Source: Candidatus Nitrososphaera evergladensis SR1 (GTDB lineage: Archaea; Thermoproteota; Nitrososphaeria; Nitrososphaerales; Nitrososphaeraceae). From it: 64,000 bases of DNA. Below are positions 1 through 64,000 of this stretch, in pieces. The notes beneath the pieces were generated by a model. That model worked only from the letters and a program-made list of their open reading frames with translations, ran no database searches and had not been told where the DNA came from. Location: positions 2,480,001 through 2,544,000 of the forward strand of contig NZ_CP007174.1 in assembly GCF_000730285.1 (NCBI RefSeq), given 5' to 3'. The stretch's first letter is position 1. The number at the start of each line of letters is the position of its first letter. Made by a program: the position numbers and the translations under genes.

Positions 1-37
1 CCAAGCAGCATCGATCTACCACAACATAGAATCTTTT

Positions 38-727
38 ATGGGAAAGTCTTGGTTCATGAAAATGAAAGACGAACGGAACAAGACAAACGTGGTTCTGCGA
101 CTAATGTCTTTCAATGATAAGAATTTTCTTTCAAATTTCAATATAACCCTTGGAAATATTCTTAGCGAGAAACTACCAGGAACAAAACAGCTTAGAATGA
201 ACTTGCAATCTAAAGCGTTAAGGCAAGACTATGCCACCTTAAGTGAAATTGGATTTCTTTCGCATTTTCTCCGAAAATCGAAAATCGAACTCTATCCTTC
301 GGTTGGCGTGAAAAAGCTAGACTTCAAAATTTGGATATCGGAAAGCCCTATTCTTTTCGAAGTAAAAAATCTGGCTATGTATCGGTACCTAAAGGCCTTA
401 GAGGGGACTTTCATAACATTACCTGACACCGTCAAACGGAAAATTTGCACAGAATATGACGAACAGCTAATGAGCTTGGACATAGATTTGCCGCTATTGA
501 TGGCAATCGATCTGAGAGATTCCGAGGCAGGAATCGATGAGGTAGGTGCTTCAACCAGATATTTTGAAGGAAAAATGAAAAATCTCACAGGAGTAGTCCT
601 GTTTAGGAATCCCCTATATCATTCATCGAAATCAAAAACCGAAGGCATGATTATCACTAATGACTTTGCTATCAACCCACTGTCACCTTCAACATTGGAG
701 AAATTGAAGCAGGTGTTATTTGCCTAA
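38..727 (+). CDS. PD-(D/E)XK nuclease-like protein, possibly 5'-partial
   Basis: This 229-residue protein carries a nuclease-like core: Glu70, Asp95 in KKLDFKIWI, and Glu108-Val-Lys110 in LFEVKN. That order and spacing fit PD-(D/E)XK restriction-endonuclease folds, so metal-dependent DNA cleavage is a reasonable but unproven role. The reading frame stays open from ATG 38 back to the window edge with no stop, so the ATG may be internal and the protein longer. Residues 50-143 align without gaps with residues 521-614 of the 734-aa protein at 58630-60834. It converges with the next nuclease-like gene and overlaps its end by 12 nt. The DNA is AT-rich compared with the core genes, suggesting acquired DNA. 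No closer family name is recognised. Confidence 0.6.
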   Translation: MGKSWFMKMKDERNKTNVVLRLMSFNDKNFLSNFNITLGNILSEKLPGTKQLRMNLQSKALRQDYATLSEIGFLSHFLRKSKIELYPSVGVKKLDFKIWISESPILFEVKNLAMYRYLKALEGTFITLPDTVKRKICTEYDEQLMSLDIDLPLLMAIDLRDSEAGIDEVGASTRYFEGKMKNLTGVVLFRNPLYHSSKSKTEGMIITNDFAINPLSPSTLEKLKQVLFA

Positions 728-1309
728 TTGCATAATTCTGTTAGAACTGTGGAGATGTCGCTGTCTATTCAATGCTACAATTTGCTTTAACTGAGTTCGG
801 AGTTTTTCGGTGTATTTCAATCTCAAAAGATCTAGTGCGATATACTGTTTCGATTGATGTGGTGGAATTCCATACCCTCTTGCAAGCTCTTCCAGGCAGC
901 ATCTTCTAAGATAACAGATTTGTTTAATAGACGGTTTTGTCGTCATTGCTCTTGGCTTCTTCTTCACAATTGTTTCATCATAGACAAGATCAAGGTAGAG
1001 TATGCCAAACTCCTCAGCGGAATTCCGGTACTTATTTGCCTTCACCTCGTCGTCCGTAGCGATGAACGTTCTGTCCACAAATGGTGCAATATCTTTTAGT
1101 TGAGTGAATGCCTTTTCAAATACATCCTTTTTCGATTTCACTTCAATTGCGATGACTTGATCCTCTTTTATTGCCAGAACGTCAACATCGGATACAATGT
1201 TTGACCATGCAATGTTCAAGGTCGCGTGCGGATACGTTGTGAAGCCCTGAATTCTGAAATAGTCTTCTACTACAGAAATTAGAGGTACTTCATGAATTCC
1301 TCTAATCAT
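716..1309 (-). CDS. restriction-endonuclease-fold protein (PD-(D/E)XK)
   Basis: A 197-residue protein whose N-terminal half has the classic nuclease layout: Glu15 in VVEDYF, Asp41/Asp43 in VSDVDVLAI, and Glu56-Val-Lys58 in IAIEVKSKKD. This resembles small restriction-endonuclease-like proteins such as the YraN and Mrr-like families. The C-terminal third is basic and rich in Arg and Lys, which would suit nucleic-acid binding. The ATG overlaps the end of the upstream subtilase gene by 8 nt, so the two are very probably co-transcribed and translationally coupled. The coupling suggests protease and nuclease act in one pathway, possibly defence, but that is inference. Confidence 0.65.
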   Translation of the reverse strand: MIRGIHEVPLISVVEDYFRIQGFTTYPHATLNIAWSNIVSDVDVLAIKEDQVIAIEVKSKKDVFEKAFTQLKDIAPFVDRTFIATDDEVKANKYRNSAEEFGILYLDLVYDETIVKKKPRAMTTKPSIKQICYLRRCCLEELARGYGIPPHQSKQYIALDLLRLKYTEKLRTQLKQIVALNRQRHLHSSNRIMQLGK

Positions 1310-3491
1310 ATCTATCCCAGTATGATGATTCCATTGACTCAGTTGCCGTGTGTGATCGTTCGCGTTCTCTTTCCATCGCTTCCTTTAGTGTTAGAAATCC
1401 TTTAGGAGGACGCTGAGCTTCAATTACGAGAACTCCGCCATATCTTAGAGATAGCCTTGACAACTCTTGAATGGGAATATTGTCTAGCTTCGGCCTCAAT
1501 CTAAATCTCCACCAACCAATCGAGTTTTTCTTATATGCATACACTGCTTTTTTGACATGCGTCCACTTTCCGACATTCACTCCTTTCTCACGAACTAATT
1601 GTAATTTTTGCTGCCCCTTTGTGCCATCTACCATAATAGCAGTATAATTATCGAGAGTAGTCGGCAAAGAATAGTTATCTGAATGAACCAGGAATAGAGT
1701 TACTTTTACGGGCTGCACCATAATGGGTATTCGAATCTCATGAATCGGTATCCTATGTTCATTCATATTTGCAAACACTCCCTCAAAAATCACTCGAACC
1801 TTCCTATCACTTGTTGTCGACAATTCATCTGTATCCAAACAGCCGAATCCGCCAAACTCGTCATATGCGGCTGTCGGTTTACATGCACTGTATGCCAGAG
1901 CTTTCAATGTTTCGCAATTCTTCACTCTATCTCTCAATGAGAAATCCAACAAGGCAAGATGTCTAGCAAATAGAGGAGCAGCCATGCTTGTCCCATAGTG
2001 AGAAGTAACCTGACCGGAAATCGAGTGTGCCATTACGCCAATATTTGTGGAGCCAAATCCTTCGACTGCGAGAGTTCCCCCAAACTCCAATACCTCGGGT
2101 TTGTTTGCAATCTTTTCTGAATTGTGTCTGCCAAAACATGCAGGATACAGACGGTATGAGTTATTGTCAACCCCATTTGCCCTACAATATGCTCCAACAG
2201 AGGTGATTGTTCTGGCATCCGATGGATGAAATACCCTTGCAGACTTCCAGATTGACTCTCGAGTCTCAACGCTTCGTCTGGAAGCCGCATCGTCAATATT
2301 GCCGGCACTATTTACAAAACACACATTCTTTGATTGGATGAGAAGCTCTAGCTTCCTCGTCTCCTGCTCAGAAAATGAATCATGAAATGTGTAATTTAGT
2401 GAACTTACAAAAACACGAGATCTGCCCTTATGATTGTCAAGAACAAACTTCATCGCAGTATAGAGGTCTTTTACATCATAGTCATGGGATTCTTGCCATG
2501 CCTTATATGAGGTAACCTTTACTCTACTAGTCTTGAGTTTCCCACCTTCTCCGAAAAGCAGTAAGCTAGCTATAGGAGTTCCATGATTATCCTTGTCCTC
2601 TCCATCTGGAAATTGAGATAACGCAGTAAGAGGTACAACATGATTCTGAAAGTCTTGGAGAATTTTTACGCCAGAATCTATCTCAATAACTTCATAGCGG
2701 TTCGTACTAGATGAATCGTCTGTTACCATAGAAGATGCAGTAATGGCTCTTGTACTATCTCCAGTTATACGACGTTTTCGTTTTCCTAATGCAGATAAGA
2801 TAACATTAGGCACCTTGTATACCGATAGGATTACGGATGAATCATCTGCCAATTGTCGAAGTGTTTCACCGTTGACTTTGGCAATGATACTTCCCCGCAG
2901 ATTTTCGCGGTCGATTAAACCATTAAGAGGTTCTCCTTGATGTTGTTGAATAAATTCGCGTATCTTTGACATATGCTGCTCTATCTTCGGAGCAGGAATA
3001 TTCGGTATAGTATTAACGATAACAGTTGCATTTCCTGCAAAATTTACGAGATCTGGCGCAATTTTTTCTTCACGGTCAAGGGGACGAATTTTCTTAATTA
3101 TTTCTCGACTTTCTTTGACTATGACTTCTAACGGATCAGCGTATGGAGACTGAACAAGTGCTTTCTTTTGAGATTTGTCCAAAAATGCCAGTAAAGTCAT
3201 ATTCATCTCTTGCAGTACACGAGCATATCTCCCACTAGTCGGGTTTGAGTAGAATTCGAGCAGAAAATACGCAAACTCATCATCCTTGATTGAGGAATTA
3301 GAAACCCTTGAAATTGTCTTCTCATAATCTTCTACCAATTCCTTCTTCGATTTTTTCGCGTATTGCACTTTTTTCTTTCCTCCGAAGACTTTTCTTGGAT
3401 TGAAATCCACGAATTCTTCTATTGGTGTATAGAATACATCATTGCCGTGATAATTAACTTCTCTACCAATAAAGCCATCCTCAGAAGACAA
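1302..3491 (-). CDS. subtilisin-like (S8 family) serine protease
   Basis: A 729-residue protein with a recognisable subtilase domain at about residues 265-530. The catalytic triad is Asp272 (IEIDSGVK), His303 (KDNHGTPIAS) and Ser502 (HYGTSMAAP), with the oxyanion Asn398 in NSAGN. No signal peptide or membrane segment is visible, so it should act inside the cell, unlike most secreted subtilases. The N-terminal 250 residues are charged and include a helical region with no recognised domain. About 190 residues after the triad end form a beta-rich C-terminal part. The start is TTG with a TATA-like stretch upstream. It is the first gene of a two-gene unit with the PD-(D/E)XK gene. Intracellular subtilases paired with other effectors occur in systems such as IetAS, but no AAA ATPase is present here. 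Confidence 0.8.
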   Translation of the reverse strand: MSSEDGFIGREVNYHGNDVFYTPIEEFVDFNPRKVFGGKKKVQYAKKSKKELVEDYEKTISRVSNSSIKDDEFAYFLLEFYSNPTSGRYARVLQEMNMTLLAFLDKSQKKALVQSPYADPLEVIVKESREIIKKIRPLDREEKIAPDLVNFAGNATVIVNTIPNIPAPKIEQHMSKIREFIQQHQGEPLNGLIDRENLRGSIIAKVNGETLRQLADDSSVILSVYKVPNVILSALGKRKRRITGDSTRAITASSMVTDDSSSTNRYEVIEIDSGVKILQDFQNHVVPLTALSQFPDGEDKDNHGTPIASLLLFGEGGKLKTSRVKVTSYKAWQESHDYDVKDLYTAMKFVLDNHKGRSRVFVSSLNYTFHDSFSEQETRKLELLIQSKNVCFVNSAGNIDDAASRRSVETRESIWKSARVFHPSDARTITSVGAYCRANGVDNNSYRLYPACFGRHNSEKIANKPEVLEFGGTLAVEGFGSTNIGVMAHSISGQVTSHYGTSMAAPLFARHLALLDFSLRDRVKNCETLKALAYSACKPTAAYDEFGGFGCLDTDELSTTSDRKVRVIFEGVFANMNEHRIPIHEIRIPIMVQPVKVTLFLVHSDNYSLPTTLDNYTAIMVDGTKGQQKLQLVREKGVNVGKWTHVKKAVYAYKKNSIGWWRFRLRPKLDNIPIQELSRLSLRYGGVLVIEAQRPPKGFLTLKEAMERERERSHTATESMESSYWDRYD

Positions 3492-3611
3492 TGTTTACCG
3501 AAATGTGAGAATATTTTCTATAAAAATGCATTGTTTAGCTAAAGTCGGTTAATGCTTTCAGCTTTAGTATTCTAATACCGATTTCCGGTTTCAGAAGCAG
3601 GACTTTCAGGT

Positions 3612-3734
3612 ATGTGGTATCACTCTACTGTTAGGGTTCATGAAGATAATTTGACTATTAAGATGTTTGAAGGAACACTAAAATCAATGAACGATTTTAT
3701 CAGGAAAGCCTTTCGAGATAGATTGGGACAGTGA
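3612..3734 (+). CDS. short doubtful reading frame (40 aa)
   Basis: An ATG-started frame encoding 40 residues (begins MWYHSTVRVHED, ends KAFRDRLGQ). It is charged and could be helical in its second half, but no domain is recognised. It lies in gene-poor DNA and may be a remnant of a larger gene. Confidence 0.2.
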   Translation: MWYHSTVRVHEDNLTIKMFEGTLKSMNDFIRKAFRDRLGQ

Positions 3735-3965
3735 TGGCCTCTTCATATGCCAATTCCGATGGTGTGCCCACCGGTTGTTTCCGATCTCACCGCTTACGAG
3801 TGTCTTAATGATTGACACCTCAACGACACGTCAAACCGACTGAAGGGTATTTCACCTTCGAGCGAAAATCGTGCCGCCCCTATCAGTGTTCTAACTGACA
3901 AGTCTATCAATATGTATTATGATCGGCAGAAGATAAATCTGCCGGTCTGAATTGGCCGAATTCCC

Positions 3966-3979
3966 AATAGTTGCAGCGG
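3966..3979 (+). repeat. 14-bp direct repeat, copy 1
   Basis: AATAGTTGCAGCGG occurs here and again at 4535-4548, 569 bp apart in the same orientation. The copies lie in the gene-poor stretch beside the tyrosine recombinase and could be old target duplications or recombination sites. Confidence 0.5.
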
Positions 3980-3982
3980 CCT

Positions 3983-4192
3983 TCAGGGGCCAGGTTTATC
4001 CGAACAAATACTTTTGCTAGAGACTATTGCTCCATTTGAACTCCAGCTATACCAGCGTGATTCTCTTAAACCATGACCGCCGCAATTACAACAAGTTGGA
4101 AAAGCATCAGGCCGTAGAACCCCATTGAAGAATAGTTGCATTGCAAGAGTCAAAGCATCAATAAGCAAAAGGTCTTTCATTAATTGCCACAA
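3983..4192 (-). CDS. small frame with a CxxC motif, possibly a remnant
   Basis: A 69-residue frame with a hydrophobic N-terminal helix (about residues 7-24) followed by TCCNCGGHG, which matches the CxxCxGxG pattern of DnaJ-type zinc fingers once. One CxxC alone cannot form a full zinc site. It sits in decayed-looking DNA next to repeats, so it may be a remnant or chance. Confidence 0.25.
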   Translation of the reverse strand: MWQLMKDLLLIDALTLAMQLFFNGVLRPDAFPTCCNCGGHGLRESRWYSWSSNGAIVSSKSICSDKPGP

Positions 4193-4248
4193 TAAACAAA
4201 CGGGCTTATATCACCGAATACATGCAGTCTCCTCTTATCTTACTGTAC

Positions 4249-4287
4249 GTACATGTACAGGATCAATATTATTAATGTACATGTACA
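4249..4287. promoter_or_regulatory. paired GTACATGTAC palindromes
   Basis: The perfect 10-bp palindrome GTACATGTAC occurs at 4249-4258 and 4277-4286; the second extends to the 12-bp TGTACATGTACA at 4276-4287. The copies are 28 bp apart. Paired palindromes with fixed spacing suggest a dimeric DNA-binding protein or recombinase site, but no adjacent gene start explains them. Confidence 0.4.
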
Positions 4288-4391
4288 AATAATAATACAA
4301 TATTCCGTCCCCGCTATAGTCATTGCCGTATGACGATGCATGTAATGCGAATACTGCGATAGCAGTATGAGCATGTCCGGTATAAAAAACA

Positions 4392-4418
4392 CTGAAAAAT
4401 TTTGTTTAAATTAATAAA
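4392..4418 (+). repeat. 27-bp direct repeat, candidate att-like site (copy 1)
   Basis: These 27 bp match 6031-6057 at 26 of 27 positions; the shared core begins AATTTTGTTTAAATTAATAA. The two copies flank the tyrosine recombinase gene in the same orientation, 1,639 bp apart. This is the layout expected of attL/attR or of a duplicated regulatory region. Confidence 0.6.
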
Positions 4419-4534
4419 CTGTCGATTGCAGAGATTAGCAAATGATTAACTATAAAGTCTCATACCAAAAAGCAAGCTAGTTAGACATACATGTGCACAA
4501 GAAGAGCCTTCTTACAGCATTACGTAATGACCAT

Positions 4535-4548
4535 AATAGTTGCAGCGG
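4535..4548 (+). repeat. 14-bp direct repeat, copy 2
   Basis: Second copy of AATAGTTGCAGCGG (first at 3966-3979). The sequences beyond the 14 bp differ, so only this short core is shared. Confidence 0.5.
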
Positions 4549-4819
4549 GGCATGACATTGGGTATCATAGTAGATCAAACTGCTTCTTCCACCACGTATT
4601 TCAAGATTCAAAATAGATTAGTTCCCGCGCTTTGAGTAAACTACTAGTCAAATCCAAGTCCATATTCATTATCGCTATGCTTTTGCCACTTGTGAGAAAA
4701 ATATTCGTCTACTGCAGAATATCCCTTTGCTCAACTGCCACAGCAGGTCCATTTATGTCTGTACATATACACTTTGAATGAAGATAAATCAACACATCAC
4801 CTAATCCAAAAAGTAAGGG

Positions 4820-4836
4820 AAAGACGGGCCGTCTTT
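4820..4836. terminator. palindrome after the recombinase stop
   Basis: AAAGACGG-G-CCGTCTTT is a perfect 17-nt odd palindrome 24 bp beyond the recombinase stop codon. As RNA it would form a short hairpin, with a short T-run on the plus side. It may be a terminator or a small dimer binding site. Confidence 0.35.
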
Positions 4837-4859
4837 TACAATGTCCAATTCTATCTACT

Positions 4860-5990
4860 TCACAAGGTTATCAACCCTTGTTCGTGTAGCTGCGACATCG
4901 CTGTCTTGAACTGCTGGAATTCTACTTCTAGTTGCTTCGTCCTCTCTTCTTTTTCCTTAAGTTGCATCTTGGCCCTATTTTCATCTGTGATGGTAACATG
5001 TTCAATCACCCTAAGGTATTCTCTAAGCAGTTCGTTTTCTTCTGTAGCATCATAGACCATCATTAGCCTAGTCACGCCAGTTTGCTGGTTACCGACTTTA
5101 TGACCCATCAATAATTCACGGACGATAGGGTTTATCTGGGCACGGCCACATGCCTTAAAGAAGAATTTTCGAAAGGCATGATTCAGCATGTTGTCCTTAC
5201 GGTCTCTGTTTTGTTTGTCAGTCTTTACCCTCAAGCCTGCGCTGATAGCACATGCATTTGTCAAATGCGCCAGTGTATCTCTATGGATTGGTCTTGCGTC
5301 ATGAGTCTTGGCAGGATTGTTAAAGTCGAACCTTTCACGAATTAGCGGACTGTTAGGATTAATGTTTTCGCCGCGCAGTTTGCGAAAGTGAAGGTATGCA
5401 TCTATGGCCGCCTTGCATTCTGGACTGCAGTAGGTAACATACTCATCTCTAGTATTAGCATAAGGTGTAATGGCATAGATCCCGTATTGTGGAATTTCAT
5501 GCAAGTCTTTCATTCTCAGGTTAGTAATTGCACCCACACGCATTCCTGAAGAAGCCATCAGCAGGATGACACACTTTGTCCTCAAATCTGCATAAGTCAG
5601 CATCTTTTGGATTTCCTCAGTAGTGTATGCCTTGTCTTTGACTGCCTTGATGGCTTCATGCAGGTAGCCTCGAATGATCTTCCAGTTGATGTCAGGCCTG
5701 TCATTATAGACAAAGAAGTGTTTGATGCAAGATAGCTCAACTGCCACAGTTTGTGCCCTTACCTTCTCTTCGTCTTGGCGGTGCATTATAAAGTCAACAA
5801 TAAGCTTTTCCAGCCTCTTTCTGTCTAGATTAACAAACTCATCCAAGCTGCAGTTTACCTTGGCAAAGGTCAGGAATCGGACAAGGTTTAACTTGTAGTG
5901 TGCCGCCGTTTCTTTAGACTTGATTGTGTTGACAAAATTCTTCCAGGCAGTAGCATCCTCATATTCAGGAAACGTCCTTTTGTTAGACAT
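4860..5990 (-). CDS. tyrosine recombinase / integrase
   Basis: A 376-residue phage-integrase-family recombinase that should cut and rejoin DNA at specific sites. The catalytic set is visible: Arg151 (SSGMRVGAITNL), His271-x-x-Arg274 (NHAFRKFF), His297 (LLMGHK) and the nucleophile Tyr313 (MMVYDAT). The N-terminal 110 residues look like a SAM-like core-binding domain. About 45 residues after the active tyrosine form a charged helix, probably coiled coil, which is longer than usual. The start is ATG 5990. A 27-bp direct repeat lies on both sides of the gene. No adjacent tRNA serves as an obvious target. It probably belongs to a small integrated element. Confidence 0.9.
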   Translation of the reverse strand: MSNKRTFPEYEDATAWKNFVNTIKSKETAAHYKLNLVRFLTFAKVNCSLDEFVNLDRKRLEKLIVDFIMHRQDEEKVRAQTVAVELSCIKHFFVYNDRPDINWKIIRGYLHEAIKAVKDKAYTTEEIQKMLTYADLRTKCVILLMASSGMRVGAITNLRMKDLHEIPQYGIYAITPYANTRDEYVTYCSPECKAAIDAYLHFRKLRGENINPNSPLIRERFDFNNPAKTHDARPIHRDTLAHLTNACAISAGLRVKTDKQNRDRKDNMLNHAFRKFFFKACGRAQINPIVRELLMGHKVGNQQTGVTRLMMVYDATEENELLREYLRVIEHVTITDENRAKMQLKEKEERTKQLEVEFQQFKTAMSQLHEQGLITL

Positions 5991-6030
5991 ATTGGATGAT
6001 TCATTGATAAAAAACTAGTATGTAAGATAT

Positions 6031-6057
6031 CTGAAGAATTTTGTTTAAATTAATAAA
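6031..6057 (+). repeat. 27-bp direct repeat, candidate att-like site (copy 2)
   Basis: Second copy of the repeat, about 40 bp upstream of the recombinase start and just before the membrane protein gene at 6085. It could also contain the recombinase promoter, because it is AT-rich and close to the start. The single mismatch is at 4397/6036. Confidence 0.6.
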
Positions 6058-6084
6058 AGTTGCTAGTTAAATAAGATTATATCC

Positions 6085-6678
6085 GTGCACGGCTTAGGAA
6101 CGTCACAGAAATTGAGGCTGAGAAGAGGGCACATTCTACTTATCGCAGGAGGCGCCATCGTCGCCCTTAGCTTTATCGCAAGCAACTATTACGCTTCCCA
6201 GTTCCTCAAGGAAATACAGGAGAAAAACATGCACACCATTGCACCGGGCGCCAAGTTTGACCTGCAGGGAAACATCACGTCGGGCAACGGCGCGTACGTG
6301 GTGGCGTTTCCAAATTATTCGTCGGCAGGCTCTGTGCGAGCTACGGTCAGCATCAGCGACCCTGACGGCGAGCCGGTGCTTGAGAAAAACCTGAACCTCC
6401 CCTTTTTCAGCGAGCCCTTTGCGGCCCAAAAACAGGGCAATTATACCCTGACCATTTCAAACCTTGGCAACACTTCTCTTGACGCGTCGGTGATATTTGG
6501 CGAGGAGCAGGTGGTGGGCGAGGTCATAGGCATGCCAAACGTCGTCTCCACGGCCATCTCGTCGCTTTTGCTAATCGCAGGCATCATAGTCCTTGCGGCA
6601 GGCGGGGCCATCATGCTAATCGACAGGCACAGGGACCAAAAGATGAAGCAGTTTGGCGACATGAGCGACCTGGTGTGA
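6085..6678 (+). CDS. two-TM membrane protein with extracytoplasmic domain
   Basis: A 197-residue protein with one membrane helix near residues 16-33 (HILLIAGGAIVALSFIAS) and another near 152-180. Between them lies a beta-rich domain of about 115 residues with Asn-x-Ser/Thr sites, probably outside the membrane. The start is GTG. Its stop overlaps the GTG start of the ABC ATPase gene by 4 nt (GTGA), so the two are co-translated and may work together. The function is unknown. Confidence 0.75.
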   Translation: MHGLGTSQKLRLRRGHILLIAGGAIVALSFIASNYYASQFLKEIQEKNMHTIAPGAKFDLQGNITSGNGAYVVAFPNYSSAGSVRATVSISDPDGEPVLEKNLNLPFFSEPFAAQKQGNYTLTISNLGNTSLDASVIFGEEQVVGEVIGMPNVVSTAISSLLLIAGIIVLAAGGAIMLIDRHRDQKMKQFGDMSDLV

Positions 6679-7472
6679 AAAAAAAGAAAATGGCAAAACT
6701 TGAAGCGCGCAACATCGGCAAGCACTTTAACTCGGTGCAGGGCGGCGGCCAGTCCCAGCAGCAAGTGTCTGCAATAGACAACGTCAACCTGTCCATAGAG
6801 GACGGCCAGTTCGTCTGCCTGGTAGGCCCGTCAGGCTGCGGCAAGACGACTTTTTTGAACATACTTGCGGGGCTTGACAGGCCAAGCGAGGGAGAGGTGG
6901 TGCTTGACGGCAAGCCGGTGACAGAGACGGGCCCAGAGAGGGTAATGGTGTTCCAGGAAAACGCGCTGTTTCCGTGGCTTAGGGTCATCGACAACGTCGA
7001 GTTTGGCCTCATGGTAAAGGGAGTCGAAAAGGCCAAGCGCAACGGGATAGCGATGCAGTACCTTGAAATGATGCAGCTCACGAAATTTGCAGACGCCTAC
7101 ACGTACCAGCTGTCCGGCGGCATGAAGCAGCGCGTGGCAATAGCGCGGGCCCTTGCCATCGACCCGGAGGTGCTCCTGATGGATGAGCCCTTTGCGGCAC
7201 TTGACAGCCAGACGCGCGACCTGCTGCTTGTAGAACTGCAGCTTATCTGGGCGCGAACTAAAAAGACCATCGTGTTTATCACGCACAACATCACCGAGTC
7301 GGTGTGCCTTGGCGACAAGGTGGCCGTGTTTACGAAAAGGCCGGGCACGATAAAGAAAGAAGTGGCAGTAGACTACCGCAGGCCGCGCCTGCCAGAGGAC
7401 GACGGGCTGCGCGAGTACCAGCGCAAGGTCCTTGATGAATTGAAAGGCGAGATAGCGGCCAAGGAACTCTAG
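6675..7472 (+). CDS. ABC transporter ATP-binding protein (nitrate/sulfonate/taurine type)
   Basis: A 265-residue ABC ATPase with Walker A (GPSGCGKTT, about residues 53-61), Q-loop FQENALFPW, signature LSGGMKQR, Walker B VLLMDEPFAALD and switch His in ITHN. The VMVFQENALFPW region and overall pattern are closest to the SsuB/TauB/NrtD branch that energises uptake of nitrate, sulfonates or taurine. No permease or binding protein is adjacent; the partner is a two-TM protein translated just upstream, so the substrate cannot be named. GTG 6675 overlaps the upstream stop; ATG 6690 is an alternative start. The 3' end overlaps the convergent MetF-like gene by 4 nt. Confidence 0.85.
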   Translation: MKKKKMAKLEARNIGKHFNSVQGGGQSQQQVSAIDNVNLSIEDGQFVCLVGPSGCGKTTFLNILAGLDRPSEGEVVLDGKPVTETGPERVMVFQENALFPWLRVIDNVEFGLMVKGVEKAKRNGIAMQYLEMMQLTKFADAYTYQLSGGMKQRVAIARALAIDPEVLLMDEPFAALDSQTRDLLLVELQLIWARTKKTIVFITHNITESVCLGDKVAVFTKRPGTIKKEVAVDYRRPRLPEDDGLREYQRKVLDELKGEIAAKEL

Positions 7473-8230
7473 AGCGCTTTTAGCAGATCTATCCCTGATT
7501 GAAAACTGTTGGGCGAAGTGAGGAGCACCGTTCCTGCCATCCTGCCCGCCTTTTTCACAAATTCCGCCGGCTCTTTTTTGTAGCCGGACCAGTCAAGGCC
7601 GATCATCCTGGCAGACTGCTCGTTCTTTTTAGAGGGCACCATGATGCACGCAACCACCTTGATGCCGTGCGGCTTGACAAAATCGACTATCTCGCCAAGG
7701 TCGGAAAGCGACGATATCGACTGCGTGACAAGCGCGTGCGGTCTTGCGTCAAGCTTGGCCTGTATCGCCGGCGCTTTTTTGTCGATGATTTTTGCAGGAA
7801 ACGACAAATCCAATTTTAGCTTGCGGTCAAAGCCCTGTTCGCGAAGCATCCTGACTGCCTGCGACGGCTTTAACCCAGAGTTGCGGCCGTCGGTCGGCGC
7901 GTCGCCAAGAAGTATCAGCAGGCTGTCTACCCCGGATATGACGGCGTCGGCCGCTGCCTGGCAGAGCGTGATGATGTTCCGGTCGCTGGTCCTGATGCTG
8001 CAGCCCAGTTTTGCATCCTTGGCAGACTTTTTTACAAACGACGCGGCGGTGATGCTTGACACCCGGGGCACGCCAAGGACAGAATCGGTGAGATGTATGC
8101 CGTCTACGTGATGCCTGCCCAGCTGCGACGCTCGCTCCCTCAGGGCATCCATGTCACTGTCTAGGCGCTGCTGGTCAAAGCGCCCTTCCCTTGCCACCTT
8201 GGGCGGGTTCAGCTCGTACGCTATCTTCAT
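7469..8230 (-). CDS. methylenetetrahydrofolate reductase-like (MetF family) protein
   Basis: A 253-residue TIM-barrel-type protein beginning MKIAYELNPPK, with the VDGIHLTDS and LLILLGDAPTDGR segments typical of the MTHFR/MetF superfamily. The family reduces methylene-tetrahydrofolate or a tetrahydropterin relative with flavin or F420. Thaumarchaea use C1 carriers in methionine and serine metabolism, which would suit this gene. It is a little shorter than bacterial MetF. It converges with the ABC ATPase gene and overlaps it by 4 nt. The exact cofactor is not visible. Confidence 0.75.
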   Translation of the reverse strand: MKIAYELNPPKVAREGRFDQQRLDSDMDALRERASQLGRHHVDGIHLTDSVLGVPRVSSITAASFVKKSAKDAKLGCSIRTSDRNIITLCQAAADAVISGVDSLLILLGDAPTDGRNSGLKPSQAVRMLREQGFDRKLKLDLSFPAKIIDKKAPAIQAKLDARPHALVTQSISSLSDLGEIVDFVKPHGIKVVACIMVPSKKNEQSARMIGLDWSGYKKEPAEFVKKAGRMAGTVLLTSPNSFQSGIDLLKAL

Positions 8231-8292
8231 CGCAGGCCGGAGTTTGGCACTCTTGCGCCTTATTAAATGCAGAGGTATACGCCGCAGAAATT

Positions 8293-8748
8293 CTAGTGCG
8301 TTTTTGCTATGCCCAGATAGTACGACCTCACGTCGCGCCTGAGCAAAAGGCGCAGGACAACAAAACTTGCAATGATTGCATAGAGCGAGTAATCGAAAAC
8401 AATGAAATCATAGGATTGCGACGCAATGCTCTGTACAACGTGCGCGACATATGGTGCTACGAGGTTGTTCAGGTGAGCCGCAAGAAAGACGATCTGAAAT
8501 ATCATGTTCGCTTTCCAGGTGTCTTTTCCCTTGAACGTCTTTATCCCTATGACAACGGCCGGAACTATAAAGGCCAAATCAAGATACAACGTGGGAACAA
8601 CGAATGGAAGGGCGGGATTGTACCATATACCTATTGTCGTGGCATTCTGGATGCCCAGCAAAAGATTTAGCGCGACTGCAAGTATCGTCAGGATGCCGAC
8701 TATCCTTATTATTCTTGGAGGAGGAGATAAAGAAGGCGCTGGATGCAT
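8293..8748 (-). CDS. four-TM integral membrane protein
   Basis: A 151-residue protein with about four hydrophobic helices (near residues 13-32, 52-70, 80-100 and 117-140) and very short loops. It is followed at the C-terminus by an Arg-rich tail (LRLLLRRDVRS). The architecture resembles small DUF6326-like membrane proteins, but no function is known. It stands alone between the MetF-like gene and another small membrane protein. Confidence 0.65.
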   Translation of the reverse strand: MHPAPSLSPPPRIIRIVGILTILAVALNLLLGIQNATTIGIWYNPALPFVVPTLYLDLAFIVPAVVIGIKTFKGKDTWKANMIFQIVFLAAHLNNLVAPYVAHVVQSIASQSYDFIVFDYSLYAIIASFVVLRLLLRRDVRSYYLGIAKTH

Positions 8749-8945
8749 GTTGATGTCGTAGCCTTTAACAGAAGAAGAATACTGTTCTGTCGCTATATCA
8801 CAATGCTATTCAATAAACTGCTTCTTTTTGGTTGCAAAGACGCGCTCTTTTTGCATCCTTTTTTGTTTGCAGTTTCATCTTGTGCGAAGGCGTCTGCTGA
8901 AGACAAACGTAACGTGTCAAAAAAATGCAGAAGCGGCTATATGTG

Positions 8946-9287
8946 CTAGGCCGCATCTGCCGTATGCTTGGGCGACGACTGGCTGGCTTGCTTGTTTTCT
9001 TGTTTTCCTTCCTTTGCTTTGTATACAGGTGCAGTTGGCTTGTACACTTCTGTCTGCCCAACTGCCAAAAACGCGATGCCAAGTGCAAGCGACGCGGCAG
9101 AGGCTGCCACTATCCCGACGTATGGCACCATAGAGGACGGAAGCGGTGGATGAGGCGCCTTCTGATATATGACAGGACTGTTGCCATCCAGAACCATTGA
9201 ATTTGACTCGATTGGCATGGCGTACGCCATCCCGCCTATTCCGAGGACCACCAGTATCGCGCCGATACCTAACTTGCCCGATACCAT
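8946..9287 (-). CDS. small membrane protein with two hydrophobic segments
   Basis: From ATG 9287 this encodes 113 residues: an N-terminal hydrophobic segment ending MAYAMP that could be a signal anchor, an extracytoplasmic stretch, a second helix (VGIVAASAASLALGIAFLAV) and a Lys/Gln-rich tail. An upstream in-frame ATG at 9332 lies inside the AACATGGTT motif also found before two other genes, so the motif is taken as regulatory and the ATG at 9287 as the start. The function is unknown. Confidence 0.55.
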   Translation of the reverse strand: MVSGKLGIGAILVVLGIGGMAYAMPIESNSMVLDGNSPVIYQKAPHPPLPSSMVPYVGIVAASAASLALGIAFLAVGQTEVYKPTAPVYKAKEGKQENKQASQSSPKHTADAA

Positions 9288-9324
9288 TGCCACGTCATGC
9301 GACGAGATCGTATTAGAACAAGAC

Positions 9325-9337
9325 TTAACCATGTTAA
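9325..9337. promoter_or_regulatory. TTAACCATGTTAA palindrome, shared operator motif
   Basis: TTAAC-CAT-GTTAA is an inverted repeat just upstream of the small membrane protein gene. The same core (AACATGGTT, read toward the gene) stands before uspA and the PRC-barrel gene at 12198-12259, which suggests one regulator for all three. Confidence 0.45.
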
Positions 9338-9426
9338 CGCAGCCACATTTTAGTAAGCTTGTTACATAATGTTCTTATAGCTGAGCTAAAGGAATTACAA
9401 CTAACGTTATAATAATTGGAGAAAAC

Positions 9427-9621
9427 ATGACAATGAGTCACAAAATATCATGCAGGGCATGCGGCGAATACCTCTCGCCGACAGCCATCTGCACCGTTTG
9501 CCAAGAATACGTCATATGGACCTGCCCTAGGTGCGAGAGGATAGACGACGTGACGCACATCCACGGCTACTGCAGGGTGGCGTACAAAAAGATAGAGATA
9601 GTAAAGGCCAAATCAGCCTGA
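9427..9621 (+). CDS. small zinc-finger protein
   Basis: A 64-residue protein with CRACGEYL, CTVCQEY, CPRCER and later His/Cys residues, giving three CxxC knuckles that could bind one or two zinc ions. A TATA-like stretch (GTTATAATAATT) lies shortly before the ATG. Such small zinc proteins are common in archaea and usually bind nucleic acid or partner proteins; the role here is unknown. Confidence 0.7.
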   Translation: MTMSHKISCRACGEYLSPTAICTVCQEYVIWTCPRCERIDDVTHIHGYCRVAYKKIEIVKAKSA

Positions 9622-9708
9622 CCCTGAAAAAACGTGCAGGCTTCTCTGAATCCGGTAGTTTCAGCACTACCATATTATGTGGCACCTGCGATACCATAGG
9701 CGGCATAT

Positions 9709-9909
9709 ATGGCGCTGTTGGATTCTGAAGGGATGCAGCTTGTTATCGAAATGGCGATTGCTTCGGCCGCAGGCATGATCGGGCTATGGTATCTCAAAAA
9801 GAGGACCAAGGACAGGTCATCGTCGCCACTACCGCCACCATCATCATCTTCATCATCGGCCGCCCAGAAAAACACGGATGATGACAAAAAACCTCCCGCC
9901 CCACAATAA
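9709..9909 (+). CDS. small single-TM protein with Ser/Pro-rich tail
   Basis: A 66-residue protein with one hydrophobic helix (about residues 10-27) followed by a basic KKRTKDR stop-transfer and a low-complexity Ser/Pro/Asp tail. The layout suits a membrane-anchored small protein. There is no recognised family; it precedes the MEDS protein gene in the same direction. Confidence 0.45.
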   Translation: MALLDSEGMQLVIEMAIASAAGMIGLWYLKKRTKDRSSSPLPPPSSSSSSAAQKNTDDDKKPPAPQ

Positions 9910-9915
9910 TCAATT

Positions 9916-9935
9916 ACATGCGCACGTGCGCGTGT
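9916..9935. promoter_or_regulatory. GCGCACGTGCGC palindrome before the MEDS gene
   Basis: A perfect 12-bp palindrome (9920-9931) extends to 10-bp arms with one mismatch. It lies about 60 bp before the MEDS start. It may be an operator or an RNA hairpin. Confidence 0.4.
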
Positions 9936-9996
9936 ATGTACAAGCTCTGCTGCCAAAAAGATCGCTAGGTTCATTAATTTGATTTTGTAATTTGAG

Positions 9997-10572
9997 ATGT
10001 ACGCGCGTATGCTGCGCCCAATCGATTTAGAGACTAGCGAGCACGTCATGTTGCTCTATGATAGCGACCAGGTGCGGGACGAGGTCGCAGCGCACTATAT
10101 CAACGAGGGAATAGATGAAGGTCAGCTGGTCATATACGCCTCTGTCGATGCAGAAGATTTAGCGCACTTGGCCAGGCTGGCATCAAGAATTACAGAGTAT
10201 CAGGAAAACATAAGCCAGGGCAACCTGTTGATAGTTAGCTTGAAGCAGTGCTACCAAAATGCGCTGGCCGGCGACTTGAGCCCGTTTGGCGACATCAAGA
10301 AACTAGTAGAGCGAGCGTCAAAAGAAAGGCTTGACGCCGGAAAGGGCGACGGAAGGGCGATAATAGTGGCAGACTGCGCGGACACGCTGTCCAAGAACGA
10401 AAAGTTTGAAGAATGCGGCATCGTGGAGAACTGGTGGCGCAACACCTGCCGCGAATGGCTGAAAAACAACCTGCAGGTCACGGTGATCTGCCCGCACTTG
10501 CACCCTATGCTTGACGACAGCGAGCGAGAGTTAATCGGAGGCTATCACAGCATGACAGTCAAGGTGCCATAG
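9997..10572 (+). CDS. MEDS-domain sensory protein
   Basis: A 191-residue protein whose opening (HVMLLYDSDQVRDEVAAHYINEG) and later IIVADCADTLSK and VTVICPHLHPM segments match the MEDS (methanogen/methylotroph DcmR sensory) domain, a RecA/KaiC-like fold without an intact P-loop. In other archaea such domains sit in regulators or sensors that respond to small molecules. No output domain is attached, so it may act with a separate kinase or transcription factor. A GC-rich palindrome lies in the upstream gap, and T-rich DNA follows the stop. Confidence 0.75.
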   Translation: MYARMLRPIDLETSEHVMLLYDSDQVRDEVAAHYINEGIDEGQLVIYASVDAEDLAHLARLASRITEYQENISQGNLLIVSLKQCYQNALAGDLSPFGDIKKLVERASKERLDAGKGDGRAIIVADCADTLSKNEKFEECGIVENWWRNTCREWLKNNLQVTVICPHLHPMLDDSERELIGGYHSMTVKVP

Positions 10573-10757
10573 CAATATAACAATAATAAAAAAAATCCAG
10601 CCAGTTTTTTGTGTTTCAGGTTCTCTGGCACACCTACCAAGGTTAATCATTTTTCCAGGGTTTTCCCCGTTTTCTTGTGCTAGAAACCGCGACAGCAATA
10701 ACGATGACGATAAATTCGCTCATCAAAAGTTGCAGGCCTGATTTTATTTGTCGCGTA

Positions 10758-10789
10758 CGCTCATTGCACCGATATTCGTGCACTGAGCG
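10758..10789. promoter_or_regulatory. 12-bp inverted repeat upstream of the RHH-like regulator
   Basis: CGCTCATTGCAC and GTGCACTGAGCG (11 of 12 paired) are separated by 8 bp and end 36 bp before the start of the 10826 gene. The size and position suit a dimeric repressor site, possibly autoregulatory. Confidence 0.5.
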
Positions 10790-10825
10790 AAAATCATTAT
10801 TACTTAGAACAGGTTGTATTAATCG

Positions 10826-11353
10826 ATGTCACCCAAGCTCAAAAACGAAAGCGTCACCTTTCGCATATCAGGTGATATTCTGCTTGCCATGCGCCAGTTG
10901 TCACAGGAAGGAGGCGTCAGTCTCAATACACTGGTAAACAATGTATTGAAGAGTTATGTCGATTGGGAAAGCACTGCAGTAAAGGCAGGTTTTGGGGTGT
11001 TTCAGAGAGAAGTCGTCAAAGAGGCCATCAATTCCCTAGATGAAGATACGCTCAAAAAGATAGCCGCAAACACCGCAGACACGTACAAGGACATGCTGCT
11101 TCTTATGAAAGGGTCTTCGGACTTGGATTCGTTTATCTACATGGTGAAGGAAAGAGCCAAACGAGCTGGATTTAACCTCCGCGAGTTTGAAGAGGAGGAA
11201 GGAAAGAAAATAGTGCTGCAGCACGACATGGGCGCAAACTGGTCAACGTACTGCAAGATTTACCACGAGAAGGTCATCAACTCGATAGGCCATCCAGTAA
11301 AGATAGAAACTACGGATAACTCGCTTATCATATGGGTTCCAAAAGCAAAATAA
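10826..11353 (+). CDS. ribbon-helix-helix-like regulator with thaumarchaeal C-terminal domain
   Basis: A 175-residue protein. The first 45 residues (SVTFRISGDILLAMRQLSQ then SLNTLVNNVLKSYVDW) look like a ribbon-helix-helix DNA-binding domain: a beta strand, then two helices with a conserved Leu-Asn turn. The remaining 130 residues form an alpha/beta domain ending HDMGANWSTY and NSLIIWVPK. The same plan, including HELGRKWSLY and NSVVFEFSIP, occurs in the 177-aa protein at 35257-35790, so they are paralogues. The C-terminal part may sense a ligand. An inverted repeat lies just upstream. Confidence 0.7.
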   Translation: MSPKLKNESVTFRISGDILLAMRQLSQEGGVSLNTLVNNVLKSYVDWESTAVKAGFGVFQREVVKEAINSLDEDTLKKIAANTADTYKDMLLLMKGSSDLDSFIYMVKERAKRAGFNLREFEEEEGKKIVLQHDMGANWSTYCKIYHEKVINSIGHPVKIETTDNSLIIWVPKAK

Positions 11354-11409
11354 GATTCTCCCAGATTTTTCAAAACCAGCTTTTCTGTTGCACACTGCTG
11401 CAAGAATCA

Positions 11410-11473
11410 GGGATCAGGCCGCCAGCGCTTTTCTCAAGGCCAATGCCCGCGCTAGAAGCCCATTCCTGATCCC
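11410..11473. other. nested inverted repeat, candidate structured RNA
   Basis: GGGATCAGG (11410-11418) pairs perfectly with CCTGATCCC (11465-11473), and an inner AGCGC/GCGCT pair lies between them. The nested stems would fold into a 64-nt hairpin on either strand. Confidence 0.35.
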
Positions 11474-11586
11474 ACGTCCGTACACGTATTCGTACATGTG
11501 TGTGGGGAGCAAGGTGAACTGAACCCTGCTTCCTGAGTCGTTTTGTGTTTTGTTAAATAAAAGAGTCCGGAATGCATCGAGCGATA

Positions 11587-11605
11587 ATTATTGCAATGCA
11601 ATAAT
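11587..11605. promoter_or_regulatory. 19-bp palindrome ATTATTGCA-A-TGCAATAAT
   Basis: Nine-base arms pair perfectly around one central base. No gene start is close on either side, so it may be an operator for an unseen transcript or a hairpin. Confidence 0.35.
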
Positions 11606-11722
11606 GCCGGGACGGCAACAATAACAATAGGAGCGGCTCTGCGCAAAAAATCACATCGCCGTCGCTGCCGCCACCACTGCTAGCAACATCATATCTCCTC
11701 CTGCCGCTAACGCATACAATGA

Positions 11723-12184
11723 TTATTTCACGACAAGCACCGGGCAGGGAGCGTACGTGACTACGCCTGAAGCCACGCTTCCCATCAAGAGCTTTTTAAA
11801 TCCCGTGCGGCCCCTGCTTCCCATCACTATAAGGCCGGCGTTGATCTTTTCCGCATAGTTTACGATCTCGCCTACAAGCGACAGGGGAGCTTCTATGACC
11901 TTGCCGGTCATCTTGACGTTTGCGGCGTCTGTTTCTTTTTTGATGCGGTCAAACCAAGGGTCGGCTTCCTTGCTTGCCGCCTCAAGTATCTTGTCGACGT
12001 TTTGTGGGTATGCAGCCCCGTAAACGCCAAGCGGCACAAGGCTCTGGTTTATGTCAAGCGCATAGACTACAACCAGCTCCGCGCCGTACCTGCGCGCCAG
12101 GTCGACAGCAAACGACGCAGCGCGGTAGGCGTTTTCAGAGCCGTCAATTGGGACCAGAATTGTTCGCACCGGACTTGCCGACAT
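11723..12184 (-). CDS. universal stress protein, UspA family
   Basis: A 153-residue single-domain UspA protein. It starts with the beta strand TILVPIDGSENAYRA and ends with GLIVMGSRGRTGFKKLLMGSVASGVV and CPVLVVK; the G-x2-G-x9-G(S/T) pattern is the ATP-binding signature. The family helps cells survive stress and binds ATP or partners. ATG 12184 is preferred over the upstream TTG 12199, which falls in a promoter-like inverted repeat shared with the divergent PRC-barrel gene. Confidence 0.9.
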   Translation of the reverse strand: MSASPVRTILVPIDGSENAYRAASFAVDLARRYGAELVVVYALDINQSLVPLGVYGAAYPQNVDKILEAASKEADPWFDRIKKETDAANVKMTGKVIEAPLSLVGEIVNYAEKINAGLIVMGSRGRTGFKKLLMGSVASGVVTYAPCPVLVVK

Positions 12185-12197
12185 GGCATTGTTACCC

Positions 12198-12259
12198 AAC
12201 CATGTTATTTACAGGTTCCAATGCAGCTGCGCATAATAATGCTGTGAAATAACATGGTT
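12198..12259. promoter_or_regulatory. 13-bp inverted repeat in the uspA / PRC-barrel divergent promoter
   Basis: AACCATGTTATTT (12198-12210) and AAATAACATGGTT (12247-12259) are perfect inverted copies 36 bp apart. Each lies a short way upstream of one of the two divergent genes, so each gene has the same box facing it. This fits a shared regulator. A related box stands at 9325-9337. Confidence 0.55.
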
Positions 12260-12288
12260 AAGCGAGTCTTAATACCAAAATTGAGTGT

Positions 12289-12546
12289 ATGATTATCAGG
12301 CGAAAAAGAAAAATGCAATCGTCTGAACCAGCCGTGCTGCGCTGGGACCGCGTTATACACAAAGGGGTCAGGACAAAGGACGGCCTACCCTTGGGAAACA
12401 TCGCATCTGAAGAGCCGGACGCCATCGTCGTCCTGGGCATCAAGTCAAGGGTGTACAAGATACCCAAGTCGCGTGTAGAGTCCTTTGACGGCTCGCAGGT
12501 GCTTGTAGACATACCGGCAAAAGAGACAGGCGGCTACCTGGTCTGA
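12289..12546 (+). CDS. PRC-barrel-like small protein
   Basis: An 85-residue protein made mostly of short beta strands (GLPLGNIASEEPDAIVVLG and KYKIPKSRVESF-like segments). The pattern resembles PRC-barrel domains found in RimM, photosynthetic reaction centres and many archaeal stress proteins. It is divergent from uspA and shares its inverted-repeat promoter, which suggests a stress-linked role. The binding partner is unknown. Confidence 0.6.
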   Translation: MIIRRKRKMQSSEPAVLRWDRVIHKGVRTKDGLPLGNIASEEPDAIVVLGIKSRVYKIPKSRVESFDGSQVLVDIPAKETGGYLV

Positions 12547-12627
12547 CCTTCTCCCTGCCCCCTTCCTCTTTTTGGCCGTCCGCTTTTATCCGCAACGGAA
12601 TTTAACCAGCGCGCATGAAGGAACGTC

Positions 12628-13203
12628 GTGCAAAAGGAGGAGCTCCTGCGGCATCTTGGCGGCGCGCTGACAAAAAAGGGCGTGCACATGCCGCAGGACG
12701 CCACGACCTCGATACCGGCGGCGGTGCTGGTCATAATCCACTACCACCACAGAAAAGTGCCGTACGTCTTTTTGACAAAGAGGAGCGCGGGGCTGAGGTC
12801 GCACAGCAGCGAAATCTCTTTTCCCGGCGGCAGGCACGCAGAAGGCGACGCTACACTCCTTGAAACCGCGCTGCGGGAGACGCAGGAGGAGATAGGAATC
12901 GTGTTTTCGCCCAGCGACATTGCAGGAAGCCTGCAGGTCGTCAGGACCATGACTTCAAACCACTACATCGTGCCGTTTGTGACCGTGCAGGACATGCTAC
13001 CGCGCTACCGCGTCTCTGCGCACGAGGTCGAGGAAGTGCTTGACGCCCCCTTGATAGAAACGCTCAGGACAATAGAGCCGGACACCGAGCACTATCGCCT
13101 GTCAAAGAACGCGTACAGGTTCACGTACAGGGGAAACGTCATCTGGGGCGCGACTGCGCGCATCATGAAGCAGTTGTACGACTCACTCATCAGACCGTCG
13201 TAA
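12628..13203 (+). CDS. Nudix hydrolase, NudL/CoA-pyrophosphatase type
   Basis: A 191-residue Nudix protein with the box at about residues 68-91, including ALRETQEEIGI. The preceding FLTKRSAGLRSHSSEISFPGG matches the signature of the NudL/CoAse branch, which hydrolyses coenzyme A and related diphosphates in a Mg-dependent reaction. The start is GTG 12628. It stands alone between the PRC-barrel gene and the tRNA-Arg gene. Confidence 0.85.
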   Translation: MQKEELLRHLGGALTKKGVHMPQDATTSIPAAVLVIIHYHHRKVPYVFLTKRSAGLRSHSSEISFPGGRHAEGDATLLETALRETQEEIGIVFSPSDIAGSLQVVRTMTSNHYIVPFVTVQDMLPRYRVSAHEVEEVLDAPLIETLRTIEPDTEHYRLSKNAYRFTYRGNVIWGATARIMKQLYDSLIRPS

Positions 13204-13284
13204 GGTGGTCATCGCATCGCTCCCTTGGATAACAGGTCATCATTTGAGCAGTAATTCATCATCCGATGGTGGTTATACATTTAG

Positions 13285-13384
13285 CGGGCCCGGTGGGCTT
13301 CGATCCCACGACAACTGGCTTCGGAGGCTTGTGCAAACTTTTTTTGAAAAGTTCAGCACCCTGTCCTGACTAGGCGACGGGCCC
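13285..13384 (-). tRNA. tRNA-Arg (CCG) with a 25-nt intron
   Basis: On the minus strand the acceptor arms GGGCCCG and CGGGCCC pair perfectly, with discriminator G and no encoded CCA. The D-arm (GCCT...GGGT) and T-arm (GTGGG-ATCGAAG-CCCAC) fold well. The anticodon loop CTCCGAA gives anticodon CCG. The anticodon stem CTGGC/GCCAG forms only if about 25 nt (13329-13353) are removed between positions 29 and 30. The intron can fold on itself (AACTTTT/AAAAGTT), as expected for archaeal bulge-helix-bulge introns. A mature length of 75 nt fits a normal tRNA. Confidence 0.85.
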
Positions 13385-13400
13385 TATCTAGGTGCACAGA

Positions 13401-13586
13401 TTAGGCGGTATATGAAATGTGGCATTCAACGCCCACGATAATAATATCCCCCACCTGCAGAAACATCGCAGAAACAATCTGATCATGTTTGCAGATAGAT
13501 GAAATTCCAAGACGATAAGGAAACGACTGCAACATTGCGAGAGTCATCAAACCTTTTCCATCATGTAGTAGTGTAGAGATCGACAT
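13401..13586 (-). CDS. small hypothetical protein (61 aa)
   Basis: From ATG 13586 a 61-residue frame with hydrophobic strands (AMFLQVGDIIIVGVECH) and a Gly/Lys turn (HDGKGL). It could be a small beta-rich protein, but no family is recognised and it lies in a gene-poor area next to the tRNA. It may be a remnant. Confidence 0.35.
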   Translation of the reverse strand: MSISTLLHDGKGLMTLAMLQSFPYRLGISSICKHDQIVSAMFLQVGDIIIVGVECHISYTA

Positions 13587-13625
13587 TGGCACGTCTTCAC
13601 GGGCAACCTGAGGCGAGTTCCCTGT

Positions 13626-13811
13626 ATGGTTAAAGCTTATTGTCCTTTGTCATGGTATCCAAAAAGCTTAAGAGCTTCTAGTAACACCTTCGCTGTGTTG
13701 CTATCAGAGGAATTTTCTCCTGACGACGAAAGCGAGATTATTGAGGATCACTATGCAACGCTCCGGGAGTTAATAGGCAAGCGCGTCCGCTGGTTTGGAG
13801 ATTATGATTGA
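13626..13811 (+). CDS. small acidic hypothetical protein (61 aa)
   Basis: A 61-residue frame, acidic in its second half (EEFSPDDESEIIEDHY) and ending RVRWFGDYD. A 7-bp stem-loop follows directly after the stop, which mildly supports a real transcript. No family is recognised. Confidence 0.35.
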   Translation: MVKAYCPLSWYPKSLRASSNTFAVLLSEEFSPDDESEIIEDHYATLRELIGKRVRWFGDYD

Positions 13812-13831
13812 CAGAGGAGTTGCGTCCTCTG
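13812..13831. terminator. stem-loop after the 13626 frame
   Basis: CAGAGGA and TCCTCTG pair perfectly around a 6-nt loop immediately after the TGA at 13809-13811. It may be a terminator, although no T-run follows. Confidence 0.35.
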
Positions 13832-13910
13832 CCATAGTTCTTCTGCCGTCACTTCTTCAAGAAAAAAAAACATTTGCGCTTTGAGCGATGACAAAAAGCA
13901 TGTCCGTCAG

Positions 13911-14069
13911 TCAATCAGAAATCCACGTTGCGCTAGAATCGTCTGGCAACCATCCTTTTCCATTGCATACAATGCATTTTGTGGTATGCCAAGAATCGAT
14001 TATCTGGCCGGTTCCAGCTGCAGTCGTATGCAGTCCACTTCCCAAGCACTTTGGGCATGGCTTGACCAT
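13911..14069 (-). CDS. DnaJ-type CxxCxGxG zinc protein (52 aa)
   Basis: A 52-residue protein with CPKCLGSG near the start and CIVCNGKGW about 25 residues later. These two CxxCxGxG repeats are the zinc-binding units of the DnaJ cysteine-rich domain, here free of J and C-terminal domains. An in-frame stop just before ATG 14069 fixes the start. Small proteins of this kind may act as zinc chaperones or bind partners. It lies in an otherwise gene-poor region. Confidence 0.7.
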   Translation of the reverse strand: MVKPCPKCLGSGLHTTAAGTGQIIDSWHTTKCIVCNGKGWLPDDSSATWISD

Positions 14070-14362
14070 TGCATATCAATAGCGTCCGTACATCATAACG
14101 TTTCTGCTAAGCATCATACACTATCTTACTTGCCTTGAGGCTCCTTCCCTTGCTCCTGCTTTTGCCTGCCAAAGCCAGTTCTCTGTCGCCGCCAAAATTA
14201 TGCGGCCGTCCACCCTCCGATTTGAATTGCTTTTTTCAGTCTTGCAAAAAATAGAAAGGATTTTCACTTTGACATGGACATCAAGCCAGAACACATGAAT
14301 TGGCCGTCCAGATCTCATACTTTTCTTTATATCTACCACACGAGTTCATGGTACAATAGAAT

Positions 14363-15154
14363 ATGTCCTCTACTAGTTCGAGAAAAATCAAAATCGCAAT
14401 ACCAGCGCTAGTAGGTGGTTTGGGAGTGATAATAGCAATAGTGTTTATGCTATCATTTTACAGCCAGAACTCTTTAATTTCCAATGCTTCCCCCGATCAA
14501 AATCTAGGTGGCTCGTTTACGGTGATACGATGCAATGATGTGCTCCCGGCTACTTCGATTCTAGAAACAAATGGATTTGTGACTATAAAGCCTCGGACAT
14601 CTGCAACACCCGAGTTAACTCCCGGCGTTCCAACATCGGGTAACGAACCCGGAATATACGAATTTGTTCTCAAGCCCGGTTCAACAGGTATTGTGACGAT
14701 GAGCTATGATTTCTGTGCTGGCAAAGGAGAGTCCGTAGTTAATTCTTCAGATAATAAAACTACTAGCGGAGAGTTGAAGATATTCTTCGATTCGTTCAAC
14801 TCTACAAACAAAGGAATTGACAAATTGAATGCCGAAGCGTTTTCCAGCTCTGACAATACGCCGAAGGATCCGCTTAGCTCTCTAATGACAAAAAATAATG
14901 TATTACCTACAACCCATATTTCACATGCAAACGAAACCGGCGTAGATATCCGTACGTCCAATATAACCAGGACTTCGGACCATGCCGTAAAAGTGACCTA
15001 TGTTATTTCAGCTGATCCTTCTTCTAACAAGGCTACGTATATCATTACCAACTTCTTTAGGACATGTCCAGGCGAACTTTTGACAATAGGTGATGAGCCA
15101 AATGAGAAATCTGCCGAGTGGGCCAAGGGACCGTTTTATGGTTGTGTTGGATAA
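14363..15154 (+). CDS. secreted or membrane-anchored hypothetical protein
   Basis: A 263-residue protein with an N-terminal hydrophobic segment (about residues 11-32) and a long Ser/Thr/Asn-rich extracytoplasmic part with many Asn-x-Ser/Thr sites, suggesting glycosylation. Four cysteines (RCNDV, DFCAG, RTCPG, YGCVG) could form two disulfides. A TATA-like CTTTATATCT lies about 30 nt upstream. No family is recognised. Confidence 0.6.
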   Translation: MSSTSSRKIKIAIPALVGGLGVIIAIVFMLSFYSQNSLISNASPDQNLGGSFTVIRCNDVLPATSILETNGFVTIKPRTSATPELTPGVPTSGNEPGIYEFVLKPGSTGIVTMSYDFCAGKGESVVNSSDNKTTSGELKIFFDSFNSTNKGIDKLNAEAFSSSDNTPKDPLSSLMTKNNVLPTTHISHANETGVDIRTSNITRTSDHAVKVTYVISADPSSNKATYIITNFFRTCPGELLTIGDEPNEKSAEWAKGPFYGCVG

Positions 15155-15566
15155 TATGTGAGTTGCATGGAATTATAAATTACAAGAGATCAATAAGACA
15201 TAGTTCTTACAGATTGAATTGACAGAGCCCTCCGCCGCCCACCAACATAGATAGCGTCCTATCAGTTCGCCAAGTGTACCATTATGCTCAAATATTCTGC
15301 CAAGCCCATTAATCTTACTGCATATACCATACATCATGCATGTATGAGAATGAGAGGAATGTCCTGCCTCGTTACAGACTGACTCTCATTCTCTTTCTGA
15401 TTTTGATAGTCTAGCCGCAACTGCCCAACCGTATTAGCTTTTTTTATGTCATTCAATCGTATCTGTTGTTTAGCGGATCGGCCAATCTTCGAAGGCTATC
15501 AAAATTAGTCGGCATCATCATCTGCCTATGGGAGGAGCTTGGGATATCTACGCTGCATTTTAGTAT
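15155..15566. other. intergenic region with an 11-bp inverted repeat
   Basis: About 410 bp with no gene. The main feature is the perfect inverted repeat at 15346-15393. The rest is AT-rich without a recognisable motif. Confidence 0.5.
15346..15393. repeat. 11-bp perfect inverted repeat
   Basis: GAGAATGAGAG (15346-15356) and CTCTCATTCTC (15383-15393) pair perfectly across a 26-nt loop. It could be a strong RNA hairpin or a relic of a small insertion. Confidence 0.45.
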
Positions 15567-16089
15567 ATGGCTCTTGGAATTAACGATTTGAGGCCGACAA
15601 ATACAAAGATAATTTTGATTGGAACAACAATAGCATCTGCGGGAATTGGCTTCTCGCGCTCTTAGAAGCCTTGCTCCCGTTTATTGGGTGTTCCATAGAA
15701 TGCCTAAGCTACAACAATCTTATTATTCGAATCGCCAGAGTAATTTTCACTTTTTACCATCCAGCTTTTCATGGATTCTGTCAAGCTCCAAGGCGAGCAT
15801 CATAAGTGCAATCTTTATTCCTCTTTCACCACTGTTGGTATTCAAAATGTTGGTTACGCTATCTATAATTCTTGGATTTGTCATGTTATGCTATCCCCGC
15901 ATAAGGTTACTTGCATATCCAATTTACCGATTTTGGTTGCAGTATATTCTAGTGTTCGACTATTGGCTTACGGTGCGTCAGAAAGGCCAAGGTAGAAAGA
16001 AATCTCTAGTGAAATTAAATATTCGTTTATTGCATAATAATAGGCACATATGCTTGCAAAGGCCAGAGGCAAACGCCTTTACAGGATAA
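15567..16089 (+). pseudogene. possible decayed membrane-protein gene
   Basis: ATG 15567 opens a 32-residue frame (MALGINDLRPTNTKIILIG...) that enters a membrane-like helix and stops at 15663. Hydrophobic segments continue in the other two frames; the frame to 16089 has two more helices (IILGFVMLCYPRIRLLAYP and following). This pattern suggests one ancestral membrane protein gene with frameshifts, but it could be two chance frames. Confidence 0.3.
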
Positions 16090-16367
16090 TTCTCATCTTG
16101 GGAGCCATAATATTCATTATTGGTTTTGGACTACATCTAGTAAAAGTCGAGCTTACGCCACAAGAAACGGAGCAACTAAGGCATATGCTAACGTGCCCAA
16201 GCGGCCCGTGTACAGGGCCATTTTACAAGGCTCCATATGCAGAGGTAGGAGACTACATGATGTATGCAGGTATTGCAATAATGATTGTCGATGGGGTCTT
16301 GCTGAGTATTAGGATTGTAACTTTGAGTGGAAAGACGTCATCAACAACAACGGTTGCAGGAGACTAG
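16050..16367 (+). CDS. two-TM small membrane protein
   Basis: A 105-residue protein with membrane helices at about residues 12-31 and 68-91. They enclose a loop with two cysteines (LTCPSGPCTGP) that may form a disulfide outside the membrane. The N-terminus is basic (AKARGKRLYR), so it should stay inside. The function is unknown. Confidence 0.6.
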   Translation: MLAKARGKRLYRIILILGAIIFIIGFGLHLVKVELTPQETEQLRHMLTCPSGPCTGPFYKAPYAEVGDYMMYAGIAIMIVDGVLLSIRIVTLSGKTSSTTTVAGD

Positions 16368-16485
16368 CCTCCAAAAGCGAGAAACAGCATATGACGTAAA
16401 TGCTACTCGATCTTTACTTCTCATTAAGCCAGCTTCAGTTATCTCAAGTATATACGCCGACTTTTGCGGCGCACGGCTTTTTTTG

Positions 16486-16950
16486 TCAGGGCTCTCCTAC
16501 CGTAAAGTACGTCGAGACGACAGGAGAATATACTTCGGGATTCACGGTCCCACTCAGCACGAACGTCCTTGCTTCATATGTGCCTGCCTTTTCCGGGGTC
16601 CAGTTGAGCCCGACGCTAACCAAAGCGTCAGGGCGTATCAATCCAAACCGCCAGTTCAGAAACTCTGTCACGCCGTCAGAACCCCTCACCTCCATTATCG
16701 CGGCAAAGGTGCTTGTTTCGTTCAGGCGGCTCTGGACATCAGTAGACAGGATTATCCTGTCTCCGACTGCCAGAGTCGTGATGGCGGTGCTATCAGACTT
16801 GAGCACAGGTTTTGAAGCCGTCATGTCTGTGACATCGCCCGACGCTGCAGGGGCAAAAGGCAGCAAAAACATCAATAATGATGATGACGATAGAAGCGCT
16901 GCGGGAAGAATTGCTACCGCTGCCGTTATTGTTTGCCAGTGTCTGTGCAA
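16486..16950 (-). CDS. secreted beta-domain protein
   Basis: A 154-residue protein with a hydrophobic signal-like N-terminus (to about residue 38) and a beta-rich domain ending GLNWTPEKAGTYEARTFVLSGTVNPEVYSP. The W-T-P-x-x-A-G-x-Y motif is common in archaeal surface proteins with an immunoglobulin-like fold and also occurs at the C-terminus of the polysaccharide deacetylase at 23729-26524. It is probably exported and membrane-tethered; its partner is unknown. Confidence 0.7.
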   Translation of the reverse strand: MHRHWQTITAAVAILPAALLSSSSLLMFLLPFAPAASGDVTDMTASKPVLKSDSTAITTLAVGDRIILSTDVQSRLNETSTFAAIMEVRGSDGVTEFLNWRFGLIRPDALVSVGLNWTPEKAGTYEARTFVLSGTVNPEVYSPVVSTYFTVGEP

Positions 16951-17349
16951 CTAGTGCCTCGATATGACGGATAGATTTATCTTCTATGGAAAATAGTTCT
17001 ATATGTCAGAACGGTTAGAGCAATCTAAAGATTATGGCAGAGATGCGACTCGCCAAGGCTGTTCTGATTGACTGAAGCGTTGCGAGCGTGCGAGAATATT
17101 GCGGCGTATGCACACGACGACAACCATGATTTCGTACAACACGATTGATACCACCATACCATCGAATCCGACCTGCCTTCCACCACGCTCGTACCCATAC
17201 CGAGGTCCTCGCATTAGCCTGTAAAATTTGCATCACACAGTAATTTTTACATATTATCTATATCAGGATACTGATAAACTGTATCACTTTTGAAACAAGC
17301 AGGTTTTCTTGCCAAAAATGTTAAATGCAATGCGGATGGTATCTTTTCT
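16951..17349. other. gene-poor stretch before the 17350 gene
   Basis: About 400 bp. The only frame of note is the doubtful 60-residue one at 17032-17214 on the minus strand. AT-rich DNA before 17350 may hold the promoter of the following gene. Confidence 0.4.
17032..17214 (-). CDS. doubtful single-TM small protein
   Basis: A 60-residue frame with an Arg/Gly-rich start and one hydrophobic segment (MVVSIVLYEIMVVVVCI) followed by Arg-Arg. The layout could be a small membrane protein, but another frame overlaps on the same strand and nothing else supports it. Confidence 0.25.
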   Translation of the reverse strand: MRGPRYGYERGGRQVGFDGMVVSIVLYEIMVVVVCIRRNILARSQRFSQSEQPWRVASLP

Positions 17350-17877
17350 ATGTACGCAAGGTTATGCAACATAGAGATCCTTTCAAGCTATGTCAGCGAG
17401 GTCAGCGTGGGCGATCTGCTCACGGTGCAGGCGCTCGTGACAAACCCGCTTGACTGGCAGCACTTTTACGAAAAAATATCCACCATCAAAAAGGGCGACA
17501 GGACAGACTTTATGGTGGTGACGCAGGAAGGCGACCGCCTGCAGGGCATGGGGGACATTGTGGAGGTCGACAGGTGGAGCAACCGGAGCAAGTACGGGTT
17601 CAAGGTCAAGATAAACGTGAAAAAACAAAAATCGCTGACCGACAGGAGGACCAGAGTTCCAAGGAAAGCGCAGCCGGTTCCTCTTGCAAAGAAAAAGATA
17701 GAGATCACGACGCCGGCAGCGGCGTCCGCACCACAACAACAGGAGGCCGCCGTGGCGGCAGCAGCGGCGCCCTACGTCATCAAGGCAGAAGACATTGCGG
17801 CATTTAAGGACATGCTGAAAGGCTCGCTTGCAATGGACATGTCGGCGTCATCATCATCGTCTTCGTCTGTGGACTAG
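17350..17877 (+). CDS. hypothetical protein with basic linker and Ala/Gln/Ser-rich tail
   Basis: A 175-residue protein when started at ATG 17350; the frame is open further upstream, but that part is AT-rich and unlikely to be coding. The first 95 residues form a beta-rich domain (LLTVQALVTNPLDWQHFYEK, FMVVTQEGDRLQGMG). A basic segment (DRRTRVPRKAQPVPLAKKK) and a low-complexity Ala/Gln and poly-Ser tail follow. It may bind nucleic acid through the basic part. It converges with the tRNA methyltransferase gene. Confidence 0.6.
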   Translation: MYARLCNIEILSSYVSEVSVGDLLTVQALVTNPLDWQHFYEKISTIKKGDRTDFMVVTQEGDRLQGMGDIVEVDRWSNRSKYGFKVKINVKKQKSLTDRRTRVPRKAQPVPLAKKKIEITTPAAASAPQQQEAAVAAAAAPYVIKAEDIAAFKDMLKGSLAMDMSASSSSSSSVD

Positions 17878-17884
17878 ATCCCTT

Positions 17885-18709
17885 CTATTCTATCCCTTCT
17901 TCCCCTTCTTCTTCGGGCTCTTCAGAAGGGGCCTCTGCCTTTTTCTGCACCTTCCTTGCAAAGACCAAGTAGGTGGTGTGCCCTATCATGCGCATCGACG
18001 GCCTTGTCATGCCCTCGCGCGCCTCCATCGTGCGTATCAAGAGCTCTATCGACTCGATGTCGGCATAGCCGCTCTTTTTCAGCTCTGTAGCCGTCTTCTC
18101 TATCTGGTTCATGGTCGGGCAGATGGCGACAAACGCGCCGCTTCCCTTCAGCGCGTCGTGCACCTGATCAAGCACCGTCCAGGGGTCGCCAAGGTCGACG
18201 ATGGCGATGTCTGCCTCCCTCACGTCGACGCCTTCGTGCGGGTCGTGGTGGTTCAATGTCACATAGTCGGCCATGCCGGCCTTTTCCAGATTGCGCTTTG
18301 CTATCTCCATAAAGTCGGGATTGACGTCAAAACTGTAAATGTGGCCTTCCGGCTTGACGATGCTTGCAAAAAAAGTCGCCGCAGCTGCGCTCCCCGTGCC
18401 TATCTCCAGTATCTTGGAGCCGTTTTTCATGCCGGTGCGCGCGGCTATGAAGCCAAGGTCCTTTGGATAGACGATTTGCGTCCTGCGCTCTGACTTCATG
18501 ATAAAGTCGTGGGTCGTAGGCTCGATCAGAAAGACGACCTTTCCTTCCGTCGTCCTTATCACGGACCCGTACTCCATGCCTATCGTGGCGCCAACGTCAA
18601 TGATCCCGAGGTGCGTGTGGATTTTCTTGTCAGGCGTCACCTTCGTCAGCCACTTTTTGCGCGACGTGTGAAACAAGAGTACGTACGAGCCTTCCTGGAT
18701 CTTCAACAA
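17885..18709 (-). CDS. trmI: tRNA (adenine-58-N1)-methyltransferase TrmI
   Basis: A 274-residue protein of the TrmI/Gcd14 family, which methylates A57/A58 in the tRNA T-loop with S-adenosylmethionine. The N-terminal beta domain (about residues 1-75) is followed by a Rossmann methyltransferase with KILEIGTGSAAAATFFA as the SAM loop, YSFDVNPDF as motif II and AIVDLGDPW as the catalytic-site region. A Glu-rich tail of about 15 residues ends the protein. It acts on tRNA in the cytoplasm, probably as a tetramer. Confidence 0.92.
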   Translation of the reverse strand: MLKIQEGSYVLLFHTSRKKWLTKVTPDKKIHTHLGIIDVGATIGMEYGSVIRTTEGKVVFLIEPTTHDFIMKSERRTQIVYPKDLGFIAARTGMKNGSKILEIGTGSAAAATFFASIVKPEGHIYSFDVNPDFMEIAKRNLEKAGMADYVTLNHHDPHEGVDVREADIAIVDLGDPWTVLDQVHDALKGSGAFVAICPTMNQIEKTATELKKSGYADIESIELLIRTMEAREGMTRPSMRMIGHTTYLVFARKVQKKAEAPSEEPEEEGEEGIE

Positions 18710-18737
18710 GCAGGAAGCGATTGAGAGGTGATAAAAA

Positions 18738-19964
18738 TCAATCTTCGGGGCTCAAGCCGAGGCTCTTTGCAAAAAGTGTTAGCTCGTCCATTGTCATGTC
18801 ATAAGCCCTTATTGTCACGAACAAGTCCGTCCTGTCCGCCCCCTTGCCCCACAGCTTTGCTTCTGCATAACCCGGATCCAAGCCTTCGTTTGCAATCAGG
18901 ACCGCATACCTGCCCGCTATATCCGGCCCGCTTTCAACTCGCCGATCTTCAGCCGGCGCAACATTGACCATGTTCTTTGCCAGATCCGCAGGCGAGTCGC
19001 CAAGCGCAAGGTCAGGGCACAATGCTACTGGGCATACAGCTATCTCGGTCCTATGGTAGTTTGAACCCAAATAATAGTCTGCATAGAGAGCCTCAAAGGC
19101 TCTCAGGTCTCCGGTCACGCGCATACCCCATTGCACCTGTGCCGGCGTGATTGTGAGAAGGTGCTTGCCGTACGTGCCGGCGGCAGGGAAGGGGAGGGCA
19201 TAGCCGGCGTTCCGGCTCGCTGCATCAAGCATTTCCCTGTTTGACAGGGTCAGTTCATCCTGCGACAGCCTGCGGCCCTGTCCCGGCGAGCCGTTGGCAG
19301 ATATGTCGGGCTTTTTGGCGGTGATGTATCCGTCCTTGTCGACTGAAAGGTCAAGCGTGGCAAGTGCAAGCGGCCCTGCGCTGCTTGGGACAGACGGGCT
19401 GGTCATTCCCATCGATGCGGCTCCTGCAAACGCAAGGCCGTCCCACGGCCTGTACCTGTCGCTGTGGCACGGATCCTCTATTGCCCACCTGCCGTCGTTT
19501 CCAAAGTATTTTATCAAGCAGCCGCTGGAGATGGCTACCGCGCTGTACGCACGAAGCGACGAAACATCGTCCTTTTGCCCGCCAAGCCACGCAGGCAGCC
19601 TGACCAGGTTGTAATGAGAGTAAGGCTCCGTCCTTGCCCAGAACTTGCGGACTTGATCTGCAGTAGTAGCGCTGGCAATCTTTTCCCGCACAAAATTGTC
19701 CATGTCTGCGCTGAACGGATTCAGGATTACGACAGAGCTGTTTGGCGGGATGTCGCCCATTTTCAGGTTGCGGGCAGTCCACGTTTCCTGCCCAAGGCTG
19801 TAATTGTAGCGCTGCTCAAACGCCACCACCCTTTTTTCTTCGCCCCGCGAGAGCGCGCTTGTGGTGAGGGCCGGCACAACTGACAGCGACACGGCAATGA
19901 GCGCCAGCGAGGCTGCGACTGCGGCTACAGCATAGACTGCAAACCTAGCGCCGGCCATAACCAA
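18738..19964 (-). CDS. membrane-anchored Rieske-fold protein lacking cluster ligands
   Basis: A 408-residue protein with an N-terminal membrane helix (about residues 8-30) and a region at 138-215 that follows the Rieske pattern: SAVAISSGCLIKYF, then AIEDPCHSDRYRPWDG, then PLALATLDLSVDKDGYI. Compared with bc1-type Rieske proteins, the two box-1 ligands are Ala144 and Ser146, and the first box-2 Cys is Asp164. Only the ligand His167 remains. The two disulfide cysteines, Cys149 and Cys166, are kept. It should therefore fold like a Rieske protein but not hold a 2Fe-2S cluster. The remaining 190 residues are unassigned. It may be a structural or regulatory relative of an electron-transfer subunit. 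Confidence 0.65.
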   Translation of the reverse strand: MVMAGARFAVYAVAAVAASLALIAVSLSVVPALTTSALSRGEEKRVVAFEQRYNYSLGQETWTARNLKMGDIPPNSSVVILNPFSADMDNFVREKIASATTADQVRKFWARTEPYSHYNLVRLPAWLGGQKDDVSSLRAYSAVAISSGCLIKYFGNDGRWAIEDPCHSDRYRPWDGLAFAGAASMGMTSPSVPSSAGPLALATLDLSVDKDGYITAKKPDISANGSPGQGRRLSQDELTLSNREMLDAASRNAGYALPFPAAGTYGKHLLTITPAQVQWGMRVTGDLRAFEALYADYYLGSNYHRTEIAVCPVALCPDLALGDSPADLAKNMVNVAPAEDRRVESGPDIAGRYAVLIANEGLDPGYAEAKLWGKGADRTDLFVTIRAYDMTMDELTLFAKSLGLSPED

Positions 19965-20090
19965 TTCTGCACTAGAAAATATATCAGGTTTTGTCCGAAT
20001 GAAACATGTTTCTGTAATCTTGTTCTAGTCATGGATTGCACAACCTTAACTATCCCAGCAAGCCTTGCCTGTCCCAAGTCGCATATAGAT

Positions 20091-20324
20091 ATGTCATGCA
20101 GGGGCCTGTGCAAAAAACACCCGCACTACATCCCGGTGAAAAAGATCGAGTACGCCAAGGGGATGAAGGTATGCATCACGTGCGACCGCGCCATTTTCGT
20201 CAACATGGAGGAGACGAAATGCCCCTGCTGCAACAAGAACCTCCGCACCCGGCCGCAGTACCACGGCGACAAGGGCAGGCTGGCAAGGGAGGCAACCATG
20301 CACAGGCTTTTTACATCTTATTGA
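20091..20324 (+). CDS. small Cys-rich zinc-binding protein
   Basis: A 77-residue protein from ATG 20091 with CRGLCKKH, CITCDR and CPCCNKNLRTRPQ, enough Cys/His for one or two zinc sites. The last motif resembles zinc ribbons of small archaeal nucleic-acid-binding proteins. ATG 20031 would add 20 residues with one more Cys. The 3' end overlaps the convergent ArgRS gene by 14 nt. Confidence 0.65.
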   Translation: MSCRGLCKKHPHYIPVKKIEYAKGMKVCITCDRAIFVNMEETKCPCCNKNLRTRPQYHGDKGRLAREATMHRLFTSY

Positions 20325-22254
20325 GCGCCGTTATGCCAAGCATCGACAGCGCGTTTTTCAGCGCGATGCCAAGCGCCCTGACAAGGGCAAGCCGGGCAGC
20401 AAGCGTCCCTGCGTCCTGCGCCCTTAGCACCGGCACCTTTTCGTAAAATATGTTGAAGGTTGTGGCAAGGTTGTACGCATAGCGGGCAAGCGTCTTTGGA
20501 CTCAATGACTTGGCGGCGTCTTCAACTACAAGGTCCATCTTTGAAATTTCTTTTATCAGCTCTATCTCCGCCTCTCCTTTTAGCAGTGCATAATCGATTG
20601 CTGCTGTTGTTGTTTCTGTAGCGGCTGTGCCGGACTTTTCCAGTATGCGCTGCGAGCGCGCAAAAGCGTACTGCAGGTACGGGCCGGTGTCGCCTTCCAG
20701 GCTCATCGACTCGTTGATGTCAAACGTGATTATCTTGTCAAGGTCCTGTTTTATCATGTTGTAGCGTATGGCGGAAACCGCGATCTCCTCCGCGATCTGG
20801 CCGGCCTGCTCGTCTGAAAACTCGGGGTTGCGCGTCTTGACTTCTCCTATTGCCTTGCCGCGCAGGTGGTCAAGCACGAAATCCGCGCCGACGTAGATGC
20901 CCTTTCTTCCAGACATGTGCATGAACTGCCTGTCGCCGATGTCGATGCCAAGCGCCCTGGCGGTGTTGGCGCTCAGAGTCACAGCCTCGTAGCCTAGGTG
21001 CTGGTAGTCATGATGGTGCTTGCGCTCTGCATCGGTTCCTATTTTCCCGAGCACCTGCGATATGATGCGCTGGAGGCGCGCCTGCCGCGAATCGATTATT
21101 GTTATCACCCTGTCGCCTCCTTCAAAACTGCTTGCCGTGCCTTTGTCAAGCGTGGTCGCGTACAGGGTCGCGCCGTCCCACTGCTCTGCATATTTTTCAT
21201 AGTTGAACGGGTCCGGCACGAGCCCCAGCTTCCACGCCGCGTACGGGATGTCCTTTGCGATGTAGGTCGCAGTGCCGTCGCTTCTGACTACCACCTTGTC
21301 CTCCTCGCCTTCTGCCTCGATAACCCAGCAGCCCTTGTTCTTGCCTTCTTCTTCGAATCTTACCAAACCCTCCTTTTTCAAGAGCTCAAAGGCCTTGCTC
21401 CACATCTGCGAGTGCACTATCTGCGACTCAAAGTTCAAGATGTCATAGTGCACCTTCATGCGCCAGCACGTCTTTAGCTGCTCGTCAAGCACCCTCTTTG
21501 TTATCTCGGCGGCAAACCTTGCAATCTCTGACTTGCCTTCTTCTATTTCGCGCAGTACCAGCTTGCGCTTTTCTGCAAGCGTCGGGTCTTTCTCGTACAT
21601 CTGGTTTACCTTGACGTACACCTCGTCGCCAGAGTACTGGTCGAACTTGCGGCCGTCCGGCGGCTCGCGGGGAAAGCCTGCGTACAGGAATCCGATGACG
21701 ATGTCGGCTACCTGCAGGCCCGAGTCGTCGACATAATTTAGCACCGTCACCTTGTTGTTTGCCGCCTTCATTATGCGGTATAGCGTGTCGCCAAGTATCA
21801 CGTTGCGCATGTGGCCGACGTGCAGCGCCTTGTTCGGGTTGACGCTCGTATGCTCTATGACGACGCGCTCCAGCGCCCCATAGTCGACGTAGCCGTACCT
21901 GTCCGGGCTTTCCAGCGCGTAGCCAAGCGTGTCCTTTGCCACCACCGCGTAATTGAAGCGAAAGTTGACGTAGCCGGCGGGATGCGGCTCTACAGACTCG
22001 ATGAACGAAAACTGGCCTTGCTGCTTTTTTTCTGCAAGGTACGGCTTGATGCCCTTTTCGATGAGCTCCTGCGCTATCTTTGGCGGGGCCATCCTCAGCT
22101 GCTTGCTGAGCAGAAACGCGACGTTGCAGGTCAGGTCGCCAAACTCTTTTCTTGGGGGCTCTGATACGTCAAATGGAACTGGATTGTATCCTGCCTTTGC
22201 CATGCTTTCAAACACTGCATGATGCGTCTGGAGCTTGAATCTGCTAAACGTCAT
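20311..22254 (-). CDS. argS: arginyl-tRNA synthetase
   Basis: A 647-residue class I synthetase that charges tRNA-Arg. It begins with the N-terminal additional domain and contains the HIGH-type motif NPNKALHVGHMRN, the conserved MSGRKG loop in place of KMSKS and a C-terminal helical anticodon-binding domain. The frame continues upstream, but that extension would lie inside the preceding gene, so ATG 22254 is chosen. This ATG overlaps the phosphatase stop by 4 nt (ATGA), so the genes are translationally coupled. Confidence 0.95.
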   Translation of the reverse strand: MTFSRFKLQTHHAVFESMAKAGYNPVPFDVSEPPRKEFGDLTCNVAFLLSKQLRMAPPKIAQELIEKGIKPYLAEKKQQGQFSFIESVEPHPAGYVNFRFNYAVVAKDTLGYALESPDRYGYVDYGALERVVIEHTSVNPNKALHVGHMRNVILGDTLYRIMKAANNKVTVLNYVDDSGLQVADIVIGFLYAGFPREPPDGRKFDQYSGDEVYVKVNQMYEKDPTLAEKRKLVLREIEEGKSEIARFAAEITKRVLDEQLKTCWRMKVHYDILNFESQIVHSQMWSKAFELLKKEGLVRFEEEGKNKGCWVIEAEGEEDKVVVRSDGTATYIAKDIPYAAWKLGLVPDPFNYEKYAEQWDGATLYATTLDKGTASSFEGGDRVITIIDSRQARLQRIISQVLGKIGTDAERKHHHDYQHLGYEAVTLSANTARALGIDIGDRQFMHMSGRKGIYVGADFVLDHLRGKAIGEVKTRNPEFSDEQAGQIAEEIAVSAIRYNMIKQDLDKIITFDINESMSLEGDTGPYLQYAFARSQRILEKSGTAATETTTAAIDYALLKGEAEIELIKEISKMDLVVEDAAKSLSPKTLARYAYNLATTFNIFYEKVPVLRAQDAGTLAARLALVRALGIALKNALSMLGITALNKM

Positions 22255-22967
22255 TGCTGCGCCTTTACCCCCAAGTAGTTCTGCGCGACATAGTCGATTG
22301 CGTCTATCAGGCCCGTCCCTTCCCTTCCTGCGACAACGTGCTTTGCTTTTTCTTTTACATTGTCCTCTGCGTGCGCAAGCGCGATGCTGCAGCCGCAAAT
22401 GTCGTACATTGGTATGTCCGTCTCGCTGTCGCCTATCGCGACTGTTTCTTCCGGCTCGGCTTTTAATATTTTCAGCGCCTCTCTTAACCCGAGCGCCTTG
22501 TCGACTCCTTTTTCGTTGATGTGAAACGCGTACTTGCTGTCGTTTAAGTAAAGTTGCAGGCCGTGCTCGTCTAGGATTTTCTGCCCTTCCTTGATGTCAA
22601 ACGTGCGCAGCATCACGACCTCTGTCATGCGCGGAAAGACAGGCTTTTCCTGCACGCCGTCGAGGCTTTTTTTCAACAGTTCGTATCCTGCCATGCACCT
22701 TTCCCGGCTTGCCAGCAGCTTGTGCTCTTGCGGCGCCACGGTTATTGCGCCTCCGTTTTCTCCCACCGCGACCCTTGTCGTCCCGCCGAACACTGCAAGC
22801 ACGTACGCCTCTATCGACGACCTGCCTGTGACATAGATTACAGGGTAGCCAAGCTTGTCAAGGTAGCGCAGTTTCGACAACGCAGGCATGTGCACTGCCC
22901 CGCCCCCGTTCTCCGTCAGGGTGCCGTCGATGTCGACTGCAAAGACCTTGATGTTGTTGTCGGCCAA
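22251..22967 (-). CDS. phosphoglycolate phosphatase, archaeal HAD family
   Basis: A 238-residue HAD phosphatase with motif I DIDGTLTENGG, motif II VTGRS, a conserved Lys region and motif IV GDSETDIPMYD. The Cof/archaeal-PGP layout fits hydrolysis of 2-phosphoglycolate, a toxic side product of oxygen metabolism and DNA repair. A TTG at 22967 just before the core is the likely start; the longer open frame overlaps the divergent pyrophosphatase gene and is rejected. It is translationally coupled to argS. Confidence 0.85.
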   Translation of the reverse strand: MADNNIKVFAVDIDGTLTENGGGAVHMPALSKLRYLDKLGYPVIYVTGRSSIEAYVLAVFGGTTRVAVGENGGAITVAPQEHKLLASRERCMAGYELLKKSLDGVQEKPVFPRMTEVVMLRTFDIKEGQKILDEHGLQLYLNDSKYAFHINEKGVDKALGLREALKILKAEPEETVAIGDSETDIPMYDICGCSIALAHAEDNVKEKAKHVVAGREGTGLIDAIDYVAQNYLGVKAQQ

Positions 22968-23060
22968 ACGCGCTTTTACCGGCCTCTGAACGTTATAAGT
23001 GTAATGAGACGCGGCCAATAGGAATATATCTTGACCTTGGCCCGCTAGTCCCGATAAGAA

Positions 23061-23600
23061 TTGGCGCTTGTAGACACACTCAAGGCAGGCAAGAACCCGC
23101 CGGAAGAGATAAACGTCGTAATCGAGATCCCAAAGGGCAGCAACATCAAGTACGAGATAGACGACGAGACTGGCGCGCTCTTTGTTGACCGCAAGCTGTT
23201 CACCGCGATGTTTTACCCGTGCAACTATGGCTTTGTGCCGCAGACAGAGGAAAAGGACGGCGACCCTGTCGATGTACTGGTTTTGGGAAACGATCCCGTG
23301 GTGCCGTCGTCTGTCATCCGCGCAAACCCTGTCGGCGTGCTCATAACCGCTGACGAGGAAGGCGAGGACGCCAAGGTGGTGGCGGTGCCTGTCGCAAAGG
23401 TGGACCCGTCGTTTTCCGACGTCAAGGACATCCAGAACGTGCCCCAGCACATCCAGGACCAGATAAAGCACTTTTTTGAGCACTACAAGGAGCTTGAAAA
23501 AGGCAAGTACGTCAAGGTCAAGGGCTGGGAGAACAAGGAATCAGCCAAGAAAAAGATAACCGAAGCGATGGAACGGTACAAAAAGAAAGACGAAAAGTAA
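23061..23600 (+). CDS. ppa: inorganic pyrophosphatase, family I
   Basis: A 179-residue soluble pyrophosphatase that splits PPi to two phosphates and drives biosynthetic reactions forward. The family pattern is clear: VVIEIPKGSNIKYE, YPCNYGFVPQT and the metal-binding signature DGDPVDVLVLG. The start is TTG 23061. It is divergent from the phosphoglycolate phosphatase gene with about 90 bp between them, which should hold both promoters. Confidence 0.95.
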   Translation: MALVDTLKAGKNPPEEINVVIEIPKGSNIKYEIDDETGALFVDRKLFTAMFYPCNYGFVPQTEEKDGDPVDVLVLGNDPVVPSSVIRANPVGVLITADEEGEDAKVVAVPVAKVDPSFSDVKDIQNVPQHIQDQIKHFFEHYKELEKGKYVKVKGWENKESAKKKITEAMERYKKKDEK

Positions 23601-23728
23601 AATTTTGTGTGTATGTGGTATTCTGCGGCCGGCTTTAGTATTTTTTGGCCGGCCGCAGATTTCTGACCTATTCAGGGATATTTAGGGAGTATATACATTC
23701 TGCTATTTTTTGTCCCGTACCACCTCCC

Positions 23729-26524
23729 CTATAGTTGCGGCGTCGCCACCGCCGCAGTAGTAGCAGGTCCTGTCACAGAGATTCTGGAGGTGCCCACCTC
23801 AGACAGCGCGACAGGAGACCCGCTCAACTGATCCCATACAAAGACCTTGACGACATAGTCGCCCGGCTCGTCAGGTGTCCAGGATCTGGTCGCTATTTCT
23901 GTCTGTCCAGTGTCCACGGCTCCAGTCTGCCAGTCGATCTTGATAGTGACGCCGTCCTTTTCAACCTGGGTTATGTAGACATAGTTCTGCGGGTTGTTCT
24001 GGTAGTTCTTGAAGGTGGCATAGATGTCCAGTTGCTGTCCCGCCGTGGCCGATGTGAGCACGACGTTGCTGTTCTGCGGATTGACAACACCAAAGTTGAC
24101 GAACTTGATCTTGTCCAGCGGGTATTGCACAAAGTGCGAGTCTGGGTAGGTGTAGACTCCGCCGCCTATGATGACGCTGCCGCCAGAGTTTCCTCCGCCA
24201 CCACCACCGCCACCGCCGCCTCCTCCACCTCCCCCGCCGCCACCTCCGCCGCCGCTGCTTGGGATGGTGATGACATAGCTCTCTGTAACAACAGGGCCAA
24301 GGTTGCCGACGCTGTCTTTGGCGACGAACTTGAGTGTCGTAGTTGATCCTATTGATATCGCCGTGACATACTCTGTGTTGGCTGTTGTAGGTGTAGAGCC
24401 GTCGGTGGTGTAGTAGATCTTGGTGTTATTGGTCTCGCTCGGCGCAAGGATGACGGACTGGGCTGTAGCATAGGTTCCGCCGACAGGTGCAGCTGACACT
24501 GTTGGAGCCGTAGTGTCAATGATGTACGACAGGGTTGTGACGTTGCCAAGTTTGTCTTGCGGGTCGACCAGAACGACCTTCAGGTCAGTGCTCTTAGATA
24601 TTTGTATTGGCCCGCTATAGGTGGTACTGTTTTTGGTTGGTGTCGAGCCGTTGGTAGTGTAGTGGATTGTCGAGCCCTCCTGTAATGACGTCAGCTTGAC
24701 GGTTTGCGGAGCGTTGTACGCTCCAGCTTTTGGCAACGGTAGCACTGGTGAAGGGGCGACTATGGTGACTGTCTGGTTCCACGTTGCAACGTTTTTAGAG
24801 GCATCAGTTGCATTCCAATGGACAATCGTGACTCCCACACGGAAGCCAGAGCCTTCTGAACCGCCAGGTGCATCGTTGACAATGACGGGGTTTTGGTCAG
24901 TATCGTCAGTGGCTTTGACAGTGCCTACTCCAAGCTCACCCGGCGAAATAGGGGTCAGTATACCCGTGGCTTCCTTTTGAATGTCTTGAGGAGGAATTGT
25001 GAACACTGGAGCTTTGGTATCAACTGTGCCGCCAAGAGTTACGGTGACAAGGGAATAATCCCATAGGAAATTACCCCAAAAGTCGGTAGCTCTGGCAGTA
25101 ACGTTGTAGGCGGCAGGCTTGGTGATGGGCAGTTCAAAAGACCAGGTGGTCCAGTTTCCAGGAGCGCCAGGAGTGGCCGTTTTATAGGCAGTACCATTGG
25201 TCCTCACCTCAACTATTTTTATTCCAGTTTCACTATCCCTCGCTTGCCCCTTTACTGGTATGTTTACCCCGGTTAAAGGTCCACCCACATGACTGTTCTT
25301 CTGGGGCTCGGTGATAGCAATTGTGGGCCTGACATTATCGGCAGTTGCGCGGACTGTTACGTACTGAAATGCTTGAACCGAATTGCCGGATTTATCAGTC
25401 GCCGTCCAAGTTACTTTGGTGGTTCCTTGTGGAAATCCCTCTGGCGGTACGTCTTTCGTAACATTAGGATTAGGATCCGAATTGTCTGATACTGAATAAA
25501 CTCCAAGATCGTCTATCTGGGTACGCGAGCTATTTGAAACTCTATGTATATCTTGAGGAGGCGTAAGAACAGGCGGAACGCTGTCAATTACTGGAGGTGG
25601 AGGGAGATTGAGAACCTCTGAGAAGGTCTTTGTAGTGTAACCATAGGCCTTGACAGTATCAAGGATTGTGTTCAGGTCGGCAATTTCCGCGCTGTTAACT
25701 TGAGGCGGCTTGAGTGGAACTTGGTTTGCATCCTTTGCTGCAAAGTCCTGTGGGTGAAGGGTCACGACGGCATATCCGTATGAGGAAATCGTGCTGTTAA
25801 TTCTGCTAAGGATTGTGTTTACTGAATTCTTGACGCCTTCTGGAGTTTCATAATTGTAAAAGCCGATTGTTTCTGGAAGGTGGTATATGCCTCGCGAGTC
25901 CGTGATGTTAGAGCCGGGTATCGCCCTGTACACCTTGTTGCTTTCGCTGTCTGGGTTATCGGGGTCGTATATGCCTGGAAGCTCTTGGTCAAATTCTGCG
26001 CTTAGTACCTTCATTTTGAGGCTCTTGAGCGCGTCGAGAGTAGCGTTATTGTAGGCATTGTATGGTGCAATGAAGGTTACTGGACTTGTACCCCAGAGCG
26101 TGACCATTTTTTCGTTTGCTTGCTGTAACGTAGAGTTCTGCTCTTGGAAAGTCATTTTTGAATGGTCGACGTGGTTCCACGCGTGGCTTGCGATCTCAAA
26201 GTTGCCGCTTCGAGCACCGTCTCTCACCTTGTTTATCACCGACGTGTCGGTTCCGATAAAGTTCATTATGACGCCAACAGTCAGCTTTTCATTCTTGGCG
26301 ATAAACTGGTCCATGACTGCATTCTGGACAGTGTTAAGCCAGCTGTCCTGTATGTCGTCAAGTCTAAAAATAACACAGTTGCACGCACCCGGGATTGGGG
26401 CGGCGTATGCACGGATGGGGGCTGAAGCCACGACGTTAAGAACTAGCACCAAGGCGGCTATCACTGCGGTGATCCTGGCCAGGGTGCTGGCTCTGCCGTA
26501 GCCAGACAGATGTTGAAAGGTCAT
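23729..26524 (-). CDS. large secreted polysaccharide deacetylase with HYR and CHB_HEX_C-type repeats
   Basis: A 931-residue exported protein. A signal-like N-terminus (to about residue 42) is followed by a NodB deacetylase domain at about 48-310, with the metal-binding pair RLDDIQD and the HAWNHVD motif. Two HYR/Ig-like modules (VTWTATDKSGN, VHWNATDASKN), two repeats resembling the chitobiase/hexosaminidase C-terminal domain (IHYTTNGSTPT, IYYTTDGSTPT), a poly-Gly linker of about 23 residues and a C-terminal beta domain (RSWTPDEPGDYVVKVFVWD) follow. It probably remodels surface glycans or captures external polysaccharide. The size and modular order are unusual for the family. Confidence 0.8.
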   Translation of the reverse strand: MTFQHLSGYGRASTLARITAVIAALVLVLNVVASAPIRAYAAPIPGACNCVIFRLDDIQDSWLNTVQNAVMDQFIAKNEKLTVGVIMNFIGTDTSVINKVRDGARSGNFEIASHAWNHVDHSKMTFQEQNSTLQQANEKMVTLWGTSPVTFIAPYNAYNNATLDALKSLKMKVLSAEFDQELPGIYDPDNPDSESNKVYRAIPGSNITDSRGIYHLPETIGFYNYETPEGVKNSVNTILSRINSTISSYGYAVVTLHPQDFAAKDANQVPLKPPQVNSAEIADLNTILDTVKAYGYTTKTFSEVLNLPPPPVIDSVPPVLTPPQDIHRVSNSSRTQIDDLGVYSVSDNSDPNPNVTKDVPPEGFPQGTTKVTWTATDKSGNSVQAFQYVTVRATADNVRPTIAITEPQKNSHVGGPLTGVNIPVKGQARDSETGIKIVEVRTNGTAYKTATPGAPGNWTTWSFELPITKPAAYNVTARATDFWGNFLWDYSLVTVTLGGTVDTKAPVFTIPPQDIQKEATGILTPISPGELGVGTVKATDDTDQNPVIVNDAPGGSEGSGFRVGVTIVHWNATDASKNVATWNQTVTIVAPSPVLPLPKAGAYNAPQTVKLTSLQEGSTIHYTTNGSTPTKNSTTYSGPIQISKSTDLKVVLVDPQDKLGNVTTLSYIIDTTAPTVSAAPVGGTYATAQSVILAPSETNNTKIYYTTDGSTPTTANTEYVTAISIGSTTTLKFVAKDSVGNLGPVVTESYVITIPSSGGGGGGGGGGGGGGGGGGGGGNSGGSVIIGGGVYTYPDSHFVQYPLDKIKFVNFGVVNPQNSNVVLTSATAGQQLDIYATFKNYQNNPQNYVYITQVEKDGVTIKIDWQTGAVDTGQTEIATRSWTPDEPGDYVVKVFVWDQLSGSPVALSEVGTSRISVTGPATTAAVATPQL

Positions 26525-26822
26525 ATAACAATGCTCTAATAATTTTGTATATAGGTAGCAGGCTCATTCTCCTACTGATTTTTGATTGTTTAAAGTGGCA
26601 AAACAGCGTCCAAAACATGTTTTTCAGGCAACCAATCGCGGTTAATCGACTGCAAAATCCAGCAAAAGATGAACCTAGATAAATCTAGGCTGGAAATTTA
26701 GAATATCGCTATAGAGCCGGACAAATGACGAATTGCGAGCTCTTGTGCAGAGCTATAGATATCTTATAGAAGATACCTCTATTCTTAAGCTGTCATAAAA
26801 AGAATGAAAAAAGGAAAAAGAG
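26525..26822. other. intergenic region with a CCTAGAT/ATCTAGG hairpin
   Basis: Nearly 300 bp, AT-rich, between two minus-strand genes. The one clear element is CCTAGAT-AA-ATCTAGG at 26674-26689. The rest probably holds the promoter of the deacetylase gene near 26530 and the end of the cdvC transcript. Confidence 0.45.
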
Positions 26823-28052
26823 CTAGAGCGCCTTGAACTGGTCGCTCCACCTCATGTACGCCCTTATCATGTCGACGCTGACTGAAGGCTTGCGGATCTT
26901 TAGTATCTCGCGGAAATCGGTGGTGCCGACGGGCCTTGGGTTTGCGTTGGCTTCCATTGCCTTTCCGCTTTCAAACAGCTCGTTGACGACGCGCAGCTGT
27001 ACCGACTGGCAGATGTCCTTGATGTCGCTTGCGCTGTAGCCGTCCGTGATTTTCGCAAGCTCGTCGATTTTGAGCGCGCTTTCGGTGTTGAGCGGGCGGG
27101 TGTACTGGTTGAACAGGTTGGTGCGAGAAGCGTTGTCCGGCAGTGTGACGTAAATCCTCTTTTGGAACCTGCGCAGAAATCCCGCTTCAAGGCTCCACGG
27201 CTTGTTGGTCGCGCCGATGACATAGAGCTGCGACTCTTTTGACTTGCCATTTATGCCGTCCATCTCTGTCAGGAACTGGTTCTTTACCCTCACCTCGCCT
27301 CCGACTTCGCTGTTGCGCTGTCCCAAGAGCGAGTCGATTTCGTCTATGAACAAGAGCACGGGCACGCCCTCGCTTTCGTTGAGCTTGCGCGCCATAGTGA
27401 ATAGTTTTGAAATGTTCTTTTCTGCCTCGCCCAGCCACTTGCTCATCATCGACGCCGCGTCGACGTTGATGAAGTAGCCGTCAATCTCTGCCGCAGCGGC
27501 CGCTGCAAGCAGCGTTTTTCCGCACCCCGGCGGCCCGTACAGCAGTATCCCGCGTGGCCACCCAAGCGGGAACAGGTCCGGCCTCTTCATCGGGTAAACG
27601 ATGGACTCGCGAATAGCCCTCTTGGCGTCGTCAAGGCCGATGACTTCGTCCCAGCTCACCTTGGGCTTGTCCTTCATTACAAGGTCGTCAAAGTCGGCCT
27701 TTAGCGTCTCTACGTTGCCGGACTTGCTTCCGCTGCCGCCAGATGGTGCGCTTCCCTTGCCGTTGCCGTTTGCCGGCTCGACTCTGTTGTCTTCAATCGG
27801 GGTTGGCCTGTCGTCGTCAAGCCCGTGCGACATCTGGAGTGCCTTTATCCGGTTCTGGTACGCGTTTGCCCGTTCCATGTAGACCTTGTTCAACTTGTAA
27901 TCCGGGTAGATCTGTACGAGCTTGACTAGTGCCTCAATTGCCCTCTGGTATGACTGGATAGCCATGCCTCTTGAGCCCTGAGAGTCAAGCCTGATCGCCT
28001 CGGCTGCATACTTGCTAGCGCTATTTTCAAGTTCTTGGGGTGCGAGACTCAT
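26823..28052 (-). CDS. cdvC: CdvC, Vps4-like AAA ATPase of cell division
   Basis: A 409-residue protein with an N-terminal MIT domain (residues 1-75, helical, with NSASKYAAEAI and SYQRAIEALVKLVQIYP), a Gly/Ser-rich linker and an AAA ATPase. Walker A is GPPGCGKT at 173-180, Walker B is LLFIDEID near 233-240, and VRVKNQFLTEMDG and GATNKPWSLE follow. Like Vps4 it should disassemble ESCRT-III (CdvB) filaments at the division site. It ends the three-gene cdv run. Confidence 0.95.
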   Translation of the reverse strand: MSLAPQELENSASKYAAEAIRLDSQGSRGMAIQSYQRAIEALVKLVQIYPDYKLNKVYMERANAYQNRIKALQMSHGLDDDRPTPIEDNRVEPANGNGKGSAPSGGSGSKSGNVETLKADFDDLVMKDKPKVSWDEVIGLDDAKRAIRESIVYPMKRPDLFPLGWPRGILLYGPPGCGKTLLAAAAAAEIDGYFINVDAASMMSKWLGEAEKNISKLFTMARKLNESEGVPVLLFIDEIDSLLGQRNSEVGGEVRVKNQFLTEMDGINGKSKESQLYVIGATNKPWSLEAGFLRRFQKRIYVTLPDNASRTNLFNQYTRPLNTESALKIDELAKITDGYSASDIKDICQSVQLRVVNELFESGKAMEANANPRPVGTTDFREILKIRKPSVSVDMIRAYMRWSDQFKAL

Positions 28053-28097
28053 AATTGCAGTTCCAGATGAAAATTGGTTATCGATTTGAATTACCTA

Positions 28098-28139
28098 GGT
28101 GTAAATCTATCTTTGCTTGCAGTGTGAAAAGTTTACACC
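28098..28139. promoter_or_regulatory. GGTGTAAA/TTTACACC inverted repeat before cdvC
   Basis: Eight-base perfect arms (28098-28105, 28132-28139) lie between the CdvB paralogue stop and the cdvC start. They may be an operator for cdvC alone, or a hairpin that sets its expression relative to cdvB. Confidence 0.4.
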
Positions 28140-28140
28140 A

Positions 28141-28725
28141 TCAGGCCAGCTCGGCCTCGGCTTTTTGCTGCCTTGTCTCGACAATCGGAGCGTCTGCAGC
28201 GGCCTTTGGCTCTGCAGCGACAGATTCTTGCGGCTGTACGGATGGCGATTGTAATGGTGGCGCCTGCGCAACTGCCGCCGTCGCCTCGGCAAGGATGTTG
28301 TTCTGCACCTCGATTTGCGCCGGCTCGGGGTCGGGCATGTACAGGCCGCAGGACGATATCTTGGATATGGCGTCGTGCATCTCGGCAAGCGCGTTTTCTG
28401 CCAGCGGCACCAGGTGCTCAAAGTCGCTCTTTATCGCGTTTACCGACTCGGCGGCGCCGTTGATTATCATGACAAATTCTTCCAAAAAGCGCGCGGCCTC
28501 CATCTTGCCGGACAGTTCGCTCAGCACAAGCTCGCCGTTTTTTACCAGCTCAAGGACTCGGGCTAGCTCCTTGTACTCGTCGCCGTCTCCCTGCGATTTC
28601 AGTATAAAGTCGGCCCGCGACTCTATCCTGCTGCGCAGCACGCTCATTGCGTAGGCGTTGCGCTCCAGGTTTGCGAGAGCTACAGTGGCCCTTTCCCTAA
28701 GGGTAGAGTCCTTGCGAAACAGCAA
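28141..28725 (-). CDS. cdvB: CdvB-like ESCRT-III protein (Snf7 family), paralogue 1
   Basis: A 194-residue protein from the proposed TTG 28725. The helical ESCRT-III core runs from LFRKDSTLRERATVALANLER to about residue 140, with heptad-like charged helices. It is followed by a Pro/Gln/Ala-rich tail (from about 150). A longer frame from 28815 would add residues encoded across a strong hairpin and is unlikely. CdvB filaments constrict the membrane during division. It lies between the second cdvB copy and cdvC in the same direction. Confidence 0.75.
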   Translation of the reverse strand: MLFRKDSTLRERATVALANLERNAYAMSVLRSRIESRADFILKSQGDGDEYKELARVLELVKNGELVLSELSGKMEAARFLEEFVMIINGAAESVNAIKSDFEHLVPLAENALAEMHDAISKISSCGLYMPDPEPAQIEVQNNILAEATAAVAQAPPLQSPSVQPQESVAAEPKAAADAPIVETRQQKAEAELA

Positions 28726-28794
28726 ATGTATACACGAGTTCTGGTCAAAAGCGACGAAAAGGCAAAGGGTCAAAAGATGTTGGGCATTCTGTTC

Positions 28795-28864
28795 GCCCGG
28801 GGTGACCCCGGGCAAAACAGAGTAGGGCTGCCTAGCCGACGACAGCCACGAAGTCAGCTAGGCA
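28795..28864. terminator. two hairpins between the cdvB paralogues
   Basis: GCCCGGGG-TGA-CCCCGGGC (28795-28813) is a perfect 8-bp hairpin, and TGCCTAGC/GCTAGGCA (28829-28836, 28857-28864) forms a second stem that includes the stop codon of the upstream cdvB copy. Together they could end or attenuate transcription between the two genes. Confidence 0.5.
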
Positions 28865-29505
28865 ACCTTTGTGGGTACCATCGGAAGATCGGGGATTCCG
28901 GGGAGCTCCTCCTTCATCTTGTGTTCTACGGTGCTTGATGCTTCGTCGACAAGCCTCACGGCTTCTTCGTTTGCAGTCTCAAAGTTGATAGTGTAACCGC
29001 CCACCTGGCCGGCGTCCACCAGTATCCCGCTCAACAGTTCCGAGATTATGCCCAGCTCCTCTTCCATCTCGGGCACAAAGGGCACAAGAGACGACCTCAC
29101 GTTTTTCACCACCGCCATCGCAGGGCTCAATACTATGACAAGGTCGCCAAAGTCCGACACGGACGACAGCCGGCCGTGGATTTTTTCAAGCGCCACCTTG
29201 GCTATCGAGACGACGCGGCTTACCTGCCTTGCCTTTGCCAGCTCGGCAGAAAGCACGGTCGAGTACTGGGCGTTGCTCTCCTTTATCGAGGCCATGAGCT
29301 TGCGAAACGTCTCGTCGTCGCGCACCTTCAAGGACGACTGGAGTTCGTCAAGCTGGGCTATCTGGTTCTCTATCCTCTTTTGCACCGCTTCAAGCCGGGG
29401 CCTCAGGGGACCTCCCGGCTTTGGCGAAGCCGCTGCTGCTACGGATGAGGAATCGTCGGTAGAAGTAACTACTGATTCGGATTTGACCCACTTTGACATC
29501 GTCAT
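28858..29505 (-). CDS. cdvB: CdvB-like ESCRT-III protein (Snf7 family), paralogue 2
   Basis: A 215-residue protein with a disordered Ser/Ala/Pro-rich N-terminus (to about residue 33) and a helical ESCRT-III core (RLEAVQKRIENQIAQLDEL to about 160). It ends with SSTVEHKMKEELPGIPDLP, which resembles the MIT-interacting tail used to recruit Vps4/CdvC. It is the first gene of the cdv run and divergent from the TrmB regulator, with palindromes in the shared 167-bp gap. It probably forms division filaments with the downstream paralogue. Confidence 0.8.
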   Translation of the reverse strand: MTMSKWVKSESVVTSTDDSSSVAAAASPKPGGPLRPRLEAVQKRIENQIAQLDELQSSLKVRDDETFRKLMASIKESNAQYSTVLSAELAKARQVSRVVSIAKVALEKIHGRLSSVSDFGDLVIVLSPAMAVVKNVRSSLVPFVPEMEEELGIISELLSGILVDAGQVGGYTINFETANEEAVRLVDEASSTVEHKMKEELPGIPDLPMVPTKVA

Positions 29506-29564
29506 TTTGCAACGGCTTTGCTTCCGGGGATGGCGATAATACGCCCGGTGTGCCGGAAAGTTTT

Positions 29565-29634
29565 GTCACCGCGGTGACGCGATTTCGCGGTAACAGCTTG
29601 GCATTTTTTTGACTTTTGACACAATATGTTTGAC
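29565..29634. promoter_or_regulatory. trmB-cdvB divergent control region
   Basis: GTCACCGCGGTGAC (29565-29578) is a perfect 14-bp palindrome. CGCGGTAAC (29586-29594) repeats one half with one mismatch. Farther on TTTTGAC occurs twice in tandem (29607-29620) and GTTTGAC once more at 29628-29634, all on a 7-nt spacing. TrmB-type regulators bind palindromes, so the site may couple the regulator to cdv expression. Confidence 0.55.
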
Positions 29635-29672
29635 CCACCGTTTTACCTTGGCAACGGGCAAGTCTACCCCGG

Positions 29673-30866
29673 ATGCACCATCAGGATAACATTTCTTCTT
29701 CTCCAGCTTCAGGCGACCTGCCGGCGAGCCTTGAAGAGTTTGGGCTGTCAAAGTATGAAGCGCGCGCCTACCTTACGATGATAGGCAAGGGATCGCTTGC
29801 GGCAAGCGACCTTGCGTATTATGCCAACCTGCCAAGGACCAAGGTGTACCAGACGGTGAAAAAACTAGAGAAAAAGAGGCTGGCGGTGGTGTCAAAGCAA
29901 AAGCCGCTGATCTGCAGCGCAATCCCGCCGGAAGAGGCGTTTGGCGAGATTGTCAACCTGCACGAGCGCAGGGTAAAGAACATGCGCAAGATAGTCGAGC
30001 GCCTGCAAAAGCTGAGCGACGAGGGGCAGAGGCCCAAGGGCTCCGAAGAAAGGAGGTACTTTATACTCGATCCTGATTCTGCACTGTCAAAGATATCAAG
30101 CTTGGTTGCAAACGCAAGGTCGTCGATAACGGCGACTTTGGACCCGTGGGGGCTGCGGCTGCTTGCGCAGTGCAGGGGGCAGCTGATAAAGGCGGAGACA
30201 AACGGGGCGCGCATCCGGCTGATAGTCGGCGCGCAGTGCCTTGGAAGCGAGAGCCTGTCACTGCTTCCTGACGGGATAGAGCTGAAGATGGCAGGCGGCA
30301 GTGCCTCGTCAAACCTCATGATAATCGACATGACCCACATGGTCTCTGTCGACCCCAGCAACGGCAAGGCCGCGCTCTTTGCGTCCCTCGACGCGTACGG
30401 CGCGATGCAGGCCAAGAGCTTTGAGGAAGCGTGGTCAAAAGCAGGCGAGGCCAAGCACGCGCTGGAGGCCCAGCCGGCGCTTGCCGCAAAGGCGATAGAG
30501 CTTGCAAGGGCAGTGGAAAACGGCCTTGCCGCGCACATGCTGGAATACGCCATGAACAGCGAGGACCCCGCCGGCGAGCTTGTCGAAGTGATGGAGAGAA
30601 AATACGGGCTCAAGGTGGGGACGATGAGCGCGCCAGAGATCCTCGACCTTGTCGATTCTGCGCTAAAGATAAGCTGCCTTGGCTGGTTAAAACATGACAA
30701 GAGCAACAACATCGTCAGCCTCCAGTCCAAGGCGGAAGGCAAGCACGTCCTGCCCTGGGCAGTGGTGCTGGCATCCTACTTCAAGCGCTCAGGCAACGAG
30801 CCAAAGATAATGCAGAGCAAGCAGAGCCCGCAGCTGGTGCACGTCAGGCTGGCAAGGCCGATATAA
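29673..30866 (+). CDS. TrmB-family transcriptional regulator
   Basis: A 397-residue regulator. The winged helix is near residues 17-90 (LEEFGLSKYEARAYLTMIG, LPRTKVYQTVKKLEKKRLA). A sensor domain typical of TrmB follows, with FILDPDSALSKISSLV and VDPSNGKAALFAS. The C-terminal 110 residues look helical and are extra to the usual family length. TrmB proteins control sugar or metabolic genes in Archaea; here the gene is divergent from cdvB, and the shared gap has palindromes, so control of division genes is possible but inferred. Confidence 0.85.
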   Translation: MHHQDNISSSPASGDLPASLEEFGLSKYEARAYLTMIGKGSLAASDLAYYANLPRTKVYQTVKKLEKKRLAVVSKQKPLICSAIPPEEAFGEIVNLHERRVKNMRKIVERLQKLSDEGQRPKGSEERRYFILDPDSALSKISSLVANARSSITATLDPWGLRLLAQCRGQLIKAETNGARIRLIVGAQCLGSESLSLLPDGIELKMAGGSASSNLMIIDMTHMVSVDPSNGKAALFASLDAYGAMQAKSFEEAWSKAGEAKHALEAQPALAAKAIELARAVENGLAAHMLEYAMNSEDPAGELVEVMERKYGLKVGTMSAPEILDLVDSALKISCLGWLKHDKSNNIVSLQSKAEGKHVLPWAVVLASYFKRSGNEPKIMQSKQSPQLVHVRLARPI

Positions 30867-30904
30867 CATAGCATAAATAGCAAAAGCGCCAATTGCTTTT
30901 CGTC

Positions 30905-31429
30905 GTGCAGGCAACAAGACTTGCGATAGCTATCGGAGCGGCGGCAGCCGCCGGGGCAATCGCTTTTGCTGTCTTGTACTTTACGCCGGCGCTGCGAATG
31001 GTCGAGGGCACGCCAGACAACATCTCGGCAGTTGCAGGGGCTGGCCTGCCGGGGTACAACCACACCGTGGTGTCGATAGCCGACGCCCGCATCCTTGCCG
31101 ACATTGCCGACACGCCTGACAAAAAGACAAAAGGGCTTGCGGTGAGGAGCAACATGACAGAGGGAGAGGGAATGCTGTTTCTGTTTGACAACGACTATCC
31201 CCACCCGTTCTGGATGAACGGCATGAAGTTCCCGATAGACATAATCTGGCTTGACAGCAACAAGACGGTGGTGCACATCGAGCATTCGCTGCCCCCGTGC
31301 CCGAACCAATTTGACTGCCCAAACCACCAGCCCGACCATAATGCAAGATACGTGCTTGAAACCGTCGCCGGGTTTTCAGAGCGGCACGGCGTAAAGGACG
31401 GGACGCAGGCGCAGTTTAGCTTGAACTAA
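30905..31429 (+). CDS. DUF192 family protein, secreted or membrane-anchored
   Basis: A 174-residue protein from GTG 30905 (TTG 30893 is also possible). A membrane helix near residues 5-25 is followed by a DUF192 domain: LAVRSNMTEGEGMLFLFDN and FWMNGMKFPIDIIWLDSN are its signature segments. A CPNQFDCPN pair may form a disulfide. The family function is unknown, but it is common in exported proteins of Archaea and bacteria. A TATA box for ileS lies just after its stop. Confidence 0.8.
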   Translation: MQATRLAIAIGAAAAAGAIAFAVLYFTPALRMVEGTPDNISAVAGAGLPGYNHTVVSIADARILADIADTPDKKTKGLAVRSNMTEGEGMLFLFDNDYPHPFWMNGMKFPIDIIWLDSNKTVVHIEHSLPPCPNQFDCPNHQPDHNARYVLETVAGFSERHGVKDGTQAQFSLN

Positions 31430-31432
31430 AGA

Positions 31433-31438
31433 TATAAA
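31433..31438 (+). promoter_or_regulatory. TATA box of ileS
   Basis: TATAAA lies 35-40 nt before the ileS ATG and just after the DUF192 stop. This spacing implies a 5' leader of only about ten nucleotides. Confidence 0.55.
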
Positions 31439-31472
31439 CGGGTCGCGCCCTCCGCCTCTCTCGTACACGCAC

Positions 31473-34400
31473 ATGGAATTCAATTCTCGTTTTGACGCAA
31501 AGGCTGTCGAAAACGAGGTTCGCACTCATCTCGATAGTCTCGACCTGAGGGCCATGCTTGAAAACGAGCTTGCCGGCAAGCCCCTTGTAGGCTACATAGA
31601 GGGCCCGCCCACCATGAACGGCGAGCCGCACGCAGGGCACCTGCGAGGGCGAGTCATCAAGGATTTGTGGTATCGCTTTAACACGCTGCGCAAGAACAAG
31701 GTGATATTCCGCGCAGGGTGGGACACTCAGGGCCTGCCAGTTGAGCTGGCGGCTGAAAAAGAGCTGGGGCTGACTGGAAGCAAGGCTGAAAACGTCAGCA
31801 AGGTAGGAGTCGAAAAAATCGTCGAAACCTGCAAGAAACTTATCCACACGTACAACGAAAAGTGGCGGGCGATGGACGCGCTGCTCGGCATGTCGTTCAA
31901 CTATGAAAAGGCGTACTGGACGTACAAGGACGAATACATAGAGCGCGAGTGGCAATTCCTGAAAAAAGCATGGGAGACCGGCGTCCTAAAAGAGTGGTTC
32001 CGGGTAGTCGCGTACTGCCCTTCGTGCCAGACTTCGCTTTCAAACGCCGAGGTGAACCAGGGCTACGAGACCGTGGAAGACCCGTCATTTTACTACAAGG
32101 TGAAACTTGCTGACGAGGACGCCTTTCTCATCGTATGGACCACGATGCCCTTTACAATAGTGACGGACGAGATGGTGGGCACAAACCCCAAGGCCGACTA
32201 CTCGTATGTCTGGGTCACAAAAGACACGAGCGAAGGGGGCGAGCGCTGGGTCGTAGGCTCTGACAGGCTTGCGGAACTGATGAAGGAGCTGCGCATCGAA
32301 GACTACAAAGTTGAAAAGACTGTCAAGGGAAGCGAGCTTGACGGCAGGCGCTACGTCCACCCACTTCTGGACATGATACCGGGCCTTGACGAGCTTGCCA
32401 GGACAGGCTCGATACACTTTGTGGTGGCAGAGGATTTCGTCGACACTGCGACCGGAAGCGGCCTTGTTCACCTGTCGCCGGCAAACGGAGAAGAGGACTT
32501 TGAAATCGCAACCAAACGCAACGTCCCGATATTCGTGCCAATAGACGACAGGGTGGTGTTCACGGAAAAGGCCGGCGCGTTTGGCGGCATGTTTGTGCGC
32601 GACGCAGACATGAAGGTGTTTGAGGCCATGAAGGCCAAAGGCGCGTCTGTCAAGATGGGCAAGCTAAAGCACCAGTACCCGACGTGCTGGCGCTCGCACC
32701 ACAAGGTGGTGTGGCTTGCAAGGCGAGAGTATTTCTACATCCTGAGCAACCTTGGCGACAGGCCGCTTGAAGCCGCGCAAAAGGTGGACTACTTTTTCGA
32801 CCAGCCAAAGAACAGGTTCGTAGAGATTATCCGCGAGCAGCATCCTTGGTGCATATCCCGCGAAAGGGTGTGGGGCACTCCACTGCCGATATGGGCGTGC
32901 GGCAAGTGCGGCCACAAAGAGCCCCTGTTCTCAAGGGCAGACATCGTGAAAAAGGCGGCAGAACTGCCGGACGGCGCCGAGTTTGAGCTGCACAGGCCTT
33001 GGATAGACCGGATCAAGGTAAAATGCGAAAAATGCGGCGCAGAGATGCAGCGCGAGCCGTTTGTGCTTGACACGTGGCACAATTCCGGCGCCGCCCCGTA
33101 CGCGTCGCTGACCGACGAAGAATACAGGGACCTGATACCGGCGGCGTTTTTGACAGAAGGCATCGACCAGACTAGGGGATGGGCGTACACGCTCCTCATG
33201 GAAAACGTCATCATGCAGGGCGCCGCCCCGTACCGCTCGTTTCTTTTCCAGGGCCACGTGCTTGACGAAAAGGGCAACAAGATGAGCAAGAGCCTTGGAA
33301 ACGTCATTGAAGCCCGCAAGCTGTTGTCGGAAAACCCTGTCGACCTCATCAGGCTGTACTTCATGTGGAAGTCGTCGCCCATCGAAGCGCTGAATTTCAG
33401 CCTCGACGAGATGAAGACAAGGACGTACCAGATACTGAGCACGCTCCACAACCTGCACGTCTACTTCCGGCAGAACAGCGAGTTCGATCATTTCGACAGG
33501 GAAAAGCACACCGTCGAGTGGGCGCTTGAAAACAACCTCCTTGCGCCGACGGAGGTGTGGCTGTTGTCAAAGATGCAGGGGCTGATAGCAGAAGTTACAG
33601 CCGCGTTTGAGCGCTGCAGGTTCCACGAAGGCGCCAAGGCCATCGACGAGTTTATCATCAACCACCTCAGCCAGACCTATGTTCCATTGACAAGGAACGT
33701 CATATGGGACGACAGCGCCGAGAACCTCGACAAGCGCCTTGCAGTGTACGCGACGCTGGGCCACGTGCTCTTGCAGATAGACATCATGCTGCATCCGCTG
33801 TCGCCGTTCATCAGCGACTACATGTATCTTTCATGCTTGGTTGGAAGGAAAAAGAGCGTGCTCTTAGAGACGTGGCCTGTACGCGACGAGCGGCTGGCAA
33901 ACACCAAGGTGGAAGGCGCCTTTGACATGATAAAAGAAGTCGTGTCGACGGCAAACGCGGCAAGAAACCTTGCCAGCCTAAAGAGGCGGTGGCCAATCCG
34001 CGACGCGATAATTTGCGGCACGCACACAGAGTTGAAACCATTGGAGGTTGAAGGCGTGTCAGAGTCTTTGAAATCGCAGTTGAACACCGAGCAGTACAGG
34101 ATGGTCCAGATAAACGCAGGGTCGCAGCTTGACAAAGTGTCCAGCCTGCTTGAAAACAACCTGCCCATAACGGTCAGTGTTTCGCTTGTAAGAAAGAGCG
34201 TGGCGCCCCGCGTAAAAGCAGACATCAATTCCGTCTTGCAGGCATTTGAAAAAATCGACAAGCTGGCACTGATAAGAGAGCTGAAATCGTCCGGCAAGTT
34301 CGTGCTTGCGTACAACGATGGAAAAACGACAGAGATCCTGCCGTCAGACGTTGACGTTGCGTACAAGGCGCAGGAAGGCTACTCATCTTCAGAGCGCGCA

Positions 34401-34709
34401 AATCTTGTCGTGTTCATTTCGACAAAGAGGGACAAAGAGCTGATTGCAAAGGGGCTGCTTCGCGACCTGGCGCGAAACCTCCAGCAGCTGCGCAAAGAGC
34501 GTCAATACAATCCAACAGACATCCTGTCAGCCGCGTACGTCGCCGGCCTTGACGACGAAGAAGAGACTGCCGCGTTGTCGGCCATGAAAGACGAAATGAC
34601 TTACCTCGTGCGCGTCAAGGCTGCAGTGCTGTCAAAAGAGCCCCTTGACAAGGTCAGCTACAAGCAGGTGGAAATAGACGGCCGCGAATTTCAGATCTCG
34701 GTCGAATGA
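31473..34709 (+). CDS. ileS: isoleucyl-tRNA synthetase
   Basis: A 1078-residue class I synthetase that charges tRNA-Ile. The HIGH-type motif is PPTMNGEPHAGH near residue 50. The editing (CP1) domain follows, with TTMPFTIVTDEMVG. A zinc-binding CGKCGHKEP/CEKCGAEM pair lies in the middle, and KMSKSLGN is near residue 603. The C-terminal half holds the anticodon-binding domain. The length matches archaeal/eukaryotic-type IleRS. ATG 31473 follows a TATA box at a suitable distance. Confidence 0.97.
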   Translation: MEFNSRFDAKAVENEVRTHLDSLDLRAMLENELAGKPLVGYIEGPPTMNGEPHAGHLRGRVIKDLWYRFNTLRKNKVIFRAGWDTQGLPVELAAEKELGLTGSKAENVSKVGVEKIVETCKKLIHTYNEKWRAMDALLGMSFNYEKAYWTYKDEYIEREWQFLKKAWETGVLKEWFRVVAYCPSCQTSLSNAEVNQGYETVEDPSFYYKVKLADEDAFLIVWTTMPFTIVTDEMVGTNPKADYSYVWVTKDTSEGGERWVVGSDRLAELMKELRIEDYKVEKTVKGSELDGRRYVHPLLDMIPGLDELARTGSIHFVVAEDFVDTATGSGLVHLSPANGEEDFEIATKRNVPIFVPIDDRVVFTEKAGAFGGMFVRDADMKVFEAMKAKGASVKMGKLKHQYPTCWRSHHKVVWLARREYFYILSNLGDRPLEAAQKVDYFFDQPKNRFVEIIREQHPWCISRERVWGTPLPIWACGKCGHKEPLFSRADIVKKAAELPDGAEFELHRPWIDRIKVKCEKCGAEMQREPFVLDTWHNSGAAPYASLTDEEYRDLIPAAFLTEGIDQTRGWAYTLLMENVIMQGAAPYRSFLFQGHVLDEKGNKMSKSLGNVIEARKLLSENPVDLIRLYFMWKSSPIEALNFSLDEMKTRTYQILSTLHNLHVYFRQNSEFDHFDREKHTVEWALENNLLAPTEVWLLSKMQGLIAEVTAAFERCRFHEGAKAIDEFIINHLSQTYVPLTRNVIWDDSAENLDKRLAVYATLGHVLLQIDIMLHPLSPFISDYMYLSCLVGRKKSVLLETWPVRDERLANTKVEGAFDMIKEVVSTANAARNLASLKRRWPIRDAIICGTHTELKPLEVEGVSESLKSQLNTEQYRMVQINAGSQLDKVSSLLENNLPITVSVSLVRKSVAPRVKADINSVLQAFEKIDKLALIRELKSSGKFVLAYNDGKTTEILPSDVDVAYKAQEGYSSSERANLVVFISTKRDKELIAKGLLRDLARNLQQLRKERQYNPTDILSAAYVAGLDDEEETAALSAMKDEMTYLVRVKAAVLSKEPLDKVSYKQVEIDGREFQISVE

Positions 34710-34896
34710 TAATTTTTTACCAAATGGTACGCATTTTTGCTGCTATACTGTAATATCGAACAACCGGTTTTCTGTTGGCATCGGGGGCAGGTAGCACATT
34801 CTAGACGTACTGATAAGTAAAGACTTTTGTTTACACGCAGGTCAATGTTTCTTGCCATACTGCCTTTTCTAGATATTTTCGCCCAGATATCTGCAA

Positions 34897-35232
34897 TTGA
34901 CCAAGAAGCAGGTGACTCTTGATAGCTGGGTCACGGAAAGGTTGCGTGACCGGCTGAGGAGGGCGTCCATAATTGCCACGAGGACGGGCAAGCCTGTGGT
35001 GCTGTACAGGCACACCGTAGAGGAGATGGACCAGTCTGCAGAGGAAGAAATCGCAACTGTAAACGAGCAGTACGTCGTGGTGCAAGTCATTACGCACGGC
35101 GGCTTTATACCGCCAAATTTCCAGCAGCAATACGTCTTTACGTTTGAGCAGTTTCCCGAGTACATCATGAAGAGGAGCAACGAGCTTTTGGCCCTGTGCC
35201 TTGACAGCCTCGACCAGGAAATAGTCGACTAG
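34897..35232 (+). CDS. hypothetical protein (111 aa)
   Basis: A 111-residue protein with TTG start. It has an early basic helix (WVTERLRDRLRRASIIATR), a central beta stretch (QYVVVQVITHGGFIPPNFQQQ) and a helical C-terminus. No family is recognised. It lies beside the second RHH-like regulator, which points the other way. Confidence 0.55.
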   Translation: MTKKQVTLDSWVTERLRDRLRRASIIATRTGKPVVLYRHTVEEMDQSAEEEIATVNEQYVVVQVITHGGFIPPNFQQQYVFTFEQFPEYIMKRSNELLALCLDSLDQEIVD

Positions 35233-35256
35233 CTTCTTGTGTAAGCAATTTGTTGG

Positions 35257-35790
35257 TCAAGGGATGGAAAACTCAAACACGACTGAATTCTCTGTCACGT
35301 GAAATCTGGGCATGATGTTTATGGCGCTCTTTAGTCCTTGCGCGCCCAGGTGGGCCAGATAGAGCGACCATTTTCTTCCCAGCTCATGGTGTACTACGAA
35401 TGTATAGTTTTTCCCGTCAGACCCTATCTCGTACGTCCCAAATCCGGCGTATCTTGAGAACAATGAAAACTGCGATATAAAGGCGTCAAGGCTGGTTTTC
35501 TTGAAGACAAACATCATCAGCTCCTTTGGCTGCCGGGAGCCAATTTCCTCTGCCATTTTCTTGACAGTTTCATCGTCGAGCGCGTCAAGTATCAGTTTAA
35601 AGCCGTTTCTTGGCAGGCAGATGAATCCAAACGAGTCTGCGTACCTGTCCCACTCGGCGTACCGGGTTATTATCGAGGAGATGAGCGAATTGACCGTAGT
35701 CCTTTTTTCTTCTGCGTCTTTTTGAAGGACGCTGTCGAGATTGCTCTGCAGTCGGATTGTCCGTATGGTAGTTTTTTGTCGGGCCTTCAT
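35257..35790 (-). CDS. ribbon-helix-helix-like regulator, paralogue of the 10826 gene
   Basis: A 177-residue protein from ATG 35790; a longer frame includes a tandem operator-like repeat and is rejected. The N-terminus (TTIRTIRLQSNLDSVLQKD, then TTVNSLISSIITRYAEWDRY) matches a ribbon-helix-helix layout. The C-terminal domain with HHELGRKWSLY and NSVVFEFSIP parallels the 10826-11353 protein (HDMGANWSTY, NSLIIWVPK). The two are paralogous regulators with a shared, uncharacterised C-terminal domain. A direct repeat just upstream suggests autoregulation. Confidence 0.7.
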   Translation of the reverse strand: MKARQKTTIRTIRLQSNLDSVLQKDAEEKRTTVNSLISSIITRYAEWDRYADSFGFICLPRNGFKLILDALDDETVKKMAEEIGSRQPKELMMFVFKKTSLDAFISQFSLFSRYAGFGTYEIGSDGKNYTFVVHHELGRKWSLYLAHLGAQGLKSAINIMPRFHVTENSVVFEFSIP

Positions 35791-35798
35791 AATAAGAA

Positions 35799-35817
35799 TA
35801 CAATGTACTACAATGTA
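35799..35817. promoter_or_regulatory. tandem TACAATGTA repeats upstream of the RHH-like gene
   Basis: TACAATGTA-C-TACAATGTA: two 9-bp copies one base apart, 9-27 nt before the start codon. Tandem half-sites at 10-bp spacing are typical of ribbon-helix-helix operators. The stretch could also be part of the core promoter. Confidence 0.55.
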
Positions 35818-35875
35818 ATATTTGAGAATTTTTGTAGACGTCCTCGATATAGCCTCGCCTTGAGTAAAAGTCAAC

Positions 35876-36310
35876 ATGAAAGAAGAAGCAAGCGTTCAGG
35901 GAAAATCAGTCGAGGTTGCAAGGATGCAAGAGATACCGGCAGGAAAGATAAAGCACGTCGAGGTTGATGGAAAAGAGATAGCGGTTGCCAACATTGACGG
36001 AAAATACTATGCCTTTGACGACAGGTGCGGCCACAGCAGCGCACGGCTTTCGATGGGGACGATAAATGGAAATGTCGTAACGTGCCCCTTCCACGGGGCG
36101 CAGTTTGACTGCACGACCGGAAGAAAAGTCAGGGATGCAAATACGGTTGCGCCGCCGACAGACGGGCTTCCAGACGTCTGGAAGAAGAACGTGGAGTATG
36201 CCTACAACATCCTATCGTACATAAAGACGTACGACCAGAAAACGTACGGCGTCACGGTCGAAGGAGACAGGATAAAGGTCAGCCTTTTGCCAGCGGCTGT
36301 TTCCCGGTGA
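35876..36310 (+). CDS. Rieske-type 2Fe-2S ferredoxin
   Basis: A 144-residue soluble Rieske protein with both boxes intact: CGHSS (ligands Cys and His) and CPFHGAQFD. The absence of a membrane helix and of box disulfide cysteines points to the NirD/ferredoxin-like branch, which passes electrons to oxygenases or reductases. The C-terminal 45 residues are an extension with VEYAYNILSYIKTYDQK. It is divergent from the RHH-like regulator. Confidence 0.88.
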   Translation: MKEEASVQGKSVEVARMQEIPAGKIKHVEVDGKEIAVANIDGKYYAFDDRCGHSSARLSMGTINGNVVTCPFHGAQFDCTTGRKVRDANTVAPPTDGLPDVWKKNVEYAYNILSYIKTYDQKTYGVTVEGDRIKVSLLPAAVSR

Positions 36311-36371
36311 ACATACCGGGAGCCGCCGTTGGAAACACCTTTTAATGCCCCCATTCGTTTAGAATAACGAA

Positions 36372-36518
36372 ATGGCCAAGTATGACGGCATAAAGGGTCA
36401 GGAGCTCCTCGATGTAGAGGAAACCAAGAACGAGATCACGCTGATATTCAAGGACAACAGGTACCTGTTTGTCAAGATCCAGAACGGGCAGCTTGTGATA
36501 GACTCGGTGCCCGAGTAA
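36372..36518 (+). CDS. small hypothetical protein (48 aa)
   Basis: A 48-residue protein (begins MAKYDGIKGQELLD) with alternating beta-strand patterns (TLIFKDNRYLFVKIQNGQL). A TATA-like CCTTTTAATG lies about 30 nt upstream. It is compact and acidic and has good coding character. No family is known; it converges with the phosphatase gene. Confidence 0.6.
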   Translation: MAKYDGIKGQELLDVEETKNEITLIFKDNRYLFVKIQNGQLVIDSVPE

Positions 36519-36522
36519 ATCA

Positions 36523-37026
36523 TCATTTTTTGCTTTTCAGGTATTTTTCGTACATCTGTATCGCCCATTCCTGCACGTCTGATTGGATTGAGCCGGGGCG
36601 CATTGCGCGGATCTTGTCTATTGACTCTTGCGAGCTCAATCCTTCCTTCTTTACAAGGTATGCCGCCAAGATGACGCCGGTCCTCCCCTTTCCTGCCGCG
36701 CAGTGGACCATGACCGGCCTGCCCTTTGCAACCTGGCCGTCGATAAACTCGACTGCGCGGTCAATGTCTTCTAGTTCGGGCGCGGCAAAGTCATCCACTT
36801 CTAAATGTAAATAGTCGACGCTCCCGTTGACCCATTCTTCCGGCAGCGGCCCTTCCCTCACTGTCACTATTGCAGATATCCCCTGGCTGCACGCCCAGTC
36901 AAACTCGGCTTTTGTGACTGGCATTCCAGAGCCGGCGAGCTTGCCCTCAAGCACCCACCCAAAGTTGGACGGCCTGTCGGAAGTAAGGCCACGCACTCTG
37001 CGGTACGCGTCACCCAGCTTCGTCAA
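36523..37026 (-). CDS. dual-specificity protein phosphatase
   Basis: A 167-residue phosphatase of the Cys-based DSP superfamily. The P-loop HCAAGKGRTG holds the catalytic Cys and Arg (CX5R), and an upstream acidic loop (HLEVDDFAAPE) supplies the general acid Asp. It could dephosphorylate Tyr/Ser/Thr residues or phosphorylated small molecules such as RNA ends. ATG 37026 gives the usual length. It lies next to the decayed DUF899 gene. Confidence 0.9.
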   Translation of the reverse strand: MTKLGDAYRRVRGLTSDRPSNFGWVLEGKLAGSGMPVTKAEFDWACSQGISAIVTVREGPLPEEWVNGSVDYLHLEVDDFAAPELEDIDRAVEFIDGQVAKGRPVMVHCAAGKGRTGVILAAYLVKKEGLSSQESIDKIRAMRPGSIQSDVQEWAIQMYEKYLKSKK

Positions 37027-37110
37027 CGGCTGGAAATCAGCGATGGCAACTTATAATCATATCAGCCTGGGTACGCCTCCTCCAGTCCCACAGTTGCGCC
37101 ACGACATCGC

Positions 37111-37869
37111 TCAGCCCTTGTACTCGTCGTGGCGGCGCCACCAGATGCCCGTCTCGTTGCGCCCCTTGGGGGGCGCGGTCGAGCCACTGGTACATGCCCC
37201 AGAGGCAGTCCAGTCCGCGCGCATAGGTGGAATACGTGTGGTAGACGACGTCGTCCTCGAGCGCGAACGCGCTCATGCCAGGCCTCTCGCGTATATACGT
37301 GGCCACGTCGGTTCCGGCCATGGCCGCGATCTGGGCGACGGGCCCCTCGCCGCCACTCTCCTGACCTTCGCGCCACTGCCACGCCTCCTCGCGCTGGTAG
37401 TTGTATTCGATGCCTCCCTCGCGCTGTTGCTCCTCGGTGAACCAGACGTTGAAGTCGAAGTTAAAGTCGCTGCCGAACGAGGACGCCCAGGGAAACGTCC
37501 ACCCCATCCGCCGCCTGTACGCCTGCAGCTTCGCAAGAGGCGCCCGCGACACCGCCCAGAGCATTACGTCATGGTTGGCCAGGTGCATGGCAAACCCGTT
37601 GAAGCCGTCCGCTATGGCCGAGCAGGACGGGCAGCCGGCGGCGTAGTCGGGCCCGAACATGAAGTGATAGACTAGGAGCTGCGAGCGCCCTCGGAAGAGG
37701 TCCGCAAGCGAGGCGCTCCCCTCGTCGGTCTCGAATCGATACTCCTTGTCGACCCGGACCCACGGCAGCGCCTGGCGTCGCTGCGCCGCGTTAGCTCCTT
37801 CTCCGCCTTGAGCAGCTCGAGCCGCGCTGTGAGCCACTCTTCGCGTGTCCCGGTCATGTGCTTTGTCAT
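37111..37869 (-). pseudogene. broken DUF899 (thioredoxin-like) gene with two frameshifts
   Basis: From ATG 37869 the frame begins MTKHMTGTREEWLTARLELL, typical of DUF899 proteins, but shifts near 37771-37785. RRQALPWVRVDKEYRF and the rest continue in another frame. A second shift lies in the six-G run at 37168-37173; one base fewer would restore KGRNETGIWWRRHDEYKG and a stop at 37111. DUF899 proteins are thioredoxin-like and mostly bacterial. The GC-rich codon use differs from the neighbours, suggesting transfer and decay. Confidence 0.8.
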
Positions 37870-38018
37870 AGCTCTTGTCCCCTTCTTTCGTTTGTCCTTA
37901 ATCGTTCGTTCCCTTCTGTCCCGCGTTCGATCAACATGTAGAACTTGGCTGCCTCTTCTTCTGCCTGCCCGTCGAACCACAGGCACGGGGCGATTTTCTG
38001 GATTACTGCCATATGCAT
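37866..38018 (-). pseudogene. truncated VOC/PhnB-like gene fused to the DUF899 leader
   Basis: A 50-residue frame starting MHMAVIQKIAPCLWFDGQAE matches the beginning of VOC proteins of the 3-demethylubiquinone methyltransferase-like family, which normally run about 150 residues. After about 30 residues it changes into an unrelated Arg/Glu-rich tail that ends with TGA overlapping the DUF899 ATG. Most of the gene has been deleted. VOC and DUF899 genes often neighbour each other in bacteria. Confidence 0.6.
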
Positions 38019-38108
38019 CCTACCGCAGATTTTGCATAAAAGGCGTTACTCCTCAAAGGACGCATATATATCCACAAGACAGATATTCGCCGGCCACAAA
38101 GACAGGCT

Positions 38109-38291
38109 GTGCTGGAAGCAAAGTGCCCCAAGTGCGGCAAGAGAGCGCAGGTCGATGACGACATGGCAAACGTCAGGTGCGATTTCTGCGGCTACTCAGC
38201 CACATACGACGAATACATCGAGCTTATGAAAGGCAAGGCCGTGACGATGGCCGACGATTACCAGATGAACTGGGACAGAAACCCGTTCTAG
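38109..38291 (+). CDS. small zinc-ribbon protein
   Basis: A 60-residue protein with CPKCGKRA and CDFCGYSAT, a four-Cys zinc ribbon, and an acidic C-terminal part. Archaeal proteins of this kind often bind nucleic acid or act in transcription. Its stop is followed directly by the end of the convergent zinc protein gene. Confidence 0.7.
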   Translation: MLEAKCPKCGKRAQVDDDMANVRCDFCGYSATYDEYIELMKGKAVTMADDYQMNWDRNPF

Positions 38292-38423
38292 CTACCATGT
38301 CAGACCTTTCTCGCTGCAGTCCATTTCCATTCCGCAATTTGGGCAGCGAAGATGACATGCTGTCATGTTCTTCATTTCAAAGCCACATCTTAGACATTCG
38401 ATAACTTCCTCGGTTTCTGCCAC
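38292..38423 (-). CDS. very small zinc-ribbon protein (43 aa)
   Basis: A 43-residue GTG-started protein with CLRCGFEM, CHLRCPNCGM and a final DCSEKGLTW, giving enough Cys/His for a compact zinc fold. The motif pattern resembles the small zinc-finger proteins conserved in Archaea (HVO_2753-like). It converges with the 38109 gene with no gap between the stops. Confidence 0.7.
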   Translation of the reverse strand: MAETEEVIECLRCGFEMKNMTACHLRCPNCGMEMDCSEKGLTW

Positions 38424-38507
38424 GCCTATGCTTTCAGGTACGAGCTTTTAACCGTTTCAATCATTCTTGGAATTAATTCCTTTAAACTGCCTGGATGACG
38501 TACAGTC

Positions 38508-38675
38508 ATGAGCTACATGGAATTCCTGTCGCTCTTGTCAAGGACCTTTGGGTATACGCGCAACATCAAGATTCTTGACTGCATGTTGAACGTTCCCGCA
38601 AGCGAGTTTACAAAGAGAGAATTGAGGCAATTAAGCCAAAGGTTAATTAAATCCAAAAGGCGCCTTGATTCTGCA
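38508..38675 (+). pseudogene. winged-helix regulator fragment in frame with S6e
   Basis: A 56-codon stretch in frame with the S6e gene encodes FGYTRNIKILDCMLNVPASEFTKRELRQLS-like sequence, which fits the start of an ArsR/MarR-type winged helix. The fragment runs straight into S6e without a stop, but the S6e promoter (TTAATTAAAT) lies inside it. It is best read as the remnant of a truncated regulator gene rather than an N-terminal domain of S6e. Confidence 0.5.
38643..38652 (+). promoter_or_regulatory. TATA box of rps6e
   Basis: TTAATTAAAT is centred about 28 nt before ATG 38676, the distance expected for a leaderless archaeal gene. It supports the internal ATG as the true S6e start. Confidence 0.6.
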
Positions 38676-39101
38676 ATGGCGCAGTTCAAGTTAGTCATTT
38701 CCGACTCGACAGGCAGGAGCGTGTCGCAGGAGCTCAAGGACAGGGCCGCGCAGCCGCTGCTTGGTGCGAGGATCGGCTCTGTTCTTGATTCATCCGTAAT
38801 AGGCATTACAGGTGGCAAGGTCAAGATAACCGGCGGCTCTGACAAGGCAGGCACCCCGATGCGCTCTGACGTGCACGGAGGAGTAAAGAAGTACGTCCTG
38901 ATGTCCGAAGGCGTCGGCGCCAAGAACCTCGAAGGCGGCAGGATCCGCAAGCTGGTCAGGGGCAACATGGTCACGGAGGAGATTTATCAGTTGAACGTCA
39001 GCCTGGTTGAAGGCAAGCTGCCGGAAAAGCCAAAGGAAGAAGCGCCAGCTGCAGCAGCCGAAGCAGTGGCTCCGGCAAAAGAAGAAAAGAAGAAAAAGTA
39101 A
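38676..39101 (+). CDS. rps6e: ribosomal protein S6e
   Basis: A 141-residue S6e protein of the small ribosomal subunit. Conserved segments are FKLVISDSTGRS, KVKITGGSDKAGTPMRSDVHGG and RKLVRGNMVTEEIYQLNV. An Ala/Glu/Lys-rich tail ends the protein. ATG 38676 fits both family length and promoter position. The next genes, aIF2-gamma and a PIN nuclease, form a common archaeal translation cluster. Confidence 0.93.
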   Translation: MAQFKLVISDSTGRSVSQELKDRAAQPLLGARIGSVLDSSVIGITGGKVKITGGSDKAGTPMRSDVHGGVKKYVLMSEGVGAKNLEGGRIRKLVRGNMVTEEIYQLNVSLVEGKLPEKPKEEAPAAAAEAVAPAKEEKKKK

Positions 39102-39158
39102 TTTTTCACTCCTTCTTCCTTACCTTAATATCTGAGAGAATTAAACGGTAGATATCAA

Positions 39159-40421
39159 TTGCACTGGAAAGAGACACTGCCGGACTGGTACATCAAGGAA
39201 TTTGGATACCAGCCCAGCGTTAACATTGGCACGTCGGGCCACGTGGACCACGGCAAGACAACGCTTGTTGAAGCCATCACAGGCGTTTGGACGAGCGCCC
39301 ACAGCGAGGAGCTCAGGCGCGGCATTACGATTAAAGTTGGTTATGCAGACGCGGCGTTTTACAAATGCACTGGGTGCGAGCCACCGCAGTGCTACGGGAC
39401 GCAGCCGACCTGCGAAGGGTGCGGCGGCAAGGCAGAGCTTTTGCGCGTCGTGAGTTTTGTCGACTCGCCCGGCCACGAGTCTTTGATGGCAAACATGCTT
39501 TCCGGCGCCGCCCTCATGGACGGCGCCATCCTGGTGATGGCGGCAAACGAAAAGGTTCCGCAGCCGCAGACCCGCGAGCACCTTCTTGCGCTTTCAGTTC
39601 TGGGAATACAGCAGCTCGTCCTCGTGCAGAACAAGGCCGACCTCACTACGTACGAGGAGGCGATGGACAACTACAAGCAGATAAAGGACTTTGTAAAGGG
39701 GAGCATCGCCGACAAGGCGCCCATCGTTCCCGTGTCTGCGCAGCACCGGCTCAACATCGACGCGCTCATCGAGGCCATTGAAACCAACATCAAGACTCCA
39801 AAGAGGCTCAAGGACGTGCCTCCGATAATGCACGCGCTGCGCTCGTTTGACATCAACAAGCCGGGCGCGCCGATAAAGCAGGTCAAGGGCGGAATCCTGG
39901 GAGGCGCCCTGGTACAGGGCGAGTTTTCTGTCGGCGACGAGATAGAGATAAGGCCGGGACTGGTGGACGAAAAGAAAAACAGGTACGAGCCGATAACTTC
40001 TGTAATTTCCACGCTTGGCACCGGCGCCGGCCTTGTGGAGAACGTCAAGCCTGGCGGCCTTGTCGCAATCGGGACGAAACTTGACCCGACGTACACAAAG
40101 AGCGATTCTCTGATAGGCTCTGTCATTGGCAAGCCGGGGACGCTTCCAAAGGACGTGGAAGACGTGACTGTAGAGACGCACCTCTTTGACACGGCAGTTG
40201 GCACGCAGGACATGGTCAAGGTCGAGCCGATAAAGGCAAAAGAGCCGCTGAGGCTCAACATCGGCACCGCAGCCGCGGTTGGCACCGTTACCAGCGTTCG
40301 CGACGGCAAGATGGAAGTGAAACTGAAAAAGCCGGTGTGCCTGATGCCAAAGAGCAGGGTCGCCATCAGCCGCAGGATCGCAGAAAGGTGGCGCCTGATC
40401 GGGTCAGGGATAGCGGTCTAG
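39159..40421 (+). CDS. translation initiation factor aIF2, gamma subunit
   Basis: A 420-residue GTPase that carries initiator tRNA-Met to the ribosome as part of aIF2. The G1 motif is GHVDHGKTT, G3 is DSPGHE, G4 is NKAD and G5 lies near VSAQH. A zinc knuckle (CTGC...CEGCGG) is typical of the gamma subunit. The start is TTG. Domains II and III follow to the C-terminus. It lies between S6e and the PIN nuclease gene. Confidence 0.96.
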   Translation: MHWKETLPDWYIKEFGYQPSVNIGTSGHVDHGKTTLVEAITGVWTSAHSEELRRGITIKVGYADAAFYKCTGCEPPQCYGTQPTCEGCGGKAELLRVVSFVDSPGHESLMANMLSGAALMDGAILVMAANEKVPQPQTREHLLALSVLGIQQLVLVQNKADLTTYEEAMDNYKQIKDFVKGSIADKAPIVPVSAQHRLNIDALIEAIETNIKTPKRLKDVPPIMHALRSFDINKPGAPIKQVKGGILGGALVQGEFSVGDEIEIRPGLVDEKKNRYEPITSVISTLGTGAGLVENVKPGGLVAIGTKLDPTYTKSDSLIGSVIGKPGTLPKDVEDVTVETHLFDTAVGTQDMVKVEPIKAKEPLRLNIGTAAAVGTVTSVRDGKMEVKLKKPVCLMPKSRVAISRRIAERWRLIGSGIAV

Positions 40422-40429
40422 AATACACC

Positions 40430-40819
40430 ATGCAGGTCCTCTGTGACACAAGTTTCCTCATGGTCCTCGTGGAAAAGCCGATAAAATACATTGACAGGAT
40501 AGAGCACGAGTTTGGCCGGCTTGACTTTATCGTGCCGGAAATTGTGGTTGGCGAATTAAGGAGGCTTGCAGAAAAGGCGGGGCCCAAGCGCGCCATGATG
40601 GCCAAGACGGCACTTGAAGTCATCAATGCAAAATTCAGGCAGGTGCAGATTCCAAAGGCCGCGCACGTAGACGACGCAATAGTCGAGTACGCGACGGAGA
40701 ACAAGTGCGCGGTGGCGACCATCGACACCAACCTGCGCAGGCGCCTTATCGCAAACGAGGTGCTTGTATTAACATTGAGCCGCGACAGGCTTGTGGTGGC
40801 AAACCCAAACCTCGGCTAA
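40430..40819 (+). CDS. PIN-domain nuclease, Fcf1/Utp24-like rRNA processing
   Basis: A 129-residue PIN protein from ATG 40430, 8 bp after the aIF2-gamma stop; a longer frame overlaps that gene and is rejected. Conserved acids are Asp in LCDTSFLM, Glu in IVVGELRRL, Asp in VDDAIVEYA and Asp in ATIDTNLRRR. The pattern matches Fcf1-type PIN domains that cut pre-rRNA in Archaea and eukaryotes, which suits the translation cluster. Confidence 0.88.
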   Translation: MQVLCDTSFLMVLVEKPIKYIDRIEHEFGRLDFIVPEIVVGELRRLAEKAGPKRAMMAKTALEVINAKFRQVQIPKAAHVDDAIVEYATENKCAVATIDTNLRRRLIANEVLVLTLSRDRLVVANPNLG

Positions 40820-40826
40820 AGAAAAC

Positions 40827-40835
40827 TTAAATAAA
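40827..40835 (+). promoter_or_regulatory. TATA box of the metallo-hydrolase gene
   Basis: TTAAATAAA lies 20-28 nt before ATG 40855, fitting leaderless transcription. Confidence 0.5.
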
Positions 40836-40854
40836 TTTCAGACGAGATTCTTCC

Positions 40855-41508
40855 ATGCTCGATTACAAGGGGATAAAGTTCCACTGGCTTGGCCATGACG
40901 GCTTTAGGATTGTCGCCGGCGGCAAGACCATCTATGTGGACCCGTACGAGATGACCAAGGCTCAGCATGGGAAAAACGACGCTGACATTGTCATGATAAC
41001 CCATAACCACTATGACCACCTGAGCATGGACGACCTGAAACAGGTTGTTGGCAAGAAAACAGAGCTAGTCGCCGCCAAGGAATGCGCAGAGCAGCTAAAG
41101 CCGCTTGGGCTTGCGGTCAAAGCGGTGGCGCCGGGCGACAGGGTGACCGTGCAGGGCGTGCAGGTTGAGGCAGTTGCCGCGTACAACACCAACAAAAAGT
41201 TCCATCCAAAGGGCGACAAGAAGGTCGGCTACGTGATAACGCTGAATGGCATGCGCGTCTACCACTCTGGCGACACTGACGACATACAAGAGATGTCGCA
41301 GGTGCAGCCCGACATTGCGCTCGTGCCGGTCTCTGGCACGTACGTCATGACGGCAGACGAGGCTGCAAAGGCAGTCAACGAGAAGATAAAGCCGAAAATG
41401 CTTGCCATTCCGATGCACTATGCGTCAATAGTCGGCTCTGAAAAGGACGCGGCGCGCTTTAAAGAGCTCGTCAGGGCCTGCCCTGTGGAGATATTGGAGC
41501 GCGAATAA
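40855..41508 (+). CDS. metallo-beta-lactamase-fold hydrolase (UPF0173 type)
   Basis: A 217-residue MBL-fold protein with the metal-binding motif THNHYDHLSMDD, a second His in VYHSGDTDD and a C-terminal His in PMHYAS. The layout resembles the UPF0173 family of Zn-dependent hydrolases with unknown substrate. It is probably cytoplasmic. Confidence 0.85.
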   Translation: MLDYKGIKFHWLGHDGFRIVAGGKTIYVDPYEMTKAQHGKNDADIVMITHNHYDHLSMDDLKQVVGKKTELVAAKECAEQLKPLGLAVKAVAPGDRVTVQGVQVEAVAAYNTNKKFHPKGDKKVGYVITLNGMRVYHSGDTDDIQEMSQVQPDIALVPVSGTYVMTADEAAKAVNEKIKPKMLAIPMHYASIVGSEKDAARFKELVRACPVEILERE

Positions 41509-41558
41509 GGCCGACAGTACCTTAAAAAAGAGGTAAAGGCTCCACAAACGGCAATAAT

Positions 41559-44321
41559 ATGTTGCAGGGAGGCAAGTCGCTGTTCAGCGTTGGCTCTTTT
41601 GAGTTCCAGACAAAGCACCTTCTAATCATAGCCGTCCTTGCGATGGCCTTTTCAATAGCAGTCATAATGAGGTCGTACCCGATAAAGTACGGCGCGTACC
41701 TCAACGAGTTTGATCCGTACTTTGACTACAGGGCCACGAAGTACATCCTCGACAACGGCCTTGACGCATACTGGAAGTGGCACGACACCATGTCATGGTA
41801 TCCGGAAGGGCGCAACATCCCTGCCAGCTCGCAGTCCGGGCTGCACGTGACTGCCGCGATAATGTACTCCATGTTTGGAGGCGGCGGATCGCTCATGGAC
41901 TTTACCATAATGTTTCCAGTCGTAATCGGCTCGCTCACTGTCATTGTTGTCTTTGCGCTTGTGCGCGTCCTTGCAGGCACCACCGCGGGGCTCTTTGCGT
42001 CGCTCTTGTTTGCGCTCAGCCCGCCAATCATCCTCAGGGGCAACCTCGGCTGGTTCAAGTCGGAGCCCCTTGGCCTGTTCTTTGGCCTTTTGGCCGCGTA
42101 CCTGTTCATCTCTGCCATCAGGCACAAAGAGATCAAGTACGCCATACCAAAGGCGGTGCTTGGCGGCCTGCTCCTTGGCCTTGCAAACGCGTCATGGGGT
42201 GGAATACAGTACTTCAGCATACCAATAGCCCTGTTCTTCCTTGCGCTCCCGTTCTTCAGGCGCGACCTGACGATACCGATGTACGTGGCAGTCGCCTTTA
42301 CGGTATTTACGCTCATTTCTGCAGCAGCGTTCCCAAGGCCGGGAATGTCGTTCATTGCAGGATTGCCCGGCATCGCCATGATAGGCTCCACGGTTTTCCT
42401 AGTTGCGGCCAACTTTGTCAGCAAGCTGAGCAAGGACAACGAGCGCACAAGGCAGCGCAACATGGCGTTTCTGCTCATCGCCTTCATAGCCGGCGGGTTG
42501 GGCCTGATAGCTACAGGCTCATACATCTCGCCCAGCTTTAGATACATAAATGCAATCTTTCCAGGCATTTCATCGCAGAACGCGCTGGTCGAGTCGGTGG
42601 CAGAGCACCTCACTCCTACAATAGCAGACTATTTCGTCGACTTTTCCATCCTGCTGATGTTTGCAGGCTTTGGCGCGTGGATGGCTTTTCAGAGGCGCAA
42701 CGACGCGGCAGTGTTTGCGCTTATCATCGGCATCACTGGCGTCTATGTTAGCGCCACGTTTGCACGCCTGCTCGTGTTTGCGTCAATAGGCATCATCGTG
42801 CTTGCCAGCATCGGCCTCTTTGAGATAACAAGGAGCATCCTTGAAACAAGAGAAGCGCAGGCCAGCGGCCCGCAAAAGGGCAAGCGCAAGGAAGCGTTGG
42901 CAAAACAGCCGACGGGAACAGCATTCAGGATGGTCTACGTAGGCATTGTAATAGCCATGCTGCTCATCCCCGTGTTTTACCCTCCAAACTCCAACTGGGT
43001 AGACGCCGTCAACGTGCCTACCGCCATTGGAAACGGAGGCACGGTTTTCAGGACCACGAGCACGGACTGGCTTGATGCGACCAAGTGGATATCAGAGCAC
43101 ACAGAGAAAGACGCGGTCATTGCGTCATGGTGGGACTATGGCTACTGGATAACTACGCTTGGCAACCGCACAACGATTGCCGACAATGCGACCATCAACC
43201 AGACCCGCATCGAGTCGATAGCCAAGATGTTCTCCGGCGACGAACAGTCGGGCATAAAGATAGCCCAGGACCTGAAGGCGGACTATGTCGTAGTCTATGT
43301 TGTCGGCCAGCACCAGTTTACAGGCACGCAGAACGCTACCGGCATATCCGTGCCGGTGTACACCCTCGGGCAGGGCGGAGAGGAGAGCAAAAAGAACTGG
43401 ATAATGAGGATCGGTGGCTTTGACACTGCAAAATACATAGAAAGCGACGGCTTTACGCCCAAGCCGGCGTTCTGGACTAACACGCTCCTTGGCAAGCTCA
43501 TACCGTACGAGCCGGGATCTTATGTTTCGTTCACTCCGACAGGCATAAGCCCTCCCCGGCCGACTTATCAGCCGGGCACGGTGCAGCTTTACACAAAGAA
43601 TGTAAAGTATCCTGCTGATGGCGACCCCAACCTGCCATTCCACCTGGCGTACGCGTCGCCCAGCTTTTACGACAACAGCAGCAGGATCGTGACAGGCGTC
43701 ATGATATACAAGGTCAACAAGGACTATGTGCCGCACCCCACGCGCGACCCGTACAGCCCTACAAACACAACGCTGGCAGACATGACGCCGGGCCCGCAGA
43801 TAGCCGAGATAAATACCACGCAGGGCATGATAAAGGCAGAGTTCTTCCCAAAGGCGGCCCCGAAAACAGTTGACAACTTTATCAAGCTTGCCAACGAGGG
43901 CTTTTACGACGGGACGGCGTTCCACAGACTCATTCCCGGCTTTGTGATACAGGGCGGAGACCCGCTGACCAAGAATGCGACTGCAGACAGGAACCGGTGG
44001 GGAACCGGCGGGCCGGGGTATACAATAGACGCAGAGTTTACCGACATCCCTCACACCAGGGGCATACTGTCGATGGCAAGGACAGCCGACGACCCAAACA
44101 GCGCCGGCTCGCAGTTCTTTGTCGTACTTGACAACAACGAGCAGATAAGGGCGGCTCTTGACGGCCAGTACACCGCCTTTGGGCGCGTGATAGAAGGAAT
44201 GGACGTCGTGGACAAGATATCAAACCTGCCCACCGTCGGCGGAAGCGACCAAAGGGTCAGCGACCATATCGCAAACCCTGATGACGCAAGGATAATTTCC
44301 GTGAAAATAGTGCCCCGCTAG
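41559..44321 (+). CDS. aglB: AglB/STT3 oligosaccharyltransferase fused to a cyclophilin
   Basis: A 920-residue membrane enzyme. About ten membrane helices fill residues 20-450, with EFDPYFDYRATKYI as the first acidic catalytic motif and WWDYG (about 523-527) as the STT3 signature for N-glycosylation. After about residue 748 a complete cyclophilin-type peptidyl-prolyl isomerase follows, with TAFHRLIPGFVIQGGDP, AGSQFFVVLDNN and DGQYTAFGRVIEGMDVV. Both domains should face outside, so the protein could glycosylate and fold the same surface proteins. It converges with the IMPase gene, overlapping by 4 nt. Confidence 0.93.
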   Translation: MLQGGKSLFSVGSFEFQTKHLLIIAVLAMAFSIAVIMRSYPIKYGAYLNEFDPYFDYRATKYILDNGLDAYWKWHDTMSWYPEGRNIPASSQSGLHVTAAIMYSMFGGGGSLMDFTIMFPVVIGSLTVIVVFALVRVLAGTTAGLFASLLFALSPPIILRGNLGWFKSEPLGLFFGLLAAYLFISAIRHKEIKYAIPKAVLGGLLLGLANASWGGIQYFSIPIALFFLALPFFRRDLTIPMYVAVAFTVFTLISAAAFPRPGMSFIAGLPGIAMIGSTVFLVAANFVSKLSKDNERTRQRNMAFLLIAFIAGGLGLIATGSYISPSFRYINAIFPGISSQNALVESVAEHLTPTIADYFVDFSILLMFAGFGAWMAFQRRNDAAVFALIIGITGVYVSATFARLLVFASIGIIVLASIGLFEITRSILETREAQASGPQKGKRKEALAKQPTGTAFRMVYVGIVIAMLLIPVFYPPNSNWVDAVNVPTAIGNGGTVFRTTSTDWLDATKWISEHTEKDAVIASWWDYGYWITTLGNRTTIADNATINQTRIESIAKMFSGDEQSGIKIAQDLKADYVVVYVVGQHQFTGTQNATGISVPVYTLGQGGEESKKNWIMRIGGFDTAKYIESDGFTPKPAFWTNTLLGKLIPYEPGSYVSFTPTGISPPRPTYQPGTVQLYTKNVKYPADGDPNLPFHLAYASPSFYDNSSRIVTGVMIYKVNKDYVPHPTRDPYSPTNTTLADMTPGPQIAEINTTQGMIKAEFFPKAAPKTVDNFIKLANEGFYDGTAFHRLIPGFVIQGGDPLTKNATADRNRWGTGGPGYTIDAEFTDIPHTRGILSMARTADDPNSAGSQFFVVLDNNEQIRAALDGQYTAFGRVIEGMDVVDKISNLPTVGGSDQRVSDHIANPDDARIISVKIVPR

Positions 44322-45142
44322 AGCGCCCTCAAAAGGTCATAGTGGATTATTCCGTTCGTGGCCACGATGTCCAGCTTTTCAAATACGGGAAACGCCGGCT
44401 TGCTTCCGTCAAGGAGCGTCCACCTGCCGCCTGCCTCCTCAAGTATCAGGCCGGCTGCCGCAATGTCCCACATCGACAGGTCGTTGTTTATCGTGCCGTC
44501 AAGCCGCCCAGAGGCGACGTACGCGACTTCAAGGCACAGGCTCCCAAGCTTGTGAAAGCGCCTTATCTTTTTCAAGATGTTTGCGTTGATGCGCTCAAAC
44601 CTGTTCTGGTCGAACTTGGTGTGGTTCACGTTCAGGTACAGCTCTTCAATGTTGCGCCTCTTTGTGACAGACATCCTGTTACCGTTTAAAAACGCGCCCC
44701 CGCCCAAGACTGCGGTAAACTCTTCGTTGTGGTTTGGGTCGACAAGGACGCCGGCCAGTGTCTGCGTGCCCTTGCAGAGCGCAATGGACGTGCAAAAGAA
44801 CGGAATCCCGATCACAAAGCTTGCGGTGCCGTCAAGCGGGTCTATGACAAAGTAATAGCCGTCCTTTTTCACGCCGGCGTTGACCTGCCTGTCCTGCTCC
44901 TCCGCCACAAAGGGGATGTCTGGAAACTGCCCTTTCAGATACGACATTATGAGCGCCTGCGACTCGCCATCCACCCTTGTCACAAGCGAGCGGTCGTGCT
45001 TTATTGAAACGTCATAAGTGGCCGAGTCACCAAAGTTGTCCTTTAGCAGTTTTGCGGCCTGCCTGCCGGCGGCAAGTGAGTGTCGCAGTACGTCTTTTTC
45101 CTCCAGTTCCAAATAGTGTGCTTGCTGGTTTGCAAGCCGCAA
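44318..45142 (-). CDS. inositol monophosphatase / fructose-1,6-bisphosphatase family
   Basis: A 274-residue Mg-dependent phosphatase. The metal motifs are EEQD, IDPLDGTASFV and WDIAAAGLILEEAGG. Archaeal members hydrolyse inositol phosphate or fructose-1,6-bisphosphate, linked to lipid headgroups or gluconeogenesis. The substrate cannot be fixed from sequence. Confidence 0.88.
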   Translation of the reverse strand: MRLANQQAHYLELEEKDVLRHSLAAGRQAAKLLKDNFGDSATYDVSIKHDRSLVTRVDGESQALIMSYLKGQFPDIPFVAEEQDRQVNAGVKKDGYYFVIDPLDGTASFVIGIPFFCTSIALCKGTQTLAGVLVDPNHNEEFTAVLGGGAFLNGNRMSVTKRRNIEELYLNVNHTKFDQNRFERINANILKKIRRFHKLGSLCLEVAYVASGRLDGTINNDLSMWDIAAAGLILEEAGGRWTLLDGSKPAFPVFEKLDIVATNGIIHYDLLRAL

Positions 45143-45197
45143 TAATAATCGTTTCCGGCACCACTAACAATGTTTAATACAGTTCTTTTGCAAAAAA

Positions 45198-45593
45198 ATG
45201 TTGGCATTGGGAATTTCAAAAGAGTTTGTACAAGAGCACATTGACAGGTGGGTCAGGGCTTGGAACAGCCGCGACCTTGCCGCAGTCCTTGCCATGTATT
45301 CTGACGATGTCGAGTTTGCAAGCCCCAAGATCAAGGTGGTAATGCCGGAAAAAAGCGAGGGCAGGGTAAAGGGCAAAAAAGAGCTTGAAAAGTACTGGTC
45401 GCTTGCGCTGCAAAAGCACCACGAGCTGCATTTCACCCCGGTAGCCTTTGCGATAAATAATGACAATAACGAGTGCTTTTTCGAGTACAGCTCTTTGCTG
45501 AACGGCCAGAAAACGCTCGTGGTGGAAAAGTTCCAGTTTTCAGACAGCAAAGACGGCCTTATCGTCAGGTCAAGCGCGTTTTATGGCGCGTAA
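45198..45593 (+). CDS. SnoaL-like (NTF2-fold) protein
   Basis: A 131-residue single-domain protein beginning with a helix and WNSRDLAAVLAMYSDDVEF, the usual SnoaL-like signature. The fold binds or isomerises small ring compounds, but many members have unknown roles. It is divergent from the IMPase gene and converges with the dys gene. Confidence 0.75.
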   Translation: MLALGISKEFVQEHIDRWVRAWNSRDLAAVLAMYSDDVEFASPKIKVVMPEKSEGRVKGKKELEKYWSLALQKHHELHFTPVAFAINNDNNECFFEYSSLLNGQKTLVVEKFQFSDSKDGLIVRSSAFYGA

Positions 45594-45595
45594 AG

Positions 45596-46573
45596 CTAGC
45601 GGCGTGCAGCTGCTGCAGCCGCAATCGCCGCGTAGATGAACGGCAAGAGCGTCGAAGCCTCGCCGTGGATGGTCGTCTGCCTTGCCTTTGTCGTGACCTT
45701 GCCCCACGATATCGCCTCGGCCACCAGCGCGCCCGACAGGCTCCCATCCCATTCCGGCGCTGTCGTGATGTAGACAGCGTAGTCGAGTCCCCCGCGGTAC
45801 TGATTCCACCAGAGCGTGTGGTGCTTTGATATCCCGCCCCCTATCATGAATGCGCCGGATTTCTTGGCGTCAAACACCATGTCTGAAAGCTTTGTCTCAT
45901 CCTTTAGCAGGTTGAGCTTGAAATCCTTGTGCTGCTGGTTGAACAGCCATATCTGGCTCCCGACCGCGCCGTCGACTATGCCCGGGACTATGACGGGTAT
46001 CTTGTTCTTGTGGGCCCAGTACAGAAACGACGACTCGTCAAGCGTGCTCCCGATGTAATCGGCGATTTCATAGGTCGACACGTCGCGGTGGCCTGCCTTG
46101 TACATGCCGCTCAGGCATTCCTGCACCTTTTCTTCGATGAGCGGGCCGTACGCGGTCATTGGCACGAGCACGTTTCCAAGGCGGTGGACTTTTTTCTTCA
46201 AGAGCGTCGTGTCGTCCATGCGAAAGTCGCCTGCGTAGTACTTGTCGTACGACCTTGCGATGTCGTGGTCAAGTGCGCCACACGTCGTGATGACCACGTC
46301 AAACATCCTGTTCTTTAGCATGTCCCGGACGATTCCGCGAGCTCCGGTGGACATCAGCGCGGCAACAAATGACAGAAACTTGGTGCACTGCGGCTCGTCA
46401 ACTATCATCCTCTTCAGGATGTCTACTCCGTCAGAGAGGTTGCGCGACTCGAAGCCGCCCGAGCTTGCCATGCTTGTAAATATCGAGTTCACGTCAGAAT
46501 CCTTGGAAATAGCATGATCCTTTACTGCGCTGTGCAGAAGGTCGTCTCTGCTCTTTTTTGTCTTGCTGGCCAT
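45596..46573 (-). CDS. dys: deoxyhypusine synthase, canonical type
   Basis: A 325-residue enzyme that transfers the aminobutyl group of spermidine to a lysine of aIF5A, the first step of hypusine formation. Conserved segments include STGARGIVRDML, VVITTCGALDHDIARSY, HRLGNVLVP and SWGKVTT, whose Lys corresponds to the active-site lysine. ATG 46573 is chosen over an upstream start because a TATA-like stretch lies at about 46594-46608. A second, more divergent member of the family is encoded next door in the opposite direction. Confidence 0.88.
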   Translation of the reverse strand: MASKTKKSRDDLLHSAVKDHAISKDSDVNSIFTSMASSGGFESRNLSDGVDILKRMIVDEPQCTKFLSFVAALMSTGARGIVRDMLKNRMFDVVITTCGALDHDIARSYDKYYAGDFRMDDTTLLKKKVHRLGNVLVPMTAYGPLIEEKVQECLSGMYKAGHRDVSTYEIADYIGSTLDESSFLYWAHKNKIPVIVPGIVDGAVGSQIWLFNQQHKDFKLNLLKDETKLSDMVFDAKKSGAFMIGGGISKHHTLWWNQYRGGLDYAVYITTAPEWDGSLSGALVAEAISWGKVTTKARQTTIHGEASTLLPFIYAAIAAAAAARR

Positions 46574-46610
46574 TTTACAGCGCCGTACAGGGCGCGCTAT
46601 AATAAAAATA

Positions 46611-46805
46611 ATGTCCTGCATATTTAGAAAAAAAGAAATTCACCCAACCTCCAGACCTAGAAATTTAATACGTGAAATCCATCTGACAAGAGTTTTTCTT
46701 TACGCTGACGTGTTCAAGGACAAAAAGCCAAGGAGCTTTGACGAAGTTTTTGAAATGGAAAAACAAGTAGAGGATGATACAGCCACGTACAACAGAATTT
46801 TTTAA
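46611..46805 (+). CDS. small hypothetical protein (64 aa)
   Basis: A 64-residue frame, basic in its first half and acidic at the end (SFDEVFEMEKQVEDDTATY). It lies between the two deoxyhypusine synthase genes. The true start may be a later GTG at about 46707. No family is recognised. Confidence 0.4.
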   Translation: MSCIFRKKEIHPTSRPRNLIREIHLTRVFLYADVFKDKKPRSFDEVFEMEKQVEDDTATYNRIF

Positions 46806-46830
46806 ATTCAGGTGCCCTTCTAGCTAAGGG

Positions 46831-47952
46831 GTGCACGACCACAACGGCCACAACCATGACAATGGTGATGATTCAAGACACACTTTTTCCGGACGCAAGA
46901 TAGACCCACCGACGGTTTCTCCAAACATGACAGTTCCGGATTTGATAAAGTTCTACGGCTCGACAGGCTACAATGCAAGGAGGCTTGCAGAGGCTGCCGA
47001 GATACTGCAGGACATGATAGACACCGGCTCCACCGTCTGCCTGACACTTGCCGGCGCCATGACGCCGATAGGCATGGGCAAGACGATATCAAAGATGATA
47101 GAAGCTGGGTTCATAGACTGGATTGTGGCGACGGGCGCAAACGTGTACCACGACCTGCACTTTGCATACGGCCTGCCGGTAAAGCAGGGCCACTTTGACG
47201 TCGACGACGACGTGCTCTATGCAAAGCAGATTGTTCGCATTTACGACGTGTACATCAAGGAGATGGAGACTCTGCAGGCGCAAGACCTCTTGGTCCAGAA
47301 GGACATTGCAGAAAGGTCGGACGAAATACCAAAGAATGCGTCCACGGCAGACATTGCCTACGCGCTTGGCAAGGCCGCAAAAGAGAACGCGAAATACTCT
47401 GACAAGTCATTTCTGGTAAAGGCGTACGAGCACAATGTTCCTGTCTACATGCCGGCAATAGGCGACTCGTCAATTGGGCTCAACATGCTCCCGCTCTTGC
47501 TTGAGGGCAAGGGCGTTTTCCCAAACACGATACTTGACGTCGCAGAATCTGCGGCGATTCTCTGGAAGAGCAAGAGATCCGGCGGGCTGGAGCTTGGCGG
47601 AGGCGTGCCGAAAAACTTTTTCCAGCAGACAGGGCCGGCGCTGTACCAGATACTAAAGATAAAGGAGGGAGGGCAGGACTATTTGATCCAGATGACGGAC
47701 GCAAGGCCGGACACAGGCGGCCTTTCCGGCGCGACCCTGCAGGAGGGCAAGAGCTGGGGCAAGATCAAGACGTCGCACCGGGGAAACGTCATCGTGTACG
47801 GCGACTCGTCCGTGTATTTCCCGCTGCTCTGCTCTTATGCGCTCTCTGTATGCAAGCCAAGGAAGCAAAAAGAGATCTATGCCAAAAAAGACAAGTGGGT
47901 GCAGGAAATGAAAAAGATCTACTTTGCCAACAGTAACAAGAAAAAGTCATGA
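46831..47952 (+). CDS. divergent deoxyhypusine synthase family protein
   Basis: A 373-residue protein with a His/Asp-rich N-terminus (HDHNGHNHDNGDD) and a DHS-family core: CLTLAGAMTPIGMGK, IVATGANVYHDLHFAYG, YMPAIGDSSIGLN and a conserved SWGKIKTSH with the lysine used by DHS. It lacks the RLGN segment of the canonical enzyme, which the neighbouring 45596 gene keeps. Divergent DHS relatives can make homospermidine or act on other amines, so the substrate is open. The His-rich start may bind metal. Confidence 0.8.
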   Translation: MHDHNGHNHDNGDDSRHTFSGRKIDPPTVSPNMTVPDLIKFYGSTGYNARRLAEAAEILQDMIDTGSTVCLTLAGAMTPIGMGKTISKMIEAGFIDWIVATGANVYHDLHFAYGLPVKQGHFDVDDDVLYAKQIVRIYDVYIKEMETLQAQDLLVQKDIAERSDEIPKNASTADIAYALGKAAKENAKYSDKSFLVKAYEHNVPVYMPAIGDSSIGLNMLPLLLEGKGVFPNTILDVAESAAILWKSKRSGGLELGGGVPKNFFQQTGPALYQILKIKEGGQDYLIQMTDARPDTGGLSGATLQEGKSWGKIKTSHRGNVIVYGDSSVYFPLLCSYALSVCKPRKQKEIYAKKDKWVQEMKKIYFANSNKKKS

Positions 47953-48336
47953 GAATACTTCGTTCTTGACGACCCACTTGCCTCCCTTTAGCGACATCTC
48001 TAGCTGCCCCACGAGGTTGCCGTTTGAATAGACCTTGGCAAACTCGGAGCTGGAGCCAAACATCGACGCAAGGAGGTCTTTCTTTTCGTGGTAGCCGGAT
48101 TCCAGGGTCTTGACGCCCAGCTTGCCGCTTGCCCTCTTGATGATGTTGCGCGCGGCCGGCCACTCGCCCTTCCAAGAGATGAATTCAAAGCCGCCGAACT
48201 TGACGGTCGACATCGTGTGGCCCTCTTTTAGTTTGGCCTCGAACTTGATGTTGTTCTTTTTTGCGTACTCGTTCATCCAGGCTACCGCCTTTTCGCCCTT
48301 GCCCCGCTCCACCGCAAAGCTGTCCGCGCCGGCCAC
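47947..48336 (-). CDS. hypothetical alpha/beta protein (129 aa)
   Basis: A 129-residue protein from GTG 48336 with mixed helices and strands (VAWMNEYAKKNNIKFEAKLKE, VKFGGFEFISWKGEWP, GNLVGQLEMSLKGGKWVV). It converges with the DHS relative, overlapping by 6 nt. No family is recognised. Confidence 0.6.
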   Translation of the reverse strand: MAGADSFAVERGKGEKAVAWMNEYAKKNNIKFEAKLKEGHTMSTVKFGGFEFISWKGEWPAARNIIKRASGKLGVKTLESGYHEKKDLLASMFGSSSEFAKVYSNGNLVGQLEMSLKGGKWVVKNEVFS

Positions 48337-48423
48337 GCGACAACATCGCACGCGCAATTATTTAATCGATTGCAGGCAGGCGGCAGCAAAAAATATTATA
48401 AACAAACTTGTCGGACAGGAATT

Positions 48424-48981
48424 GTGCGGGCTTTTGTCGCAGTTGATGCTCCGGGGACCGAGATAGCAGAACTCCAGCAAGAGATGATGTCTTTTTCCGG
48501 GTGGAGCGCAAGAGAAGTCAAGCCGGTGGAGCAAAACAATTTTCATTTCACGCTGATATTCCTTGGCGAGATAACCGGCCAGCAGGCAGAAAAGGTCAAG
48601 GAAAAGCTTGCAAAAGTAAGGTTTGAGCCTTTTCCCATCACGTACACAGGCGTGGGTGCATTCCCAAAGGCGTCAAACGCAAGGATCGTCTGGGTCGGGC
48701 TTGACCCAGAAGGGTCGGCCATGCTTCAGGAGCTTGCAGGGCAGGTCGTCGCAAAGACGGCAGAAGCAGGCTTTGTGCCGGACAAGCCGTTTTCGCCACA
48801 CCTTACGATTTTCCGGGCAAAGAATAGGCACGTTGCAGTCGACACGGCAAAATACGCAGGCAAGACCTTTGGCACGAGCATTGTCGACAGGGTGTACCTG
48901 AAGAAAAGCGAGCTTGCCCCTTCTGGGCCGACGTACTCGAACATTTATACCGTCAGCGCCGCAGAGGAAAAGGGAGCTTGA
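48424..48981 (+). CDS. thpR: RNA 2',3'-cyclic phosphodiesterase (ThpR, 2H family)
   Basis: A 185-residue 2H phosphoesterase with the two catalytic motifs HFTLIFLG and HLTIFR, each contributing a His-x-Thr. Family members open 2',3'-cyclic phosphates on RNA ends, and some show 2'-5' ligase activity. GTG 48424 is the natural start. Its stop overlaps the TTG start of the CCA enzyme gene by 4 nt, so both are coupled, which suits shared tRNA metabolism. Confidence 0.88.
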   Translation: MRAFVAVDAPGTEIAELQQEMMSFSGWSAREVKPVEQNNFHFTLIFLGEITGQQAEKVKEKLAKVRFEPFPITYTGVGAFPKASNARIVWVGLDPEGSAMLQELAGQVVAKTAEAGFVPDKPFSPHLTIFRAKNRHVAVDTAKYAGKTFGTSIVDRVYLKKSELAPSGPTYSNIYTVSAAEEKGA

Positions 48982-50339
48982 CAGATAACACCATCGAAGG
49001 CGTCCTTGCAAAGGCACTCGCACTGTGCAACCCGACGGCCGCGGAAGAAAAGAGGATAACCGCGGTCGCAGAGGAGGCAAAAAAGCTCGTGGAGCAAAAG
49101 AGCAAGGCAACTTCTTCAGAAGTAAGGGAGATCATTTTTGGCGGCTCGTTTGCCAAGGGAACGTGGCTCCACGGCGATGCAGACATTGACATTTTCCTCA
49201 AGGTCGACCCTTCTGTCAGCGAGGAGAGGTTTGAAAAGCTGGGAGTCGAGATAGGCAGGCAAGCTCTAAGGAAATACAAGCCCAAGCTGCGCTACTCGGA
49301 CCACCCGTACGTCGAGGCGACAGTCAGGGGCATCAGGATAAACGTCGTTCCCTGCTACGACGTGCAAAGGGGCCAGTGGAAGAGCGCGGCTGACAGGTCG
49401 CCTTTTCACACGCAGTACATTATGGAAACGCTTGACGTAGCCAAGAAAGAGCAGGTCAGGCTCTTGAAAAAATTCCTAAAATCAACAGGTATCTACGGTG
49501 CCGAGATATCCACCGGCGGCTTTTCCGGCTATGTCTCTGAGGTGCTGATAGCGAAATACGGCTCGCTTGAAGGCGCGCTTGCGGCAGCCGCGGAATTCAG
49601 GCAGGGGCAGGTCGTTTCGGTCGGCGACTATGACGCAGACATTTCAAAGGGGTTTTCAAGCCCGCTTGTGATAATCGACCCGATTGACCCAAGGCGCAAC
49701 CTTGGGACTGCGATATCGCCAGAGAGCGTCGGCAGATTTGCGCTTGCCGCAAGGGCATTTTTGCACAATCCTTCTGAAAAATTCTTTGCAAGGCAAAAGC
49801 CAAGCGTCAACAAAAAGCTGTACAGAAACGTGCTGGTGGTAGAGTTTTCGCACAGGGAGCGCAGCCCCGACACGATATGGGGTCAGCTGAAGCGCAGCGC
49901 CAACTCGGTTGCCAAGCAGCTAGAGCTTGCAGGCTTTACGGTTTTCAGGACGACTTGCAACACCGACGAGAAAAAGAGCGGCGCGTTTGCGTTCCTGCTT
50001 GAATCGCTTGCACTGCCAGAGTACATGATGCGCAAGGGACCCGAGATCGCAAGGGCAAAAGACATGGAGAGCTTTGTGATGGCTGCAAGGTCGCTTGCAA
50101 TGTGGGCTGACAGGGAGATGAGAGTATCAGCAATAGTAGAAAGAAAGGCCACCGACGCAGGACAGCTTGTAAAGACGCTGCTTGGCAGGCCGCCAGAAGC
50201 AAACGGGATTGCAAGGGACATGATAACAGGCAGGGTCAAGGTTTATAGTGCAAGCGGGCGGAGGAGATTTCCAGGTCTGGTGAAAGAGGCCGTTGACGAA
50301 CTTGTCTCGACAGAGAATCTCATTTTCTTCTTCAAGTGA
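48978..50339 (+). CDS. cca: CCA-adding tRNA nucleotidyltransferase, archaeal class I
   Basis: A 453-residue class I CCA enzyme that adds CCA to tRNA 3' ends; it is needed because the tRNA-Arg gene in this window encodes no CCA. The catalytic motif is GGSFAKGTWLHGDADIDIFL (Gly-Ser then two Asp). The central and tail domains follow through VVPCYDVQRGQWKSAADR. The TTG start overlaps the thpR stop. Confidence 0.94.
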   Translation: MTDNTIEGVLAKALALCNPTAAEEKRITAVAEEAKKLVEQKSKATSSEVREIIFGGSFAKGTWLHGDADIDIFLKVDPSVSEERFEKLGVEIGRQALRKYKPKLRYSDHPYVEATVRGIRINVVPCYDVQRGQWKSAADRSPFHTQYIMETLDVAKKEQVRLLKKFLKSTGIYGAEISTGGFSGYVSEVLIAKYGSLEGALAAAAEFRQGQVVSVGDYDADISKGFSSPLVIIDPIDPRRNLGTAISPESVGRFALAARAFLHNPSEKFFARQKPSVNKKLYRNVLVVEFSHRERSPDTIWGQLKRSANSVAKQLELAGFTVFRTTCNTDEKKSGAFAFLLESLALPEYMMRKGPEIARAKDMESFVMAARSLAMWADREMRVSAIVERKATDAGQLVKTLLGRPPEANGIARDMITGRVKVYSASGRRRFPGLVKEAVDELVSTENLIFFFK

Positions 50340-51084
50340 GCTCGTTCTTGGCTCGCCCGAGCTTGCCAAGATACTGACGTACCCTCGCGGGAGCGATGAA
50401 GAATATGCGTCGCGCCTTGCAGAGCTAAAGGGCCTTGGCGTGACTGCGGTTTTTGCAGGAGGTAGGACGGTGATAGGGGGCACAAGCATCGCAGGCAAGG
50501 GCTGTGTCGGGCTCGTGGTAAGGGCAAAGGCGCACGGAAGGACATGCGCGCTCAAGATCAGAAGAACCGACGCCAACAGGCCTACCATGCACGACGAGGT
50601 GAAATACCACAGGATTGCAAACGGCGCCGGCGTGGGCCCGGAGCTTGTCGGTTATTCGGACAATTTCATGCTGATGGAGTTTGCAGAAGGCACGACGATA
50701 GCTGAATGGGCGCAGGGCAAAAAATTAATTGACATCAAGCAGGCGTCTGCAGTAGCAAGGTCTGCCCTTGAGCAATGCTACGCGCTTGACAGGGCAGGGC
50801 TTGACCACGGCGAGCTCTCCCATGTCGACAGGCACATCATAGTCGACAATGACACAAAGGCCACCACCATCATCATCGACTTTGAAAGTGCAAGCACGGA
50901 ACGCAAGCCGTCAAACGTCTCTGCCGCCGGCCAGTCGCTTCTCGTGTCCGGCGCCGTCGCAAGCACTCTTGCGCAAGTCCTGCGGGTTGACAGAGAAGCC
51001 GCAATAGGCGCACTCAAAAAATACAAGCGCGACCAGACGCGTGAAAATTTCGACGCAATCCTGGCGCTTGTTGCTTTTGCCTAA
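50293..51084 (+). CDS. RIO-like / atypical protein kinase
   Basis: A 263-residue kinase-like protein. A Gly-rich IAGKGCVGLVV loop and CALKIRR carry the ATP-binding Lys, EYHRIANGAGVGPEL-like sequence supplies the Glu helix and MLMEFAEG the hinge. LDHGELSHVDRHIIV replaces the usual HxDLxxxN loop, and IIDFES is the metal-binding DFG equivalent. The TTG start lies inside the end of the cca gene (47-nt overlap). It is related to RIO and Kae1-associated kinases, but the substrate is unknown. Confidence 0.75.
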   Translation: MTNLSRQRISFSSSSELVLGSPELAKILTYPRGSDEEYASRLAELKGLGVTAVFAGGRTVIGGTSIAGKGCVGLVVRAKAHGRTCALKIRRTDANRPTMHDEVKYHRIANGAGVGPELVGYSDNFMLMEFAEGTTIAEWAQGKKLIDIKQASAVARSALEQCYALDRAGLDHGELSHVDRHIIVDNDTKATTIIIDFESASTERKPSNVSAAGQSLLVSGAVASTLAQVLRVDREAAIGALKKYKRDQTRENFDAILALVAFA

Positions 51085-51135
51085 CTACTATATAGGCAAG
51101 CTATATTTTTTAACTCAAGCTGCGTAGCAGCGCCG

Positions 51136-51873
51136 TTGGCTGTGCCTGAAATCGACATACGCAAGCTGAAAAACGTGAACCTAAAGGGCGGAATAGTGGT
51201 TGACGGCTTTCCAAGCGTCGGCCTTGCAAATGCCATCGCCTCAGAGTGCCTGATACATTCGCTCAAGACAGAATTTGTGGCGGTCATTGACTCGTCGGCG
51301 TTTCCGCCTCTTTCGATAATCAAAAACGCCATGCCCAACTTTCCAGCGCGGGTCTACGCAAACGAGGATCTAAAGCTGGCAATGTTTGTATCAGAGCTGA
51401 ACCTCGACCCTTCTATGTTCCGGCCAGTAGCCAACATGATGATCGAGTGGGCCCTTGACAGCAACTGCGACCTCATCATCAGCGCGGCTGGAATCCCGTA
51501 CGAGGAAGGTGAGGGCACAAAGGAAAGCCCGCCGGTGTTTGCGGTAGGGAGCACGCCGGCCGCGCTCAAAAGAGCGGCAGAGGCAGGCATCCCGCCTGTC
51601 ATGAACGGCTCTGTCTCTGGCATACCGGCGATACTGCTCAACGAAGGCGCCTGGCGCAACTATGACGTGATTGTGCTCATGGTAAAGGTGGTGCGCGACA
51701 TGCCCGACTTTAGGGCAGGCGCCGCCGTTGCAGAAGCGCTTGCCAAGCTTGCGCCGGGTGCCTCGTGTGACGTGCCGGCACTGCTGAAAGAGGCGGAGGG
51801 CATGGAAAAGACCCTGAAAAGGATACGCAGTGAGCAGCAGGCCGCGCTTCCAAAGGAACCGTTCTACGGCTGA
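51136..51873 (+). CDS. PAC2 family protein (proteasome-assembly chaperone-like)
   Basis: A 245-residue PAC2-family protein with GGIVVDGFPSVGLANAIASE at the start, IISAAGIPYEEGEG in the middle and a C-terminal helix. Relatives in Archaea (PbaA/PbaB) bind the 20S proteasome or its assembly intermediates. The start is TTG 51136 or GTG 51142, with a TATA-like stretch upstream. It is probably cytoplasmic. Confidence 0.88.
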   Translation: MAVPEIDIRKLKNVNLKGGIVVDGFPSVGLANAIASECLIHSLKTEFVAVIDSSAFPPLSIIKNAMPNFPARVYANEDLKLAMFVSELNLDPSMFRPVANMMIEWALDSNCDLIISAAGIPYEEGEGTKESPPVFAVGSTPAALKRAAEAGIPPVMNGSVSGIPAILLNEGAWRNYDVIVLMVKVVRDMPDFRAGAAVAEALAKLAPGASCDVPALLKEAEGMEKTLKRIRSEQQAALPKEPFYG

Positions 51874-51883
51874 TGATTAGGAT

Positions 51884-52492
51884 ATGGACGCAATTTTGCA
51901 CCACCTCTCAGGCGTTGACGAGCGCCTCGGCAGCATAATCACATCAGTCGGCAGCTACACGATAGCAACCGGCGGCGACCCGTTCCAGTCGCTTGTGCGC
52001 TCCATAATGTACCAGCAGCTTGCCGGCAGCGCGGCTGACGCCATCCACGCGCGGTTTCTGGGGCTGTACAGAGGAAGGTTCCCCTCGCCGGTCAGGCTTG
52101 CCGCCACTCCTGAAGCGCAGCTGCGGGCAATAGGGCTTTCCGGCAGAAAGACAGAGTATGTGAAAGGACTTGCAGCAGACGTGTCCGGCGGCAGGCTGGA
52201 CCTCGCATCGCTTGCCGCAATGGAAGACGAGCTGGTCATAGAGCAGTTGACCACGGTCAGGGGGATAGGCAGGTGGACGGCAGAGATGTTTTTGATCTTT
52301 TGCCTCGGCAGGCCCGACGTGCTCCCAGTGGGCGACCTTGGCCCGCAAAAGGCCGTGCAAAAGGCGTATTTTCTGCGGAAACTGCCGTCGCCGGAAAGGA
52401 TGGAAAAGATTGCCAGGCCGTGGCGGCCCTACAGGAGCGTCGCCACCTGGTACCTGTGGAAGTCGCTTGAAAAGTTCAAGACTATAGGCTGA
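51884..52492 (+). CDS. alkA: DNA-3-methyladenine glycosylase, AlkA-like (HhH-GPD)
   Basis: A 202-residue base-excision enzyme. The helix-hairpin-helix is LTTVRGIGRWTAEMFLIF, followed by the catalytic Asp in VGDLG. The N-terminal helices include QSLVRSIMYQQLAGSAAD. It should remove alkylated bases from DNA. It starts 10 nt after the PAC2 gene, so they are co-transcribed. The 3' end overlaps the convergent gene at 52482. Confidence 0.9.
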   Translation: MDAILHHLSGVDERLGSIITSVGSYTIATGGDPFQSLVRSIMYQQLAGSAADAIHARFLGLYRGRFPSPVRLAATPEAQLRAIGLSGRKTEYVKGLAADVSGGRLDLASLAAMEDELVIEQLTTVRGIGRWTAEMFLIFCLGRPDVLPVGDLGPQKAVQKAYFLRKLPSPERMEKIARPWRPYRSVATWYLWKSLEKFKTIG

Positions 52493-53003
52493 TCTTCATT
52501 TCCTGCGCAAGCGCCTTTACGGTGTTGACGTCAAGGTCCAGCTGCTCGGCCACGAGATCTTCTGATATCCCGGATTCAAGCAGGTTGCGCAGCGCTTCTT
52601 TCTTTTCCGCGTTGACGATGTTTGCAGGTGGGTAGAGCGACAATTCGCCCTCCACTGACTTTACATATTGCTGCACCTTGCCGGTCAGCTCGTCGAGGCT
52701 GACGTCGGCTTCTGTAGAGAACACCAGTATGTGGTCCTTGATGGGCATGCTGACGAGCCTCACAGTGTCATAATTGTAGACGACGGATTGCAGAGTGCCC
52801 AGCTCTTTTGAGAATATCTTGCGCAGGTCTATGATGTACGCAGACTGCGACAGGCTTATCTCGTTGCTCCTATCCGAAAGGCGTGCGGGCGCGTCTTCCC
52901 TCCTGACGCCGGCGTAAAGGTGGCCAGACTTTTCAACTATTCCGGCAAAACGGATCTTGGGGTTCAGTGCAAGTACGTTCTTGGAAAACTGCTCGGCTCT
53001 CAT
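52482..53003 (-). CDS. thaumarchaeal protein with possible sensor and C-terminal HTH
   Basis: A 173-residue protein. Residues 1-120 form an alpha/beta sensor-like fold (IRFAGIVEKSGHLYAGVRR and RLVSMPIKDHILVFST) as in the DUF6659 family of Thaumarchaea. The last 40 residues (LLESGISEDLVAEQLDLDVNTVKALAQEM) look like a helix-turn-helix. It may be a regulator, but no DNA target is evident. It converges with alkA. Confidence 0.6.
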   Translation of the reverse strand: MRAEQFSKNVLALNPKIRFAGIVEKSGHLYAGVRREDAPARLSDRSNEISLSQSAYIIDLRKIFSKELGTLQSVVYNYDTVRLVSMPIKDHILVFSTEADVSLDELTGKVQQYVKSVEGELSLYPPANIVNAEKKEALRNLLESGISEDLVAEQLDLDVNTVKALAQEMKISL

Positions 53004-53083
53004 ATTTTACACACTCTTAAACTTGGGACGGAATATTAGGTTTTTTGAATAAGAAAAGGAAAAGGAGGGAAAAAGTGAAGGCT

Positions 53084-53824
53084 TTACGCCTTTTGTGGGA
53101 CTTCTTTTATCCTGCCGCGGCCGGTCTTTTTCGGCGCGATGTTGCCCACCTTGCGTCCTGGCGGCGTGTTCCTCGACACCGACGACTGGCGGCCAATGTG
53201 CTGGTGCCTTCCACCTCCGTGCGGGTGGTAGACGGCTGCCTGCGCAATGCCCCTGACCGTCGGGTACAGCCTGCCGTGGGCCTGCATGTACTTTGCCCTG
53301 TTTCCGGCCTTCAAAAATGGCTTTTCCTTCCTGCCTGCGCCTGCGATGGTTCCAATCATTGCCCGGCATTTTGCGTTTAGCGTCAGGAACTTGCCAGACG
53401 GGAACTTGATCGTGACTCCCTCCGTGCCGTGCGCAAAGACGATGGCGCCCGAGCCGGCAGCCTTTATCAGCTTGCCTCCGTCGCCGGCGTTCTTTTCAAT
53501 GTTGCATACAAGCGTCCCGTCCGGGACCGATTCGAGGGCAAGGATGTTGCCCTTGGTTGCCGGCGAGCCCTGGCCGACCTGTATGGTGCTTCCGACTATG
53601 GTGCCCTCTGGCGCCGGGACGTACGAGTGGCGGCCATCGTCAAAGGATACCTTTGCCAGCGGCGCATCGCGCCCCCTCTCGTGAACAATGTCAACTACCG
53701 TACCTTTGTGATTCTCTTCTAGCTTGAAATTGGGATATTTTGCTGGTGCTATCTTGCCGACTATGATCGCGCGGAACTGCTTGCCTCCGCGGCCTCGGCG
53801 GCGCACTAGTGTTCGCTTGCCCAT
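53084..53824 (-). CDS. rpl2: ribosomal protein L2 (uL2)
   Basis: A 246-residue L2 protein of the large subunit with the conserved GKRTLVRRRGRGG start and C-terminal AAVYHPHGGGRHQHIG, the segment near the peptidyl transferase centre. It stands alone, away from the usual L2-S19-L22 cluster. Confidence 0.96.
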   Translation of the reverse strand: MGKRTLVRRRGRGGKQFRAIIVGKIAPAKYPNFKLEENHKGTVVDIVHERGRDAPLAKVSFDDGRHSYVPAPEGTIVGSTIQVGQGSPATKGNILALESVPDGTLVCNIEKNAGDGGKLIKAAGSGAIVFAHGTEGVTIKFPSGKFLTLNAKCRAMIGTIAGAGRKEKPFLKAGNRAKYMQAHGRLYPTVRGIAQAAVYHPHGGGRHQHIGRQSSVSRNTPPGRKVGNIAPKKTGRGRIKEVPQKA

Positions 53825-53873
53825 TTATTATCCACAGTCAAGCCTGCCGATAGGTGATTTTAAGCTTGTGCTA

Positions 53874-54359
53874 TTATTGTTGCTTCTGCTGCTGGGACGC
53901 AAAGAACTCTGCGCCGGCCTTCTCCATCTGCTTCTTTGTGAGGTTTTTCTTGCGGGTTGCAACCCACCAGACGTGCCCAGACGGGTCGACAAGCTGGCCC
54001 GCCCTGTCGCCCCAGAACATATCCATGACAGGCATGGTAGCAGTGGCGCCTGCCCTCACGGCCTGGTCAAAAAGCTTGTCTACGTTCTTTACGTACAGCC
54101 ATATGCTGCCGCTCGGCCCGCCCACGGACTGCGGCGAGAAGGCTTTCATCTCTGGCATCTCATCAACCAGCGTAAAACGAGAGTCACCTATCTTTAGTTC
54201 CGCATGTGCTATGGTCTTGCCGTCCGGCATATAGAAGCGGCCGCCTTCCTTGGCGCCAAACGCCTTTTTGTAAAACTCGATCGCCTGCGTGCCGTTCTTG
54301 ACAATTATAGAGGGTGTTATCGTGCGGTACCCCTTTGGTATCGGGCTGACCTTTGCCAT
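53874..54359 (-). CDS. VOC family protein, PhnB/glyoxalase-like
   Basis: A 161-residue VOC protein with two beta-alpha-beta-beta units (TPSIIVKNGTQAIEFYKKAF and SIWLYVKNVDKLFDQAVRAGA). The DMFWGDRAGQLVDPSGHVW segment holds the metal-site Asp/His pattern. Such proteins handle small molecules or give antibiotic resistance. The reaction is unknown. A poly-Gln tail ends the protein. Confidence 0.85.
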   Translation of the reverse strand: MAKVSPIPKGYRTITPSIIVKNGTQAIEFYKKAFGAKEGGRFYMPDGKTIAHAELKIGDSRFTLVDEMPEMKAFSPQSVGGPSGSIWLYVKNVDKLFDQAVRAGATATMPVMDMFWGDRAGQLVDPSGHVWWVATRKKNLTKKQMEKAGAEFFASQQQKQQ

Positions 54360-54512
54360 GCGTCACAGTTGTCCCCAGGCGGTATTAAGGCTTGTGAGTA
54401 CGCGCATGCACACAGATGACGCATTATTGCCGCCAATCTCAGGCGCGGCTACCAATTATTCCCTTATCCACAAAAAATATATGATTTAAAACGACCATTT
54501 CATGCAGAGATA

Positions 54513-56378
54513 ATGAGCAAGTCCAGAGTGGCTACTACAACAGCCGCCAACTCCAAGCAGAAAGGTATCTCGCCCCCAAAGCCCAACCCTAGATGGGGCA
54601 GGGAGGAGGAGACAGAGTTTTTCGCAAAAAAGGTCAAGCTTTTCAGACAAGGCAAGATTAGTGAAGACGATTTTCGCCGTTTCAGGCTGCAGCACGGCGC
54701 CTACGGATCGCGCCTGCACGCCGATTACAGCATGGTAAGGATAAAGGTTCCGTCAGGAGAGATAACCGCAGAGCAGGTTGAAAAGATAGCAAGCCTCTCA
54801 GAGGCGTTCTCGATAGGCTCGGCGCACGTCTCGACCCGCCAGAACATCCAGCTGCACTGGGTGCAATTGGAAGACGTGAGCGAAGTGATGCGCGGCCTGG
54901 TAGAAGCAGGATTGACCACGAGGGAGGCATGCGGCAACACCGTCAGAAACGTCATGTGCAGCCACTTTGCAGGCGTGTGTCCGGACGAGGCGTTTGACGC
55001 CACTCCGTACGCTATGGCGATTGCAAGGTTCTTTTTGAGAAACCCGATGTGCCAGAACCTTCCGCGCAAGTTCAAGATCAACTTTGGCTGCTGCGAAAAG
55101 CACGGCCTGGTTAAAGTCGCAGACATTGGCCTCGTGCCCACAGTAAAGGAAGGAGAAAATGGCGCAAAGGTCAGGGGGTTCAGGATATACCTTGGCGGGG
55201 GGCTTGGCGCCGCGTCGTTCATCGGCCACGCACTTGAAGATTTCACCCCGGAAGACCGCGTCCTTGCCACGTGCATGGCGACAGTCAGGCTGTTTGACAG
55301 GCACGGAAACCGCGAGAACATGGCCAGAAACAGGATGCGCTACTTGGTGCACGAGACAGGCTGGGAGAAATTCCAAAAGATGGTGCTGAAGGAGCGCACG
55401 GCAGTCGAGATGACGACCTCGCTTGCCACTGCTTCCATGTACGACGTCAAGTCGCAGGAGGACAAGCGCCAGCTTCCAAAGGCGCCTTCTTCCCGCATGG
55501 CAAAGCTGCCAATGTTTGACAAGGTGACAAAGGACGGCCCGGCGTTTGAGCGCTGGCTGCATTCCAACACGGTGCCTCAAAAGCAGGAGGGCTACTTTAC
55601 GGTGTTTGTGACGCTGGGCGCAGGCGACATCACCGCAAGCCAGCTGCGCGTCCTTGCGTCTGCGATACGCGACTTTTCTGCAGAGGGCGCGGCAAGGAAC
55701 ACGCCCCAGCAGAACTTTGCGATACGATACGTGCGCGGCACGGACCTTCGCGACTTTTACAACAGGCTTGCAACGGCAGGCCTTGCAAACCCAGGCGCAC
55801 TCACCATTGCATCTTCCGTAGGCTGCTCTGGCACGACATCGTGCAACCTTGCGATCACCAACTCGCACAGGCTGGCAAAGGAGGTCCAGCGCAAGTTCCT
55901 GGAGCTTGGGCTTGACACCGACGACGACCTGCGCGACGCCACGATAAAGATAAGCGGCTGCCCCAACTCGTGCGGCCAGCATGAAATAGCCACAATCGGC
56001 TTTTTCGGCGGCGCCTCAAGGATTGGAAACGCCATGTCGCCAACCTACACAATGCTGTTTGGAGGAAGCGCAGGCGAGCAGGGCGAGCTTGGAAGGTCGG
56101 TGATGCGCGTGCCGGCAAAGCGCGTCATTGACGCGATACTAAAGATAATCGAGATGTACAGGTCAGAGCGCGTACAGGGCGAGACGCTCCACCAGTGGGT
56201 CGTAAAGGTGGTAAAGGGCCAAGGAACCGGCGCCATAAAGAGCCTTGAAGACATCAAGAACGCGCTCGTACCGGTCATCCAGCTCCCCGCAATCGAGCAA
56301 GACCCTGACGCCTACCGCGACTATGGCAGCGACGCCAAGTTCACTGCCAAGACGGCAAGGGGAGAATGCGCGGCTTGA
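54513..56378 (+). CDS. ferredoxin-dependent nitrite/sulfite reductase
   Basis: A 621-residue siroheme and 4Fe-4S reductase. Two ferredoxin-like halves and two siroheme domains appear in order. Cluster ligands are in GCSGTTSCNLA (about residues 437 and 443) and ISGCPNSCGQHE (about 482 and 486). It reduces nitrite to ammonia or sulfite to sulfide with six electrons from ferredoxin. In Nitrososphaera-like ammonia oxidisers it is thought to serve assimilation. ATG 54513 is upstream of a basic N-terminal extension of about 40 residues. A two-domain rhodanese overlaps its end by 13 nt, pointing toward sulfur chemistry. Confidence 0.92.
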   Translation: MSKSRVATTTAANSKQKGISPPKPNPRWGREEETEFFAKKVKLFRQGKISEDDFRRFRLQHGAYGSRLHADYSMVRIKVPSGEITAEQVEKIASLSEAFSIGSAHVSTRQNIQLHWVQLEDVSEVMRGLVEAGLTTREACGNTVRNVMCSHFAGVCPDEAFDATPYAMAIARFFLRNPMCQNLPRKFKINFGCCEKHGLVKVADIGLVPTVKEGENGAKVRGFRIYLGGGLGAASFIGHALEDFTPEDRVLATCMATVRLFDRHGNRENMARNRMRYLVHETGWEKFQKMVLKERTAVEMTTSLATASMYDVKSQEDKRQLPKAPSSRMAKLPMFDKVTKDGPAFERWLHSNTVPQKQEGYFTVFVTLGAGDITASQLRVLASAIRDFSAEGAARNTPQQNFAIRYVRGTDLRDFYNRLATAGLANPGALTIASSVGCSGTTSCNLAITNSHRLAKEVQRKFLELGLDTDDDLRDATIKISGCPNSCGQHEIATIGFFGGASRIGNAMSPTYTMLFGGSAGEQGELGRSVMRVPAKRVIDAILKIIEMYRSERVQGETLHQWVVKVVKGQGTGAIKSLEDIKNALVPVIQLPAIEQDPDAYRDYGSDAKFTAKTARGECAA

Positions 56379-57283
56379 GAAAAAAGGTAGTAGCAGCAAA
56401 GGCCAAAGTCAAGGCAAAGCCAAAGCCCAAAGCCGTCGTAAAAAAGGCCAAGCCTGCTGCTGTGGCAACAACAACAAAAAAACAGGAATTTGTCCAGCTG
56501 CCCATAGTGTGCGATGCTGACACGCTCCGCACCCTTGTGCGCAAAAAATCAGTGCGCGTAGTCGACGTCCGCAAGGCAGACGACTATGCCGCCGGCCACA
56601 TCCCTACCGCGGTTTCACTGCCGCTTGCGCGCCTGCTTGAGGACGACAAGCCCGAGCGCGTCGTGCAACTGCTGGAGGAGTTTGGCATCACCGAAAAGAT
56701 GCCCGTGGTGATATACGACGACACGTTTGGCGCGCTCGCCGCCAGAGTGGCATGGACGTTCCAGTACGTCGGCCACACAAACACGGCGCTCTTGGAAATG
56801 ACGTTTGGGCAGTGGAAGGAGCTTGGCCTCGAGACAGAGACAAAGCCCAACAAGTATCCTCCCTCAAAGCACCCGCTTGCAATAAACAGGGACATTTACG
56901 CAGACGCGCAGTACGTCGAGGCCGCGCAGTCGCAGCAGGGCAAGCTGCTGGTCGATTCCCGGGAGCGCCTGAACTTTCTGACTGAACACATCCCCACCGC
57001 AAGGAACATCCCCTACACGATGCTTGGCGCAAACGGCAACATACTGAGAAAGGCAGACGAGCTAAAGCGCATGATAGAAAACCGCGGCATCGCGCCAGAT
57101 TCAGAGATAATTACGTACTGCGGAAGCGTCGGCACGCTGTCGGGCCTTGCATACTATGCGCTAAAGCTTGCCGGCTACAACAACGTCAAGCTGTATCCAA
57201 AGTCGTTCAAGGAATGGAAGTCGCTCGGCAAGCCCAAGGACGAGTTCAAGGAAGCCAACTACTGGGACCTTTCAGCGGAGTGA
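56366..57283 (+). CDS. thiosulfate sulfurtransferase (two-domain rhodanese)
   Basis: A 305-residue rhodanese with a Lys/Ala-rich N-terminal extension (about 40 residues) and two rhodanese domains. The first has VVDVRKADDYAAGHIP and an Asp where the catalytic Cys would be (IYDDTFGALAAR), so it is inactive. The second has the active ITYCGSVGTLSG loop. It transfers sulfane sulfur. Its ATG overlaps the reductase stop, so the two are co-translated. The 3' end overlaps the TnpB gene by 25 nt. Confidence 0.9.
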   Translation: MRGLRKKVVAAKAKVKAKPKPKAVVKKAKPAAVATTTKKQEFVQLPIVCDADTLRTLVRKKSVRVVDVRKADDYAAGHIPTAVSLPLARLLEDDKPERVVQLLEEFGITEKMPVVIYDDTFGALAARVAWTFQYVGHTNTALLEMTFGQWKELGLETETKPNKYPPSKHPLAINRDIYADAQYVEAAQSQQGKLLVDSRERLNFLTEHIPTARNIPYTMLGANGNILRKADELKRMIENRGIAPDSEIITYCGSVGTLSGLAYYALKLAGYNNVKLYPKSFKEWKSLGKPKDEFKEANYWDLSAE

Positions 57284-58443
57284 ATTGCCTGCGCTTTAAA
57301 GAGTGAGGCTTCCTGCTTCAGCGACCGCGCTTGCACGCCAACGCTGGCGAGTAGAGGCGCAATTTCCACAGGCGTAAATTCCCGCAATCCCTGCGGTAGA
57401 GTCGTCAGACCTTCATTCAAGATGTTCAGGCTTGCATTGTAGTCGCGATCTAGAGTTAAGCCACATTTGTTACATCTATGAAGTCTGACTGCAAGTGTCT
57501 TTGGCACAGTATTACCGCACTTTGAGCAATTGATTGAAGTGTACGCCGGCCCCACACCAACAACCATCTTGGCTTTGTACTCAAGCATTGTCTTGAACGT
57601 ACCCCATCCTGAATCCATGATGTGGCGTGCAACATGGTGGTTCTTTACCATATTCGATATGCGCAGGCGTTCTAGGAATATTAGGTCGTACTTGCTTGCA
57701 TATTCGGTTGAGAGCTTGTGTAGGAAGTCATGACGCTTGTTAGCTATTCGTTGATACAGATGTGCTACCCACGATTTAGCTTTCTTTCTATTATTGGAAC
57801 CTCTCTTCCTCCGCGATACCTTCCGCTGTGCCCTTCTGAGCGGCCGAATCATCTTTGAGAGGAACAGAGGATTATCTATTTCATGATCGTCACTATCATA
57901 TGCGAACTTGGTGATACCTACATCAATACCTATAGACTTGCGCGTGTCAACGAATCTGAATATTGATTTTGCAATTTCGCACGTAACTACTGCATACCAC
58001 TTTCTCGCCTGTCTGACAACCATAACCTGTTTGACTTTGGTCGGTTGCCTATGCAACACTATTTTAATGCTGCCGATTTTTAATAACCACAGCTTGTCAT
58101 TCTCAATTCTGAATCCCGATTGGTTGTAAGTGAATGAATTGCATTTGCCCGGCTTGCAAAACTTCAAACTGCCTGTTCTTCGGCCGTGTTCTTCCAATAC
58201 TTCAAGGGCACGCCAAGCAGCTGCAACCTTTGTGCTGACCATCTGTAGCATCTTTGAATGATATTTCCTCAGAATGGGCTGTCGTTCTTTCAGCTCTGTC
58301 AAAGCATAATTCATATCATTACGCGACCTGAGGTTACTGCTTACAAAATAGTTGTAGACAACCCTATTGATTTCCAGTGTTTCCACAAGTTTCTGTTCTA
58401 CTTCCCGTGTTGGATAGAGTCGAAACTTGTAGTTACGCATCAT
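57259..58443 (-). CDS. tnpB: TnpB, RNA-guided nuclease of IS200/IS605 type
   Basis: A 394-residue TnpB. The N-terminus MMRNYKFRLYPTREVEQKL is typical. The RuvC-like active site is Asp174 (GIDVG), Glu258 (FLERL) and the Asp of LDRDYNASLNI near 332-334. The zinc ribbon is CSKC/CNKC at about 306-327. ATG 58443 is chosen; a longer GTG start would include left-end DNA. There is no TnpA nearby, so the copy is solitary. The C-terminus runs through the right-end RNA region and stops inside the rhodanese gene, meaning the element landed at its 3' end. Confidence 0.93.
   Translation of the reverse strand: MMRNYKFRLYPTREVEQKLVETLEINRVVYNYFVSSNLRSRNDMNYALTELKERQPILRKYHSKMLQMVSTKVAAAWRALEVLEEHGRRTGSLKFCKPGKCNSFTYNQSGFRIENDKLWLLKIGSIKIVLHRQPTKVKQVMVVRQARKWYAVVTCEIAKSIFRFVDTRKSIGIDVGITKFAYDSDDHEIDNPLFLSKMIRPLRRAQRKVSRRKRGSNNRKKAKSWVAHLYQRIANKRHDFLHKLSTEYASKYDLIFLERLRISNMVKNHHVARHIMDSGWGTFKTMLEYKAKMVVGVGPAYTSINCSKCGNTVPKTLAVRLHRCNKCGLTLDRDYNASLNILNEGLTTLPQGLREFTPVEIAPLLASVGVQARSLKQEASLFKAQAIHSAERSQ
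57284..57440 (-). ncRNA. candidate omega-RNA scaffold of TnpB
   Basis: TnpB guide RNAs come from the 3' end of the tnpB region and read into flanking DNA. Here the minus strand near GAAGCCTCACTCTTTAAAG would supply the last scaffold stem, and the guide would come from the rhodanese 3' end. The boundaries are estimated only. Confidence 0.35.
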
Positions 58444-58600
58444 CGCATCTGCTTTGGCATACGATCTATTATTTAACATCAGAAGCACCCTGAGGAGAGG
58501 GAGTGGTAGGAATTACACTATAGACAAGGTTCGTCTACCCCGCATGAGTTTTTTTATTATGCTCATTATCTTGGTAAACCCGCAAGAGACCTCGTTGCGG
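57284..58600. mobile_element. solitary IS605-type (tnpB-only) element
   Basis: The element sits directly after the rhodanese stop and ends before the 58630 gene. The right end lies near 57284-57330, close to the TnpB stop. The left end is somewhere in 58490-58600, where CCCTGAGGAGAGGG and nearby short stems appear. No TnpA gene is present, so mobility would need one in trans. Exact ends are uncertain. Confidence 0.5.
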
Positions 58601-58629
58601 TTATATCCTGAAGTTATCATACCGCTAGC

Positions 58630-60834
58630 GTGAGCCTTATCGGTATTGATAGTATTGTTCAGGAGATCGAAGATAGAAGGCTTTACAACGATGATGAGAT
58701 TACGGCATTTCTTGTGCATAAGGGAATAGTCAATAGAGAGCAAAAGATACAGCTTTTCAAGGCAATAACGGAAGATTTCCTATATGATCATAGCTTTATG
58801 CAGAATCACATTATGGAAGTCTTTTCTGATGGAGATGACTTTGTAGATCTTATTCTCCACCTGTCATCAAAGAATTACCATTCTTCTGTAAGCAAGCTCG
58901 CTGACGCTTACAAACATGATCCTGTTCAGGCCCTTAATCTATATGACAAGATCTTGAAGAACGATTCAAAAAGCAGGTCTATACCACTAGCGCAAATTCT
59001 GTTTGGCATCGGCAAGAACGATCTAACCAAGTTCTATTCTATGTTGGACTTTTCTGACCAGCGGCCAGAAATAAAAACTGCGTACATAGAGGCACTGAGG
59101 TACCTGAGCTATGAAGTCAGCATCAAGAAATCTTCGATAGACTATGTGATCGAACAGTCTGATTCCGTTGACGCTGGGATACGAGAAACAGCCATCCACT
59201 TTATGCTCAGCGCGGGAATCGATGATATAGATGTCAGGAATAGATTAGTAGAGCTCGCATCGAACGGCCAACAAAATGACAAGATAAGAATCGGATGGAA
59301 CGGATTAATCTTGCAAAAAAGGAACAAGAGCTTATGTCTCGAACTAGTAAAGTTGCTTTCAGAGTCTGAAGATATTGCTGTACTGAAGAGCTTAGGTATA
59401 ACTATGGGTTCAGTTGCCGAAGACTATCCAGTTGAATGTCTTGAAATAATTAGGCGCTGGTTCAATACCGAGTCCCTCAGGAACAAAATCAGCACGGGTT
59501 GGGCGCCAGAACGCGTTGATGCATATTTGCTCAAATGGATAACAGAAGAGAAGGATGAGCTTATTCTCAAGTTCGACTTACCCAAGCTGATATGGGATAT
59601 TTTCGAGAAAGGCGACAAGACTAGACTTTTAAATATTCTGTACAAGATAGATGTATCCACTGAAGGCGGACTCACAGTATTTGATGAAGTTGCGGGAAAG
59701 GCGCTCTCTGAAATGCATAAAAATCCACAGCATGATTCCACATTTGTAGAGAGATGCCATGAGCTAGTATGTAGAATGGCTATCGCCAGAGGGGTTGACC
59801 CTTCAACCATAAAAATAAACAAAGATGACAAGACCTTGCTTACACTTGCGATCCTAGAGAGAGCTACGGCTGATAAGAAGGAGATAGACTTTTCTGCAGT
59901 GTTATCAAATGTGGCTCAATACAAAAATATTGAACGTCTAGTAGGGCGCAAGTGGTTTGAAGAAAGAGCGTCAAAGAAGGATACGAGCCAACCTTTGATA
60001 TGGCTTCTTGCCAAAGCAAACCCCAAAGAGGAGGAAATAAAACAGCTTTTTGAAGAGCTCGAGAAGTACAAAGACGACCAATTGCGCAAGTGGTCTGTAT
60101 TGATGGCCATCAGGTTAAAGCTCCAACCTTACGCCGTCCTTGAACACATAGACAGATCCATTGCCATCTTTATGAAAGATCCTCTACCACGATTGAAGGC
60201 AGTGCGCGACAGCCTGATCAATCCCGACCAGATCTATCAAACAGTAGGAGAGCTTGTTCTAGCAGCACACCTCAGAGCAGCTTATCCAGCCGAGATACAA
60301 TTCAAAGTAGGTAAGAAGATTGCAGGTTGTAGGACAATCATAGAAGGTAAGGAGATCATAATTGAGGTGGTGAACCCAGACATGTCTCTAGAGTCGAAAT
60401 ATCTCAGGGGCGTGCTCACTCAGGCGGGAAATCGAACCAAGAGCCAGATAAAGAATAAGCTGAAAGAACAGATACCAGAGATTGCCAAGAATACAGATGC
60501 ACCCATATTCCTTGCTATAAACCGCGGAAGGTCTGGTATTGACGATATGGAGATCGCAGATACGTTATATGGAAGCTTGAAGGTGAGGATGTATCTCGAT
60601 AAAGAAACGAGCAAAGTTGTAAAGAGTGAATCCTTTAGGGAGGCAGACGGCATATCCACAGACAACGCCGGCAGGCAGGTTAGCGGGGTCATTTTCTACA
60701 ATACGGTGTTTGATTTTTCAGACTTCAAAGAGAAGCTTGAAGGGGATATATTCGAGAATGACACAGATAGACCTGTCAGCAAGGACATGATAAAGAAGAT
60801 GAAGGAAGTGCTATTCAATAAGGCATTACCATAA
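58630..60834 (+). CDS. large helical-repeat protein with degenerate nuclease-like C-terminus
   Basis: A 734-residue protein, AT-rich in codon use. Residues 60-510 are almost entirely helices and look like HEAT/ARM-type repeats. Residues 521-680 match the nuclease-like domain of the gene at 38-727. Glu541 is conserved, but the position of Asp is Gly566 and that of the catalytic Lys is Val581 (IIIEVVNPD instead of EVK). The domain should therefore bind but not cut. GTG 58630 follows a TATA-like stretch. It sits right beside a TnpB element. A role in sensing foreign DNA or RNA is possible but unproven. Confidence 0.65.
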   Translation: MSLIGIDSIVQEIEDRRLYNDDEITAFLVHKGIVNREQKIQLFKAITEDFLYDHSFMQNHIMEVFSDGDDFVDLILHLSSKNYHSSVSKLADAYKHDPVQALNLYDKILKNDSKSRSIPLAQILFGIGKNDLTKFYSMLDFSDQRPEIKTAYIEALRYLSYEVSIKKSSIDYVIEQSDSVDAGIRETAIHFMLSAGIDDIDVRNRLVELASNGQQNDKIRIGWNGLILQKRNKSLCLELVKLLSESEDIAVLKSLGITMGSVAEDYPVECLEIIRRWFNTESLRNKISTGWAPERVDAYLLKWITEEKDELILKFDLPKLIWDIFEKGDKTRLLNILYKIDVSTEGGLTVFDEVAGKALSEMHKNPQHDSTFVERCHELVCRMAIARGVDPSTIKINKDDKTLLTLAILERATADKKEIDFSAVLSNVAQYKNIERLVGRKWFEERASKKDTSQPLIWLLAKANPKEEEIKQLFEELEKYKDDQLRKWSVLMAIRLKLQPYAVLEHIDRSIAIFMKDPLPRLKAVRDSLINPDQIYQTVGELVLAAHLRAAYPAEIQFKVGKKIAGCRTIIEGKEIIIEVVNPDMSLESKYLRGVLTQAGNRTKSQIKNKLKEQIPEIAKNTDAPIFLAINRGRSGIDDMEIADTLYGSLKVRMYLDKETSKVVKSESFREADGISTDNAGRQVSGVIFYNTVFDFSDFKEKLEGDIFENDTDRPVSKDMIKKMKEVLFNKALP

Positions 60835-60993
60835 GATTGCAAGACCCTATCCAAGTAAATTCATAACAACTTCAAATATCCTCGCACTTGAGCCATTTTT
60901 TCGGTGTCGTACAAGCTATAAAGGCCATTTCGCCGCCTATGTCAGCGGAATAATGATAAACCAGCTGGCCGGCACACATAACGTCATACTTAA

Positions 60994-61578
60994 TTGCCAG
61001 ACAAAAAGAAGAGACTAATAGTCTGCCTTACGGGGATGCCGGGTGCCGGCAAGTCCACCGTGGCGTCGTACCTGAAGGAAAAAGGATTTTCCGTGATAAC
61101 CATGGGCGACGCGGTACGTGAGGAGGCCAAGAGGCAGAAGCTAGAGCCTACAGATGCAAACCTAGGCAGCATGATGCTGAAACTGAGAAAGGAACTCGGC
61201 CAGGGCGCAGTCGCGCACCTGATACTGAAAAAGCTTGAAAGGGACGGCAACAAGAACAACCTTGTAATAGACGGCATACGGAGCATCCCCGAAGTCGAGG
61301 TATTGAAAAAAGTAGGTGAGGTCAGGCTGCTTGCGATACACGCGTCTCAGGATACGCGCTTTAAGCATTTGACGGAGAGGGGCAGGTCGGACGCGCCCAC
61401 AAACCAGGACGAGTTTGCAGGAAGGGACAAGCGCGAGCTGTCGGTTGGAATAAGCGAGGCAATAGCGCTTGCCGACGAGACGCTTTCAAACAACGAAATA
61501 ACAATAGACCAGCTGAAGGAAAAAGCGTATGCAATAGTGAAAGGATGGCTTGCAGAGGCGGCTGCTGAGGCAAGATGA
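60994..61578 (+). CDS. archaeal nucleotide kinase-like P-loop protein
   Basis: A 194-residue P-loop kinase with Walker A GMPGAGKST, VITMGDAVREEA, and VIDGIRSIPEVE. The pattern matches the UPF0200 family, relatives of dephospho-CoA and AMP kinases in Archaea. The start is TTG. Its stop overlaps the UPF0201 start by 4 nt. These two families often neighbour each other. Confidence 0.85.
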   Translation: MPDKKKRLIVCLTGMPGAGKSTVASYLKEKGFSVITMGDAVREEAKRQKLEPTDANLGSMMLKLRKELGQGAVAHLILKKLERDGNKNNLVIDGIRSIPEVEVLKKVGEVRLLAIHASQDTRFKHLTERGRSDAPTNQDEFAGRDKRELSVGISEAIALADETLSNNEITIDQLKEKAYAIVKGWLAEAAAEAR

Positions 61579-61985
61579 GAAAGCCCCGCGTGTCGTCGCC
61601 CATCGAGGTAAAGGTTGAGGCGGTCGTGAACCCGTCTGAGGACCCGCAGAAGGTCATCGGCGCCATCGAAAACGTCATTGAAAGGTGCTCGCCAGAGTTC
61701 CGCTACGGCAGCCGCGTAATCGGCAGGGCGGCAGGAAGCGAGCCGTTATCCACCATATACGAGCAGGTACGCTCTAGGTCTGCAATGGGCGTGCTGAGGA
61801 GGATGCTCCTTGACAACCGCGCGGGCACCAGCACGTGGTTTTTGCTCAACAAGCAGGCGGCAAGTGCGGGAATAGCGGCGGTAATCGAGGACGAGCAGGA
61901 ATCGCCCCTTGGGCCCATCCGCGTCACGATAAACTGCGAGGAGCTTGACGCCTTGACCGACTGGCTGGTCCCCGAGAGCGGGTAG
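61575..61985 (+). CDS. UPF0201 family protein
   Basis: A 136-residue archaeal protein beginning with beta strands (IEVKVEAVVNPSEDPQKVIGAI) and a later RSRSAMGVLRRMLLDN helix, typical of UPF0201. It may bind RNA. It is translationally coupled with the P-loop kinase gene (ATGA overlap). Confidence 0.85.
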   Translation: MRKPRVSSPIEVKVEAVVNPSEDPQKVIGAIENVIERCSPEFRYGSRVIGRAAGSEPLSTIYEQVRSRSAMGVLRRMLLDNRAGTSTWFLLNKQAASAGIAAVIEDEQESPLGPIRVTINCEELDALTDWLVPESG

Positions 61986-62023
61986 TGGAAAAACTCTTTT
62001 ACCCCACCCCCGTACCCGCCCTT

Positions 62024-62161
62024 ATGGAAGCATACTGCGTGAAGTGCAAAGCCAAGCGCGAAATGAAGGACCCAAAAAAGATTACCATGAAGAACGGCAA
62101 GCCGGCCACACAGGGCATCTGTCCCAAGTGCGGCACCAAGATGTTCAAGATTGGCGGATAA
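62024..62161 (+). CDS. DUF5679-like small zinc-ribbon protein (45 aa)
   Basis: A 45-residue protein with YCVKCKAKREM and ICPKCGTKMFKI, a complete four-Cys zinc ribbon. It matches the DUF5679 pattern. It lies about 40 nt downstream of the UPF0201 gene, with which it may be co-transcribed. Confidence 0.75.
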   Translation: MEAYCVKCKAKREMKDPKKITMKNGKPATQGICPKCGTKMFKIGG

Positions 62162-62251
62162 AAGCCGCACATACATACATCTTTTTTACATTCTTATTTT
62201 TCTAAGGTATAATAGCCGATTGCGTGTGACTGTACGCGCGTCTAACACACA

Positions 62252-63208
62252 ATGATAAAGTTAAAGAGCCTCACCAAGCGCTACGGCAACAACCTCGTGG
62301 CCGTGGACAACCTGACGCTTGACATCGAGGAGAACGAGATATTCGGGCTTTTAGGCTCAAACGGCGCGGGCAAGACGACTACAATACACATGCTTGCCAC
62401 GCTGCTAAAGCCCACGTCGGGCACTGCCACCGTCAACGGCTACGACATTGTAAGGCAGCCGTCCAAGGTGCGCGAAAGCATCGGCATCGTGTTTCAGGCG
62501 CCAAGCAGCGACGACATGCTGACAGGCTATGAAAATTTGTACGTTCACTCGCTTTTGTACAGCGTTCCTCGCGACATCAGGAAAAAGAGGATAGATGAGG
62601 TGCTGGAGCTCGTCGGCCTGTCGGAGAGAAAAAACGACAGGGTAAAGACGTACTCGGGAGGCATGAGGCGCAGGCTGGAGATAGCCAGAGGGCTGTTGCA
62701 CAAGCCACGCGTGATGTTCCTTGACGAGCCTACGCTTGGGCTTGACCCGGCAAGCAGGGAGACTATGTGGAAGTACGTGCGCCGGCTGGTAGAAGAAGAA
62801 AAAGTGACTATCATACTTACCACGCACTATATGGAGGAGGCCGACATGCTCTGCGACAGAATAGGGGTTATTGACAGGGGCAAGATAGTGGCGCTGGACA
62901 CGCCTGCAAGATTAAAGGCGGCGCTTGGAGGCGACATCATCAAGATCAAGACAAAGGCTAAAGACGCTGACGTGATTGCAAGCAAGCTTGACTTTGTGCA
63001 AAAAGCCGAGTTTGTCGACGGCCTGCTGGTGCTGTCTGTCAGAGACGCCAAGCGCAGCCTTCCGGTGTTGCTGCAGAAAATCGAGGCAGAGCAGGCCGAG
63101 TTTTCAAGCCCTACCCTGAACGACGTTTTCATACACCTGACTGGCAGAAACATCAAAGAGCAGGCAGAAGGCGGATTCATGGAGAGGTACGCCCAGTATG
63201 ATGATTGA
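62252..63208 (+). CDS. ABC-2 exporter ATPase, DrrA-like
   Basis: A 318-residue ABC ATPase with Walker A GSNGAGKTT, signature YSGGMRRRLE, Walker B VMFLDEPTLGLDP and the switch His in TTHYMEEA. The C-terminal 80 residues are the usual DrrA-type extension. It drives export of drugs, lipids or polysaccharides with the permease encoded next. Confidence 0.93.
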   Translation: MIKLKSLTKRYGNNLVAVDNLTLDIEENEIFGLLGSNGAGKTTTIHMLATLLKPTSGTATVNGYDIVRQPSKVRESIGIVFQAPSSDDMLTGYENLYVHSLLYSVPRDIRKKRIDEVLELVGLSERKNDRVKTYSGGMRRRLEIARGLLHKPRVMFLDEPTLGLDPASRETMWKYVRRLVEEEKVTIILTTHYMEEADMLCDRIGVIDRGKIVALDTPARLKAALGGDIIKIKTKAKDADVIASKLDFVQKAEFVDGLLVLSVRDAKRSLPVLLQKIEAEQAEFSSPTLNDVFIHLTGRNIKEQAEGGFMERYAQYDD

Positions 63209-63977
63209 AGAAGTGCAAACCCACGTTGCCAAAGTGTACGCGATATGGCTGCGCGAGTTCAAGGTGTTCTTGCGGGAAAAAAGCAGGCTTGTGGCGTCAA
63301 CGTTCACGCCGATTCTGTGGCTTTTTGTCATCGGCTCCGGGATAGGCTCTGCCACTACGGTCAGCGCCGCGCCAAGCCTTGACTACCAGCAGTTCATTTT
63401 TCCGGGAATAGTCAGCATGTCCATAATATTCACGTCGGTGTTTTACGGCTCGTACATCATCTGGGACCGCAAGTTCGACTTTTTAAAGAGCGTGATGGTG
63501 GCGCCGGTTAGCAGGGGCGCGGTGTTTGTCGGCAAGACGCTTGGCGGCATGACAAACTCGCTTGTGCAAGCGCTCATACTGCTTGCCATCGGAGCTGCAA
63601 TCGGGATACCGCTGACGCCGCTTTCGGTGGTGCAGGCAGTCGCAGTCATCATGCTGATGTCGTTTGGCCTCACCTCTCTTGGGCTTGCTCTTGGAAGCTA
63701 CATGTACAGCCTGGAAGGGTTCCAGATGATAGTCAGTTTCGTGGTGTTTCCGCTGTTCTTTTTGTCCGGCGCATTGTTTCCCCTTGACAACCTGCCGGCG
63801 TGGCTGTCGGTGCTCACAGCCATCGACCCTGCCACGTACGGCGTGAGCGCAATGCGCGGGACGATGCTTGGCGTAGGCTCGGCAAACCCGGCGCTTGACT
63901 TTGCGATACTGACGGCGTACACTGGCGCACTGGGGCTCTTTGGCATCTATTCTTTCAAGCGCATGAAAGCGGTGTAG
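63198..63977 (+). CDS. ABC-2 type permease, DrrB-like
   Basis: A 259-residue membrane protein with about six helices, the first near residues 30-47, and the ABC-2 signature PLFFLSGALFPLDNLPAWLS late in the chain. It overlaps the ATPase gene by 11 nt and forms the export channel with it. The cargo is unknown. Confidence 0.93.
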   Translation: MMIEEVQTHVAKVYAIWLREFKVFLREKSRLVASTFTPILWLFVIGSGIGSATTVSAAPSLDYQQFIFPGIVSMSIIFTSVFYGSYIIWDRKFDFLKSVMVAPVSRGAVFVGKTLGGMTNSLVQALILLAIGAAIGIPLTPLSVVQAVAVIMLMSFGLTSLGLALGSYMYSLEGFQMIVSFVVFPLFFLSGALFPLDNLPAWLSVLTAIDPATYGVSAMRGTMLGVGSANPALDFAILTAYTGALGLFGIYSFKRMKAV

Positions 63978-64000
63978 GTTTAATAGAGGTAGAAAAGCCT

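What the first reader, a model, noticed from the sequence alone, without database searches (positions are those of the whole stretch)
18738..19964. A Rieske-fold membrane protein that kept its disulfide but lost its iron-sulfur cluster ligands
Aligned with bc1-type Rieske proteins, the sequence SAVAISSGC...EDPCHSD puts Ala144 and Ser146 at the box-1 Cys and His ligands and Asp164 at the first box-2 Cys; only His167 remains. The two disulfide cysteines (Cys149, Cys166) and the following DKDGYI strand are preserved. Selection seems to have held the fold while the electron carrier was lost, which suggests a new structural, assembly or sensing role.
Basis: partly seen in the sequence, partly recalled or inferred. 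Interest (0 to 1): 0.75.

Follow-up and report, generated by a model that had tools for sequence, protein, structure and literature searches.

The report
Rieske protein family without its cluster
Ammonia-oxidizing archaea carry a conserved family of membrane-anchored, probably outward-facing proteins descended from a respiratory iron-sulfur protein; the fold and its disulfide are kept, but the residues that hold the cluster and the export signal used for cofactor-loaded proteins are gone, so the part was probably reused for something other than carrying electrons.

Summary
The ORF at 18738-19964 (-) is a Rieske homologue lacking both box-1 ligands and the first box-2 Cys, with both disulfide cysteines kept. 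It is not a decaying gene. It belongs to a family found in three families of ammonia-oxidizing archaea. In 33 of 33 aligned members box 1 has neither ligand, box-2 Cys1 is Asp/Asn (one Glu), and both disulfide cysteines remain. His167, the one ligand left here, survives in only 7 of 33; A144 and S146 are not conserved.

Independent corollaries fit loss of the cofactor. Intact paralogues carry an SRRxFLK-type Tat signal (36/39; the other three ORFs seem mis-started or truncated), the family never does (0/35). Cytochrome b lies beside intact copies in 14/18 neighbourhoods, beside family members in 0/31. dN/dS is 0.24, and 0.19 in the Rieske part. Three genes in a related genus have Asp and Glu at the two Cys sites but keep both His, and branch between intact and ligandless proteins.

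Most likely: a membrane-anchored, presumably Sec-exported, cluster-free Rieske fold used as a disulfide-pinned scaffold or recognition domain. The family and the loss are well supported; the function is inferred. Closest known precedent: NirD.

The parts
18738..19964 (-). Cluster-free Rieske-fold membrane protein gene (408 codons from TTG; probably 406 from ATG at 19958)
   Evidence: start by comparison with the orthologue L002/L051
19976..19983 (-). TATA-like box TATATTTT beginning 25 bases before the ATG, identical in the close orthologue; suggests a leaderless transcript
   Evidence: sequence; the leaderless reading is inference
19881..19949 (-). N-terminal membrane anchor (residues 6-28), no twin-arginine motif
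   Evidence: helix in model, low confidence there; hydropathy peak 2.48 at residue 12 and nothing comparable later; Tat test
19254..19634 (-). Rieske-fold domain, residues 111-237
   Evidence: hhalign to intact Rieske E 5e-31; Foldseek hits to Rieske proteins at E 1e-5; dN/dS 0.19
19518..19535 (-). Former box 1, AISSGC (144-149): ligand Cys and His replaced, disulfide Cys149 kept
19464..19475 (-). Former box 2, DPCH (164-167): ligand Cys replaced by Asp (D/N conserved in the family), disulfide Cys166 kept, His167 not conserved in the family
18741..19253 (-). C-terminal alpha/beta domain (residues 238-408), absent from the cytochrome b-linked Rieske proteins; fold not identified
17885..18709 (-). 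Neighbour 29 bases downstream on the same strand: TrmI/GCD14-type tRNA methyltransferase; this order is kept in the close relative only

Best explanation
The gene encodes a member of a dedicated family in ammonia-oxidizing archaea, homologous to the Rieske subunit of their cytochrome b complex and most simply derived from it. Shown by sequence: homology to Rieske, loss of both box-1 ligands and box-2 Cys1, retention of both disulfide cysteines, an N-terminal membrane anchor, no Tat signal, an added C-terminal domain, and purifying selection. Inferred: no Rieske [2Fe-2S] cluster can be held, so the chain is threaded unfolded through Sec, the disulfide pins the two former cluster loops outside the cell, and the Rieske domain works as a rigid binding or scaffold module (protein-protein or surface recognition) rather than as an electron carrier.
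For: 33/33 ligandless members lack box-1 Cys, box-1 His and box-2 Cys1 and keep both disulfide Cys. Intact paralogues have an SRRxFLK-type Tat motif in 36/39 and the family in 0/35. Cytochrome b lies in 14 of 18 intact neighbourhoods and in none of 31 family neighbourhoods. dN/dS is 0.24 overall and 0.19 in the Rieske part. The family is one side of a supported branch even without the columns around the ligands. In Nitrosopumilaceae-like genomes 19 of 20 loci have a same-strand neighbour within about 15 bases, and 73 of 85 genes in those runs have an N-terminal hydrophobic segment, against 81 of 241 other ORFs nearby.
Against: No direct evidence of function, partner, expression or cofactor content. 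Distribution is patchy (about 33 of 221 near-complete genomes of the order, counted). The structure model has pLDDT 64 and low global TM-scores. No conserved neighbour points to a partner. The own-genome paralogue seems truncated and two Nitrosocaldus copies have broken frames.
Confidence: 0.62

Rival explanations
1. The former cluster site now holds another metal. Acidic residues stand where the Cys ligands were (Asp/Asn at box 2; Asp and Glu with both His kept in a Nitrosotalea-like subgroup), giving a possible mononuclear 2-His-2-carboxylate site in some members.
For: Three genes have DxH...EPCH with all four residues invariant and branch between intact and ligandless proteins. Box-2 Cys1 is D/N/E in all 33 others.
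Against: A fourth gene of that subgroup has Asn at both His sites. Box-1 positions vary freely in the main family and His167 is lost in 26 of 33. In the window protein only D164 and H167 of the old site could bind.
Confidence: 0.12
2. The conserved disulfide is a redox switch, and the protein senses oxidation state outside the cell.
For: Both cysteines are kept in every aligned member while the ligand positions beside them vary.
Against: The same disulfide is present in all the intact Rieske proteins, where it is structural (own knowledge); an outward-facing disulfide in an aerobe is likely to stay oxidized. No known signalling domain was recognised in family members.
Confidence: 0.1
3. Accessory or assembly subunit of a respiratory or ammonia-oxidation complex, comparable to the ligand-deficient ferredoxin of plant complex I.
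For: Homology to the cytochrome b-linked Rieske subunit. A ligand-deficient mitochondrial ferredoxin-like protein is needed for complex I supercomplexes in Arabidopsis (PMC10069907).
Against: Absent from most relatives that have the intact Rieske protein; never next to cytochrome b.
Confidence: 0.12
4. Decaying duplicate of the Rieske gene.
For: Ligands lost; the own-genome paralogue's similarity reads past a TAG and two Nitrosocaldus copies are split.
Against: dN/dS 0.24, loss shared across three families with box-2 Asp/Asn conserved, identical promoter-like motif in the orthologue, 35 invariant positions among nine divergent members.
Confidence: 0.03

Closest known systems
Rieske iron-sulfur protein of the archaeal cytochrome b complex (PF00355; the ~200 aa SRRDFLK...CLHLWC...CPCHGS proteins, two copies in this genome)
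   Same: Homologous over 143 columns at 39% identity, including RLPxxxGG, both disulfide cysteines and the glycine after box 2
   Different: No cluster ligands, no Tat signal, extra C-terminal domain, no cytochrome b neighbour, below Pfam detection
NirD, small subunit of assimilatory nitrite reductase (PF13806, Rieske_2)
   Same: Rieske fold without cluster ligands, kept in a living protein (own knowledge, not tested here)
   Different: Cytosolic enzyme subunit without membrane anchor (own knowledge); the window protein does not hit PF13806
Mitochondrial ferredoxin-like protein (mFDX-like) of plant complex I
   Same: Electron-carrier fold that lost Fe-S ligands and serves assembly of a complex (PMC10069907)
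   Different: Ferredoxin fold, not Rieske; a known complex I component
Rieske non-heme iron oxygenases (structure hits only)
   Same: The 50 listed Foldseek matches of the full model are all of this kind, E 1e-5 to 7e-4
   Different: Global TM 0.14-0.22 on the query; the C-terminal domain modelled alone has no significant match

Membership tests
Rieske [2Fe-2S] protein (PF00355) | Box 1 CxHxxC and box 2 CxxH cluster ligands | tested here: not met
   A144, S146, D164; 0 of 33 family members have the ligand set
Rieske [2Fe-2S] protein (PF00355) | Homologous Rieske domain with the two disulfide cysteines | tested here: met
   hhalign E 5e-31 to intact proteins; C149/C166 invariant
Rieske [2Fe-2S] protein (PF00355) | Score above the Pfam cut-off | tested here: not met
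   No hit at E 10; not among the 13 matches in its genome
Rieske [2Fe-2S] protein (PF00355) | Rieske three-dimensional fold | tested here: inconclusive
   Model pLDDT 64; Foldseek hits are Rieske oxygenases at E 1e-5 but with global TM 0.14-0.22
Rieske subunit of the cytochrome b complex | Adjacent cytochrome b gene | tested here: not met
   0 of 31 family neighbourhoods against 14 of 18 intact ones
Rieske subunit of the cytochrome b complex | Tat export signal | tested here: not met
   0 of 35 against 36 of 39
NirD / Rieske_2 (PF13806) | Match to PF13806 | tested here: not met
   No hit at E 10
NirD / Rieske_2 (PF13806) | Small subunit of a nitrite reductase, encoded beside the large subunit | not tested
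   No such gene was noticed among the neighbours listed, but no dedicated search was made

The most novel reading that the evidence does not exclude
The Rieske site was remodelled rather than simply lost: the Cys ligands turned to Asp and Glu first while both His stayed, giving a mononuclear metal site outside the cell in Nitrosotalea-like archaea, and other descendants such as the window protein dropped metal altogether and became surface modules, in some lineages within arrays of exported proteins.
Probability: 0.12. Interest if true: 0.75.

Novelty: new variant of a known kind. Interest (0 to 1): 0.52.

Why it matters
It shows an electron-transfer subunit of the central respiratory complex of ammonia-oxidizing archaea duplicated, stripped of its cofactor site and kept under selection for another use, with a plausible intermediate still present. 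The joint loss of ligands and Tat signal is a clean natural test of the idea that Tat export is kept because the cofactor is loaded first. It also explains a set of proteins that current family models miss.

Tried and rejected
Single-sequence Pfam, NCBIfam, PHROGs and PDB searches of the window protein gave nothing meaningful. Viral and plasmid collections: no relatives. C-terminal domain: a separate structure prediction and Foldseek gave no significant match; the compact ones (Tsi3, MTC28, MucB) are at E 0.15-0.5, so it is left unidentified. Pfam scans of 9, 14 and 3 family members: chance hits only. Conserved partner: gene order is kept only between the window and its closest relative; a neighbour with a Cys-less cupredoxin-like domain occurs at only about six loci. 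Literature: no held paper was found that describes cluster-less Rieske proteins in these archaea. Decay hypothesis: rejected on dN/dS and conservation.

Full report
What is there. The ORF 18738-19964 (-) has 408 codons from TTG. The close orthologue (78% identical) starts at the equivalent of Met3, and both genes share the motif GATATATTTTCT ahead of it, with TATATTTT beginning 25 bases before the ATG. The likely start is therefore the ATG at 19958. The protein has one N-terminal hydrophobic segment and no comparable one later, a Rieske-like domain (111-237) and a C-terminal domain (238-408). The genome is 2,954,373 bases in one contig, which fits the 2.95 Mb reported for Ca. Nitrososphaera evergladensis (PMC4084955); that identification is inference.

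Is it Rieske? The protein alone matches no family model and PF00355 misses it. Its relatives, found by whole-genome search, include short proteins of about 200 aa with CLHLWC...CPCHGS. Those hit PF00355 and solved Rieske proteins such as 1nyk and 3fou at E 2e-6. Profile-profile comparison of nine long proteins (A1) with twelve short ones (A3) gives E 5e-31 over 143 columns, 39% identity. Homology is therefore secure. The AlphaFold2 model is only moderate (pLDDT 64, pTM 0.66, nine sequences). The 50 listed Foldseek hits are all Rieske oxygenases at E 1e-5 to 7e-4, but with TM 0.14-0.22 on the query, so the model supports the fold only weakly.

What was lost and kept. Across 33 ligandless members the box-1 Cys is S/D/G/A, the box-1 His is never His, and box-2 Cys1 is D (22), N (10) or E (1). 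Both disulfide Cys are present in all 33, as are Y153, R172, D175 and G176. Box-2 His survives in 7. All 39 intact sequences keep every ligand, but that is how they were sorted, so this figure is a definition and not a test; what is informative is that members fall into two clean classes at these sites.

Independent tests. (i) Tat: an SRRxFLK-type motif is found in 36 of 39 intact and 0 of 35 ligandless N-termini; the three exceptions are ORFs whose start looks truncated or wrong. (ii) Operon: cytochrome b lies beside the gene in 14 of 18 intact neighbourhoods and in 0 of 31 ligandless ones. (iii) Selection: dN/dS is 0.24 for the whole gene and 0.19 for the Rieske part, similar to neighbours such as ArgS at 0.17. 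(iv) Phylogeny: the ligandless proteins are one side of a branch with support 100/99, and 98/91 when the regions around the ligands are removed.

Distribution. About 33 of 221 near-complete genomes have one, by my count of full-length matches, so it is an accessory trait. No relatives were found in the viral or plasmid collections. Other phyla were not searched systematically beyond one motif scan of 84,980 species genomes, which returned only relatives of this order; that motif would not catch every member.

An intermediate. Two genomes of one Nitrosopumilaceae-like genus carry three related genes with DIHxGC...EEPCHGD: both Cys ligands are replaced by acidic residues and both His are kept. 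With the four ligand columns left out of the tree, they branch between intact and ligandless proteins (98/91 and 99/83). They have no Tat signal and a different C-terminal domain. A fourth gene of the kind, in another genome, has Asn at both His sites, so the set is not rigidly conserved. This suggests that Cys was lost before His, but long branches and few columns (117) make the placement provisional.

Context. In the window the gene lies 29 bases upstream of a TrmI-type tRNA methyltransferase on the same strand; this order is kept in the close relative only. In the Nitrosopumilaceae-like genomes, 19 of 20 loci have a same-strand neighbour within about 15 bases; 73 of 85 genes in these runs have an N-terminal hydrophobic segment, against 81 of 241 other ORFs in the same stretches. 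The hydropathy test is crude, the comparison set contains spurious ORFs, and runs were defined by strand and spacing alone, so this is suggestive of exported-protein arrays, no more.

Mechanism. Shown: homology, fixed ligand loss, kept cysteine pair, absence of Tat signal, membrane anchor, purifying selection. Inferred: the disulfide itself, export by Sec, outward orientation, absence of a cluster, and a scaffold or recognition role. A working precedent for ligand loss with a structural role is the plant mFDX-like protein (PMC10069907); NirD is a cluster-less Rieske fold (own knowledge). The window protein belongs to neither.

Verdict.

Noticed in passing
L051:12288-13757(-), L096:497-1300(+), L101:5369-6793(+), L104:2419-3828(+), L111:5641-6837(+): Cupredoxin-like domains near some family members read YHGEPHPW or similar where plastocyanins have YxCxxHxxM, so the copper Cys seems replaced: a second redox fold with altered ligands in the same loci.
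   Followed up: partly
L031:4767-5795(+) (G000:C1:1739751-1740803): Second ligandless paralogue in the same genome, 342 aa, whose similarity continues past a TAG stop: possibly truncated.
   Followed up: partly
L064:270-1506, L065:7833-9140: Two Nitrosocaldus metagenome assemblies have the gene split over two ORFs, from frameshift or assembly error.
   Followed up: partly
L032:4814-5443(+): A second intact Rieske protein with Tat signal but no cytochrome b neighbour, with a counterpart in the close relative: an orphan Rieske.
   Followed up: no
window 35909-36130 (+): A normal Rieske ferredoxin domain (148 aa frame) lies elsewhere in the window; the genome has nine strong PF00355 matches.
   Followed up: no
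L098:15556-16428(-): Subgroup gene with DIN...EPCN: both former His ligands are Asn while the acidic residues stay.
   Followed up: partly
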